Of a DNA stretch of 64,000 nucleotides, positions 1-64,000 are shown piece by piece. Location of the stretch: assembly GCA_002150815.3 (NCBI GenBank), contig NDFF03000067.1:62001-126000 (forward strand), written 5' to 3'. The DNA is from Grammothele lineata (Eukaryota > Basidiomycota > Agaricomycetes > Polyporales > Polyporaceae). The position numbers and the translations under genes are program-made. Each line of letters opens with the position of its first letter. Position 1 is the stretch's first letter. The notes below the pieces were generated by a model. That model saw only the letters and a list, made by a program, of their open reading frames with translations. It was not told where the DNA came from and searched no databases.

Positions 1-2
1 AA

Positions 3-137
3 GTCAAGCGAATCAACTCCCTGGAAGACTGCTCTACTTTCCTCGGGCTCGAGCTCGTACCGGGAGGACTTTGAGGAAAGGCCATGGCGGAAGGCACCGT
101 GTGGGCGCCGCACGTCGTCGATACCCGCCAGTACCAG
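3..137 (+). pseudogene. possible coding remnant at window edge
   Basis: One reading frame starting at base 3 gives about 45 residues with gene-like codon choice, broken by a TGA at 72-74. It resumes with an ATG at 84 and runs to a plausible donor (GTAATA) near 138. It could be the damaged end of a gene lying left of the window, or chance. No family is recognised. Confidence 0.2.
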
Positions 138-3100
138 GTAATACACACCGAAATAGTTTCCTGAGATTCACGTCTGCATATACTAAATACAACGAAAACT
201 AGAAATCCGGTCTGGCGCTCAGACTGGGAATCGCTGCGAACTATGTTCTTCGGATTGCACGTGTGACGTTGCCGCTGGCTGAAACGCCCGAGTCTCCTGG
301 GTCTCGCCGACGACAGCCGGAGTAGAACGGGCGTTGCAATGCGGGAGCACGATCGGAGTGCGGGCGAGGCTGTTGCTTGACGAAGGGAGGCGCACTCTAG
401 ATTTGAGGCGCACGAGCTACCGCGACGTCAGTGTGCTGTATCCTTCTTCAAGTCAGCGTCCAGAGCGATGGGCATAGGCCCACGCGCCCGGGCTACCGCG
501 CGTGAGCAATCAGCTCTGAGCTAAAGAAATCTGACGCGTCGATGTCAGACACCTTGTCAAGATCGACTCGTGGTGGAGCGCGCGTGGAGGCAAAGTCCAC
601 CACCTCCCGCCCACCCTCAACCCACAGCACCCGTGGTCGCTCCTCGAAGCCACAAGGCGAGGCAATGGCGACGTACCTGAACGTCACCGCCGCCGCCGCG
701 TGTTATCGACCTTCTCGGGCTGGAGGCTCAAGCAGGGATCTAACTTCGCGCCGCGCGCCGCGCACGGCCCAGCGATCGGTGTGGTTTGACCTGCGGGTTG
801 CCGTAAGATGATGCCTACGCCCCCGCCGCACCCCGCGCCCCTCCGCGCGACCTGCGCAGAAGGGGCGCGGGGCCCGAGACACCTCGAACCTTCTGTGCGC
901 CCGCGCAGACACGCAGACGCGGGGCTGTGAGGCTGTCCCTGTATTCGAGGAAGCTTGCGGGAGATCGTTTACTTTGCAGCCCGTGCCGCACGCCCGCGCG
1001 GGGAAATCAGGAACGCCGGGACCCGGCGCACCGAGCAACTGCGAGCGTTTCGTTATGTTAGTGCGCCTTCCATGCGGGGCGGCCGACATCCGCCCTGCGC
1101 GCGCGTCCGAGTCGAAGGTCCGGATGCAGCGCGCCGCGGCGGCGTGCGCACGGGCACGCCGCCAGTACCTGTACCTTTCTTCCTGACCTGTATTAGGTTT
1201 CGGCTCGCCCGCACAGAACCCGGGGCACGGTATGTATCCTGTTCGCAACACGAAGTGTGTGGATAGGGAAGGCGCTGGGGATGGCGAATGGTTGTACTCA
1301 CTAGCGTTCTGTCAATCTGCGGCACCGATGTCTAGTGGACGGTGAGGCGCTGCGATCTAATCTTTAGCTCGCATCACTGCGCTCAGGCGCGGGTAGCTGG
1401 ATGCCTGAGGTGTAGGTCCGACCCGATGTTGCCGCGGCCCCCACGAGACGGAGCGCGACGTCAGCGGTCGCTCCGGGACAGTGCGCCGAGCCCTAAGTGG
1501 AAGAGGGCGCCTCGGGGATTCGAACCCAAGAACGCCACGATCCGTTCTCGTTGCAGCTGCGCGCGGGGGGGTATCACGAGCAGGCGCTCCAGCCGCAGGA
1601 ACGCGCGCCGGAAATCCTCCCGCGTGCGCCGGGCCCGGAAACCATTCAGTCGCGCGGCGCGCTCTAGAAACCGCGAAACCTCAATATGTGAAGGAATGTG
1701 AAGAAGGCGCAGGCCTTACTCGTCTTATCTTCATTGCGGTTCCGAACCTTGTTGGGAAAGGAATGTGACATACTCGAGAGAGAGCCCCAGGACGAGTCTG
1801 TACGCGACGACCACGGAGGCTCATGCTTCCCGGACTTCTGCGCGAACGGCCGCTGCTCCGCCAGGGCTTCGCGACGCAGGGTAGGAGCTGCTCGGGTTCA
1901 CAATGACGATCACTGTCGTGGGCGTATAGAAAGATACCCGCACGCCACAACGCCTTCGCGACTCGGGCGCGGGCAAAGTTTCGAAAGCCCCAGGCGCTGA
2001 GTGCGCCGCCGGTGGAAGCTTCGCGGGCGTGAAGGAGTGGGGGTCGTGCGCTCGCGCATATTGCTTCCGAAAGTTGGGATCCGGGCAAGGCCGCGCAACG
2101 GGCGCAGGTTACCTCACAAGCTACAGATTACACAGTCAGAGTTTGATACTAGGCCATGACGAAAGTGCGGAAAATGGTACAGACAGCATGAGTTCCGCGA
2201 GAAGAGGTCTGAGGTGGACGTCCTGTCAAGCCTAGATAGTAAGGCGGTGAGCTTCTGTGTACCTGGCAGTGCTCGTTAGAAAGTAGAGGCGGGCAGAAGA
2301 AGAACAAGGGGTGACGTCGGCGATATAGACAAGTAGCCTGCAGATGTCTTCGCTGTTTGAGGGCCTGCTTTGCGCGCGCTCGTCTCCAGACCCGTCCCAT
2401 CGCGCGCCGTCGCCTGGCCTGCGAATCGCGAATCGCGAACAGACGTGCGCCCCCGGGTCGGCGGAGGTAGAGGTGAGAACCTACATACCTGCGGCAGGAT
2501 GAACGTGACGGAAAACGCTCGCTCGTCGGGTGTCGTTGGATAGATAGCTGACCAGGCGTCCGAGTGGTAGCATTGTATCGCTGGGCTGTGCGCCGCTCCT
2601 TGATTGCGAAACAACCTGCATGCGAGCGCGCGAAAGAAAAGCCCATCTTCAAGAGAAGCGTTGCGCTGCGCTGAACTGCGCGTCGGGTGCGGTGCGTGAC
2701 GCGAGGACAAAGGAAGGAGAGCAAATGCGTGCGGTGTTGCTGCGACGGAAGTGCGCTGACGTCAAGGATCGAAGGAAGGACGCAACGCGACGGGCGTCTC
2801 CTCTCCGCCCTTGGAAGGGGCGCGAAATTCGCGAATTGAATCGCGCTAGCTGAGGAATTCGTGTTTTGATCTCTCGCCATGTCGGACCCCGGGCCTCCCA
2901 CAGATCTTGAGCCACGCCTCCTCTTGCGCACCAGCGTTGCCTTCGACCTCGTCTTCTAACCCGAGTCCCCCAGCCTCTCGCTTCGCGGCAGGGACAGCGT
3001 TAACGTTACGAGTCTGCCTTGGACGCTCGACCTTACTCTCAGCTGCTTCACGGACCACGATTCCCCCAGGCCGACAACACACTCGCCTGTGAAGTAGTAC

Positions 3101-3286
3101 CTGCATCAACCCCCGGTCCTGCGCCACCGTCTCTGTCCTCGACTAGGTACGTAACCTCCGACTCCCCGTCCTCGTCGCGTCCACCCCAATGTCTGCTTAA
3201 CCTCCCCGACACTCCCCCTACGCCAGACGCCTCTTCGCCGCGACCCTCGCACCCGCTTCCTCTCACCCATCCCAGACGCTCCCACC
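138..3286. other. no secure gene
   Basis: About 3.1 kb of GC-rich sequence without a convincing gene. Open frames on both strands are Arg/Pro-rich and lack domain signatures. A 64-codon minus-strand stretch at 493-687 has balanced composition but starts at GTG and has no recognisable homology. A T-arm-like sequence lies near 1515-1530 (see rejected items). The last 400 bases are C/T-rich and probably form the promoter and 5' leader of the caspase-like gene that follows. Confidence 0.5.
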
Positions 3287-5266
3287 ATGGTGAAGGTCGC
3301 CCCCCGCATCACCCTCCGCCGTCGCTCGACGCCCAAGCCCGAGCCTACCGCTCCAGAAGACAAGTTCGCGCTGCTCATCGGCGCGAACTACTCGAGCGCG
3401 CCCAAGGACTCGGAGTACCCCCCGCTCCGGCGCGCGTGCGAGGACACGAAGGAGTTCCGGAGGTTGTTGATAGGTACGTCGCTGCCGCTGTTATCGAAGG
3501 GCTGCTGGGGGAGCGCATCGTGCTTACACCCGTGCCCGCTACCGCGCAGAGAAGTATGGGTACCTCCTTCTCTACTCTCCCCGCTCTTCTCTCTTCCCTA
3601 CTCTCCTCCCCCTCGCTTCCATACGTCCGTATCACAACCTAACTCCCCTTCCCCTCACTAGTCGTCATCCCCGTCGATCACGTCCGGCACGCCGGCACCG
3701 ACGTCAACACCACAGGACGCCGTATGATCATCGACAACGAGCTGCGCCGGCGGCTCGTCGACGCGCTCCCCATCGGCGCGCACCTCGCCGCCATCTTTGA
3801 CTCGTGCCATTCGGGCACCATACTCGACCTCGACCACTACCTCTGTATCAACATCTACTTTCCGTAGACGAGCCCTAGGTTTAGGAGGTACAGGACGCTG
3901 TGGCAGCGGGTGAGGAGACGGGATGGGCAACGTGAGTGCTGTTTTTGATTTTCTGTATGTGGACGCGGTCGTGTGGGTGCGAGGGATCGGCGCGGCGATG
4001 CACGGCGCGCGGTTCGCGGTTCCGGGTCAGCGGAGGCTATATGCTAATTATCTTGCGGTGCGCGGGGCAGACGTGAGCCAATCCGGGGTACGGGTCATCA
4101 CGAAGAGGCACTCGCATCCCGATAGCCTCGAGCAAGGCACGAACGGAAGCTCGTCTTCTCCACCCGGCCGGTCGCGAGGTGAGTTCCCGACCTCCCGAGC
4201 CAAACTTCAAATCTTATCGCGTCTATCGCCGGTCCCCTTCCCCTTCCCTCTCTTTCCCCAACGCGCTTGCTCACGCACCTCATCTCGTACAGAAAACTCC
4301 ACCGGGGTATGTCGCGTATGCATCTACCAACGCCGCCGCGTGAGCGACGCCGAGGTCGAAGTCGTCAACACCTCCGTGGGCCCAGCAAAGGCAAGCGCCG
4401 CTACTCGGTCCGGAGCCGCCGCTCGTCCGTCCGCTAGGGCACTGCCCAGCTTCAAGCTTACGGCCAGAGCCGGAGCCTGAGTCTGTCCCAGGTTGTTGAG
4501 GGCGAGGCGGGCCCGTCGTCGATGTCGCTGTCGCTGTCGATCGCGGAAGGCGAGAGAGAGGAAGGGGAAGAGGGGAAGAGGAGGTGTTCGGGTTCGAGCA
4601 GCGGCGTGCGTCGCCGACGTCGATGGGCGAGAGCCCGTGTCATGGGTTTTGCAGTATGGCGGAGAAGCCGGAGGCGGGTGCGACGGTGGTGCGTGACTCG
4701 TCTCTGCTATGTGACCTTGTTCTCGTTCTTGGAGGAGGCTGATTGGGTGTTAGCTGTCGATCTCGTCATGTCAGGGGTCGCAGCAGACGGAAAGTTCGTT
4801 CACTCAGTGGTTTATCGAGATCTTGAGTGTGCATCGTCCCCACTAGAGCTCTCGTTTGGAGTTGCTACACGACCTCACGTGAGTCCCACGCGCATATACC
4901 CCGGCCAGAGTCCAGGTCTCGCTGACGTTGCCTCACAGGTACAAAACGTATGAGCACTCGGAGGAAATACACAATTTCGCGCAGAACCGCAAGCTCAGCT
5001 GGAGGCACAAGCACAAGCATGAGCCGTCCCCGTCCACCGCCTCTGTTTCCGCCGCGAGCGATGCCACGGCCGAGAGCGGGGCCGCATCGACGCTCGCGGA
5101 GCGCCCGCACGGTCCGGGCGGACAGCTGGAGCCCGCCGCTGCCGCTGAGGGGGGCCACCCGCTGGACTTGTGCGACCTCGTGAACGTGTCGGAGCCGCAG
5201 TTGGGCGCGCACCATAGGATTGTCAGTTTATGGCCTTTTTTGTGCTACGTTGGTTTCGAGTGCTGA
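3287..5266 (+). pseudogene. caspase-like (C14) gene, degraded copy A
   Basis: First of three tandem caspase-fold genes. The first exon (3287-3473) carries the opening strand (ALLIGANY) and the end of helix 1. A later exon keeps the Cys motif DSCHSGT at about 3804-3824. Compared with intact copies B and C, the central part holding the catalytic His (YAGHSTQ there) is absent: only a trace reading EKYG survives around 3547, inside a CT-rich stretch. Further lesions follow. TAG at 3865-3867 stands where the reading frame otherwise continues to a donor at 3932. The frame shifts inside a GA-rich tract near 4551-4590, between the SLSLSQ-type segment and the SPCHGFC segment. A second in-frame TAG lies at 4844-4846. 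The C-terminal part (VSEPQLG) is still readable to 5266. Most likely a pseudogene; a shortened product cannot be excluded. Confidence 0.7.
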
Positions 5267-8200
5267 GGGGTTTTGACAGGATCTTTCCCAGCCCATCCAG
5301 CTGTGACTTGGGTTTCTTTTTTCGTGTTCTTCACGCGCCCCTTGAGCCTTCGAGCCAGCCTCGCCTTCTCTCTAACTTATCTATCGTCGACTTAATCACG
5401 ACTTCTTGCTGCTGCTTCGATCCCATCGTATTGCGTACACACATCGCACATCACGCACCAGCTCCTATATACTGAGGCCCGCCTCCACGTCGCTATGCTC
5501 TCGTCCCGTACGAGTCCCTTATCGCTCAAATTAATGTACAACACTCGCTTTCCAGCACACGCGCCATACCTCTATTTCTCTCATAATCTCTACGCACATG
5601 TAAATACCCGTGACCACATTCTGTCGCTCTAGCACCGCTCTGCGGTCGCCTCCTTGTATATTTCACATCTTCAAGGCGGGCCCCGGCTGCGCATGCGTTG
5701 CCGACACGGGCGCCAAACATGTTGAATCCTTGGCCCCTGACCACTACCACACCACGTCGACTGCGTGTCCCCTCTATCCCCTATTGCTTCCTCTGGATCC
5801 TCCGCGCGCTACCGCTATGCCGTTCTCTGGATGTACGTCCGTTGTCTGTACTGCGTTCTTGCCGCACTGTGCGGCTCCGCTGCCGCGGGGTGATCCGACC
5901 GCTTGGACTCGGATCTGGAGGTAGTCTTCTAGGGAATCTGGACTGCGCGCGGCTCCGAGGGACACCGCCGCCCCCTAGTGTATCCTCGTCTGCGCCCGCT
6001 TGCGAATCAAGGGTCTTCTGCTGTGTCTTATCCGTGGGTGGGGCTTTTCGGTTCCGGGATGGGCAAGGGAACCGGTTCGGAGGTTTCGGCAGTGGGCGCG
6101 CCGCCGGAAGGCATCTGGCAGGTCTGCTGTGAGGCAGGATGCGCTGTTTGCAGTGAGTTCGTATGGGGCTGACTCATGCTTGTTCTTCGGCAGGACCGTC
6201 TGTCGGGACACCTCGGACGCTAGAAGACTGAAGGAAGGACTCTGCGATGATGGGCCGCGTTGAATCCAGCTGCTGGTATGTTCGTCCGAGCTCCCAAGCC
6301 AGTTTCCGCCAGAGGCAGAACGTCCGGCTCGCGCACCATTGACGATTGAATGGCGGGCCGCGTGGCACGAGGCTCAAATAGCACCGAAGGTCTTCGACGA
6401 CCGAGCGCGACGACGACATTATTGGTGCCACCCAAGTTCATCGGCCTCGTCTCGAGCGTACATCCGCATACGCAAACGCCGGTCGCCGTGTACACGACCG
6501 GTACATACAAGAATGGAAGATCGCTCTTGTTTCGACAACTTTGCTTTTGAACTCGCGATGCGCACCGTACGTGATCTGTGATTTCGACGTGGGGAAGGCG
6601 GGGGAGGGGCGACGGCCGTGCGTGTGCGGACAGAGGAACGCGCACGTACGGTCATTGCTCTGGAACCGCTCGTGCCGACCCGCCCGGGCCGGTGTGTGTG
6701 GGCGTTGCGTCGTCCGCCCGGGCGGGCAGCGGTGAGGCGGAGAGCTGCGCTGCGCTACCGCTGCTCGAGCTGGGGGGATGCGGACACAGGAATGTGCGCA
6801 TACGGCCACCGATCTGCATATGCCGACCCGTCGGGGTGCTCGGACTCGGATCTTGCGTCGCCCGACAGGTCGGGAAAGATTGGATTGGGGCAGTGCGCTG
6901 TTAGAGCTGGAAAGCAGTCCGTGGAAATGTGCATGTGTGACGGGCGAGCGAGTAGGTGATTGTGCAGTCTATGCATTGAGTAAAGACTCCGATCGCATCG
7001 TACGCAGACATACGCACCGTGATACCGATGCCGGATGCTGCGACGGAGGCTGTCCATCGTTGCCGGGGGTGCTCGCCGTGCGGATAGGGGTCACGTTGGC
7101 AATTTAGCGGAACAGCACCGTTCTATGTCTGACGGCGAGAGAGATCGCGCACACTCTGTGCTTCATTCACGTCACTCGACCTTTGCACTTTGGGGTAAGT
7201 GTCTTTGGGACTGGCCGCAATCTTACCTGAACTGGCGCACGAAGTGGAGACGGCCGCTGTGTCCGGGAGGGCAGGGGAGCGGCGGAAAGGGGGGCGTAGG
7301 GGTGTTCTTTGGGCCCTGCGTAATGTTCACCATCTCTGGCAAGGCAGTCACTACTGCCTTGTCAATTCAATTCTCTCGTCATTCGCGCGCCACGAAGGTC
7401 ATCCGATTCCCCTTCGGGGGTGCAAGTGCGGGGAGCGGAACAGGTATAGGCTACAGGTTGTGATAGGCCGCAGTTGCGATAGTCACGTTGCTTCCGAGCA
7501 CACTGAGCGTGAATGCGTATCCAAGGACGCCGTACGGAAACGGTGCCGCTCCTTACGCTCCACCCATCGCCCGTATGCTCGCCTCGTTCCATCTCTGTGT
7601 TGTGCTTGACTGGCGGGGTTCTGCCCGGTTCTAGACCCGTACGATGCTGCGGTGCAAGCCTTATCGACTGCGCTGTCCTTGGACCCGGGTCACTCGGAAC
7701 GCGAGCGTAAGCCTGCAGAGTTGGTGGTGGCGTGTACACCGCACACAGCCTAGACGTTTCGTATGATTGTGCCGGCGGACCAAAATGTCATTCCAGTTAG
7801 CTCCAACCCCCCCTTCCCCCGCCAGTGAGTCACTAGGGACCCACATATACTGATCTCCACAACACTCTCCATTCTCCAGCTTGGTTCTCGCCTGACAGAT
7901 TTTGAAATACGATCACCCCGCGGCCCTCCTCTACTACGCATGCGCAGCGTTTTGCCGGCTGTCCTAGACGCCTCCGCACAGCCAATGAACGACAACTCCT
8001 TCTTCAAGACATGCTCGTCAACCCCCGAAGGTCGCGTATAGCGGTCGCCGCACAGGCACTTAAAGCACTCGTTGGAGCCGAAGGCATGAAGGCAATGTCG
8101 TGTCCCGCCGCCGCTGACCCAGAGCGCGTACAAGGATGCCCAGAGGGCTGAAGGTCCACTACGCATGGGCTCTTGGCCAAGTTCAATGAAATTGCTAGAG

Positions 8201-8795
8201 CAGGCTCTCCGGGTAGGAGTCGGGAGCCGATAAGCACCGGCCTTCCGAGAGCAGAGAATGAGGCTGTATGTGTCTCATTGACTCAATCAGCATGGATTGC
8301 TAAGTACTTCGCCTCGGCTCCGTGTAGGTTTTGCACCCCACTGGCCGGTAACAGTATTAAACGTGCAAAATGTAAAATCTACCTACCTATTGGAGCCGCC
8401 GGAGCGTTGTCATCAACCTGAAGAGGTTATATGATGTTAAAGGCGACGGGTTTTCCCGAAAAACATAATACGTTTTTGAGTGTGGGAGTATTGACGTCAT
8501 TAATAAGCGCGTGCTTGAACGCTAGTGCGTGCCGTCCGCGCCCAATGATCTCCTTCAGGTTTCCATACAAGCTACAGGATATCCGAGCCATGCTTCACGC
8601 GTATCGACCCGCTCGTATACACTGCCTCTGCGCTGCTCATTCATCACGCTCTAACCCGGGCCTTCATAAAAAGGATTATGGCGGGGGTTCTCTCTCATTC
8701 TCCCCATCTCCCATCTGGCTGTCGGTCCAGCGCGAGATATCCCCTACTCTCCTGCCTACCTCACCCCCCCTTCTCTGCAGGCCACACAACCATAC
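5267..8795. other. intergenic, partly duplicated 3' flank
   Basis: No gene identified in 3.5 kb. Blocks between about 5670 and 6650 resemble, in the same order, blocks at about 11280-12200 behind caspase copy B. Examples are the shared run around 5712-5745 versus 11290-11318, and 6560-6590 versus 12110-12130. The segment downstream of the caspase gene was therefore duplicated along with it. A full CRE-type palindrome TGACGTCA lies at 8492-8499, about 300 bp upstream of copy B. Confidence 0.5.
8665..8674 (+). promoter_or_regulatory. TATA-like box of caspase copy B
   Basis: CATAAAAAGG lies about 130 bp before the start codon. The paralogue C has a matching TATAAGGATT at the same distance. Confidence 0.45.
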
Positions 8796-10947
8796 ATGAA
8801 CTCTTCTACCAGCTGTAGCTCTTCACCATGCGAACGCGCGCCCGTACGCAGGGCCCTCATCATCGGGATCGCCCTCTACAAGAACTCGGCGGGGGCCGTG
8901 GCCAAGCTAAACACCCCGCACGAGGACGCGCGCAATTGGCAGAAGTTCCTCATTGGTGAGCACGGCACGGCACGCGTAAAGCTATCTCATGCTCATGTTT
9001 GTGTGGTCTTCGCATCCCTCCTCAGACAAGAACGATTACTGCGAGGATAACACCACTCTGATGCTCGATGAGGAGGGCTGGCCTCTCCAGCCGACGAGGG
9101 AGAACATCGTTTGTATCACCTTCATCTTAACACCCTTCTGCTCTGATTACACGTAAGCAGGTTGTCGAGATCAAGACGCTCGTCAATGGTGCTCAGGCAG
9201 GCGATCGGCTAGTGTTTTATTGCAAGTATCCGCCTCTCTTCCCATCCATTCATCGTGATCAAACGTACCTCCCCCTTCCCCCATCCTCCTTTGCACGCGG
9301 CACATTATTAGATGCCGGACATTCTACCCAATATAAGTGCAGGCGTAACACCGAGGACGACGGTCTGGATGAAGGTATATTTCCAATGTACCTTTAGCGT
9401 CGACTTTCTCACTTAGCCCAGCGTCTGCCACAGCGATCATGCCGAGTGAGGGGAGGGATATCCTCGACAACGTGCATCTTCATCTCCAGCCCGACTCATC
9501 TCGCCATGAGCTCATGCCTGGTGTTCTATAGGAGCTGCGGAGGCTCATGGTGGAACCTGTCCCTGTCGGCGTCTGCCTCACTGCCATCTTCGACTCTTGC
9601 CATTCGGGCACGTTGCTCGACCTCGACCATTACAGGTGCAACGAAGTTAAGTTCGATTTTCCCAAGAGAGCTATGCTCAACTGCACGCTCAAACGAGCCT
9701 CTATCCGTACGTCACGCCTCCTCCTCGTGTTTTGATACCGTCTATAACTTATCCGGATATCCGACCAAATAGCGAAAGGGGATGCCTTCCGTTCTCGAAG
9801 CTGCATGCAGATAGCCGCCAAGGAGAACGCATTCCCTGCGTCGTGTGGTGCGCCACTCCCCTCACACTCCTACCCATTTCTAATCACGCTCCACTTCTTA
9901 GAAACACCCGCCGAACATGATCTCCAGCCTGCAGTACGAATCTATGAGCGCAAGCGCAAGAGCCACGACGTCGTCTTCGAGCGCGACACCGTTCTCGATG
10001 CCTCCTCCGGCACCGGCCCCAGGCGCGCCGTTCTCCAACACAGGTCGACGCTTGAAGTCGTGTCCCGTCGTCTCTGCAGCACATTCAGCGACGACGCTAA
10101 GGAGCCGCATCGAACATTCTCGCTCAATACCTTGACGGCGTCCCTCGGCAGTGTCGCGGAAAAGGCGGAGAAGCTCGCTGTTGGCACGGGGAGGTTCCTC
10201 CTCGATGGGGTGTTTTGTGCGGCGCCAGAGGACATGAGCGTCTTCGACGGGGCAGCGCTGAACCGCACTCAATGCGATGGAAAGTGCAAGCCAGGTTCGA
10301 AGACGAAAGCGCATGTAGTGAGTGCTCTTGTGTACCCATTTCACACATGTTTCTCAGATACGTTCTACTCAGGTCTCGATCGGGGCGTGTAACGACCCCC
10401 AGATGTCTTGGGAGAGCAAGAAGGGAAATTCGATGACGAAGGTTAGTGGCTCAATAGTGTTCTTCCCTGTGAGCACGACTTATAAAGTTGTTAATCACTA
10501 GTGCCTCATTGCAACACTCTGTACGTATAATTTACTTTGTATCTTGTACAAGAAGCGCAAATCTGACTGAGGTGATCGGCAGCCGCCAACCCGCATCTCC
10601 CCTACCGCGAACTGGTCGAGGACGTAGGGTACACATATATCCAAGAGTTCACCATCGCACCTTGCTGACTTTCCCACCCAGGAACGCGATCTACAAGTCT
10701 ACCACCGTCCCACTCCGGTGCTGGCACAAGAAGCGTATGGATGCATGGCACGCAAAGGGCGCGCCTGCGGACCAGAAGCCGGTGGACATAGGCAGTGGCT
10801 CCGAGCCTCAGGTGAATATATGCGCCCTGGTAGGATCGCAATAGGAGCAGTGGCTAACGGGAGTGCTGTTCCGCGCCAAAGCTTGGGAGCATGAACCATT
10901 TGGTTGGTCTCTTTTTACATCCTCCTCAAGGTGAAAAGAGTTGCTGA
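8796..10947 (+). CDS. caspase-like peptidase (C14), copy B
   Basis: Predicted 466-residue cytosolic caspase-fold protein in 13 exons: 8796-8955, 9026-9108, 9161-9221, 9312-9374, 9434-9471, 9532-9706, 9773-9847, 9902-10317, 10373-10441, 10502-10520, 10583-10628, 10682-10811, 10882-10947. All phases agree and there is no internal stop. The N-terminal half holds the p20-like core: [13 protein letters not shown], then a VFYYAGHSTQ motif with the catalytic His, then [15 protein letters not shown] with the catalytic Cys. The C-terminal half is longer than the domain and holds conserved blocks ([26 protein letters not shown]) shared with copies A and C. Intron 3 starts with GCAAGT, so it is a GC-AG intron where copy C has GTGAGT. 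Related fungal proteins are called metacaspases or caspase-domain proteins and cut after basic residues; activity here is inferred from the intact dyad. Confidence 0.85.
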
Positions 10948-13856
10948 CGACGGACATACGTAGGGAAAAGATGAGCTGTTCTATCTCTGATCTGAAGAGA
11001 GTCTTCATGTTCTTAAGACTGCCCTATATGAGATACCCATATCGCTCCTTGTGAACGCCAGAACTAACTTCCGCGAGCGAGTCGTACCCCTACTGCTACC
11101 CAGCTCTATCCGCCACAGCTACTTCTTCGTATAAGTATTCCGTCCCGCTCGTACTCTCTATCCCGGTACCTACATTTACGTACATGCCCAAGCCTGGATT
11201 AGTCTCCTTTAACGTCGTTTCACAGCCGTCTGCTCGTGCGCTGCATTTGCAGCACGCGCTTGAGCGCTTGAGCTGCCGCTGTCGTGCGGGCGCCAAACAT
11301 ATGCGCCTTGGCCCCTGACCACCACGTCGACGGTCCCGAGTCTACCTGCCGAGTCTCCTCCTGTCCCCCCGTACCGCCATCGTTCTGGCCATATATACAC
11401 TACTTGACTAGATTGCTTTCTGGCTAGATTGAAGTGCTTCGAGGCTATCTGCTGTTTGGAAGATTACTGGGATGGCTGTGGTTCCGCGAGGTACACCGCC
11501 GCGTCCATATTGTATCTTGGTTACGTCCACTGGCTCGTCAATGAACTTCTGCTGTGTTTTCGGCTGTTTGATTGTGCTTCTCATGCGGGACGAGCGGGAA
11601 GACGGGAAGGAGGGTCGAGTCGGTGGTGCGTACTCCGGAGGGTGGCTGGCCCGGAACCTGCGGTGGTCATCCTTGTATCTGTTCTAGGCTCGAATACAAC
11701 CACTACCTCTCTCGGTGGTACTTCCTCGGTGGTTTCAGAGCCGACAGTACTTGCGTTCTGGATCCGGTCGTGCTCTGGACGAAGAAGCTCAACTGATCGT
11801 GCCACCTTGGCTTCTCCGGGCGTACACTTCCGACAAACAACGTGGCGGACCAGGCTCTAAGAGGCGTTCGGGACATCCAGCCACCGACGAGCGTGTACGT
11901 GCCTCACGGCGGACCATACGTCCATGACGTCTTCTGCCCACCGGCGTCGTCTGGTACGTCCCTCTGCTCCCGTCAACGCCGGTCGACGGGCGTGGGACGC
12001 TATGCGTACGAGAGCGGGCGTCCGGCGATCACTCAGGCTCTCGCACGCATCGCTTGTCGAGCCTTGTCAGGCCTCGGCGCGGCGCGCCCCAGTCGCTGCA
12101 GACAGGATGTACGTGATTCGTGATTTTGATAGGGGGAGAACTCGAAGGACAGGAAGGATCAGGACGATGGCCGTGCGCGCGCACACGCACACAGTGGTGT
12201 GCTCGCACGACCATTAAGTTGTTGATGTGCCGTGGAGCACGGACGGTGGTTCTCTCGGCCGAACGAACGGAGCCCGGCAGCGTACTAACGGTCGCAGGGC
12301 CGTTCGACGAGATGTACATGGCTTGAGGGATCCGGAGCGCGGTATGGACAGGGGGTTTGTGCGGTCGGGCCAGGGCCCGCGGCGGTGCACACGCACGTCG
12401 TGATGGAGATGACGGATGGAGATCGAGACGGTCTGTCTTGCGTCGGGCGCGGCGCAAGGTGCAGCTGAAAGAAGGGGGCAATGACATGGGGCCGTTTGGG
12501 ACCCGCCTGAATGTCCCCCGCATCTCACGATGGGAAAACTGGCGCGGCGTTGCATCGCCGCTTCGCTCGACCGTTACACTTCGCGCGCGGAGAACGTCAG
12601 AGTCCGAGGGACTCCCCAGGACACGAGTATGACAACCGCTGACATGCGAAGGAGGACGGGGCGTGTGTGCCTCCGCTGGGACGGCAGACATGTTGCCGCA
12701 AAGTGGCGCACTCTGCGCGAACGTACCCAAGTAAGCCTTGTCGACATAGCGTTCACAGGAATCCACCCATGTCGCGCACGCAGCACGGCGGCCGGGTTCT
12801 TTGCATGACAGGCGGGGCTCTAACCTAGCCAAGTTGGAACCTACGTAAAGCATCGACCCATTGTTCGCGATGCTGTTCTTGGAACGCGTTCTCTACAAGC
12901 CAAGGGCAAGTGGTTGCCGATTGGTGCCGATGTGTTGGTCGAGCGTTTCCACACCGCTCCGCATGTTTCGTATACCACGCGTTCCTAGTAGGTCTGTATT
13001 CCAAATTTATGGAATTGGGACCACACCAGTGCGTGAATGACAGCTCCCTGTCTTGCGGCTCTGTTTTCGAGCTTAGCTTCAGCACCGCCCCTGTTCTACT
13101 GGAACGCTCTTGTGCTCTCTCAACTCGGCTCACATGTAGTGGGCAGCAGAGCCCAATGGACCCATCCTCCGTCATCAAGCTCAGGTCATCATTAGCGAGG
13201 ATCTGGCGACGACGTTTTGACTCGAGGCAGTATGCTCAAGTACTTGGATGAAACCAACAGATGTAAGAAGACCAAAGCGGCGTTATCACTAGGTCTAGGA
13301 CCCTACGAAGGTCATATACACAGGAAGAGGAGCTTGCGGCTTGTGGAACTTAAGCCTGTTTCGGCGAGACCTCTGTCCTCCTTCGACAGTGCGTGCCACC
13401 GCACGCCCCGCCGGTGCATTCTCTTGTGAACCAGGAATATCTCTTTGCCGAAAAAGAGTGGAAGAGAGACGAAAACGAATCTGCTGGGCACGAGTGATGT
13501 TTCCGGAGTTCATGCTTGCTCGCTGATGAGCGGAGTAAGCGCTGAATCCCGCTAAGTGCGGAGGCCACGAGGTGTCCGAGCGGCCACGTGCACAAACGCT
13601 CGAAATGCGGCTTCGGCACGACCGTCTACCAGCTCTTGCTATCCTCTGCTTCCACCCTCCTAACGTATATCATCGCACCGCCCCGCATTGCCTCTTCAAT
13701 GCCTCACACGTGTTCTCCCCCGCGGGGTATAAGGATTCAGCACTCTCGCCCTCAGCGTTCAACTCCCTCAACCGGGTTTTGGGGCTCGCCCTCTCCATTG
13801 CTCCCCCTCCTTGGCCCTGGCCCCCCTTCGTAACCCCTCAGACCCCGCCCGAGTTT
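10948..13856. other. intergenic, second copy of 3' flank
   Basis: No gene identified. The part from about 11280 to 12200 is a diverged repeat of the sequence behind caspase copy A. Long minus-strand frames here, for example 12029-12853, are Arg/Pro/Ser-rich and show no domain. The part after 12800 has no features I can support. Confidence 0.5.
13728..13733 (+). promoter_or_regulatory. TATA box of caspase copy C
   Basis: TATAAG 129 bp upstream of the start codon, same spacing as in copy B. Confidence 0.5.
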
Positions 13857-15946
13857 ATGGTCGTCTTTAGTTCCCTGAATACCCGCCAGCACTCTTCATG
13901 CAATCGCGCGCCCATACGGAGGGCCCTGATCATCGGGATCGCCTTATACAAGAACTCAACGGCGGAGAACGTTACCAGGCTCAATACTCCCCACAAGGAT
14001 GCGCGTGATTGGCAGAAGTTCATCATTGGTGAGCTTATTTCTATATCTACATGATATTCTCGTTTCAACGATGCCCATGTATACGTCCTACCACGTCAGA
14101 CAAGTACGATTATCGTGCGGAGGACACTACCCTGATGCTCGACGAAGAGGATTGGCCTTCAGGTCTCCAGCCAACCAGGGAGAACATCGTGCGTCTCTAT
14201 ATCAATATATTAACTCCCTTCTATCCTGATTATGGCCATGAAGCTTGCCGAGATCAGGAAGCTTGTCTCCGGTGTCCAGGCGGGCGATCGGCTGGTCTTC
14301 TACTGTGAGTGTCGGCACCTGGACGTACCGGCAATCAACCAACGGCCCTTCTTGCCGCGCTGTTCTTTAGATGCAGGCCATTCTACCCAGTACGAATGTA
14401 GGAGCATGACTGAGGACGACCTGTTGGATGAAGGTTCGTTCATACGCTTTTGGTTCGGTTCCTCAGGCTTCTGACCCTGTCTGTGTGCAGCGATCGTGCC
14501 ATGCACCGGCCAAGATATTATCGACAATGTGCGTCTCTGTCTTCGCCTATATGCTACCCCCTAGATCTCACACACGTTTTCCTGTAGGAGCTGCGGGAGA
14601 TCATGGTGGATCCTCTTCCCGTTGGCGTCTCGCTTACGGCGATCTTTGACTCGTGCCATTCTGGCACACTGCTCGATCTCGACCACTACAAGTGCAACGA
14701 AGTCAAATTTGCGTTCGCGAAAAAGGCATTGCGTAAATGCACGTCCAAGCGTGGTTCCATCCGTATGTAACGCGTCTCTATCGTCCTTCAGCGAAATTTC
14801 TAACGTATCCTCATATCCTTCTAAGTAGTCTTGGGTGACGTCTGCCACGCTCGGAAGGATACCCACAAATCGTCCAAGGAAAATACATCTCTTTCTTCTC
14901 AGAGTACGCTAGTCGCCCTTGCCGCCTTCATGTCCATATCCTCATATTTATATCTTCAGCGTCGTCCACAGATCCCTCTCGCAAACCGACGGTGCGCATC
15001 TACGAATGCAGACGCACGGGTGACGACGCCCTCTTCAAACGTAACACAGTTCTCGACCTGCTATCCGATTCAGGAACACATCGCGTTCTTCATCGTCGTT
15101 CAACGATGGAGACCACTTTACGGCGCCGCAACGGCACGTTTGACGGCGGTGTGAAGGTCCCACGTCGGACCTTTTCGTTCCACAACTTCACTGCACCTCT
15201 TGTTACAATTACGGGCAAGGTGGAGCAGCTGGCCGCTGGAACGAAGAAGTTCTTTGGCGGAGTTTTGGAGTTCGCCGAGCCCGAGGACATGAGGTGTAAC
15301 GGGCACTGCGTGCCGGGCCCGAAGGTGAAGGCGAATGTGGTATGTGCCTTTGCAATAAACTTTCCCTCGAGGTGAACTCTGCTCACACGCAGTCTACTCA
15401 GGTCTCAATCGGGGCTTGCAATGATCCACAGATGTCTTGGGAAAACAAGACAGGCGACACTATGACACAGGTCCGTGTCCTAGTTTTCTGTACCGCTTAG
15501 CCAGCGTTGCTCATACAGTTTCTGTATGGCAGTCGCTCATCACCACGCTATGTACGTACCATATCCCTCACAACACAGGACATGAACGGGACTGATGCCA
15601 TTCATAGCTTCCAACCCGCACCCTACTTACCGCAACCTAATCATGACTCTCGGGTACGCACACTTTGACGCTTCATACGTCACGGTCTTCTGACTCTCCT
15701 TTCTAGAAATGCGATCTACAACACGACAACTGTACCCCTTCGTGAATGGCACGATCGGAGGATGCAGCGATGGCACGCCAAGGGGGCGCCTCCCGACAAG
15801 AAACCGAGGGACATAGGCAACGCGCGTTCCGAGCCCCAGGTGAGTTCACCATGCACTACACCTGTGAGGTAGCTGACCAAGACGCTGTCCAGCTGGGGAG
15901 TCTGAATCCTTTGGTGAGTCTCCATCGCGCGCGGCCCGTTTCATGA
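13857..15946 (+). CDS. caspase-like peptidase (C14), copy C
   Basis: Predicted 457-residue caspase-fold protein in 13 exons that match copy B in number, phase and mostly in length: 13857-14028, 14100-14188, 14244-14304, 14371-14433, 14491-14528, 14588-14762, 14829-14903, 14960-15339, 15402-15470, 15533-15551, 15608-15653, 15707-15839, 15893-15946. The dyad is intact: VFYYAGHSTQ carries the His (split by intron 3) and IFDSCHSGT the Cys. The start was chosen at the ATG that aligns with copy B, because upstream in-frame sequence is not conserved. The last exon encodes LGSLNPL and then a short divergent tail. All introns are GT-AG. Copies B and C are the youngest-looking pair; A is the degraded one. 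Confidence 0.85.
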
Positions 15947-16473
15947 GAAGACTCTGACGAAAGGATGGAATAGGGGAAGCACGACGTCTTCGACCCCTGA
16001 ATATGCAACGAGCATTGGCCGGCCTCCGTTCTGGCTTTTCCCACGTGATACCCTTATACCCATACCTTCTATGCCACAGGTACATAGTATGCCATAGTCT
16101 AACCTCCAGGAACTGTAGTCGAGCGTTCGAGTTACGGCTTATGGACTTGTACATGCCAATTTCTGGCATCACCAGCGCGACCAGCGTGGCGTTCTGTCTC
16201 CTTGTGGCCTCAGAGAATGAACGAAGAGTCATTTAGAATGGTCTTTACCTCATCTAGTCCATTCATGCGTAGGAGGGCCGGTGAACGACTCCGGGCTCGA
16301 CGATGGTCCCGGCTTGAGACCAGCTAGCCGCCCATGTAAGTGTACAAATAACAGCAAATAAAGGAGTGACGCGGCAGGACGACTGAGACACCATGCACTT
16401 CGTGGATTTGGTGAACGCCTTCCGCGTCCGCTCGTTGTCCACATCATCCCAGTCGTCTCCCTACTTGTTTACA
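15947..16473. other. intergenic/promoter
   Basis: Half a kilobase between caspase copy C and the F-box gene; nothing else seen. An in-frame ATG at 16393 could extend the F-box protein by 27 residues. Confidence 0.5.
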
Positions 16474-18334
16474 ATGGCCATGCAATCTATTCTCTCCAAC
16501 TATGATGTCTTGCTCGAGATCTTCAGCAATCTACGTATCGTCAAGCCGTTCGATATCCCGGAGTCCGAGCAATTAACGCCGCGTCCATATGCTTATTGGG
16601 GACCGAGCGTCCGTCGAGAGGTTTTGCATCGTCAGTACCCGGAAAAGGAGGCAAACGAGGAGAGAGAGCGGAGGGGGGCGTTATTCAATGCGGCTTTGGT
16701 GTGTAAGACATTTTCGGAGATTGCATTGGACGAGTTGTGGGCTGCGCCACTTGGCGGGCTCTACACGGTGCTTTCTCTGCTCTCAAATGTGAAGATCGAA
16801 AAACACTCCTTTATGACCGCGAAGTCTGGCATAAAGATGCATGAAATACACGGATATGTACGTCTCTACTCCAATCAATCCGCTCATTTTCGTTAATATG
16901 ATTCCTCCCTCGGTCAGACTCTTTCCGAAGAGATCTGTGATGCGGAGTGGGCTAGGATCCTCTTTTACGCCTCTCGAGTGCGAGAATTGGCCTTCCACAC
17001 GTTCTGGGATGCCCACATGAAATACCATCTCAATGCTCCTCTCGTCGATCGGCTCTTCGGCCGCACGAGTGGCGATCCTCTCTTCGATCTTGTATTGGCA
17101 GAGGAGCCACACTTCGGACCCCAGTCGCAAGCTCCTCCAACTTCTCACTCCCTCCTCCCTTTCCGTCGTCGTCTTCTGGCACCCTCATCTTTATACAGGC
17201 TATGTTGGACCCTTGTGCGCGCAAGGCGACGCAGAGGACGTTGCAATAGTAGCCACAAGGGCGCCATTCATCCAGCACTTCCGTTCTGATATCTCCTTTA
17301 CGACAGAGGAACTCTTCTCGCTGTCCCGCTTCCACCATCTACGGTCGATTACCCTTCTTAAGTGGTGCGCCATGGGACCACTACTGTTTAAGCAGGTTTC
17401 GCAGCTCCCAGAGCTTCGATCAATCACAATCCGGATGAACGAGAGCCCGCAGGGAGATATAGATCATAATACGGTGACTCGCCTCGTCCCTGGAAGCTTC
17501 GCCAGTTTGCGCCGTCTCAACGTTTCCAGCTACCTTGCGTCCTCGGTGAAGGAATCGCTTTCGCTTATCGGCGCAAATTGCGCGGGCGCGCCATTGGCTT
17601 CAGTAACTGTAACGTTCCAGGAAATCAAGAGGGATGATTTGAAGGACGTCTCGCTCGCCCTAGAATCGTTCCAGTATCCGAGCTTCCTACACTCCCTCAA
17701 GATCATCAGTATCACCGTTGACGGATGTCACACATATACTCCAGGCGGCATCGAGACCCCAGCTTTGGAGTTCCTTTCGTTCGCAGAACCGTTACTCTAC
17801 CTACGCAACTTAGAGGAGGTGTTCATCAACATTGGATTATACCCCCTTCGCGTCACAGCCCAAGACCTACTGCGCATTGCGACGTCCTGGCCCCTGCTCT
17901 CTCGCCTACAGATCCGGAACATGTCAGAATGGAACTACACCAAATCCGTATTACAGGGACCGTCTGCAGCTGCCGTTGTGGCCTTTGCACAGCATTGTAG
18001 GAGGATGGAAATGCTCGTGATCAACGTCCCGGACGTGACAGAAGAAGACATCATTGCTTTAGAAGACATGGCCGCCTCCCCTCAGACCCAGGAGTCGCTT
18101 TTGCTCTTGCTCCTGGCTTCCGATAACCGATGGTGCGATATTGCGATCCACGATACAGCGCGTATGGCGGCGGCGTTGAGTCGCATCTTCCCGACGGCAA
18201 GGGGAATGTCGATTTTGAACGACATGGAGCGCTGCGAGCAATTGCACCTCAAAACGGATATGTACGCGTATGAAGACTACACAGGTAGTGCGTACGAGTT
18301 GATGGTGGCCTTGGACGATATTGCGGGCCTCTGA
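16474..18334 (+). pseudogene. F-box protein gene with frameshift
   Basis: Exon 1 (16474-16857) encodes an F-box-like N-terminus (VLLEIFSNLR, then LFNAALVCKTFSEIALDELW), typical of the Skp1-binding adaptors that are abundant in Agaricomycetes. An intron (16858-16917) leads into exon 2, which reads from 16918 in one frame (YASRVRELAF to SGDPLF). Just after about 17084 the homologous frame is shifted by one base: ILYWQRSHTSDPS continues to the stop at 18334 with leucine-rich repeat-like helices. No GT-AG intron can bridge this. As read, translation would end at 17289 after about 250 residues. A substrate-adaptor role is known for the family; this copy is either a young pseudogene or affected by a sequence error, since the rest of the frame is clean. 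Confidence 0.65.
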
Positions 18335-18393
18335 ACTTGGATAGTTCAATGTTCGATTTCTTTAGTAGTGGTACTAGAGGTCGGAGTCGTTCA

Positions 18394-18441
18394 GGAGACG
18401 TGTACCGCCTTCTGACGTCCTTGGACGATCTCGCAGTCTGA
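18394..18441 (+). pseudogene. tail fragment of a second F-box gene copy
   Basis: Sixty bases past the F-box stop, a short frame ends YRLLTSLDDLAV-stop, which parallels the YELMVALDDIAGL-stop terminus of the gene just upstream. It is best read as the remnant of a tandem copy whose body was deleted. Confidence 0.5.
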
Positions 18442-19213
18442 CGGCGACGACGGGACCTAGAATCCTGACCTGAGTGGACTTTGAGAGGCGGGCGCCCGCG
18501 CGGCGCGGCGGTTGTCTGGGCACTTGCGCACTATCGAGCCTTTATCGTACACTCACAATGCACCATGTTGTGACTCGGCGCCGCAGCTGGTAGTGGTCGA
18601 GTACAAGATAAGTAACTCTGTATCGTCACTGTATTTGATGAGCATTGACCAAGGCTGTGCGTCTCCTTCCGAGACGTGATAAGTACTCATTGGGAAGTAG
18701 CAAGCGCCCTCGGCTCTTTCTCAACATCCCACGTCGGCGGACCTCGTGTTCCGACCCCAAGCATCCGTCTGCGTCCATGGGACAGGCACGAACGACGTGT
18801 GCGGCGTTCTCGACGCCGCTCACAGCCCTTTCTGGAAGGTGTCGGCGACAGAGGCGCACCGCCTCCTCCCGACGGCGCTCCCCGCCTTGCCATTTGGGGT
18901 GCAATATGTTGCCCTCATCGCGGTCCCGCCTCGCGCGGTACTGCGTCTCGGCGGTGTGCGGGCGGGGCCGCGCCCATCTTCTTCTCTCAAGAAGCTGTTA
19001 CAATGGCACATGCATGTGCTCACAGGGCCGTCTAAGCTTTCCTAGTGCGGTCGCGCAGCCCGCTGCATTCTCATGACTATAGGTTACTTGCCTATATAAG
19101 CTCGTGGTCGGTACGTGTTCTCTGTAGGACCCCTCTTTCTCTCCGCACACCTCCAAGCTGCTAATATAGCGACAGACACTACTGCACGAGCTACCTACTA
19201 CTGTGACTCCATC
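18442..19213. other. intergenic and leader
   Basis: No gene supported. It contains the TATA box and 5' leader of the following DUF6699 gene. Confidence 0.5.
19093..19100 (+). promoter_or_regulatory. TATA box of DUF6699 gene 1
   Basis: TATATAAG about 115 bp before the chosen start codon, in line with a leader of some 85 nt. Confidence 0.6.
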
Positions 19214-20098
19214 ATGGCGGAACCGGCGAAGAAGACTGTTAGGTTCGCAGACATCGCTCCGCGCACACCATCGCCTACGCCCTCGTCAACGGCATCTTAT
19301 GGTTCCTCGCCAGGCCCATTCACCCCACCCCAAATAATCCCCGATTCTTTCCCGCGCACGACCTCCCAGTCGGAATTCTCCTCCTTGCGGGAATCGCCAA
19401 CCTTTTCCCTCATCTCGAGAAGAGCGCCCTCCCCTCCCAGAGCATCTTCCTCTTGCCTCCCAGCCGGGCTTACTCCTCATACCGCTACAGCCATCTTTGA
19501 TATGTCCATCGACCCCTTACTAGCTGCACCGCCACGTCTAGAAAGCTCGCCTCCGCTCTCATGGGACGTCAATGAGCACCCCAACAATATCATGCTCAGC
19601 CCGTCTCTCACTTCGTATAGCACTCGACGCGCGCGCGACCTCACGCGGGACGACCTCGCGAGCCCGGCGGTCCGCCGTGAAGCCCTAGGCAGCCCCCTTC
19701 TCCTTCGAAAGCTACACCTTGTATTCCCCGGACTGCCTCTGATGGTACGCGTCGAGCCTGCGGACAACCCCGTGTGGACATCGACGCCGCTGCCGTACCT
19801 GACCGTCGGAGACGTGCTCTATGCGCTGCACCGAGCGCTACGAAGCTCGGTCGCGCCGCGCGAGTACGAAAGGCTAGAGCAGGGGTTAAAGGAGAAATTG
19901 GCCAAGACGTTCGATAGACGATTGGAGAGAGAAGGGGCAAGTAACTACGACAGAAACTTGAGCTACGGCGTGAGGAGGGTGGATTATCTCGGCGATATGC
20001 GCGCGTTCGGCGGATTAAGGCAGGCACTATTGCATGAGGTTCCGTTGGAGATTATGGGCGAAGAGGTTTTTGTAGTAGTGATGAGGCCGCTGGGGTGA
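19214..20098 (+). CDS. DUF6699 domain protein 1
   Basis: Single-exon gene, 294 residues. The N-terminal third is low-complexity and Ser/Pro-rich, opening with KKTVRFADI and TPSPTPSS. The C-terminal half holds the DUF6699 signature: a Trp-Asp-x-x-x-x-Pro start (SWDVNEHP), the strand LH-LVFPGLPL, the helix DVLYALHRALRSSV, and RRVDYLGDMRAFGGL. The function of this basidiomycete family is unknown. The ATG at 19214 was preferred over in-frame 19115 because a TATA box lies at 19093-19100, which puts 19115 at or near the transcription start. The adjacent gene at 21381 is a paralogue with the same VRF start motif. No signal peptide or membrane segment is visible. Confidence 0.85.
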   Translation: MAEPAKKTVRFADIAPRTPSPTPSSTASYGSSPGPFTPPQIIPDSFPRTTSQSEFSSLRESPTFSLISRRAPSPPRASSSCLPAGLTPHTATAIFDMSIDPLLAAPPRLESSPPLSWDVNEHPNNIMLSPSLTSYSTRRARDLTRDDLASPAVRREALGSPLLLRKLHLVFPGLPLMVRVEPADNPVWTSTPLPYLTVGDVLYALHRALRSSVAPREYERLEQGLKEKLAKTFDRRLEREGASNYDRNLSYGVRRVDYLGDMRAFGGLRQALLHEVPLEIMGEEVFVVVMRPLG

Positions 20099-21380
20099 TA
20101 GTTTCTCGTCCGACGGGGCTTGAGTCTTGACTTTCCCATCATTATAACATATGTACCCAGTGCGTTGGTACCGCGATACCTATTTCTCATATAATCTCGC
20201 GCAGACCACCGTAACATGTTGAATATATATAGCGATTACTTATCGTTGGACTCGGAACGAGCGTAGGCCTCGGCTACAAATTGGCGGTTCTACTCACAGT
20301 GAATACAGTAATGACGTCATCGTGATCGCAGGCGGTTGTTTGGCAAGAGCCTCTGATCATAATACGACCAAATCAATCCAAACAATTCCAGCCACTTAGC
20401 GTCTCGCCCCAACGTTCCGAACGTTGCCTGGAGCCACCTTCCTGCAATTGCTTGCGATACTCAATCTTGCTGTTAAGGCATTCGCATATCCTCGGACTTA
20501 TCCCCCCATGCAGATCACCAATTACAATGACTCTGCTTTCTAAGCCTTATGACGCACAGGCGCCTTCAAGTGTGAAGATGTCCGAGTCTTTTCATCGCCA
20601 AAACGGGATCAATGTCAGACGGACTTTTGATAACCACGTTCTCTCCGCTTTGTCCGTTGCCTCGTGGTTAGCAGTACTGTGTGGCGGTACGTGGCAGCAT
20701 ACTACGATCTCCGGGCTTTCCCTACAATACCGCTCACCGTCTTTGACAGTCTTTCAACCTGTCATCGAATCAACAGTTCGGGACGCTTTGCGCACTCACG
20801 GCGTCGCCCCACCACGCCTCCCGTGGGCTTTCGGGCTCCGACGAGTGGCATACTCAGCCTCGTGTCCGCGTCATGTTCATTAAAGCGAACGTTGACCTTG
20901 CGCTTTCGCAGAGCAAAAGACGAAGGCTCGATCGTCCCCACGCTCCGCCGAGTGCCCCTCGTCCTGGACCACTGTGCTGAGTCAGAGTGAGCGCGGCATA
21001 GAAATGACTGACACCCTCGCGAGTAGCCCTGGGCTCGTGCCTCAGTGTGGTAACTTGCGCTTCGAAACACAGCTTACAATCTTCATACCGGCGCGCTTGG
21101 TCGTCCTATTGTGCGCAGCGATTGATGGGCAAGCAGGGACGAGATGGGTGCGCTTTACCGCAGCAACTAACCACTTGTAGGAACTGTCATTGTTTCGGCC
21201 ACAATCTCGATGGGCGTTCATTGTCTTTGCGGGCACGAAATTTATGTGGTCGCTTTCCAACATGTATATAAGAGACACTCTGTGAGTGGTCTTTTTGCAT
21301 CACCCCGCCCTCCTCTCTAGTGCTCTCTCGTGACGCCGCTTCTCTACATCTACCTCAGGCTGTGAACCTTCCGACAACTT
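20099..21380. other. intergenic, repeat shared with the next 3' flank
   Basis: No secure gene; a 143-codon frame at 20452-20883 has no recognised domain. A block at about 20305-20370, containing TGACGTCA at 20312-20319 and a GTTGTTTGGCAAGAGCC run, recurs in pieces at about 22318-22380 and 22490-22550 behind the second DUF6699 gene. This supports tandem duplication of gene plus flank. Confidence 0.5.
21265..21272 (+). promoter_or_regulatory. TATA box of DUF6699 gene 2
   Basis: TATATAAG 109-116 bp upstream of the ATG, same spacing as for gene 1. Confidence 0.6.
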
Positions 21381-22127
21381 ATGGATTACGCAATGGATTT
21401 TCACTTTGAGACTTACAAGAAGAACGTTCGTTTCGTCGACGGCATCACTCCGAGAACGCCCTCTCCAGCATCATCGTCAACTTTTTCTAATGAATCGTCC
21501 CCTGGACCACGTACCCCTCCGGAAACATTCCCGACGAACCCTGGGACCGCCCTCGACGCCTTGCTGGCGATTCCTCTGGTCGCTCCCTATAAACCTATGC
21601 TTCTCTGGGATCTTGACACGCACCCAAACGCTATCATGGTCAGTGGCGGCGCCCGCCAAACTCGCCCGCTGACGAAGGAAGAGCTCGCGAGACCTGCCGC
21701 CTTCACGACCACCGAAAAGGGAACTCTCGTCACTCTGCCGTGGTTCCATCTCGTGTTCCCCGGTCTACCCCTCGACATCCACGTCATGCCTACGAATGGC
21801 CCCACGTGGGCTCCGGCGGGGCTGCCATACCCGACGGTGGGATGTGCGCTCTACGCCATCCACCGCGCTCTCCGCAGCTCTGTCAAGGAAGGCGCATTTC
21901 AGCAACTTGACGGACGGCAACGGCATGCTGCCTACGAAGCCTACAGGCGCCGCGTCGACCAAGAAGGCTATCAAGAGCGGCAAAGGAATGAGGCGTATGG
22001 AGTTCGCTGGGTCGACTGTCTGGGCGAAGCACGCAAGTTCTTGGGGATACGTCTAGCGCTCACTCACGAGATTCCTGAAGCAGGAAAGGCGGATCTTGGT
22101 ATCGTCCTTGCTGTGTTGACTGCTTAG
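21381..22127 (+). CDS. DUF6699 domain protein 2
   Basis: Single-exon gene, 248 residues. It shares with gene 1 the KKNVRFVDG start, the TPSPASSS stretch, the LLWDLDTHPN motif, FHLVFPGLPLDIHV, ALYAIHRALRSSV and RWVDCLGEARKFLGI. The proline/serine-rich linker is shorter, and the C-terminus lacks the charged insertion of gene 1. It is a tandem paralogue with the same unknown function. The start is the first ATG after the TATA box at 21265-21272. Confidence 0.85.
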   Translation: MDYAMDFHFETYKKNVRFVDGITPRTPSPASSSTFSNESSPGPRTPPETFPTNPGTALDALLAIPLVAPYKPMLLWDLDTHPNAIMVSGGARQTRPLTKEELARPAAFTTTEKGTLVTLPWFHLVFPGLPLDIHVMPTNGPTWAPAGLPYPTVGCALYAIHRALRSSVKEGAFQQLDGRQRHAAYEAYRRRVDQEGYQERQRNEAYGVRWVDCLGEARKFLGIRLALTHEIPEAGKADLGIVLAVLTA

Positions 22128-22720
22128 AATTTGTTGTGTCTGTCTTTGGGACCGAGCGGATGGTATTCCGCGCTGTCCCGTTTGTTGACGTGCGGGAGGC
22201 GTGCCATCATCATGTATCTGTCCTATTGAAACATCTTAAATATATCAAACCGTCACAGGATTGAGTTCGTGACGGTAGCATGCTCGAAATATGGCATGGC
22301 ACGTACCGTATGTTGGAATGACGTCACCCCTTCCAGAAGCAGTGATGGTTGTTTTGCACCAGCCTCTAATCCTAAGCACTGTTCCCGGGATTTGATGGAA
22401 AGAGATAAGAGCTCGTTTCATGGATAGTAAGTAGCGGCGAGGACTTCTACACGTGCGGTAGTAAGTAGCCTGCTCCGAATTAGAGCGGGGAGCGCGTTGT
22501 TTGGCAAGAGCCTTGGATCCTAACATGTACAAATAGTGCCAAATAAACGACCGCGCGAGCAGCAGGGGCGCGTCGCGCGACACAGGGACCGCCACTCCAG
22601 ACCAGCGACCGCGCCAATCCCCGAAGACATATCCGCCTATTCCACCGCTTGAGCCAGTTCGTGCGCTTGCTCATCTCGGCGAACTTGTTTTGACCGTCTC
22701 GCCCTTCCCTGTTTCTCTCC
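22128..22720. other. intergenic
   Basis: 3' flank of DUF6699 gene 2 with the repeat pieces described at 20099-21380, and the promoter of bub3. No other gene seen. Confidence 0.5.
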
Positions 22721-24342
22721 ATGGCCGGTGCGCTCCCCGTGACCTCTCCTCGACACAGACTTGTCTGACCTCCTCGTCGTAGATCTCGAACTCGCGTCGC
22801 CACCGTTCGACAGCGTGTCTGCGGTGCGATGGTCTCCAACAAATCCTTCGCACCTCTTTGTTTCTTCATGGGACACGGTAAGTTGCATTTGGTTATAATC
22901 CGGCGGTTCTGGACGGCGGAGTGCTATTCGACTATCGTTCCACCGACGCGAAGCTGGCTTTATATGCTGACTCTCATTGTAGACTGTACGCTTCTATGAC
23001 GTTGCAGCAAATGAGTCGAAGTCAAAATTCGACCACCGGGCCGCCGTTCTCACCACATGTTTCTCCGACGCTTCGCATGGATTCAGTGGAGGTCTGGATA
23101 CTTCGGTCAGAGAGTGAGTATCCCGCTTATCATCTTCCTAACACCATGCAAATGAATATGCTGCATTTCTCGCTAGACTTGAACTGGAGACAGAGGGTAT
23201 GAGCCATTTGGGACAGCATGCCGACGCGATCTCTAGCATGAACTGGGCCCGTGAACAAAGTGCGTCTCTGTTTTGTCCTTCCCCTTCTCTTTCCTTCCCA
23301 TGCTTTCGCACCTCCATCCATGCGTCTTCCTCTTACACTCTCCCTCGTGCAGACGCCCTTGTTACGGGCTCCTGGGACAGGACAATCCGGTTTTGGGACC
23401 CCCGCGCGCAGAAAGCCGAACAATCCTCGCATACAGTCCCCGAACGTGTCTACCACATGGACCTCGTCAACCACATTCTCGTCGTCGCGATGGCCAGTCG
23501 CCATATCCACATCTACGACATCCGCAAAATGGACACCCCAGCACAGACCCGTGAGAGTAGCCTGAAGTTCATGACGCGCGCATTGGCTTGCATGGTGGAC
23601 GGACAAGGTATGTATTCCTTCAGATGTCTTATCGGTGCATGGAGATGGATGGAGCTCGATATATGCGCGTTACTTTGGTCTGCAGGGTACGCGACGAGCT
23701 CGGTCGAAGGGCGTATCGCGGTGGAGTACTTCGACCCCAGCCCCCAAGCGCAGGAAAAGAAGTACGCGTTCAAGTGCCATCGACAGACGATCGATGACGT
23801 GGACCATGTATGGCCAGTGAATGCACTCGCGTTCCATCCCGTGTAAGTCCCCCCGTCCTGTCTTCGCACGTCGCCCCTTCCTCCCATGTTCCTTCTTCTC
23901 CCCCAGCCCAATCCCCTTCCTCTTCATTCAGTTTCACTCGTTCTCCCCGTTTCTTGCTTTGCCTACCCTTCCCCTCCCCTCTCCCTTTCCGAGCGTTCGC
24001 TCACGCATACATCCAGGTACAACACCTTCGCCTCCGCCGGCTCAGACGGCACCGTCTCCATCTGGGACCACAAGTCCAAGAAGCGTCTCCGGCAGTACTC
24101 CAAGTACCCCGCGCCCGTGCCCTCGATTGCGTTCAACTGCGACGGCTCGCGGCTCGCAGTCGGCGTGAGCTACACGTGGGAGGAGGGCGAGGAGGGCGCG
24201 AAGACGGCCCCGCGGCCGGCGGTTATGGTCAAGAGCGTCGGGGAGGAGGTCAAGGTGCGTGCTCGTCGTGTTTGAGAGGTGGGGGAGTGGGACGCTGACG
24301 CGGTCTTTGGGGTGACAGCCGAAAGGGTGGACGGGTAGTTAG
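22721..24342 (+). CDS. bub3: spindle checkpoint WD40 protein Bub3
   Basis: Predicted 329-residue beta-propeller protein. Eight exons: 22721-22727, 22783-22877, 22983-23113, 23177-23259, 23353-23607, 23686-23842, 24017-24254, 24319-24342. The first coding exon is only ATG-GCC-G, spliced to ATCTCGAACTC. This gives MADLELASPPFDSVSAVRWSP, which aligns with the Bub3 start PP-DGISSVKFSP. Diagnostic segments follow in order: LFVSSWDTTVRFYD, FSGGLDTSVREL, LVTGSWDRTIRFWDPR, YATSSVEGRIAVEYFD, FKCHRQ, PVNALAFHPVYNTFASAGSDG, and SYTWEE near the C-terminus. The EGR-AVEYFD and KCHR elements separate Bub3 from most other WD40 proteins; Rae1/Gle2 is the nearest alternative. Known role: kinetochore docking of BubR1/Mad3 and Bub1 through Spc105/Knl1 to delay anaphase. 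No lesions. Confidence 0.9.
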
Positions 24343-24851
24343 GGGATGTACGTTCCTGTGTGCTATAGGTCGAATGTCAGGTTTTCCTTGCTGCGCTCCT
24401 TCGTTGTTGGCAATTGTGCTTGCGCTTCCAGGATGGCTCACTCAAAGATCATCGGACTCCCAAGGCGCAAGTCTCTTCCTATCTCTCGATTCATTCTGCA
24501 ATCTGCCGCTCAGCTCGAGATTCGAGTTGACGTGACGCAAGTTTTCGCGTGCTCATAGACGAGCGTCATGCCCAGGAACTGAGAATCTGTCCACCGCCCA
24601 TTTGGATCAAGCCCGAGTTCGTGCTATCCCATGAGGACGGTAGAAGCCTTTTCCTACGAAGTCGTGTCATATAGGCCCCCGTTATAGGTCTTCCAAGGGG
24701 TATTCAGAAGCATTGTACAGCTCCTCCACAGTGGCCAGACGCGAACTTTACATAATCCCACAGCTTTGAAGTTCAACTTCGCGGCATGGAATTGCGCACA
24801 AGAAAGATAGAGGTATCGAAAGACACAGTGACAACATCGGTTGAGCTGCAG
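24343..24851. other. convergent intergenic spacer
   Basis: Space between the 3' ends of bub3 and the HET gene; both 3' UTRs should lie here. Nothing else seen. Confidence 0.5.
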
Positions 24852-27317
24852 TCAGGCTTCCTTGAACCTCCTGCGTTTCTTCCTCCGAGAATCCGAGGCA
24901 CTACCCGTCTCTGAGATACCACAAACGCTGTCGTCATCGTCATCGTCATCGTCACTCCTGGACGCCGTGGGGCGTGCCGTAGCCTGTGTCAACGGGATCT
25001 TGCGACGGCGGCGACGACGGCGCTTCAAGTTCTTCTTGGATGATTGCTCTGACAGGGTTTGTTCGGTCTTCCCTTCGGTGTCGTGCGCCCCCTTGAAGGG
25101 TTTGGCTGACAGCTTGTTATCAGGGACCTCCAGCTCTTCTGCAATAATCACCTGTGGCACAATGATCCCCTCATTCCCTCGTCTTCGGCGGTAAGTGTGC
25201 CTGCCTTCGCTGAGGTGATGCTCGAAGGCGTCATCGCATGGCCTCTCCCGGGATGCATCAGGTTCCATCGGTACGGCCAACTCGGTTGATTTGATCGCTG
25301 ACTCGGTGGAGGACAGCCCCCTCGCAGCATCATTATTCGACTCCTGACGGTCCACACTTGGGTTTACCAAGTCCGGAAGGAAACATCCCCTCTCGCGCTG
25401 AAGCTGCTCGTAAATGCGTCCGCTGAGTCGAAGCCCTAGGACCCGCGTGATGTGGGGTGCGTGGACGCAGGGCACGAAGGAGAGATGGATCCTCTGCTCC
25501 TCGTTGCGACCGAATACTCGCGTACGAGCGGGCCAGGCGTCGACGTGTTCCGTCGCACAGTCGTGTTTTCTCGGATCGCTCTGGAACGTTTCGCCCCAGC
25601 GGACATAATAGTTGTGCTCGGCTCGCGCCCAGTGGAGAGGCTGACGTACGTGAGGCGAGTTGGACGGGGAGGGTTGGGGATTGGTACAGGTACCAAGTAG
25701 GAGGACGATCTTCTCCCCATTCAATTTATCTCTGAGCTCAATGGATATTGCGGTGTTGGCACTGGAACTTTCGACGCGTTCAACGGGATTGAACCCGATC
25801 GTTGTGAGGGCTCCTACGAGAGTGCGTGGAATGCGGAAAGCTGCAGGCCAGCGATCCGGAATGAAACTGAGGAGACGTCCTCCCTCTGATTGTTCGTCGC
25901 CTATCCAAGGAGTATCGCGAATGTAGATCTCGCGCCACGTAGGCTTCAGACGTTGTCCTCTGAATTTGAGATGCCAGAGGTCGTGGCCCAGGCTGACAAC
26001 TCTGCATACGCTGCATACCGTGTTCTCGGAACCTTTCGGCCTGCCTTCGAACATCCACGAGACGTAGTACGTTGGGCGTGATTGATCTTGCATCGCGACT
26101 TCGTTGTCTGGGTCTGGATGGAGGAGCAGTCCGAGGTGTTCATCGGTCGTTTCGGCCAGTAGGACCGCGATGGTAATCCCGTCAATCTCTGCCACGGGAA
26201 AGCGGCACAGCATCCCATTACTGGTAACTTGAAAGGTTGGAACCTCTGTGCTTCCGAATGGCCCTGTGCGCTTTCGTTTGCTGTTTGGTGAATGATCATA
26301 CTATAGAACATAGCGTCAGCATAGCGAGCGAGAGTAGAACGGCGTGCGTACTCGTGACCACTGCTTATCGGTGTACGGCTGTATAACAGAAGAGGCGGGC
26401 AAGTACGGAGTGTAGGAGGGTGTCTTGCCGTAGCAATAATCCGACGGAGTCTTAGGCAACAAGAATCGCTCGTGTTCTCCCGGCTGATGGAGTTCGTTGC
26501 GTATATCGGAAACAGACAGCTGTTGGCACAGGTCAAGAGCGGTGGTGTAATGTGAACCCCATACGAACAACGTGGTGTCAACACTGCGCTTCGCTAGCTC
26601 TTGCAGCAGCCGCTGAAAAGCTTGTGTACCTTCCCCGTAGATGACCGGCATGTTTATGTTGAAGATTCCAAGTAGGCAATAAGCCTCGTCTTCAACCCGA
26701 GTAGTCTTGCGGTTGCCGGCCCATCCCATGCGCTCGGCAATGGAAATATTGAGGAAAGAAGCGTGACGAGTGAGGACAAGTGGATGGATCCAGGTGATAT
26801 CGCTGATAGTTTTATGAAGGTCACCCTTCGTCCCGATCACCTCCCACTCCTTCGACATGAAGACGATCAGGGCAGGCGCAAGAAGTTCCTGAAGTGTCCA
26901 GCCCCGAGTGAACCACCGCGCCTTCCGGAACTCCGACCCTTCTGCATGCGGTTCGTGGCCGGTATGTACGTCCTCGAGGTATGCGTAGCAGACCTCCGCG
27001 TGAAGGTACCATTTGAACATCGAATTGATCGCCTCGGACAACTCGGTGCTGCTTTCCTTGTTGATGCAGCAGGTGTCGACCCATCCCCAGACGTACCCGT
27101 CGCGCTCTGCGGTGATGCAGAAGTCCCGGATCTTCGGTGCTACGTGCTCGCGGGGATTGTCTCCGCTACTGGCACATGAACGTTGGATGGCTTGGACCTC
27201 TTGGAACGTCTGCTCCTGCTCTTGCCACGTATGGGAGAGGATGGCGTACCCTTCGGAGACACTACGAGGGCCGTGGAAGTATCTGAGTTCTGCACGCGCA
27301 GTGCTTAGCAGCCACAT
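24852..27317 (-). CDS. HET-domain protein
   Basis: Predicted 804-residue protein in two exons (27317-26352 and 26300-24852, intron in phase 0). The first 300 residues carry a HET domain: start MWLLSTARAELRYF, LSHTW, WGWVDTCCINKESSTELSEAINSMF, the RGWTLQELLAP motif, and DEAYCLLGIFNINMPVIYGEG. HET domains act in vegetative incompatibility and cell-death signalling in filamentous fungi. The remaining 500 residues have no domain I can name. They end in a basic run of Arg residues (possible nuclear localisation), then nine-odd consecutive Asp/Ser-Asp residues, then a second basic cluster RRKKRRR. The ATG at 27317 was chosen because HET proteins of this type begin MWLLST; an upstream in-frame ATG at 27473 would add 52 residues. 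The gene runs the same way as the permease upstream. Confidence 0.85.
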
Positions 27318-27745
27318 TCCAGCGCTCGTGGGGGAGAATGTCGGGGGCGCGTCTTGCGGAAAGCGGGATAGCAGGGGTGGGCGTGAGGACGACGGATTCA
27401 AAGGTATCTGACCTGACCAGGGGAACTTTGTGTGCTCTACTGCTCCGAGTAAGAACCCCATTAAGTGGAACACGTCAACGAGAGGTGATACGGTTCACGA
27501 CAGGTGAGCGTTCATCTACACTGAATTCCGCATGCGGTGGATCTAAGTGAGCAGCTCAAGAACTTTATGTCATTTTCAAACCTAAATCGTCAGGTTCGAG
27601 GAATAAGATAGCAGGAAAGGGTCAGAGACAGCCATTACCCTACGCATAACTCGTATATCTCATGATGATTACATCCAGGTATCGCGCTCCTTCACGAAAC
27701 AAAGTCATTATGGGGGTCATCTCCGAAAGACGTTGAGCTTGGTGT
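27318..27745. other. intergenic between permease and HET gene
   Basis: About 430 bp holding the permease 3' end and the HET promoter; no other feature seen. Confidence 0.5.
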
Positions 27746-30673
27746 CTAAGCAATCTTTCTGTGCGAGAACTATGCGCAAAACGGTCCATTAGCACTTGGT
27801 CCCCGGAAACTAGATAGCAAACAGGGAGCACACGTACTAGAGTGACGACAGTCCCATCCTCCAACGTCTCTTTGCGGGGCACAAGCTCGTACCCGAAATA
27901 GCCCGGGAGGATGCGCCATGCGGCCCAGTAGAGGACGCCGACGGCCATGATCGCAATCCCAACAAGGCAGTACCTGGAACCCACGTAGAACGGCGCTCGT
28001 CAGTGACTGTATGGAGGGAGGGAAGCGGAGGACGCACAGGTAGTAGGGCAGGGGCGGTGTGTCGCCAACGCCGTTCGCGGGCTTGAGGAACGGCGCGACG
28101 AGCACTGCATATGTCGGGTTAGAGTTCTGACGGCGTTGTCCGGCGGACGAGAACACTCACGAAAGACGGACGCGGCCAGGAAGAACACCGCAATGGGCCA
28201 CCATACTGCTCGCAAGCGCGACACGTCAATCTTCGCGTAAGTCGGCAACAGGAGCATGCAAACGTACCCTTGAACGGCCTCGGGACGTTCGGCTTGTGAT
28301 ACCTGAGCCAGAAGAGGCCGATAACGATGAAGAAGTTGATTATTTGCTGCGGGTAACCCTCTACGTCGAGGATGAACGGGTAAGCGACCGCCGGCGGGGG
28401 CGCGATGATGACGATGACCTGTCGCAACCCAAGTTTGAGATAAGCTTGAGTCGACGGGAACGGAAAGAGAGGGTAGACGTACGGAGGGGATGAGGTGGAT
28501 GATGAGTCCCGGGAGCGGGGACTTGCCCGTAGGCCAGTTGGACGCCCAGAATCGGCTGCCGAAGGGGAGCGGGATGCCCTCTTTCGCGAGCTCTGTGGGA
28601 CGGAGTCGGTCGGTTCAGGTCAGTCGTAGTGGCGGCAGTGACGTCATCGCGAGCCAGACGGACCTTGGTTGACACGTGACGCGGCGAACGTCTGCGTCGT
28701 TGAGCAAGGTGGGTCAATCTCGGAAAAGGATGTTTATGAGATGCGAAGGACATACGACAGTGATTACGTTCTGTGGGGGCGAGTCTCATCAATCACATGG
28801 TAAGCCTCCATAAGAAGGAAATGTGCTTACTCTGTAAACGAAAGGGAAGAAAGCACATCAATATCAGCAAAAGAAACACGCCAGACAAGTTAGGCACTCA
28901 CCCGAGAGCACTACAAACAAGAGTCAGCATATAGTCTCAAACGAAGTCACAGAGACTGACCTTAGCGCGACGAACACCGTCAGCGCCTTCTGCGCCTGCG
29001 TCCCAAACACTTTCTTGAAGAACAGGCTCGCGACCGTCACGCCCGAGTGCATGATCTCATCCTTCGTCGCCGCCCTGCCTCGCTATGAGCTCATCTCATG
29101 CGTTAAGAGTAATTTGAGGAGAGATACGCACGAGAAGTACGCGATATTCGCGAGCATGTACAGCACGGCGCAGATGCCGAGCCCCAGTGGACCGGCGATC
29201 TTGAGCGTCCGGACGGGGTTCTTGACATTGTTGAGCACGTAGTTCACGTTCGACCACCCCGCGTAGGCGTTCAGGACCTTGAACGTCGCGGTCGCGTACT
29301 GGAAGTGCCAAATTGAGATGCCCATGGAAGGTAACACAACACGTGAGACATGGGACGGGGGATGCAAAAAGCAAAGGGTAAGACGTACATCGTTAGAGCT
29401 ATGCGAGCTCCCCGCAAACGCGTTCCTGAAGTTCGCGTGCGGGTCTTCGATGTGGGTGCGCCCTGACAGCACGACCCAGCCTGCCCGTGCCCATCACCAA
29501 ACTTAGCCCTCGGCGCGTAAACGTTCTGCAGGAAACTTAACCCACCGGTGACGACGACGAAGACGAGGATGGCAATCTTGAATACGCTCAGACCCTGCGG
29601 ATGGCGCGAGATCGCGTCAGCCTTGACTTGAATAGGAAACGCGACAACCGGGCAGACGAACGTACGTTCATCACGTAGACACCGAGGCGCGGCGTGAGCC
29701 CATGCAGGAGCGTCACGAAGGCGATCACTGGGGTGATGGCGCGGGTGATGGTGGTAAGGCGACATGTGGGGATGGTGGGAGGAGAATGAGGGACGCGACG
29801 TACCTCCGAGAGCGATCCCGCGCGTCACCCAGCGGTCGGCGGCGTGTCCCGCAGATACGAGGATGCTGTCATAAGAAGCGCGTGTGAGGGGCGGGGTGGC
29901 TATATGCGCTCCACTGAAAAACTTACTTCTGTGCGAAGACCTGGATACGCGTACACGATGTTTGGAAACGCGTACACGATGTTCAGAAACCCGTTGAAAA
30001 CACAACACACAACCTAAGAGGGGGACGTACGATGCAGCCCGACGCGGTGAACCCTAGCAAGATCGCGTTCGCGGCGAAGATGACGGTGACGAGGTACTTG
30101 GGCTTCTTGTATACTGCCTCGAGGTAGACTTTTTCGCCTCCGGACCGAGGGAACATCGTGCCGAACTCGAGCCAGATGAAGAGCCCGCAGAAGGAGAGGA
30201 CGAAGCCGAGGACCCAGAGCATGAGCGACGCGCCGACCGAACCGACCGAGCCGAGGATGGAGGAGGGGGTTGAGAAGATGCCAGTGCCAATGATGCGTCC
30301 GACACTGGCGAACGAAGGTGGGTGTATGCGCGCGAAAAGGTGATGAACAGGACGTACATGAGGAGTGTACAACTGAATACGCCGAGGTGGCGGCCCATAC
30401 CACCGGCAGCATCTGTCCTCGCAATATTGGGTATAAAACAGATAATGAGGACATCATTTGCGTACCTTCCTCGAATGTGAGCCCTCCTGGGTTCAGCTCC
30501 GGGTCTGCTGCAGTCGTAACCTCCTTCGACGCCGTGTCGCTGTCGACATCAACATCGCCCTTCTCGTTCTTCGCGTCCACAGGGTCTTCCACCGACGGGC
30601 TTTCTGTTGCGTCCGCAGCCGGTCTGCCGTGGCGCCTGAGGGAGGGAATGAACTTGCTGAGCGTGGAGGCCAT
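27746..30673 (-). CDS. amino-acid permease (LAT/Mup1-like)
   Basis: Predicted 561-residue membrane transporter of the APC superfamily, closest in pattern to fungal Mup1/LAT-type permeases for methionine or other neutral amino acids. A hydrophilic acidic N-terminus of about 85 residues precedes the membrane part. Key segments: VGRIIGTGIFSTPSSI (TM1 loop), FCGLFIWLEFGTMFPRSGGEKVYLE, ADRWVTRGIALG, YAGWSNVNYVLNNVKNP, LTVFVALSALGNVITV, and ELAKEGIPLPFGSRFW. The C-terminus is FSHRKIA. Exons: 30673-30466, 30412-30358, 30304-30031, 29940-29927, 29865-29804, 29727-29666, 29594-29546, 29480-29389, 29298-29132, 29074-28961, 28910-28902, 28831, 28770-28756, 28691-28664, 28592-28483, 28418-28268, 28208-28161, 28104-28038, 27973-27838, 27769-27746. 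The coding sum is 1686 nt only if the single-base exon at 28831 is included; without it the frame breaks between ALG and NVITV. Substrate not certain. Confidence 0.85.
28831..28831 (-). other. single-nucleotide micro-exon in permease gene
   Basis: On the minus strand the sequence reads TTTACAG-A-GTAAGC: an acceptor, one base, a donor. The A joins GG of the exon ending at 28902 with AAC of the exon starting at 28770. This gives GGA-AAC (Gly-Asn) and restores the frame. The flanking introns are 70 and 60 nt, both normal for the window. Confidence 0.75.
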
Positions 30674-32149
30674 GTTCAGCTAGAGACGCAGCGCGCGAGG
30701 ACGACGGAGGTGGCGGTCGGACACCAAGCGACCGAGATCCGGGGGCTGTCAAGGCGGCAGGAGAAGACAGATAGGGCGTACGGGCGCTGTATAAATAGAA
30801 GGGTAGACTGGAAGCCATAGAAGGGCGATAGGATGGAGCTTGATAAGTCAATACACCAACAGCGGCTGGCCATTAGAAGAAGCGGGGCATACGTGAGCGA
30901 CCCGCGCACCATGTGGGCTATAATCCGCCTGTCGCCATTTGTGTCCGTCTTGACGAGGGTGACGCTCATCACTGCATGAATGGTTCCGAGTTGAGAGAGG
31001 CATGGTGTGCAGCTGCGGGGGTCGCGTTTGCCGATATCTCTTGTCAGCTTATACCCCGGGCCTATCTGGCAAGGCAGGGCGCGTCGCAGATAGTATCCGG
31101 GACATAGGAGAACGGAGGTCGTGGCAAGCGTCGTGTGACCGAAGAATGAGGAGGATGTAGAGCAAGGCGCTGGGTGGATGGTGCAATCTGTGTGGATTCC
31201 GTGCTGGGAGCATCGTCGTGGGCGGTGTTGACGAAATGTTGTCGCGTGCCAAGCCTCGATCACAGATTCCGGTGATCTCGCCGGCTCCTCCCGGCCACGC
31301 TGCCACGTGGCTTGGACTATCTGCTGCAGCCTCAGCGTCAACGGTGACTCGGACTTCCAGGTGGTCGACTCTTGGACGTCCAGTGACCTGCTCGATACCG
31401 CGATGTCGTACTTCCTTCGGGCGCACGTGGAAGTATCTTCGATCCAGTAGGACCTTCTTTCACAGCTGTTTCTGCCACACGGTACGCTCATTCGTAAAGC
31501 GCTATCTGCTGGGTGACCGCAGCAAACTTCGAGCACTATCCTACTCAGCTCCCAACAATACTGCACCGGTACGTTACTCACGTTCACCTTCTTGACAATA
31601 TATTGTTGCTACTCCAGAGATTTTAGCAAGTACCTCAACGCTAGATTCTCTCATCTGATGTCGTGTCCCCACTGCTTGACGAACTCAGTTTTGTCCAGCG
31701 TTTACAGCTGCGTATTCCATAAGAATATTCGCTACCTCCTTTCCGACTGGCACGGCCCCTTCAGTCTTCTAGCGGCACGCTTACCGTCATGTGCAACCTT
31801 CGCCGATCTTGGCTGCCGGTCAATGCCCTCCATATCTCAAACTTTCCGACAAACCGGGCACTTACCGGAGTGCCCAGACGCCCTTGTATTGAATGTCCTC
31901 GGACGACCTCGGGCTGGGATAGGCATACTTGCGCAGTCTGCGCGCGCGCTGTGACCGACGCTCCAATGGCCTGCGCAGAACCCTCCGGCTCGAGCAATCT
32001 TCGCTTGGCGTGCGTCGTCAAAGACCTTCTATCGCAACCAGAAGCCCCCACGCGCGCTTCCGTCCACCCCGCTCGGATTAATCACACTCTAGTGGAGTGA
32101 GATACTCTAGCTGGTCACCGAAGGGCTCGCTTCTTCTCCCCTCACCACC
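30674..32149. other. divergent promoter region
   Basis: Shared upstream region of the permease (minus) and DUF6533 gene 1 (plus). Long frames on the minus strand here (30676-31587) look random, with no domain. No further gene seen. Confidence 0.5.
30790..30797 (-). promoter_or_regulatory. TATA-like box of permease gene
   Basis: TATTTATA on the minus strand, about 120 bp upstream of the permease ATG. The same bases read TATAAATA on the plus strand, so direction is uncertain. Confidence 0.35.
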
Positions 32150-34035
32150 ATGTCCTCAGCCGACGAGGCTGCTGCGTTCATTGAGGAAGCGTACAGCTTG
32201 TACGTTCCCCACCACCTCCCCGCATCCGTCTACACCTCACTTTGAACCGTGCCACCTACCAGGGTCATTTCCAACACCATCGCGAATGCGGGTTCGGGTA
32301 AATCTTTTGAATCTCCGCGTCGCTGCGGTCCCGTGCACGGAGTGCTCACTGATCATCCCGCTCTTCCTTGCGCAGCACTCGTCGTGTATGAATACGTCAT
32401 CACTTTCGGCCGGGAGGTCGAGCTTTACTGGACGCGGGGTGTGTCTGGGGCATCCATATTGTTCTACTTCAACAGGTACCTCAGTCTCGTCGTCAATATC
32501 TATGGGCTGTTTCAGAACATGCCCGTCTCCGATAAGGTGAGCCTCGCTATCGCGTGAGTCAATCGTCTCTCCAGGTGTTGAGCGCACCTCCAGGCGTACG
32601 TGTCCACAAACTCCGTCTTGTCTAGAACGCCTCGATTGATCTGAATACGCCAGTTGTGTGGCACAATCGTACTCTGCGAAGATCCTAAACATCATGCAGT
32701 ACTTCCCATGGGCAGGTATGTACGCCCCTTCTCTGACGTGGCAGTAATGCTCACTTGGTCGCAGTATTCTCTGGGTTACGAGCATATGCGCTCAGCCGAA
32801 ATATACCTCTCTCTGTCCTCATTTTCCTTCTCTCATGCCTGCCTCTGGGAGTGAACTACGTACGCTCACTGTGACTTGAGTTTCGTTCTGCTCTCACGCT
32901 CGCGGGTAGGCGCACCAACATTTCAACTTCACTGGCGTCAATGAACCCCTCGTCGGCTGCTTATCGAGCGACGACTTACCCTCGTCCTTGTCCACGAAGT
33001 GCGTGCGCCTTCGCTCCTGTACTATCCTCTGAATCTCATTCGTGATTTGGGGTAGGTGTGCGTGACGTCTCACGCCAACGTCAAATCTTTCAGAACTTGG
33101 TACTAATGTCTCCCTGCTGTGTTCTAGTCACGATAATTTCGCGGACGGGTCTGATTACGTCCGACGTCTTCCTCATCTGCATAACGTGGTATTTTCTTTA
33201 CCGGAGAAGCGCGCCTGGCGCGTTCTTCAAGAATGGCTTTGTCGGTGTACTCCTGCGAGATGGTGCGTTCCTCTCCCTCAGGACCGCCGCAGTTATACTG
33301 AACGCGTTGGCTTCCAGGAACGCTCTTCTTCGTGTACGACCCTTCCGATGCTCTCCTACGTACAGCCACTCATCATCAACGTTTACTGTGCATATGTACA
33401 GCGTCTTGCTTATTGTCAACACCCTCCATCTCACGTTGACCATGCTCTCCGTGTGTCGCCGGTTCCCTCGCTTCCACGCATCACACTTTCCTGATAATGC
33501 TCTGCGCCATCGCAGATTGAGTTCGCGGTGCACAACGTCGGCTACATCACCGGCCTCTCCGAGCCGTACGTCCCTCTCCGCTCCAGCGCCTCTCCGGTAA
33601 CTACGACCCGCACCTGATATCCCTCGACCCCGATTCGGCAGGCTCACCACCATCCTCGTCTCCCGCTTCCTCCTGCATCTCCAAGCCGCGCACCGGCACG
33701 CGATCTCCGGGCACGGCACCTCTACGCTCCGCGCATCTCGCTCACTCGGAGCAGGTGGGGGTGAAGGTGAGACGTCCATGGTGGACCACACGCTCGTGTT
33801 CGAGCGCGTTGTGGGTTCGCTTGGGGAGACGATCGACCCGGACAAGGAGGGGTACTTTGGACGGGGGTATGAGTATGAGTATGAGTGGGACGAGGTCGAC
33901 GCGAAGGATGAGCGGGAAGGGACGGCGATGGTGGAGGAGCTGGAGATGGGTCCGTTGAGTGGATCTAGCTCTGAATCGCCCCAGACTCCGAAGAGGATGC
34001 GGACATTCGACGGGGACCGTGCGGAAGCATCATGA
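32150..34035 (+). CDS. DUF6533 seven-helix membrane protein 1
   Basis: Predicted 379-residue integral membrane protein of a basidiomycete-specific family. The N-terminal DUF6533 part reads YEYVITFGREVELYW and FYFNRYLSLVVNIYGLF; further helices include FSGLRAYALSRN and TIISRTGLITSDVFLICITWYFLYRR; the C-terminal 110 residues are hydrophilic (FERVVGSLGETIDPDKEGYFGRG). Exons: 32150-32199, 32263-32297, 32376-32536, 32594-32595, 32654-32715, 32765-32859, 32910-32998, 33056-33057, 33128-33262, 33318-33333, 33402-33450, 33516-33565, 33642-34035. The sum of 1140 nt needs both 2-nt micro-exons. Receptor-like topology is inferred; no ligand or partner is known. It heads a group of three paralogues. Confidence 0.85.
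32594..32595 (+). other. 2-nt micro-exon (GC), DUF6533 gene 1, first site
   Basis: CCTCCAG-GC-GTACGT. GC plus the T of the next exon gives Ala between Lys and Cys-Val. Flanking introns are 57 and 58 nt. Same position and phase as in the two paralogues. Confidence 0.75.
33056..33057 (+). other. 2-nt micro-exon (GT), DUF6533 gene 1, second site
   Basis: GGGGTAG-GT-GTGCGT. It joins AA with TC to give AAG-TTC (Lys-Phe) ahead of TIISR, the family block usually written KLTIISR. Flanking introns 57 and 70 nt. Confidence 0.75.
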
Positions 34036-35236
34036 AAATGATAGAGCAGTGCAGGCATGGTCCTTAATGCACACATTTTGTTACTACTACGGATGGCCAT
34101 GATAACGTGAGCCGAATATCTGTATGTGTCTGAGAACGTTCGAACCTTCCTCGAGATCCGCCGACAGGTCCATCTGTCACCTGCTTGGCGCAGCTTGCGC
34201 CACCTTTCTCCTAGGGTTGCGAAGGCACGAATCTTAGAAGCAACGGTCGTCAGTTGCCAATAGGTGGATCCAAACGCGAAGTTGAACTTGATGGTAGTAT
34301 GCGCCCGTGAATAGCAGGCGCACCGAGGATATGAATCAAGATCACTGAGGTGGAAAGATCTTTCGCTCGGCGATGCCAGCGCCGTCTTCCCAGACGGCGG
34401 TGCCGTCGAAGACGTGGAAAAGCGTGGTCGTGAGTACTCAACATTGGTAAACGAACAGTTATCGCGTGCCAAGGCTCAATAGCGTCCCCGGCCAAACCCG
34501 GCCCGCAAGTATTCAGAAGGACCACGTGGCCTTCAATAGTCGTTGAACGCTTGCACGCTTGACTCTCAATCAACTTGCACTGTACCATGATGAGTCCTCT
34601 TGCGAATTGCAACCGGTGTTAGCTCATTTGGGCTGTCCTATCACAGCTTTATCCGCGGCTAAAGATAGTCGTCCCTCCACAAGTACCCATCTGGTCGTAG
34701 TCAAACTTGAGATAATTGCGAAGTGCACGCCGGTAACCAGCCGCTTCTCTGTTCGGTTTTGGTGCATCATCCGGCATACGTCTGAAGTCCTTTCTCGGTT
34801 TACAGCACATGAGTTCCAGCTTCTGCTTCATTGGAAGTTGTTTTAAATGGGAGCTTAGCTAGGATTTCTCAACAGCACGCACACCTCTATCCGACCTTGT
34901 GTACTTGAATCTACTAGCCAAGGGCAGTGTCGTGTGCGTGTCGAAACATTGGCGAATATCATGGCTACGGCGCCCGACCGTCTCGGGACCGTGGTGGCAG
35001 GCGAACTATGGCACAGGCTGTGGCGGCTGTCCGAGAACAGGTGGTAACTCCCAGTCCCTTCCGGAGAACTTAGATCTTGGGATACAGATCAACAGTCTAC
35101 GACCCGTCCCGTAGCTTTCGGATTCTAAACAATAAATTTTCTCAGCCTTGGATGTACATAAAGGGGAGGGCGAGGAAGCGTGTAAAATATCCCAGTCTTC
35201 CCTCCTCTCAGCCTGGGCCGCCTCCCTATTTCAATC
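34036..35236. other. intergenic
   Basis: No gene seen. A TATA-like ACATAAAGG at about 35156-35164 precedes DUF6533 gene 2. Confidence 0.5.
35156..35164 (+). promoter_or_regulatory. TATA-like box of DUF6533 gene 2
   Basis: ACATAAAGG 73-81 bp upstream of the ATG at 35237. Confidence 0.4.
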
Positions 35237-37059
35237 ATGTCTGCAGCTGGCGATGCGGATACCACTGCGATAGTCGATCAGTATTATAGCTTGTTTGTGT
35301 CTTCGTTTTTCTCCGAAGATTTATGTGTAAATTACTTACACTGCGTCCCAACTAACTACTAGGATCCTTGATAATGCCTTTTCGCTTGCAGGTTCTGGCG
35401 AGTACACATCCCTAATCCATGTCGTGCTCTACAGTCTTGTGTGTTCACTCCGCACTTTTTCCTGCAGCACTCCTCGTATACGATCATGTCATCACATTCG
35501 ATCGGGAAGTCCAGCTATTCTGGACACAGGGCATCTCGGGTGCATCCATTATTTTCGGCTTCAACAGATATCTCACCCTATTCATCATCATTTACGGGTT
35601 GTTTGATTTTTTGCCCCTCTTTGGCAAGGTGAGCACCACTGCCCGCACGACGGTGTCTCTAGATATTAACTTAATGGTTTTTCAGAGGTGCGTGTAATGA
35701 GAATCATCATTCAATCTTTATCTCATCAAGAGCGGTTTGGGTAATACGGCTACACTAGCTGTGTGCTAGTCACGATATCATTGCATATCATACACATCAT
35801 GGAGTACTTCCCGTGGGCAGGTGCGTTCGTCCTTTTACCTGCATAGCAACCATTTCTCATTGTCTTGCAGTTTTTTCCGGATTACGGGCATATGCTCTGA
35901 GCCAAAACATGCTTCTCTCCATGCTGATATTCCTTCTCTCTTGCTTGCCTCTGGGAATAAACTACGTGGGTAACATTGTCTCGTTTATCTAAGTTCAACG
36001 CTCACGGGCTCTCATGCTTATGAATAGGCATACCATCATTACAACTTCACTGGCACCTATGATGAATTTTTGAACTGTCTGCCGACATACGACCTGACAT
36101 TGTCTATGATCACGAGGCGAGTGTTCTATCTCGGATGAACTTGTCCTCCTTCAAACGGTACTTATGTTTTTCGGGCAGATGTACGTCGCGTTCACACCGA
36201 CTTAGTTTTTCTACGAATGTCGGACAGCTGATACTGACAGCTGTTTTCCCTAATGTAGTCACAATCATCTCGCGAACGGGTCTCATTGCATCTGATGTTC
36301 TTCTCATATGCATAACATGGTATTACATCTATCGCAAAAGCGAGCCAAATTATCTCTTCAAGGGTGGGATCATTGGTGTCGTCTTGCGAGATGGTGCGTC
36401 TATTCCGATTCTTCGCCAATAGATTCCTCAACATGTTAGATCTACATTGATATTTAGGGGTGTTGCTATTCCTGTACGTCACGACTTTTGACACCTACCC
36501 ATTTCGACTCAGAACTCACATGCTACCAGTGTCTTGCTCGTGATCAATGTGCTACACCTCACCCTGACTACTCTTCAAGTATGTCATCACTCTGAAAAGT
36601 ATGTCATCACTCTGAATACCTTCCCAAATCGTCTCACCTGACTCGCTTCATTAAATCAGGTGGAACATGGAGGCTTCACTACCGCCCTGTCTGAGCCGTA
36701 TGTCTCCCCTTCCCTCTTCTCCCCTTCCCTCATCCATCCAGCTTGACGTATCTTACCCCAGTCTTACATCAATCCTCATATCCCGCTTCCTGTTGCAACT
36801 CCAAGCTATGCACCAGCACGGGCGTTCGGGATGCGCTTCCTCCCCGGGGACTGGCCAGAGTGGGGGAGAGACATCCATTGCAAACCAGTCGCTAGTATTC
36901 CAGCGTGTTATAGGTTCCCTTGGGGAGATTACGATTCCGGATGAGAACGGGTCTTTTGGGCGTGGCAACGACTATGAGTGGGGTTGGGAAGTGGATGGCG
37001 TCGGGGACGATGAGCGAGGAGACATGGAGATGGGAGCGTCGCCGGGGGTAGAAGGGTAG
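35237..37059 (+). CDS. DUF6533 seven-helix membrane protein 2
   Basis: Predicted 345-residue paralogue of gene 1 with the same 13-exon plan: 35237-35292, 35363-35397, 35468-35628, 35686-35687, 35759-35820, 35871-35965, 36028-36116, 36179-36180, 36259-36393, 36458-36473, 36530-36578, 36660-36697, 36762-37059; sum 1038 nt. Signature segments are YDHVITFDREVQLFW, FNRYLTLFIIIYGLF, FSGLRAYALSQN and TIISRTGLIASDVLLICITWYYIYRK. Two introns have GC donors: GCGAGT after 35397 and GCGAGT after 36116, where genes 1 and 3 have GT. The donor of intron 11 is followed by a tandem copy of itself and its next 16 or so bases (36579-36619). It ends 327 bp from the convergent sedolisin 1. Confidence 0.83.
35686..35687 (+). 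other. 2-nt micro-exon (AG), DUF6533 gene 2, first site
   Basis: TTTTCAG-AG-GTGCGT. AG plus C of the next exon gives Ser in Lys-Ser-Cys. Flanking introns 57 and 71 nt. Confidence 0.75.
36179..36180 (+). other. 2-nt micro-exon (AT), DUF6533 gene 2, second site
   Basis: CGGGCAG-AT-GTACGT. It joins AG with TC to give AGA-TTC (Arg-Phe) ahead of TIISR. Flanking introns 62 and 78 nt. Confidence 0.75.
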
Positions 37060-37386
37060 GGTATAAGCCAATCCGGGGGGGGGCGAGTTCCGAACGAACA
37101 GTGCGCATGCCGGCCATGGGAGGAGTTCATGCGGAAGCTGAAAGACAGAGCTTGAAGTGATGACTCGAACGCTACATATCCAAGAGTGTATGCCTATTTA
37201 TTCCTACCCTGTCACACGCAGATCTGTACATTGCCTGACGACCGTTTACGAATTTTTCTGAACCCTTATCGCCTCTACCAGTCCCGTCCATGACTGGTTT
37301 CGCCAAGATAGTCCCCGAACTGTATGCTGCACTCGCACGTCATAACACTGACAGAACGTGCCTACTAAGGCGCATCACTGCGGCGT
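37060..37386. other. convergent 3' spacer
   Basis: 3' ends of DUF6533 gene 2 and sedolisin 1. The equivalent spacer between gene 3 and sedolisin 2 is 274 bp, fitting a block duplication. Confidence 0.5.
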
Positions 37387-39923
37387 CTACTGGAGCGCCA
37401 TCCATGCATCAAGCAATTTCTCGAAGTCAGGCGTTCCGAGGCCCGTGACTGGATCCCATCCGGGCGCGGTAACGAAGCCGAGCGACTGGTCCGGCCCGCA
37501 CGCGAAATTGTCGCCTTCAGTGATGTCGTGGAACACGTCCGCGAAGGCGTCCGAGTAGAGCTATGTCGAGATGCAGTGAGTTGAGGTCGATGCAGAAATA
37601 GAAGGAAGAGCCTGTGGGGCAGGAGGCAACAAGGGGGAAAGACGTACGGCGGGATTCGCCCACCCTACGGGCGCTTTGCCTGCGGCGATGCGTGCGTCGT
37701 TCACAGCAGTGATCATGGACGCCCACACCGGCGTCGATGCAGATGTGCCGTAGACGTTGTAGAGTGTCTGGTCGACGAATATCTGGTAATTCAACCTGAA
37801 ACCACGTGGTCAATCGCTGATGCTCGCGGATGCGGAGCAACAAGGCATGCGAAATACGCACCCATTGGCAGCGACGTCGGGATAGGCGCGGCCGGATCGG
37901 TTGAAGGCAGTGGACGAGAGGTTCCCAGTGAAGTTCTCGATGTAGTTCTGTACCGCAGCATCTTGGAAGGACGGACGCGCGATATAGTTGGAGAAGCCAC
38001 CGCCGGATTTGAAAAAGCTGACGGCGGTCTCGGGGTTTGGGTCAGTCACCTACGTATGAGTCGAGCCACGAGCATTAGAGAATAGCAGTATGAACACCAA
38101 ACGTAACTAGACTCTCACCGGTACGCCGCTCTTGACCTGTGTCGCTCCGACCGAGGTCACGTACGGGCAGATGTTGCCAACATGAGGCGCGAAGTTGGGG
38201 TTCCCCGCTGCAAGGTTACCGTCGTCATCCATACAGAAGTTGTTGAAAGTTGCGACGCCGTTGTCGCCGGAACTCATCAAGAAGGTCATGCCAGTCAGCG
38301 ACAGCTGCATTGATAGCGAGACGGCCGTGATACCGGGGATGCGCAAAATCATGTCAGCGCCACGATCATGTTACCCACCGGAAAAGGACAGCACGCACCT
38401 TTCCGTACTCCGTGCACTGACGTTGGGCAAAAAAGGGACCGAAAGAAAGTTCAACTTGATCATAAGATATAGAGATAACGTCAGCGCGTGGCTTAGTACC
38501 ACAATCCTCTGTCAGCGCAGAGCCGGTCAGTCTCTGCGGCTTCGCGGGAAACAATAGTGAGACTTACCATTACTTGGGTCAAACTGGGAGAGCTGAGGAG
38601 GGTTACCGCCCTCAAAAGTACAATAGTCGGCGTCTAGTGCGTTGAGAAGGAGATCATACTGAAGGTATGAGAAACTTGGACCACCTAACGTAGACCGCAT
38701 ACGACCGACAATCAGCATGAACAAAACGCCGGCAAAACAGTGCTCGAAGTTGCGCATACCTGAGTTAGTGACCTGGTACTGTAACACGGTCGCATTCTCC
38801 CCAAGTAGCCCCATTGCGTATTGGAAATCGAGGTTCGACTCTGAGAGAAGGCTACTGTCCGTGATGGATTGGTTGGAGATACCTACATGCGATTCAGTTG
38901 GATACGCTATCCATGCAATGCTCGAGTACCCACCTCCATCGATGCTCACGAACGTGGGCCGATTCCCTACCTGAGCGGGCGCAAATTGCTGAAAGAAGAG
39001 GTCGAGGTCGGCGAAATTGAGCGTCTCCTTTCCGAACTCAACTACGGTATCCGGGTAAGTCATGGCGTGTGCATAGAAGTCGTGGCGTCGTGTCACCTAC
39101 CAATACCAATTGAGTGTTCGTCGGGAACAACGAGGTCGACGTTGAAGTTGTAAAGTGCGCGGAGACAATCAAGCGTTGTAGCGGTATCACAGTTCGTTGC
39201 AGCATTGTTGGTCTGGTGTAGATCAAAGAATCGCTAGTAAACATGATGTTAAGTTGTAAGAGACCGAGAGCTTACCAAAGACTGAGGTGCGAACTTCGAG
39301 GGTGCCCCCTGAACAGGCGCACGTCCATCGACCGTGTCCACACTTCTACGCGAAAGCGGAACCATATCGAAGTGGACCGTCGGCCATACCGTGTCAACAT
39401 GCTTCGCGACATGCTCAGGCAGATGGTATCTGTCACCGCAGGCAATGTGCTTCGTCCCGTCCTCGTGTCCATAGACGTAGTACTCCGTCGCCAGCATTGC
39501 CTCGGCCTCGGCGACCGTCACGTTCAAATCGAGGTAGCCTCCGTCCTTGCTGAGCCGGACCCGAGAGGGATCGATGCGGCCTTCGCCTCCCAACCACGCG
39601 CGGACGGTGTCGACCGTTTCCGCGGTCGGGCGGAACGTCTCTGCGACGCGGGAAGGGGTCCAATGCTTCCCGTAGTTGGGCGAGGTCGGGTCGGCGATGT
39701 CGAGCAGATACGCCTCGAGCTTGTCGACGTTGGGTTGAGCGAGTGCAAAGGACAGAGGGATGACGAGGTCTGGATCAGCGCGCCGTTGGAGGGACCAACC
39801 GCGGGGAGTGATGGTGCGGGATTCGTGCACTACGCGCGGAGAGATGACGGTGGCGACCGCGGAAGTGGCGGCCGTTGCCACAGCGGCAAGACTGAGCAGC
39901 ATACGGAAAGATGGAGAGAGCAT
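37387..39923 (-). CDS. secreted S53 peptidase (sedolisin) 1
   Basis: Predicted 637-residue secreted acid serine peptidase. Ten exons: 39923-39276, 39212-39101, 39041-38934, 38882-38760, 38684-38568, 38508-38399, 38304-38119, 38049-37862, 37795-37648, 37560-37387. A signal peptide (LLSLAAVATAATSAVA) and a pro-kumamolisin propeptide (SFALAQPNVDKLEAYLLDIA, PNYGKHW) fill exon 1. The catalytic Glu and Asp lie in ESNLDFQYAMG, the oxyanion Asp in SSGDNG, and the nucleophile Ser in YGTSASTP. The calcium-site segment [13 protein letters not shown] closes the domain. Family members cut tripeptides or act as endopeptidases at acid pH outside the cell or in vacuoles. The protein ends ALQ where the other array members end ALP. 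All residues needed for activity are present. Confidence 0.9.
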
Positions 39924-41775
39924 CCTTAGGCGCGACTGGAGGGGAGCGTGAAAGATGTCGGAGACCAGAGGGAGGACTCCGACGACAGCACGATAGAACT
40001 ACCACACATTAAATCCTCTGGAGGAGACGCCAGGGTGTTGGGAGGCTGCTTCCAAGAACCTGTAGACGTGTTTGCGTGTCCAGAACCCTAGTCGTGATGA
40101 GTGTTGTAGTCGCTTTTGTGAGCGACAAAGAGGTCATAGTCTCGTAACTTCACCTTCCAACCTCGCAGGGGCATGAATAGAACACTGGAGAGGCCCACAT
40201 GGTGCAGTGGCTGTTTGCTACTAGGTTGGTGCAGACTCCCTTCTATGTTCCGATTTATGAAGCAATGGCGCTGCAGACTGTTCGTTCGGTATCAGATCGG
40301 GTTCGCTTCATTACGAAAGTGAAGTGAGCAAACCTCTTTGAGGCGATACAATTACCAAAGATGCGACTTCGTCCTGCTGTTGGCCTGTCACGCACGGACT
40401 CGGATCCGGGACATGACAGCTAGACCGGGGTAAGAAGGCGTGTTGAAGTCGCCCACTCTATCTCGAGCTGGAATCGACTCTGGGATCGGAAGTTGTGCCA
40501 ATAATCCCATCAAGGAGCTGGATTGGAGAATCGTCATAGGCGTAACGCGGAAGAAGCACACACTTTCTTCATCGACCACGATTCTAGGCTAGACTCTACA
40601 CGCCAGCTGCCAGAGGGATTTCAAGTGGCACGTGAAGAATGCCACGGGGGACGGAAGAAGTCGGGATACAAGATTCGGATCCGGATCAGCGGCTTGGAGT
40701 CTGCACGTGATGAAAAAAGCGGTAAAAGCCGAATACCGATTCCCGAATGGGATCGTAATCTCTTCTCTATTCGCTGCTATGACCGCCTTTCACGGGCTGA
40801 CAGCAACATCAGCTCGGATATTCGTGTCCTTCGCACTCGGATCTCACCCACGATCACGATTCTCCCCAAACATCTCGAGTCATCTCGGGCCTCCGGTCGC
40901 AGCAAAATTGTGGCGTCTGACTCACGCCGGCCCCTAGCCACATTTCTCTTCCGGTACTACATCGTTCACGAATTAACCGATTGCTCGGCTGACAGCAAAT
41001 GAAACTCGTTTCAGCATTTACATGAACCCACTGAAGACATGATTCTAATAGGTCAGTGCTTACTTTACCGATCCTACAAGCAGGCTTGATACCATCGTAG
41101 GCAACGGGTGCAGACGGCCGGGATTACCCTGGGGGAAACCACGTAGAGCTTGAAGCAAGGTGCGTGGACCTGCAGTCTGGAGAATAGCCCAGAGTGGCGG
41201 CGGTGGCGCCTGCACGAGAACGAGCTGCGACCTCTTCGAAGTGGCTTCATGCCAACCGGATCGCTTCCGGCTTCGGTAAGGAAGCCTAGCAGCTTCTGGC
41301 CTGTGGACATTTGAATCCCAGCTCCCCCAGCTAACGACAATGAGTATGTAGACCGGGCTAGTGAGTTCTCTGACGGGGTCTGGATACTATCTATTGGCGT
41401 GTATCTGTAAGAGCAGGTCACCCGCATTCATGTGCTAGCTGAATACACGATATTATGCTGCGGGTTTATTTGAGTCCATTGGAGCGCCATGTGAATTCGT
41501 GCGAGGTCAGATTCACCGGAAGACTCCCTTTACATGAATGCTCGGTGGCGCATCTTTTTCGGAGAGGCCAATGTATTGCCTTGCCAAGATGCGCCGCGTA
41601 CCAGATATGTGGATTGTCAAGGGCAGTTATGGTTTCCAATCAGTTTGTGTCCATCAGATACATTGCGTGAAGTGCGATTCGTACACCGTAGCGCGGCCGC
41701 CATGGCAAGTACTTAAGCTTCACGGCGAGGGCTCATGATTGTGTTCCTCTCCATCATCTCTCTGTTACTAAGATC
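39924..41775. other. intergenic
   Basis: The first 350 bp upstream of sedolisin 1 are recognisably related to the region upstream of sedolisin 2 (46550-46900), for example the runs near 40240-40300 and 46825-46890. A 159-codon frame at 40523-41002 has no recognised domain and is left uncalled. Nothing else seen. Confidence 0.5.
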
Positions 41776-43648
41776 ATGTCTTCATCTGTAGACAGCGTGA
41801 CCACAATAATTAACCAGGAGTACAGCTTGTACGTTCTTCCTTACCTCCCCGAGTACTTGTTCACCATGCGCTGCTTACACCCAGTCCAGAGTTATTTTTA
41901 ACACCCTCGCGAACGCGGGTTCTGGTAATTTTCGGCATCGTACTATGACTAACAGGCGTTGACCGTGTCTTTCTGTCTACAGCACTCGTTGTGTACGAAT
42001 ATGTCATCACATTCGGCCGGGAGGTCGAACTTTACTGGACACAGGGTGTCACAGCGGCCTCAATGCTATTCTACGCCAACAGGTACATAAGCCTTGCCAT
42101 CAACATATATCAGCTTTTTGAGAACCTACCCGTCGGCGATTTGAAGGTGAGACTCGTTGAGTGATGGGCTGCTTATCACAGTACTCAACATAATTACAGA
42201 GGTGTGTTACGGTGGTTTTGATTTCGTCAGTCCGGACGATATCACTCATGCAAGTACGCCAGCTGTCAGTCAATTATGGTGTCTGCCCTAATCATAAGCA
42301 TAATGCAGTACTTTGTGTGGGCTGGCACGTCTGTTTTCTTTGAACGCCGCGGCAATTTCTCACTAGTCACAGTATTTTCTGGGCTCCGGGCGTACGCGCT
42401 GAGCCAACAAAAGATTCTGTCCGCGTTCATCTTCTTCATCTCGTGCTTGTCTATCGGGGCAAATTACGTACGTGCAGCTCACTATGTCCCCTTACCTTTA
42501 CTCTGCACTTACATCTCGTACCGTTGAGTAGGCCTACTTTCATTTTAACATCACTAGCTTTATTGACCCACTCGTCGGCTGCGAAGTGAGCTACGGCATT
42601 CCTCCTTCTCTCGTCATAAAGTGCGTGCCATCTCTTTGAATGATTCAAGTTCTTATACACGTTATTCATGATGTCTTATCAGGCGTATGTTACGTTTAAA
42701 TCCAAGTTGGACCTTCCCGATCGGACGTTGGACGCTGACTTGGCGATCGTGCCTCTCATCTTCCAGTCACAATCGTTTCACGGTCAGGGCTGATTGCATC
42801 AGACGTTCTTCTCATATGTATGACCTGGTATTACCTCTACCGGAGGGGCACACCGGGTCCGAATGTACTCTCCGGCGGGGGCTTTCTCGGCGTACTCCTA
42901 CGAGACGGTGTGTTCTCCCTTGTCTCCCAAGTTCATAACCATGCTGAAATTACGCCAACGATTAGGAGCACTGTTCTTCGTGTATGTAGCTACGAATTGC
43001 TGTTCGTTTTTACGTTGATGTTGTATGACACCTTTCACTAGCGTCTTGTTCATTGTAAACACCCTCCACCTGGTCCTAACCTTGTTCAATGTGCGTATTC
43101 GCCCCAATCTCCCTTGCACGTCGCAACTTCCTAATTCCCCACGCCTTTCTAGAATAACCCCAAGGTATTCAACTTCAGCTATGTAACCGCCTTTTCCGAG
43201 CCGTACGTTTTTCTTTCCCTCCGCTCCGCTCCCTTTCCTGAATTTCATATCCGACGCGTCTCACCATAGCATTACAACGATTCTGGTATCCCGTTTCCTC
43301 CTCCACCTCCAAGCCGCGCACCGACATGCGATCTCCGGTCGCGGCTTCTCCCTCGGTGGCGGTGGGGACGGACTTGGGGGAGTAACGTCCATGGAAGGCC
43401 AGAATTCAGTCGTATTCCAGCGCGTTATCGGCTCGCTCGGAGAGACGATTGAGCCACATAAGGATGGGTATTTCGGACAGGGATACGAGTACGAGTGTGA
43501 GCGGGAGGTGGATACCGACATCAATCCGGACGCGGAATGTATGGGTGATGGACAAGCCAGCAGTCAGGGGGGGCTGGTTGTAGTAGAAGAGCGGGGGATG
43601 AGCCTGCCGAGCGGAGCCATCGTTGAGGGAGCTGACGCCGAAGCCTAG
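41776..43648 (+). CDS. DUF6533 seven-helix membrane protein 3
   Basis: Predicted 378-residue paralogue. Exons: 41776-41828, 41890-41924, 41983-42146, 42200-42201, 42263-42324, 42373-42467, 42532-42620, 42683-42684, 42767-42907, 42966-42981, 43042-43090, 43153-43202, 43270-43648; sum 1137 nt. Signature segments are YEYVITFGREVELYW, FYANRYISLAINIYQLF, FSGLRAYALSQQ and TIVSRSGLIASDVLLICMTWYYLYRR. The intron after 42324 begins GCACGT, a GC donor, where gene 1 has GTATGT and gene 2 GTGCGT. An alternative acceptor near 42255 would give a different in-frame join at the first micro-exon in this gene only. It is convergent with sedolisin 2, mirroring the gene 2/sedolisin 1 pair. Confidence 0.83.
42200..42201 (+). 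other. 2-nt micro-exon (AG), DUF6533 gene 3, first site
   Basis: ATTACAG-AG-GTGTGT. AG plus C gives Ser in Lys-Ser-Cys. Flanking introns 53 and 61 nt. Confidence 0.7.
42683..42684 (+). other. 2-nt micro-exon (GC), DUF6533 gene 3, second site
   Basis: CTTATCAG-GC-GTATGT. It joins AA with TC to give AAG-CTC, so the protein reads KLTIVSR. Flanking introns 62 and 82 nt. Confidence 0.75.
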
Positions 43649-43922
43649 CTTGACGAAGCGGCAACGCATATCTTGACTCACAGAATATACAGACATTAGT
43701 TCCTGCTGCTACTTACTCTCGTGGTATATGCCCTAGATCTACACCTAATACCCACTGGCACGAATGAATTTGTTTGAATCTCACGTCCCCTGATACTACA
43801 AGTTACTGACTGTACTGTGTCGTCGAAAGTCTGAGCATACTCCGGCCATACGCTACGCTAACGAGTCCTCGAACCTGGTTCTAACTAAGGCTAGAAATAC
43901 CCGCAACTAGGCTCTACTACGT

Positions 43923-46458
43923 CTACGGAAGCGCCATCCATGCAGCAAGAAGCTTCTCAAAGTCGGGCGTCCCAAGGCCCGTGACGGGGTCCCACCCGGG
44001 CGCAGTGACGAAGCCGAGTGACTGGCTAGGCCCGCAAGCGAAGTTGTCGCCCACGGTGATGTCGTGGAATACCCCCGCGAAGGCGCTAGAATACAGCTGC
44101 ATGGGAAGCGGAAGCAGTGAGTTAGGCTTCAGACATCGGTGGAGGGACAAGTGGGGTGTGAAGGAAGGGACATACAGCGGGGTTCGCCCACCCTACAGGC
44201 GCCTTGCCTGCGGCGATGCGCGCGTCATTCACGGCGGTGATCATGGACGCCCACACCGGTGTCGATGCGGACGTTCCAAAGACGTTGAAGAGCTCTTGGT
44301 CGACAAAGACCTGATAGTTCAACCTGAGAGAGCGCAATCAGTCGATGTCTATCAACGCGCGCAGGCGGCTGCTGGCAACGGAGCGCAGCAGGGAACACGA
44401 AGCACGTACCCGTTGGCGGCGACGTCGGGGTAGGCGCGGCCGGAGCGGTTGAAGGCAGTAGAGGAGAGGTTGCCAGTAAAGTTGTCGATGTAGCTCTGCA
44501 CGGCAGCGTCTTGGAAGGACGGACGCGCGATGAAATTGGAGAAGCCGCCGCCCGACTTGAAGGAGCTGACGGCCGTCTCAGGGTTCGGGTCGGTTACCTG
44601 ATACAACGCCCCGCATTACGAATATTGAGTATTCGCAGTATCGTTATGGAGATACGACGGTACGCTCACCGAAACACCGCTCTTGACCTGTGTAGCGCCA
44701 ACTGAGGTGACATACGGGCAGGTGTTGCCAATGTGCGGCGTGAAGTCGGAGTCGCCCGTCGCGAGGTTGCCATTGTCGTCCATACAGACATTGTTGAAGG
44801 TTGCGACGCCATTGTCGCCGGAACTTACGAGGAAGGTTATGCCAGTCAAGGACAGCTGGACGATGGTTGGCGGTGATAGCGGGTGCACGCAACGCGGATC
44901 AACGCAATCAGCCACAATCAAACTACGCGCGCCGAAGGGATGACGACGCGTACCTTGCCATACTCAGTACACTGGCGTTGGGCAAAGAAGGAACCGAAGG
45001 CGAGCTCGACCTGGTCATAGGATATTGAGATGACGTTGGCGCGCGGCTTGGTACCGCAGTCCTCTATTGTTCGAAGACTCAGTCAGCATACAGCTGCCGG
45101 CGATAAAGGAACGCCAGACGCACCATTGCTGGGATTGAACTGGGAGAGTTGGGGAGGATTCCCGCCCTCAAACGTGCAGTAGTCGGCATCGAGCGCGTTT
45201 AGAAGCAGGTCGTACTGAAGGTAGGCGAAGCTCGGACCACCTAATGGAGATTATCAGTACCCGAGGGCCCGGCGGATGCCATGGACGTCATGTCACTGTA
45301 CCTGAGTTGGTGACTTGGTACTGTAGCACGTTCGCGTTCTCTCCGAGAAGCCCCATCGCATACTGGAAGTCCAGATCTGACTCCAGCAGTAGGTTACTGT
45401 CCGTGATGGACTGATTGGAGATGCCTGTACGCGGGTCAGCTACGCTAGTAGAGAATGTAGAGTCTAAGAAGCTGACCTCCATCAATGCTCACGAATGTGG
45501 GTCGCTTCCCCACCTGAGCAGGAGCGAACTGCCGGAAGAAGAGATCGAGGTCGGCGAAATTGAGCGTTTCCTGTCCAAATTCGACTATCTCCGCGCGTCA
45601 GGCTCTGAGGGTACGAGTGGCGGCGTCGTTGCAACTTACCGATACCAATGGAATGTTCGTTGGGAACGACGAGAGTGGTGTTAAAGTTGTAAAGTGCGCG
45701 AAGACAGTCAAGTGTCGTTGCTGTATCGCAGTTCACAGCCGCAGCAGTAGTCTAACGGCCATTAGCGGATTATTAGCGCACATCAGACAAGATTCAATGA
45801 GCTTAAATCATACCAAGGACCCGGGTTTGAACGTTGACGGTGTCCCTTGAGCAGGTGCACGCCCATCAATCGTGTCCACACTTCTCCGAGAAAGCGCAAC
45901 CATATCGAAGTGGACCGTCGGCCATACCGTGTCAACGTGCTTTGCGACATGCTCAGGCAGATGGTATCTGTCACTGCAGGCAATGTGCTTCGTCCCGTCC
46001 TCGTGTCCATAGACGTAGTACTGTGTCACCAGCATCGCCTCGGCCTCGGCGATCGTCACGTTCAGATCGAGGTAGCCTCCATCCTTGCTGAGCCGGACGC
46101 GAGAGGGATTGATACGGCCTTCGTCTCCCAACCATGCGCGGACGATGTCGACCGTTTCTGCGGTTGGGCGAAACGTCTCTGCAACACGGGTAGAGGTCCA
46201 GTGCTTCCCGTAGTTGGGCGAGGTCGGGTCGGCGATGTCGAGCAGATACGCCTCGAGCTTGTCGACGTTGGGTTGAGTGAGGGCAAAGGACAGAGGAATG
46301 ACGAGGTCTGGGTCGGCGCGCCGCTGGAGGGACCAACCGCGCGGAGTGATGGCGCGGGATTCGTGCACTACGCGAGGAGAGATCACGGTAGCGGCCGCGG
46401 AAGCGGCCATTGCCACAGTGGCAAGACTGAGCAGCATACGGAAAGGCAGCGCGACCAT
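43923..46458 (-). CDS. secreted S53 peptidase (sedolisin) 2
   Basis: Ten-exon gene, closest relative of sedolisin 1 within the array: long identical runs in the propeptide (RVVHES, ITPRGWSLQRRADPDLVIPL, DLNVTIAEAEAML). A signal peptide is present (MLLSLATVAMAASAAA, preceded by an in-frame ATG six codons earlier that was taken as start). The catalytic Glu and Asp lie in ESDLDFQYAMG, the oxyanion Asp in SSGDNG, Ser in FGTSASTP, and the calcium segment is [13 protein letters not shown]. It ends MALP. Exon phases equal those of copy 1. With DUF6533 gene 3 it forms the second unit of a duplicated pair. Confidence 0.9.
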
Positions 46459-47490
46459 CCTTGAGAGTGGGTAGAAGGGAGCGTGAAGGATGTCGGAGGC
46501 TTAGGGAAGGATCCCGATAGCAGCTAGACGGAGACCAATGCGCTTTATATGCGCTGGCCGAGAAGGTGGGATGTTGAGTGGACGCTTCCAGGAGTCTATG
46601 GACACAACTCGCGCCCGACGTCTGGTCGTAACACACACCATGTTCGTGGTGAGCAGCAAGGGGATCACCTGTGCGCAGTCTGGGCTAGCCTCGAGGAAAC
46701 ATGAATAGCGGCTGTGTAGAGGTCCGCGTGGTATCGTGGTAGTCCGCCGCCAGGTTGGACTTGCTGTTCCGTGCAAGACCGTGGGATCATTATGATAGAC
46801 CGAATACATCCGCGCTTGTCTCCCGGTTTTGTGTTCCTGTTTGTGAGGCATTAGCGCTTTAGTGATTGTTCGTTGAACCCGACCGGATCCAGATCGAGGC
46901 TGCTCTGCCGGGGTAACGAAGCGTACATACGGTTATTTCGAGGCCGCCGTGCCTGGTCTTCCAAATGCCGAAGATGCGGCTGTGAGAGTCCGTTGCGCCG
47001 GGATCATCAGAGTCACGGTCAGACTCAACGTTAGCGCGATACGCAGCGTTTAGCTTGAATTCTAGGTAGTTTCCGCCATGGAGTGGATAGAGCTGGCTAT
47101 TGCCTCCTTGCGGGCATGCTTATGAGATGTTGGAGGGTGCCGTGCTAGGCCACGCAGTGAACAGCTGGCTGGGCTGAGGAAGTTGAAGCTTGAAGCTTGA
47201 AGTGCGCGGCGAGTCGTCTGTCATCATGTCACAGCAACATCACGTGACTATCATCCAGAGCCGTCTACCACGTGGCGAACTTAAGAATCTCGACCGTTAT
47301 TTCTTATAGCTGCAAGAATAGCGTAGCAGTACCCTAGACTACAACCGCAGTACCCCAAGGCAGATGGTACCAGCTTTTCAAAGCTACTCGTGTAGGCGAG
47401 GCCCACAAGACGCACAGCGCGCCTCTGGGAACATGCAGTAAAGCGCTGGACGCGATACCGCGACGCGATCGGCGAAATCCTTCGTCAGCC
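46459..47490. other. intergenic
   Basis: Promoter of sedolisin 2 (related to that of sedolisin 1) and 3' flank of sedolisin 3. No further gene seen. Confidence 0.5.
46544..46549 (-). promoter_or_regulatory. TATA box of sedolisin 2
   Basis: TATAAA on the minus strand about 86-91 bp upstream of the ATG. Confidence 0.55.
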
Positions 47491-49963
47491 TCATGGAAGC
47501 GCCATCCAGGCACTGAGCAGCCTTTGGAAGTCTGGTGTACCCAGGCCTGTGACTGGGTCCCAACCGGGCGCCGCGACAAACCCGAGGCTGCCGTCGGATC
47601 CACATGCGAAGTTGTCGCCCTCGGCGATGTCGTGGAACACGTCCGCAAAGGCGTCGGAGTAAAGCTGCATATGGGGAACCGGATCCATTAAACAAGATGA
47701 GGGAAAAGCGACGGAAGCCCTGAACAAAACACGTACAGCAGGATTAGCCCATCCAACGGGACTCTTTCCGGCGGCGATACGGGCGTCGTTGACGGCGGTA
47801 ATCATTGCGGCCCAGGTCGGCGTCGAGGCCGAGGTGCCGAAGACGCTCGAGAGCTGCTGGTCGATGAAAACCTGATAGTTGTGCCTGGAAGTGGGTAGAA
47901 TGGGGTAAGCGTTTGCTTCCGACGCAAGATGCTCTGGAACGTACCCATTGGCCGAGACGTCAGGGTACGCACGTCCGGAATGATTAAATGCCGTCATGCT
48001 GAGGTTGGTCGTGAATTGGTCAATGTAGCGCTGCACGATCGCGTCTTGATATGACGGCCGGGCGAAAACATTGGAGAAGCCACCTCCCGATTTGAACATG
48101 ACATTCGGGATGTTGGCGGCCTCCTCCGGGTTCGGGTCCGTTACCTACAAGCTGCTGCGTCAGCCATTGTCACGCATTAGCAAGGAATGATGAATCAAAC
48201 GTACTGAGACGCCGCTCTTCACCTGCGTCGCACCAATCGACAGAACATAAGGGCACGTATTGCCAATGAGAGGGGCAAAGTCGGGTCCTCCATTCTGCTC
48301 CGACGAGGCACCGTCTGCCAGGCAGGTCGTGCCGAAGGATGCGACGCCACTGTCCCCGGATGAGATAAGGAAAGTGATACCAGTTAGTGAGAGCTGTACA
48401 AAGATACGTGTTCTCAGAGATGGAACGGCATGGGCGAGCGATATAGGAGAGCCTACCTTAGCGTATTCGGTACACTGCCTCTGAGCGAAGAACGAGCCAA
48501 AGTCAAGCTCTGCTTGAAGATACGAGATCGAAACGACGGTAGAGCGTGCGACGTTGCCACAGTTCTCTGTGCAAGTAGTCGAGCTGATTAGTTTACATTG
48601 CATACTGTCCCTAGATCACAATAAGCTTACCATTGCCCGGGTTAAACTCAGAGAGCCAAGGCGGATTTCCGCCTTCAAAGGTACAGAAATCGGCGTCAAA
48701 CGCGTTGAGAAGCAGCTCAAACTGCAGGAAGTTGAAGCGTGGGCCACCTTTGAGCGCATTCAGCTTCAAGCAACATCGCTAGAGCGGACTCAAGACTCCG
48801 TACCTTCATTTGTCACCTGGTATAGAAGTACGTCCGCTTTCTTTCCGAGGAGACCCATCGCGTACTGGAAGTCGAGGTTCGGCTCTAGAAGAAGGTTTCC
48901 GTCTGTGATAGACTGGTTCGATATGCCTGATCGCTGAATGAGAACTCGGGGCTTTCGCAGGTGTAGACGAGTCTAGCTACCTCCATCGATCCCTACAAAG
49001 GTCGGCCGTTTACCAACCTGAGAGGGATCGAACATCTGGAAGAAGCTGTCCAGGTCTGCCAGGTTCAGGGTCTCCATGCCAAACTCCACTGAATCGGCGA
49101 GGTCAGCGTACGGATATATCTACGCGCTGTGGCGACCGTCGATTCACTTACCAACCCCGATCGAGTGTTTGTCCGGCACGGTGAGGGTGTAGTTGAAGTT
49201 ATATAGAGCACGCAAGCAGTCAAGAGTTGTGGCTGAATCACAGTTCGTTGGGATCGCGGAAGACGCCTGATCAACGCGAAACCTTCGTCAGCACCCAGGA
49301 AAACGCGAAACATTCGCGGACACTGACCAACGAAGTAGGATCCGTGGACGAAGGTGCTCTTTGAGCGGAGGGGCGGCCGCCAGCAGTGCTCGAGCTTCTC
49401 CGGGAGAGTGGTACAACATCGAATTGGAGCGTCGGCCAGACCGTGTCGACGTGCTTGGCGACGTGCTCTGGTAGGTGATAGGCGCCCTGGCAAGCAACGT
49501 GTTTCGTCCCGTCGTGGTGCTCGTAGACATAGTATTCCGTCACGAGCATAGCCTCTGCTTCGGCAATGGTGACGTTGAGGTCGATATATCCTCCATCCTT
49601 GCTGAGGCGTACGCGTGTTGGGTCGAAGGCGCCGTCGCCTGTGAGCCAGGCGCGAACGATGTCAACTGTTTCCTTGGTGGGGCGGAACGTCTTTGCGACA
49701 CGGGCGGGCGTCCAGTGCTGGCCATAGTTAGGTGACACGGGGTCGGCAATGTCAAGCAGGTACGATTCGAGATTTTCTAGGTTCGGTTGGGCGAGGGCGA
49801 ATGAGAGCGGGATGACCGTCTCTGGGTCGGCACGGCGGCGGAGAGACCATCCATGGGGAATTGTATCGCGGCGTTCATGAACGACATGCGGGAAGGTGGG
49901 GCCCGCACTAGCGCCCACTACTAGCGTGAGAGCGAGAATACCGAACGATACGGATAAGTGCAT
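47491..49963 (-). CDS. secreted S53 peptidase (sedolisin) 3
   Basis: Ten-exon gene of the same plan. The signal peptide LSVSFGILALTLVVGASAG is followed by the propeptide (PNYGQHW, LSKDGGYIDLNVTIAE). The catalytic Glu and Asp lie in EPNLDFQYAMG, the oxyanion Asp in SSGDSG, Ser in FGTSASTPTWAAM, and the calcium segment is [14 protein letters not shown]. It has an insertion relative to copies 1 and 2 after the oxyanion block (ADGASSEQNGG). The start at 49963 was chosen because it gives a clean signal peptide; in-frame codons further upstream to 50152 are not conserved. No damage seen. Confidence 0.9.
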
Positions 49964-50867
49964 TTCGGGGCGTGGACGAGGTGAAGGAGTCGGTCGTCGA
50001 AGGCCTAAGGGAAAAGTCCAATAACTGTGCCAATGTTTATTCCCCGCCTTTATGTAGCACGGCAGCGTTAGTGTATGTTCGCGATGTGGAAGATGATGGA
50101 CGTTGGACACATACTCGACATGCACAGGCCGTAGCGCCGGCGCTTCCAGCAAGATCGCAGTTCAAAGCCGAGCGCGGGATCACGTTCGACTTCCCTGCCA
50201 ACCATTCAGGTTTCGATTCCAAAGGGTAGAGAAGCGTGGTCGCTCCGCCTCGGCTTCCAAAGGCCGTATGTTAGACCATGTGGCAGTGACACGACGAATT
50301 TCAGCTAACCTAGGACAACGTCAGCTAAACGACCACCCCCAATCGATCGCACTGGTATGCTGAGAGATCGCCGTGGCCGTAGCCCCAGGATATGCATTCC
50401 GAAGTCGTTGCGCTCTCCCATGGATTGACAGATATCACCTGGATGAGAAGTCGGGAGCCTCTATGAGCCAAAGCGAGAAATGCATTCATCCCGGGCTAGA
50501 AGAACGGACCCTATGAGCACGAACACAGAAACGCGCGAGAAAGAAACTGTACCCAATCGGAGACTCCGTACTCGCCTGCTAATGTCCCGCCGACGCCAGT
50601 CATTGAATCGTGAAAACGCCCACCGCGCGTGGTGAATGATGAGAAAGAAGGTGGACATGATATGGAAGGAGGTCGGAGATCAATCAGGATGCATTGAGGA
50701 GCTGTCACTAGAACCGGCATATGGGCGTCATGAGATGCTTGCGCGTTATATCATGTATGACTAGGAATACTACCCTCAGTCATACATCCATTTACAATGA
50801 TGCTGGGAGGACGAACCTTTCGTAATATGGGCGCCAATCGCATCTACCTCCTGTGGGCCGCGCTGGG
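49964..50867. other. intergenic
   Basis: Promoter of sedolisin 3, with a TATA-like ACATAAAGG on the minus strand at about 50047-50055, and the 3' flank of the G-alpha-like gene. Extra 3' exons of that gene could lie here (see its entry). Nothing else seen. Confidence 0.45.
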
Positions 50868-52641
50868 TTATTGGATGCTCGAAACGAAATGAGCCAAACG
50901 CACTACTAGCGGCGTAGCATATGCCTGGATATCGCGCGAGCTCCGGTTGTTCTTCTCAGCCGACACGCGGAATCGTTCCTTCCAGTCTAGAAGAACCCCA
51001 TAGTCAGGTGGGCATTGTGGCTCAATCGACACCAGGGACGTAAGTACGCACATTCTACAACTGACACCCCATCGTTGGGTCTTTCTCTATATGCTTCGAC
51101 ATAATCTGCTATTCGAATTTCGCGCGCGAGTTTCCGTTCAAGAAGATCGTACTTGGTAAGGAACTGCATTACAACAACCACCAAGTATCAGCTCAAAAGG
51201 TGACGAGCAGTCAGAAGACATAACCCACCAAACACACCGAAGCTTTCGCAAGGGGTTGAGCGGAACATACGACCTCCCACAGTCGTAGACTATCTTCTAT
51301 GACGCTGACGTTTGGATTCCCTGGCAGTAATTCATCGAAGGCCTCAAGAGACGCAGCAAAGACAACGGCATCGACGTCCTCAAAGTACGGAATCCATACA
51401 GGTCGCTGGTAAGAGGTCAGACGGTGGTGATACTGACACGGAACCTTCCTCACGGCAGAGCTCGATAAGTCGACGGTGAAAATTGACCGCTCGTGTGGTG
51501 CTCCAGAGCCTGAGTCATAGTAAGGGTCTCATCGAACATCACATGTTGATTTCTGAACACTCACCATTATCCACTACAATATGCCGCTCCTGCACACCTG
51601 CTTCATCCGGAACATAGGCCCTTGCAATGTCTAATCGCGATGGTACGTAGTCACACGCAGTGACGCGTTGCACTTCGTCTAGAAAACTATACGGAGTCAT
51701 CAAACACCACCACTAGACACCAGCGCACTAGTAGTACTCACCATCCTGGCCTTTCCTCGGACCACATTCCTTCATGAGCGAGAACGCCCCTCACACGGCT
51801 ATCCGACCAGAGCGCATGGATGTCGTCGGCACAAGAACGCAGGATGTCCGTCGATTGTTCGATGGGAGAGCCGGGGGATTCACCATCGCCAAGAGGCGGA
51901 CGAATTTGCTAGGAGCTTTGTATGAGGGATAGGAAAAAGAGGCTAGACGTTGGCGGCGACATACCTGTATGCTACTAGTTCCTGTCGGGTCTACAGCACG
52001 GAGGGCCTTTTCCAGAGTACGCTGCACGCCTTCGAAGATAGAGAGACGATCCAGCCGAGATTTATGTGCTTTCGTGAGACCGATAGAATCGTCTTCCGCA
52101 TGTCCATGATCCATGGCGAGTCGTGCACGGTATTGAAGTTTCAAAACGTTCATGATCAACGTGACGGAGGCGACAAGGTTGAGCTGCACTACAGCCTTCC
52201 ACGAATGTTGTCCACGAGTGAAAGATTTGTCCAGGATGGAGAAGAAGTCTTGAAGGGGAAAGACACCGAGATGGGTGGGATGTAGTATATTGGAAAGCGA
52301 AAGCACTCACTATTCACTAATGTCGACTTGCCACTACTACGATGGCCCAAAACGAGCACCTCATAATGAGGTCTGACGTGCCGTCTCTCCAGCATAGCTA
52401 CCCTCTCCACGTCTATCTCAGCATCTATGCGCTGGCTGACCCTTCGTGCTTGTGTTTCCACCTGCTGCTGGGCATAACGCTCCTCCCCAGGGGTTCGGGC
52501 GACCTTTGACGTGAGCGCGTCGGGAAGTAGGGAGTAGAGGTTGCGCAAGCAGAAGGTCATGATTAGCAGCACGGAGGAACCTTGTAACACGGGTAGAGAA
52601 CGGTGACGGGTTTGGATGAAGTCATGTTGCCAGTGGTCCAT
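50868..52641 (-). CDS. divergent G-protein alpha subunit-like protein
   Basis: Predicted 455-residue protein in eight exons: 52641-52311, 52248-51965, 51908-51742, 51686-51565, 51509-51445, 51405-51238, 51163-51052, 50986-50868; all phases agree. The P-loop GHRSSGKST matches G-alpha GxxxxGKS. The helical-domain end WFLDEV-like block (CFLDEVQRVTACDYVP) and WIPYFEDVDAVVFAASL (G-alpha WIHCFE-V) are clear. The switch I Arg/Thr and the switch II DVGGQR are absent (VDLSSSAVRKRP instead), and NKxD has become TKYD (FLTKYDLLERKL). Such divergent G-alpha-like genes are known in mushroom-forming fungi. GTP binding is possible, but normal hydrolysis is doubtful. The C-terminus departs from G-alpha after YATPLV. 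A donor (GTGCGT) there and an acceptor near 50825 allow extra exons, so the 3' end is uncertain. The second Met (MTFCLRNL) is an alternative start. Confidence 0.75.
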
Positions 52642-53186
52642 GGACTTGGAGTGTGCGCGATTCTATGCAGCGCCCGCTGCGGATGTAAGAGTTCATGGTA
52701 GCCAAAGACCTGTCGTGCCGAATCGTGCTCGAGACGAGACCCACATCGAGGTGCTAAGACGAGAGGGGACAGAACAAGACAGAAGTTACTCGATGTATGA
52801 AGGGAGTCGTCACGGTGCATGGGGATGGACGAGGGAATCGAGACGCTGTGTACAGTTCCGATCGGATCGGGGTTTCTTATCCCGGTCAGCGCGATTGTCC
52901 GTCCTCTGTTCGACTTGTATATACCTCTTACGCGTATCTTCTCCTAGATCACTGAATTTTGAAGCATCTGAGCCCCATCCGCTGGTGGACATAAATGCAA
53001 TTGGCAGTGTATAGGGAGAGACTCAGATTACTACAGACTATGACGCGATACTATCGATGAGTGACAGTCTACAACCTTCTATTGTCACTACAACGGCGGT
53101 TTGGACCTGTCCGTTCTCGTTCGCAAGACGTTCTTGAATTCACGACCATTTGATACAACGAGCCTCGGCTCCAGCATGCGATACTA
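52642..53186. other. intergenic
   Basis: Leader and promoter of the G-alpha-like gene and 3' end of sedolisin 4. A 60-codon minus-strand frame at 52810-52992 is not supported as a gene. Confidence 0.45.
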
Positions 53187-55657
53187 TCACGGCAGAGCCA
53201 TAAACGCAGCACGGAGCTTCTTCAAGTCCAGCGTGCCCAGCCCCGTCACAGGGTCCCAGCCAGGCGCAGCGTTGAAGCCCAGCGTTCCGTTTCCGCACGC
53301 GACATTATCTCCCTTGGTGATGTCGTGGAATACGTCCTTGAATGCATCAGAATACAGCTAAAGTTACAATCGTCAGCTTCCGGGATTCGGAGACATGTGG
53401 CAGTTGAGTAGACGATACGTACGGCAGGGTTGATCCATCCGACCGGGGATTTGCCTGCTCCGAGCCGCGCGTCGTTCACGGCGTTCAGTAGCGCTGCAAA
53501 CGTCGGAGCGGAGGCAGACGTCCCAGAAATCGGGAAGAATTCCCCGTCGATCGCCACGGTGTAGTTGTGCCTTCATTCAACAGTATCCATCAATCAGAGT
53601 TGAGCGCGTGCATGCCTCCCCATAAACAGGGGAAGAACCGGGCCCCGAGTACGCACCCATTGGCAGAAACGTCTGGGTATGCACGTCCAGACCGATTGAA
53701 GTTGCTATCGGAAAGATTTCCGGCGTATTTGTCGAGATAGTGCTGTATCGCTGCGTCCTGGAAAGAGGGGCGCGCGATGACGTTGGAAAAACCGCCCCCG
53801 GACTTGAACGTGACATTGCCAAGGACTTGGTTAGCAGCCTCCTCGGGGTTAGGATCTATCACCTGAGAAAGAAACGAATGAGCTCTCTGATGTGATCCCA
53901 AGAGAGCTACGATTTACCGAGACGCCGAGAGTCACTTGGGTTGCGCCGACCGCAGTGACGTAGGGGCACGAGACGCCAAAGTTGGGTACGAATGTCTGGC
54001 CGCTTTCGGAGAAATTTCCGGAGCTATCTTTGCAGGTACCGACGTTGCTCCAGGCGACGCCGCTATCCCCAGTCGCTTGTACAAACGTCATACCAGCGAG
54101 AGACAGCTAGAAAGAAAAGAGCTGTGTGAGCACTCATCCGGGATTCTCAAGGGGCGGAGACGTACCTTGCCAAATTCGAGGCACTGTCTCTGTGTTGCGA
54201 ACGCCCCAATGAGTTCCTCGGGCGCGGCATACGAAATCGAGACAACGTTTGCGCGCGGCGCTGTTCCACAAGACTCTGCATCGGGGAGAGGGTTCGACGC
54301 TGAACGTCTTGATAAGAGATGGATTATGCTTACCGTTTCCATTGAACTGAGATAGCTGAGGAGGATTTCCCCCTTCAAACGTGCAATAGCTACCATCGAA
54401 CGCGTTGAGAAGGAGATCAAACGGCACATAGTCTGGAACGCCTGGTAATCATCCGCGTCTCAGCACGGAGAAACCTCCACGAAACACTAAGACCCGAAGC
54501 GTACCGATGATCTGATAGTCATACACCGTTGCGTTCTTGCCGACGATGCCCATTGCGTATTGGAAGTCCAGGTTCGGCTCGACGTTGAAGGTAATGTCGG
54601 TGACAGACTGGTTATTAACGCCTGAATCGATTTTGGGCATGAGATCCCGAAGGGACAACAGCGTGTTTGCTTACCGCCATCGATGCTGACCAACGTAGGC
54701 CGCTTCCCGACTTGAGTGGGGTCGTACTGCTGGAAGAACACATCTAGATCATCAAAGTGCAAGGTGTTGGGTTCAATTTCCACTGTATATAGACGATCTG
54801 TTAATCGTGGTTCAAGCCGTGAATGCGTCACACACGTACAGACGCCGATAGAGTTGTTTGGGGCGGAGTTGGTAGTATCGTTCGCGTCAAAGTTGTAAAG
54901 GGAGCGAAGGCAGTCGAGTGTGGTGTTCTGGTCGCAGCTCGTAAGCGTACCATCCCTAGGTAACTACAGCAGACATGAGCGCGATGCGGAGGATCGAATA
55001 AGAATCCAAACAAACCGGCGTTAAGTCGCGTCGAAGCAGGGAGGGCTGAGACAGCTTGCTCATACTTTCTTTATGCTTTCGCTGCGCCGCCTTCTTCATG
55101 GCCGAAAACTGAACCGTTGGCCAGACCGTGTCGATGTGCTTCACGATATGTTCCGGAAGGTGATACGCGTCCCCGCACGCGACATGAGTCGCCCCATCCT
55201 CATGCCCGTAAACGTAGTACTCCGTCGCTAGGACCGCCTCTGCCTCTGCAACGCTCATTTCCACGCGTATGTAGCCTCCGTCCTTGCTGAGCCGCACACG
55301 CGCAGGGTTAACCCCCTCGGCTTGCAGCCACGCACGCACAGTGTCGACAGTCTCCTCTGCGGGACGGAAGGTCTCGGCGATACGGTTGGGAGACCAGTGC
55401 TTGCCGTAGTTCGGTGACGAGGGATCTGCCACATCGTGCAAGTAGGCGTCGAGGTTATGCACGTTGGACTGAGCGAGCGCGAAGGAGAGTGGGATGCGGA
55501 GGTCAGGATCGGCACGGCGGTGGAGGAACCAGCCATGGGGTGTCGTGTCGCGTCGTTCGTGCACAACGCGCCGGGATAACGGGGATGCGGTGGCTAGATC
55601 CACGGAGAGTGCTAGGATCGTGATGCCGAGAAGAACGCGGAAGGATAGAAAAAGCAT
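53187..55657 (-). CDS. secreted S53 peptidase (sedolisin) 4
   Basis: Ten-exon gene that forms, with copy 5, a separate subgroup of the array. The signal peptide (FRVLLGITILALSVDLATA) leads into a propeptide sharing [16 protein letters not shown] and PNYGKHWSP with copy 5, with a basic linker (KKAAQRKHKE) before the mature enzyme. The catalytic Glu and Asp lie in EPNLDFQYAMG, the oxyanion Asp in ATGDSG, and Ser in [15 protein letters not shown], which differs from the GTSASTP-W type of copies 1-3 and 6. The calcium segment reads [13 protein letters not shown], with Leu-Asp-Leu in place of Pro-Asp-Phe but the Asp kept. Exon phases match the rest of the array. It lies upstream of the G-alpha-like gene on the same strand. 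Confidence 0.88.
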
Positions 55658-56743
55658 CTTGTGGTAGATCCGCGAGTGTACGTTTTGAAGTCAAGATGCT
55701 TCGTGGGGTACGGAGATGGGAGACTGATATCTCGCTCCATATATACAACTGGCGCAAAACGCAAGTTAGCCAGGAAAACGTAAGCAATGGGAGGATCGGC
55801 TGGAGGCCGTGCCTACAAACTGCTTGATTTGTTGTCTCCCTTCGTTCGGCACGACAGTGGCAGTTCGGCCTCGGCACTGACCATGTCGTCCCGCCCATCC
55901 ACAGCAAGTCTCCAACGTACAAGACTCGGTAATTTATGGTGCTACCGCGCCCATGGTGATTCGGCCGACGTCAAAGTGGATTCGAAGGAGCGTTGCAACC
56001 AGAGAAAATGCATCGCATACACGCCGGCGACTCGCTGGAATATTCAAAAGTGAGCAGAAGCGGTGTTATAGCTGTCTGAGAACGCACTGCGCACTGCGGT
56101 AATCGATGATTGTGAGCGTTTTCGAACTTAGGAGGCGGCCCCCTCTAGCCGCGGCGTCAGCCTAAGTTACGCACATGACGAACGAGCACGGTGATATAGC
56201 TTCATGACTGCAATGGAGCGCAGACACTTACCGAGTTCTGCCTACGGTAATCACAGGTAAGTTGTGAGCATACAGTCCATGGGGCCAGCAGTACGCTGAG
56301 TTATGTGGACTCGAGAGATGAAAAGAGAAAAGCCCGCTCGAGGAAAAGACCCGTCGTCAAGACAGGCCGATGACGTCATTCCCACGTGACACCGGCACCA
56401 GTCGAACCAGCGCCCTGTCGGGCCGTTCTGCTTGCTACCTCAACTACTCAGACAGCCCTTCGAGTCCAAATCAGCGATCTCAGCCTGCAAAAGTATTCCT
56501 TCTACTGCATGATCGTTATTCCGTATCTAAATCCAGTGTTTTCTGACCCCAGGATTGCACTTAGCCGCGTTTTCACGCAGTTTCCATCGGCGTTCACAAA
56601 GCCCATCCCCTGTCTATCGCCATAATACTAGCGCTGCCACCGCTACAATGACTCGTTGAACCAGGATAAATATCGGGTACGCTGTCCGCTAGTTGGTGGT
56701 AACAAGTTGCTACGTACAAACATAAGTACACAACACAGTGTCT
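55658..56743. other. intergenic
   Basis: Promoter of sedolisin 4 and 3' flank of sedolisin 5. A CRE palindrome TGACGTCA lies at 56371-56378. No gene seen. Confidence 0.5.
55739..55745 (-). promoter_or_regulatory. TATA box of sedolisin 4
   Basis: TATATAT-type box on the minus strand, 82-88 bp upstream of the ATG. Confidence 0.55.
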
Positions 56744-59232
56744 TCACGGCAGAGCCATGAATGCATCACGGAGCTTCTGGAAATCAGGCGTGCCCAGACC
56801 CGTCACAGGGTCCCAACCAGGCGCCGCGTTGAAGCCCAGCGTTCTGTTTCCGCACGCAACATTGTCTCCCTTGGTGATGTCGTGGAACACGCCCTTGAAC
56901 GCGTCCGAATACAACTGAAGTTCCAATCGTCAGCGCACGACGTTCGGAGAGGTGTGACTGCGGAGTAGACGGTACGCACCGCGGGATTGATCCATCCGAC
57001 CGGGGATTTTCCCGCTGCAAGTCGCGCGTCATTCACGGCGTTCAACAGCGCCGCGAACGTCGGAGCGGCGGCAGACGTTCCGGACACGGGCTGCAACACC
57101 CCGTCGATTGCGACAGTGTAGTTGACCCTGCGTCACGAGATGACCGCAATGAGGATTCAACACGTACAAAAATTCCCGTAAACAGGGAAAGATCGAGAGT
57201 TAAGTACGTACCCGTTTGCGGATACGTCCGGGTAGGCACGGCCAGAGCGGTTGAAAGCAGTGTCGGGAAGATTTCCAATGTAATTGTCAATGTAGTGCTG
57301 CACCGCTGCGTCCTGGAAAGACGGGCGTGCGATGAAATTGGAAAAGCCGCCCCCAGATTTGAACATCTTATCGCCAGACGTTAGGTTAGCAGCATCTTCA
57401 GGATTGGGATCCGTCACCTGATAGAAATTGGGATCCATGAGTATCCCAGAGTGAATTGAGATCAACTTCAACCTACCGAGGCTCCGATCGCCACTTGTGT
57501 CGCGCCGACCGCAGTGACATATGGGCACGAGACACCGAAGCTGGGTACGAATGTCTGGCCGCTCTCCGAGAGATTTCCAGAGCTGTCGAAACAAGTAATG
57601 ATGTTGCTCACGGCGGCGACGCCGCTATCCCCAGAACCTTGCAAGAACGTCATGCCTGCAAGAGAGAGCTTGAGGAGAACGGGTCGAGTGAGCATCCCCC
57701 AAAGATTCCGCGTATGGTTAGGGGGCGAGGGTTTACCTTGCCAAATTCGACGCATTGCCTCTGCGATGCGAAAGCTCCCATCGTAACTTCGGGCTCCCCC
57801 CACGAGATTGAGAGAACATTTGGACGGGGCGCTGTTCCGCAGGATTCTGCATCAAAGAAGGTATTAAATGCTATGACATTTCATGTCAAGTGCTCATCTC
57901 GGCTCACCATTCCCATTGAATTGAGACAGCTGGGAAGGGTTTCCTCCCTCGAATGTGCAGTAATTTCCATCGAATGCGTTCAAAAGCAGATCGAACGGCA
58001 AGTAGCTGTTAATGTCCTGCATACCTGACGCGAGTTGTTTGATTTACAAAGCAAAAAAACTGGCCTCAACGTACCGAGATTGGTAACTTGGAACTCATAC
58101 ACTGTTGCGTTCTTTCCTACAATTCCCATTACGTACTGGAAGTCCAGGTTGGCTTCCTGATTCAGGGTAACGTTCACAGTAGACTGGTTGTTGATTCCTG
58201 GACAAAGGTCAATGAAAAGATATGGAAGTAAACAGAGTTAATGAACCTACCACCGTCGATCCCGACGAACGTCGGCCGCTCCCCGACTTGTGAAGGGTCG
58301 TACTGCTCGAAGAATACATCGAGGTCATCGTTATGCAACACGGTATGTCCAAATTCCACTACACGAAGTGCTGTCAATCAACCCGCTTGAATCATGAATA
58401 TCGCAAATACGTACCAACACCGATCGAATTGTTCGGGGACGAGATGGTCGTATCGTTCGAGTCGAAGTTGTACAGGGCCCGAAGACAATCGAGCGTGATG
58501 TTTTGGTCACAGCTCGAAAGCATACCGTCTCGAGATGACTGCAACATTGTAATTCAGCGCTCTGCGGAGAAGCAAGAAAGGGATCGTACAAACCAGCGTG
58601 AAGTCACGGCCGAGCAAAGAGGGCTGGAACGCGTCGCTTGTATCCTCGTCACGCTTCGCCTTCCCCCTCTTCTCAACGGAAGCAAATTGGACGGTGGGCC
58701 AGACAGTGTCGACGTGCTTCGTGATATGCTCTGGGAGGTGGTACGCTTCCCCGCATGCAACGTGGGTCGCTCCATCTTGGTGGGCGTACACGAAGTACTC
58801 CGTCTCGAGCATAGCCTCTGCCTCCGCGACGCTCATCTCCACGTTGACGTACCCTCCGTCTTTGCTGAGCCGTACACGGGCCGGATCAATACCCTCGGAG
58901 TGTAGCCACGCGCGCACGGTGTCGATCGTCTCCTCCGTAGGGCGGAACGTCTCGGCGATACGCGCGGGAGACCAGTGCTTTCCGTAGTTGGGTGAGGTGG
59001 GATGGGCAATGTCGTACAGGTAGGAGTCGAGGTTGTGCACGTTCGACTGAGCTAGCGCGAAGGAGAGCGGGATGTGGAGGTCGGGATCGGCGCGTCGGTG
59101 AAGAGACCAGCCATGCGGCGTCGTGTTGCGTCGCTCGTGCACAACGCGCCGAGAGAACGGAGACGCATTGACTAGTTCCACGGAAAGTGCGAGAGCCGTT
59201 ATGCCGAGAAGACGATGGAAGGATAGGAACAT
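56744..59232 (-). CDS. secreted S53 peptidase (sedolisin) 5
   Basis: Ten-exon gene, tandem partner of copy 4. The signal peptide ([16 protein letters not shown]) and propeptide are close to copy 4, and the linker before the mature part is charged ([14 protein letters not shown]). The catalytic Glu and Asp lie in [11 protein letters not shown], the oxyanion Asp in GSGDSG, and Ser in [15 protein letters not shown], where the usual Ser after Ala is Ala but the nucleophile is kept. The calcium segment is [13 protein letters not shown]. All ten exons read through without stop or frame error. Confidence 0.88.
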
Positions 59233-59834
59233 CTTGTGTGGGTTCCGTGAATGTATACCTTGAGATCAGTGCGCTTCTGGAGGTACGAAGATGATGAATG
59301 TGCGCTGGGTTTCAAGCATATATACTACGGCAGGAAGTGCGGGTTAGCCGTATCCCGCCACGAGCATCGGGGGAAAATGTAAGCGAAGGATGATTCGTTT
59401 GGGAGATCACACTCGCAAACGACTTGAACTAGCATTGCCTTGCTTCGGGATGCATCACAAGGTGAAGCTTAACCTCGGGTATATACGCATTGACTATGTC
59501 ATCGTGCCCATTCTTGGCAAACCTTCGAGTTGCAAGAACCGGGGGTTTGTGGAGCTATGGTGCCCGTGGCAGTTTGGGCGTGGTCGAAGTGGGTGCCGAG
59601 GTGTTTTGCTACGTGGAGGAATGCATCGCATCGACATTGGCGACTTAGGACGCACGGATTTCGTACAATTTCACGTCATTCTGCAGCTATCATCAGATTA
59701 TGTGCTACGGGATCAACGTTTTCCGCATCCAGTGTCCGAAAGACACGCACGCAGCTTGGCACTCGCACTCTCGCGCGCCCGTTGCCATCGGTGTTCCGGG
59801 CCCCTAAGTACCGCCGTACATCACATCCGCATAG
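59233..59834. other. intergenic
   Basis: Promoter of sedolisin 5 and 3' flank of sedolisin 6; a frame of 168 codons on the plus strand has no recognised domain. Confidence 0.5.
59318..59324 (-). promoter_or_regulatory. TATA box of sedolisin 5
   Basis: TATATAT on the minus strand, 86-92 bp upstream of the ATG. Confidence 0.55.
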
Positions 59835-62343
59835 TTAGGGGAGTGCGAGCCATGCCTCTAGAAGCTTCTCAAAGTCAGGCGTCCCGAGACCGGTGAGGGG
59901 GTCCCACCCCGGTGCAGCGCGGAAGCCTAAGCTACCGTCCGGGCCGCACGCATCGTTGTCGCCCTTGGTGATGTCGTGGAACGCGCCTGCAAACGCATCC
60001 GAGTACAGCTGCATGTTTGAACGCGAGGAACGCGAGAGCATAAACAAGAGGAACACAGCGTCAGCAGAATAGCGATGGATAGAAGAATGGTGGATAGACG
60101 CACAGCAGGGTTGGCCCAGCCGACCGGCGACTTGCCTGCAGCGATCCGCGCGTCGTTCACAGCTGTGATCATCGAGGCCCACGTGGGCGTCGACGCGGAT
60201 GTGCCCCAGACGTTCCAGATGGACCCGTCGATGAACACCTGATAGCTGGCTCTAGAGGAGCAAAATGCGATTGAGGGTCATCCTTCAAGTGGGAGAGCGG
60301 GAGTAGCACCGAAGAACAAACGACGTACCCGTTCGCGGCCACGTCAGGATAGGCGCGCCCTGAACGATTGAACGCGGTATCGTTGAGCGCGCTAGTGTAG
60401 TTGTCGATGTAACTCTGTACAACTGCGTCCTGGAAGGACGGGCGCGTGAAGTAGCTCGAGAAACCGCCGCCGGTCTTGAAGTCACTGACAGCCGCCATCT
60501 CTGGGTTCGCATCCGTGACCTGTAGTGCCGCACTCGTCATTTGTGCGTCGAAATATGTCAAGATTGCTTCGACGTACGTTCACGCCAAGCTTGACCTGCG
60601 TCGCGCCAACCGAAGTCACGTAAGGGCATGTGTTTCCAATGTGCGGCGCGAAGCGACCGCCGCCGGTTTGCAAACCGGTACCGTCCGTGCCGAAGCAGAG
60701 GTTGTTGAAAGTCGCGACGCCGTTGTCGCCAGAGCTGACTAGGAAGGTCGTCCCGGTCAATGATAACTATCATCAAGCAACGACAATGAGTGAGATGAAT
60801 ATCACAAAAGACTTAAGAAAAGAGTACCTTGCCGTACTCGGTGCATTGCCTCTGCGAGTAGAATGAACCGAAAGAGGCCTCGATTTGGTCATAGGATATG
60901 GAAACAACGTTTGCACGGGGCTTGGTGCCACAGTCCTCTGCGTACCATCGAAAAGCTCAGAAGAGGCAGCGGGAGAAGATAGAGCACCCACGATTTGTGT
61001 TATTGAATTCCCAGGATAGCTCCGGAGGGTTTCCGCCTTGAAAGGTACAGTAGTCTCCATCTAATGCGTTCATCAAGAGGTCGTACTGCAGGTAGAAGAA
61101 ACTTGGGCCGCCTTAATGTCACATTGTGTCAAGACTCAATATCAAGAAGACCTTCGGCATCGCTCGAGTTTCCTTACCATCGTTGGTAACCTGATACTGC
61201 AGGACAGTCGCATTCTTCCCGAGAAGACCCATGGCATATTGGAAGTCCAAATTGGACTCGAGTATCAGATCGGTCTCCAGGATCGATTGATTTGAAATAC
61301 CTAGAGCGATATTTCATCGTCAGACGGCTGCCCGTAACACGTCAGGATGAGACCTACCGCCGTCAATGCCAACAAACGTAGGTCGGTTTCCGACTTGCGA
61401 TGGATCGTAAGTCTGGAAGAATAGGTCCAGATCGTCGTGTTTGAGGGTCATCATGCCGAACTCGACTAGCATAAAAGAGGCCGTCAGGATAGGGCAACAA
61501 ATATGCTGACACAGTTATCCACGTACCAATACCGAGCGAATGTTTGTCAGGCACAACAAGGTCGTAGTTAAAGTTATAGAGACTGCGCAAACAGTCGAGC
61601 GTCAGGTAGTAGTAGCAGCTGGAGGTCTCAGCGGAAGACGTCTTAAGGGGAACAATGGAGATGTGAGAGTCAAACTGCATGCCCTTCCAAATGGCACGTA
61701 CCAGAGCCGATAGAGCGACACTTGACGAAGGTCTTGCGTTGACGGGCGCGCGCCCTGGAGCGCTGGCCTCGCTCCTGCGAGAGAGCGGGACAGTGTCGAA
61801 ATGTACCGTCGGCCAAACAGTGTCGACGTGCTTGGAGACGTGTTCAGGTAGGTGATACTTGTCCCCGCATGCGACATGCTGCGTGCCGTCGAGGTGTTCA
61901 TATACGTGGTACTCCGTCGCGAGCATCGACTCCGCTTCGGAGACCGTGGCGTTGAGCTCAAGGTAGCTGCCGTCCTTGCTCAGCCGTACTCGCGTTGGGG
62001 AGATGCCCCCATCTCCAGTGATCCACGTGTGTACAATGTCGACGGTATGTTTCGACGGACGGAAGGTTGCAGCCACCTTTGCCGGGGACCAGTGCTTGCC
62101 ATAATTGGGCGATGTAGGATCGGCGATGTCGAGGAGGTAGGCCTCTAGGTTTTCCACATTTGATTGGACGAGGGCGAAGGACAGAGGGAGGATGAGGTCT
62201 AGATCGGCGCGTTGGCGAAGAGACCATCCGTGTGGAGTCGCATCTCTTCGCTCATGTACGACATGGGGCGAGATGACGGAGGTGCTCGCGACGAGGACCG
62301 CAGAAGCGAGCCCGAAGAGGAGAGGGCAAGATCTAGAGAGCAT
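59835..62343 (-). CDS. secreted S53 peptidase (sedolisin) 6
   Basis: Ten-exon gene of the copy 1-3 type. The signal peptide (CPLLFGLASAVLVASTS) is followed by the propeptide ([31 protein letters not shown]). Exon 2 is unusual, with SSCYYYLTLDC where others have a Cys-Asp-x-Ala-Thr-Thr-Leu-Asp-Cys pattern. The catalytic Glu and Asp lie in ESNLDFQYAMG, the oxyanion Asp in SSGDNG, Ser in WGTSASTPTWASM, and the calcium segment is [13 protein letters not shown]. The ATG at 62343 was chosen for its signal peptide; an in-frame ATG at 62400 would add 19 residues. No lesion seen. Confidence 0.88.
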
Positions 62344-62414
62344 ACAGGCGATTCTGAGAAGATTTGCGTACGTTGAGCAAGGATCAAGCACTGTATGCAA
62401 AGATTAGGACATAC

Positions 62415-62420
62415 TTTATA
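62415..62420 (-). promoter_or_regulatory. TATA box of sedolisin 6
   Basis: TATAAA on the minus strand, 72-77 bp upstream of the ATG. Confidence 0.55.
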
Positions 62421-63694
62421 GGTAGTAGCTACGGCGAACTTGCGCCGCTTTGAGGGACACTTGAATGATGGGCATACGCGCCGGTTGTCGACGACCAGCG
62501 CAAAGATGGCCTAGGCTGGTCGGGACAATGTGATGCTCATCTCCACCCCCTTACTCATATCTCCATAATGCAAAGCAATTTCGGCTTCTACGCTGTGGAA
62601 GAGCGAGGTCAGGAAGTCGCTGTCACGGTATTGGTGGCAAATTGGCAATGGTGCAACAAAGTCCGAATGAGCTAAGCGCTGACACGCGACAGTGTTTCGG
62701 ATTACGAGGCCGAAACGGGGACTGCATCACGTGCGCTATTCAGCTTCCGACAGAGTTCCCACGCCCAGCTTCTCGCCCGACGCCCGAGTCGAGTCGCTGA
62801 AGACGAGCTGCTGAATCCTCATGGTTAAATCTCATATAACTCCTCTGGGATCCACGACTCGCGATATACGACACGGAAATACGACTTCCAATGTAAACTC
62901 TTATGGAACTTCAGCCTCAATTCGATCCGAACTGGCTGAAATGCCGCGCTCAGAGAAGCGTCACAGGCGGTGCTAACACCTTCGCAGCCCCCTCGAGACG
63001 ATCCAATATCAGGGGAAACATATCAACTCCGGGAATCCTGCCGGGGTGTGTCGCTATCCCATTGCGCCTCCAACCTCGTGGGGCCGCGTAGTGGCATTAT
63101 GCCTATACGGACTCGCCGGACTGCCCCAGACGCAGTCGAGGCAACTACCACTCGCGCAACTGCATGCGCGCATAGCTTTATAGGGCGACGGGCATTGCCT
63201 GTAACTGTCACCAACAGCGATGCATTTGCCGCATGAGAGAGGTACTCGGGCGGCTGTAGCGCCGGAATCTGCGGCATGGCAGCGGCACAAAGATCTGTCG
63301 ATGGTATGTACCTTCCCTCACCCACATCTACATTGAACGAGTTGATATCAACCGGTTCTTTTCTTAAGGGGACGAGCAGTATTCTCCATTATACCCCATT
63401 TTCGGCTCGTGTACCGCACACGACGCTCTGCAAAACACGGCCGTTTCGTCGCTCTGCCAACGCAACGGTCTAAGACCGCAGATGAGCCTCCCAGTGCGCT
63501 GCGTCACCCCTCCATGCGCAAGCATCATGCGGTAGGTCAGGGCACGGAAGTTGAGATGCCAACACACGCCGTACCTGTGAACAAGGCTTCCAAGCCTACC
63601 AGCAGTCAGAGTAGTCAGATACCATGCCCACCATGCGGGTGGCGTCTATATGACAGTTCGAATCTAATCACACTTCTTTTCCTACACCCTTTCC

Positions 63695-63701
63695 TTAAAT
63701 A
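63695..63701 (+). promoter_or_regulatory. TATA-like box of sedolisin 7
   Basis: TTAAATA 76-82 bp before the ATG at 63777. Confidence 0.4.
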
Positions 63702-63776
63702 CCCCGTCCATTCACCAGCTCGGTACGACTCCACTCCGACTCTCGCTCACTCGTTCTCCCCAACCACTCATTAGCC

Positions 63777-64000
63777 ATGATTGCAGCAGGTCTGTTTGCG
63801 CTCGCTCTCCTCCCCGCCGCGACACTCGGCCGGCCGAGCCCAGCGGGTTCAAACCTTGTCACGCGTTCTGCACCCGCCGCTCTCCCGGTTGGGTTCAAGT
63901 TCGGCGGCCGCCCGGTCAAGACCAAATTTCCGGGACTTATGCGCCTGACTATTGGCCTCCCACAAGGCAACATTACTGGCCTCGAGAATGCGCTCCTAGA
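63777..64000 (+). CDS. S53 peptidase (sedolisin) 7, N-terminal part
   Basis: An open frame from ATG 63777 to the window edge. It opens with a signal peptide (AAGLFALALLPAATLG) and continues with a propeptide start whose LMRLTIGLPQGNITGLENALL segment matches the first strand and helix of the pro-kumamolisin domain. It faces away from the six-gene minus-strand array and is clearly more distant in sequence: the RRADP start and the HERRD motif are missing. Family assignment rests on about 75 residues only. The rest lies beyond the window. Confidence 0.6.
   Translation, partial: MIAAGLFALALLPAATLGRPSPAGSNLVTRSAPAALPVGFKFGGRPVKTKFPGLMRLTIGLPQGNITGLENALL

What the first reader, a model, noticed from the sequence alone, without database searches (positions are those of the whole stretch)
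32537..43648. Conserved 2-nucleotide micro-exons in three DUF6533 paralogues
Each gene has two places where two exons clearly belonging to one frame are separated by a gap about twice the normal intron length, and joining them directly breaks the frame by two bases. In all six gaps a consensus acceptor is followed after exactly two bases by a consensus donor: CAG-GC-GTACGT (32594), TAG-GT-GTGCGT (33056), CAG-AG-GTGCGT (35686), CAG-AT-GTACGT (36179), CAG-AG-GTGTGT (42200), CAG-GC-GTATGT (42683). Including them makes all three coding sums multiples of three (1140, 1038, 1137), gives a Lys-Ser/Ala-Cys join at site 1, and restores KLTIISR-type sequence at site 2. Half-introns are 53-82 nt, like the rest of the window. 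Exons this small cannot be recognised by normal exon definition, so they suggest intron-defined or stepwise splicing. Standard gene finders would mis-annotate these genes.
Basis: partly seen in the sequence, partly recalled or inferred. Interest (0 to 1): 0.92.

Follow-up and report, generated by a model that had tools for sequence, protein, structure and literature searches.

The report
Two-base exons in mushroom membrane-protein genes
A large family of mushroom membrane-protein genes appears to carry, at two fixed places, an exon only two bases long between two short introns, which public annotation often gets wrong and which tests how small a piece of gene the splicing machinery can handle.

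Summary
In detail: all six acceptor-NN-donor sites lie where stated, and the three coding lengths are 1140, 1038 and 1137. The feature is much larger than three genes. A spliced-profile aligner that I wrote, scored on proteins of other fungi and with no preference for small exons, recovers all 36 introns of the three genes. In 83 DUF6533 genes of this genome (these three and 80 others) it calls a 2-nt exon at site 1 in 56 and at site 2 in 62 (58 and 63 after refinement), and at no other junction of genes scoring 200 bits or more. Five paralogues lack the second site-1 intron and carry the two bases fused to the next exon. Annotated homologues from other Polyporales have insertions at both junctions (27 and 31 of 119, against 0-5 at eight ordinary junctions), many decoding as read-through of the flanking donors. 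No RNA of this organism was available. Known kind (1-nt exons exist in plants and Fusarium), unusual scale.

The parts
32150..34035 (+). gene 1 (DUF6533), 13 exons, CDS 1140 nt
   Evidence: all introns recovered by profile spliced alignment; Pfam PF20151
32537..32593 (+). gene 1 site 1, upstream half-intron (57 nt)
32594..32595 (+). gene 1 site 1, 2-nt exon GC (Lys | Ala-Cys)
   Evidence: best alternative 10.0 bits lower
32596..32653 (+). gene 1 site 1, downstream half-intron (58 nt)
32999..33055 (+). gene 1 site 2, upstream half-intron (57 nt)
33056..33057 (+). gene 1 site 2, 2-nt exon GT (Lys-Phe of KFTIISR); a single 127-nt intron 33001-33127 with a GC donor would give the same mRNA
   Evidence: alternative 6.2 bits lower
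33058..33127 (+). gene 1 site 2, downstream half-intron (70 nt)
35237..37059 (+). gene 2 (DUF6533), 13 exons, CDS 1038 nt, GC donors at 35398 and 36117
35629..35685 (+). gene 2 site 1, upstream half-intron (57 nt)
35686..35687 (+). gene 2 site 1, 2-nt exon AG (Lys | Ser-Cys)
   Evidence: best rival, 13.1 bits lower, is itself a 2-nt exon shifted by two bases
35688..35758 (+). gene 2 site 1, downstream half-intron (71 nt)
36117..36178 (+). gene 2 site 2, upstream half-intron (62 nt, GC donor gcgagt)
36179..36180 (+). gene 2 site 2, 2-nt exon AT (Arg-Phe of RFTIISR)
   Evidence: best alternative 21.2 bits lower
36181..36258 (+). gene 2 site 2, downstream half-intron (78 nt)
41776..43648 (+). gene 3 (DUF6533), 13 exons, CDS 1137 nt, GC donor at 42325
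42147..42199 (+). gene 3 site 1, upstream half-intron (53 nt)
42200..42201 (+). gene 3 site 1, 2-nt exon AG (Lys | Ser-Cys)
   Evidence: best alternative (weak acceptor ending at 42254) 7.5 bits lower
42202..42262 (+). gene 3 site 1, downstream half-intron (61 nt)
42621..42682 (+). gene 3 site 2, upstream half-intron (62 nt)
42683..42684 (+). gene 3 site 2, 2-nt exon GC (Lys-Leu of KLTIVSR)
   Evidence: best alternative 42.2 bits lower
42685..42766 (+). gene 3 site 2, downstream half-intron (82 nt)

Best explanation
The DUF6533 family of this polypore carries two old, constitutive 2-nt coding exons in most of its genes. Site 1 (intron phases 0 then 2) lies just before the conserved Cys at the start of the third membrane helix. 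Site 2 (phases 2 then 1) lies near the start of the fifth. Each 2-nt exon is flanked by two ordinary short GT-AG (rarely GC-AG) introns of 43-94 nt, each recognised as a unit by intron definition. Because the acceptor AG and the next donor GT are only two bases apart, the upstream 3' splice-site complex and U1 on the downstream donor would occupy the same bases, so the two introns must be removed one after the other. The two bases of the exon serve both as part of a codon and as the exonic half of the downstream donor. Skipping the exon shifts the frame, usually into an early stop. Shown by sequence: position, length, frame, family-wide conservation, single-intron forms, near-ordinary splice signals. 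Inferred: actual inclusion in mRNA, sequential order, constitutive use.
For: Spliced alignment with a profile from 119 external proteins and hand-set splice-site weights, no bonus for small exons: 36 of 36 introns of genes 1-3. 83 genes, the three included: 56 (site 1) and 62 (site 2) exons of 2 nt; in the 65 genes scoring >=200 the only other internal exons <=14 nt were one of 4 and one of 8 nt at site 1, none elsewhere; over all 83 genes four such exons elsewhere (0, 2, 3 and 9 nt) in low-scoring loci. Forbidding exons under 10 nt costs a median 17.5 bits and at least 10 bits in 54 of those 65 genes. After refinement 58 of 81 covered and 63 of 79 covered genes; 43 genes have both, pairwise identity median 33%, minimum 20%. 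Fused forms: 5 genes with the two bases joined to the downstream exon at site 1 (L055, L059, L066, L070, L074); single-intron forms at the other boundary, clearest in L083, L068 and L031. Donors preceded by AG are weaker in intronic bases, both in 548 ordinary introns (5.29 against 7.08 bits, p 1e-11) and after site-1 exons (4.19 for AG, n 30, against 7.50, n 28, p 3e-5), as expected if U1 reads the two exon bases. The codon begun by the second base of site 2 is Leu or Phe in 50 of 63. Skipping meets a stop inside the matched region in 57 of 58 and 52 of 63. External proteins: insertions at sites 1 and 2 in 27 and 31 of 119, against 0-5 at eight ordinary junctions; 13 of 31 site-2 insertions decode as read-through of a donor one base into the codon (1.6 expected, p 1e-9; 0 of 26 control; 4 of the 13 also fit the upstream donor), 6 of 31 and 5 of 26 as read-through of the upstream donors, 3 of 26 as read-through of the site-1 downstream donor (p 0.009).
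Against: No transcript of this organism was available. Gene by gene the alternative can be close: 6.2 bits (gene 1 site 2), 7.5 bits (gene 3 site 1) and 10.0 bits (gene 1 site 1); in the refined run, which allows introns up to 150 nt, gene 3's advantage over any model without exons under 10 nt falls from 29.7 to 11.5 bits. 23 of 81 and 16 of 79 covered genes do not show a 2-nt exon in the refined run; some have lost introns, some look re-arranged or wrongly modelled, some may be pseudogenes. Site-1 downstream introns have weaker donors (5.52 against 6.80 bits) and fewer strict branch-site motifs (32% against 53%) than ordinary introns, little above the 21% of shuffles. Counting deletions as well as insertions, one ordinary junction (exon 11/12, 58 of 119) and some background windows (up to 54 of 119) are about as broken as the two sites (65 and 64), so only the insertion count is specific. 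18 of the 31 site-2 and 21 of the 26 site-1 insertions do not decode as read-through of, respectively, the downstream and the upstream donor. Other species were seen only through annotated proteins, not DNA.
Confidence: 0.92

Rival explanations
1. There are no micro-exons: each gap is one long intron (100-127 nt) and the frame is kept by another donor or acceptor, sometimes adding a few residues.
For: In-frame alternatives exist: gene 1 site 1 donor 32554 (gtgagt), gene 1 site 2 GC donor 33001 (same mRNA), gene 3 site 1 acceptor ending at 42254.
Against: Single introns of 100-127 nt would be far outside the ordinary range (median 60, 95th percentile 80 nt). The alternatives of the three genes differ from one another, while the 2-nt solution recurs at the same place and length in 58 and 63 genes. 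Paralogues with one intron missing show the two bases as coding sequence. 54 of the 63 site-2 exons are not GT and so cannot be absorbed as a shifted donor in the way of gene 1 site 2.
Confidence: 0.05
2. The gap is a stwintron (nested twin intron) or a recursive splice site, the two bases being part of a split splice element.
For: Two consecutive introns with touching splice signals, as in fungal stwintrons (definition from abstract starts listed).
Against: The two bases are kept in the product and needed for the frame, and each intron occurs alone in paralogues that lack the other, so neither needs the other to form a splice site.
Confidence: 0.02
3. Many members are pseudogenes or misassembled, and the 2-nt exon is an artefact of forcing a frame.
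Confidence: 0.02

Closest known systems
1-nt exon of CYP621A P450 genes in Fusarium (PMC12940212; main text parts 1 and 2 of 3 read)
   Same: Ultra-short exon required for frame inside a conserved motif, doubled intron length, flanking AG/GT, missed by annotation.
   Different: 1 nt, one site, in 20-24 genes spread over Fusarium species, confirmed there by RNA reads; here 2 nt, two sites per gene, 121 calls in 83 genes of one genome, no RNA yet.
1-nt micro-exons of plant APC11 and VPS55 (PMC8831610; passages only)
   Same: Old, conserved, often un-annotated; relatives exist in which the introns were lost and the base is subsumed in a large exon.
   Different: Two genes with few copies per genome and 1 nt; here a large, clustered family with 2-nt exons at two sites.
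Micro-exons of Phanerochaete chrysosporium P450 genes (PMC1184071; passages only)
   Same: A wood-rotting basidiomycete with short introns and tiny exons.
   Different: Shortest exon given there is 6 nt.
Spliceosomal twin introns (stwintrons) (search listing and abstract starts only)
   Same: Two adjacent or nested introns removed one after the other in fungi.
   Different: In stwintrons an internal intron splits a splice element of the other; here two complete introns are separated by two retained coding bases.
SNB1 (snowball) of Coprinopsis cinerea, a DUF6533 seven-helix protein (PMC10949477; section 8 and passages)
   Same: Same Pfam domain, seven predicted membrane helices; by the paper's title required for fruiting-body patterning.
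   Different: Gene structure at the two sites was not compared; the passages seen do not mention micro-exons.

Membership tests
Ultra-short constitutive micro-exon (3 nt or less) | Internal exon of 1-3 nt between a complete acceptor and a complete donor | tested here: met
   At sequence level
Ultra-short constitutive micro-exon (3 nt or less) | Required for the reading frame; skipping breaks the protein | tested here: met
   (stop in 57 of 58 and 52 of 63 when skipped)
Ultra-short constitutive micro-exon (3 nt or less) | Position conserved among homologues, with intron-loss forms carrying the same bases | tested here: met
   Within this genome
Ultra-short constitutive micro-exon (3 nt or less) | Conserved in other species | tested here: inconclusive
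   Only through annotated proteins: insertion pile-up and donor read-through; no DNA of other named species
Ultra-short constitutive micro-exon (3 nt or less) | Inclusion in mRNA shown by reads or RT-PCR | not testable with these tools
   No RNA data held; P0003 is at best an indirect transcript
Stwintron | An internal intron interrupts the donor, branch site or acceptor of an external intron; no exon bases between | tested here: not met
   Two retained coding bases in the gene models; each intron found alone in paralogues
Recursive splicing with a zero-length exon | Acceptor AG directly followed by donor GT, nothing retained (definition recalled) | tested here: not met
   2-nt exons at both sites
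DUF6533 (PF20151) | Match to the Pfam model above its cut-off | tested here: met
   Gene 1 protein 53.5 bits against 24.1; the three window loci above cut-off (C58:94369, 97464, 103976)
G-protein-coupled receptor fold | Seven-helix bundle superposing on solved GPCRs | tested here: inconclusive

The most novel reading that the evidence does not exclude
The DUF6533 family of Polyporales holds the largest known set of exons of 2 nt or less in any genome: over a hundred called here and, by extrapolation, probably more than two hundred in this genome alone, all lying wholly inside the U1 footprint. Because skipping either exon destroys the protein, stepwise removal of the twin introns could act as a built-in gate on the whole repertoire of receptor-like membrane proteins, so that splicing efficiency sets which members are expressed.
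Probability: 0.3. Interest if true: 0.88.

Novelty: new member of a known kind. Interest (0 to 1): 0.75.

Why it matters
It offers dozens of natural variants of one extreme arrangement (acceptor, two bases, donor), with single-intron relatives as controls, in a fungus with short introns. That makes it directly testable how the spliceosome handles an exon smaller than its own footprint, in what order the introns go, and how such exons arise and disappear. In practice, 83 of the 119 public protein models examined have an insertion or deletion at one or both of these points, so reported sequences of a large family of receptor-like proteins in Polyporales probably need correction.

Tried and rejected
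Three protein searches, each scoring only about 8000 candidates, gave hits whose names, where shown, are of genera that I recall as Polyporales (only Earliella was looked up), plus a few unnamed records; other orders were not reached, so the age of the exons beyond Polyporales is open. Indel counts including deletions were rejected as a specific measure. The tree (65 genes) shows the two-intron state spread over its larger parts but is unrooted and cannot by itself tell loss from gain. Some paralogues called 'other' may be micro-exon genes missed by the aligner: L009, sister of L012, holds TAG|AT|GTTTGT at the expected place. The refined profile was partly trained on my own models, so the first-pass numbers are the independent ones; even there genes 1-3 were in the alignment (not in the scoring) from which the columns were taken. 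The wording '2-nt exon' in various spellings found no fungal case, nor did micro-exon with Agaricomycetes; some searches found the related papers. 'Largest known set' rests on these searches only.
Full report
OBSERVATION. Gene 2 uses GC donors at 35398 and 36117, gene 3 at 42325. The gene 1 protein matches Pfam DUF6533, and all three loci do in the genome search.

INDEPENDENT GENE MODELLING. To avoid fitting by eye I made a scoring profile from 119 DUF6533 proteins of other fungi (alignment; profile) and a spliced aligner that allows GT-AG or GC-AG introns of 42-135 nt, any phase, with hand-set splice-site weights and no bonus for small exons. It returned 36 of 36 introns of the three genes, including all six 2-nt exons. 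Genes 1-3 were in the alignment but not in the scoring.

THE FAMILY. The genome holds at least 150 DUF6533 hits. First pass, the three window genes included: 2-nt exons at site 1 in 56 and at site 2 in 62 of 83 genes (53 and 59 of the 80 others). In the 65 genes with a score of 200 or more the only internal exons of 14 nt or less were 46 of 2 nt, one of 4 and one of 8 nt at site 1, 58 of 2 nt at site 2, and none anywhere else; over all 83 genes there were four elsewhere (0, 2, 3 and 9 nt), in low-scoring loci. Forbidding exons under 10 nt lowers the score by a median of 17.5 bits and by at least 10 bits in 54 of these 65 genes. With a refined profile the counts are 58 of 81 covered genes (site 1) and 63 of 79 (site 2), 121 exons in all, 43 genes with both. 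Those 43 proteins are only 33% identical at the median, 20% at the least.

CHANCE. Keeping the outer donor and acceptor of each gap, the interior holds an acceptor-donor pair of at least 4 bits two bases apart in 55 of 58 and 63 of 63 genes. For the equally in-frame spacings 5, 8, 11 and 14 the numbers are 1, 8, 3, 3 of 58 and 3, 6, 4, 3 of 63. Dinucleotide-shuffled interiors reach the real score with mean frequency 0.012 and 0.002, at most 0.135 and 0.015 for a single gene. These genes were selected as having a 2-nt call; the other lengths in the same sequences are the fairer control.

NATURAL CONTROLS. Five paralogues have a single intron at site 1 in phase 0 and a next exon of 64 = 2 + 62 nt: the two bases are plain coding sequence there, for example AG followed by CTGC in L074. 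Five others have a single intron at the other boundary of site 1 (three of them low-scoring, and L024 and L084 have a further intron close upstream); at site 2 five have only the downstream intron position (L022 and L078 with another intron nearby) and one only the upstream (views). The clearest are L083, L068 and L031. L011 seems to have lost both site-1 introns. The two introns are therefore separate, complete introns. On a tree of 65 genes the two-intron state occurs in all the larger parts, with scattered exceptions (at least 15 changes for site 1 and 6 for site 2).

PER-GENE ALTERNATIVES. Removing the acceptor of one micro-exon at a time gives the best rival: gene 1 site 1, a single 100-nt intron from a GTGAGT donor at 32554, 10.0 bits worse; gene 1 site 2, a single 127-nt intron from a GC donor at 33001 giving the same mRNA, 6.2 bits worse; gene 2 site 1, a 2-nt exon shifted by two bases, 13.1; gene 2 site 2, 21.2; gene 3 site 1, a weak acceptor ending at 42254, 7.5; gene 3 site 2, 42.2. 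Single genes thus leave room for doubt. The recurrence over the family does not.

OTHER SPECIES. Only proteins could be seen. Annotated proteins of Earliella, Lentinus, Polyporus, Cerioporus, Ganoderma, Trametes, Daedaleopsis, Dichomitus, Fomes and others have insertions of at least 3 residues within one column of site 1 in 27 and of site 2 in 31 of 119, against 0, 0, 1, 0, 5, 1, 0 and 3 at the eight other junctions. Deletions are less specific: with them the two sites reach 65 and 64 of 119, but exon 11/12 reaches 58 and background windows up to 54. 36 of 119 are clean at both sites. The inserted sequences tell what was read through: 13 of 31 at site 2 decode as a common donor starting one base into the codon, that is directly after the second base of the 2-nt exon (1.6 expected, p 1e-9; the same set matches 0 of 26 site-1 insertions; 4 of the 13 fit the upstream donor too); 6 of 31 and 5 of 26 decode as read-through of the upstream donors, 3 of 26 as read-through of the site-1 downstream donor. 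The rest are not explained in this way. The proteins are related, so these p-values are optimistic. Close homologues from Ganoderma are annotated in different ways, diverging at these points: P0003 (unnamed source) and P0010 run cleanly through both, P0008 lacks residues before site 2, P0036 has 18 extra residues at site 2 and a gap from site 1 on. P0003 (401 residues) comes from a contig of 1735 bases, which leaves about 530 bases, too few for twelve introns as in gene 1 (746 nt, summed), so it may be a spliced transcript; I could not verify its source. P0161, from a 944-base contig of unnamed source, reads straight through site 1 of a close relative of L010 with the same length and the residues YIEVHSS over the TAG|AG|GTACAT core.

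MECHANISM. The half-introns have ordinary lengths and acceptors; site-1 downstream introns have weaker donors and fewer branch-site motifs. The donor weakness is concentrated where the exon is AG, and ordinary introns show the same trade-off between an upstream AG and the intronic part of the donor, which suggests that the two bases are read as the exonic part of the donor. With AG and GT two bases apart, the 3' splice-site factors and U1 should not fit side by side (inference from known footprints, recalled), so removal should be sequential, each step being the removal of a normal short intron. Skipping leads to a stop inside the matched region in 57 of 58 and 52 of 63 genes. The order of removal and any regulation are unknown.

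PROTEIN. A model of the external homologue P0001 has seven long helices, and the 50 entries listed as best structural matches are GPCRs by title. Site 1 falls just before the nearly invariant Cys84 at the start of helix 3, site 2 near the start of helix 5. A DUF6533 protein, SNB1 of Coprinopsis, is predicted to have seven helices (PMC10949477, section 8); by the paper's title the family is required for fruiting-body patterning. Receptor function is not shown here.

VERDICT. Conserved 2-nt exons, two per gene in most members of a large paralogous family, well supported by sequence and awaiting RNA; a new member of a known kind (1-nt exons in plants, PMC8831610, passages, and in Fusarium, PMC12940212), outstanding for its number.

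Noticed in passing
window 35237-46524: Tandem unit of about 6.5 kb: genes 2 and 3 are each followed by a stretch repeated at a spacing of about 6.54 kb, 77-90% identical in blocks; an ORF in the first copy, 39249-39923 (-), matches the pro-kumamolisin activation domain, so these look like sedolisin-type proteases.
   Followed up: partly
window 36577-36616: A perfect 20-base tandem duplication at the start of a gene 2 intron doubles the donor (AAGTATGT...AAGTATGT), giving two identical candidate 5' splice sites 20 bases apart.
   Followed up: no
own genome, G000: At least 150 DUF6533 hits in 41.8 Mb, many on the same contigs (for example C50, C129, C203): a strongly amplified family of seven-helix, GPCR-like proteins.
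   Followed up: partly
L048, site 1: The 2-nt exon here lies in phases 2/1 about eight bases downstream of the usual position; possible shift of both introns or an aligner error.
   Followed up: no
site-1 downstream introns: Strict branch-site-like motifs are scarcer (32%) than in ordinary introns (53%), while site-1 upstream introns have 57%; this may bear on the order of removal.
   Followed up: no
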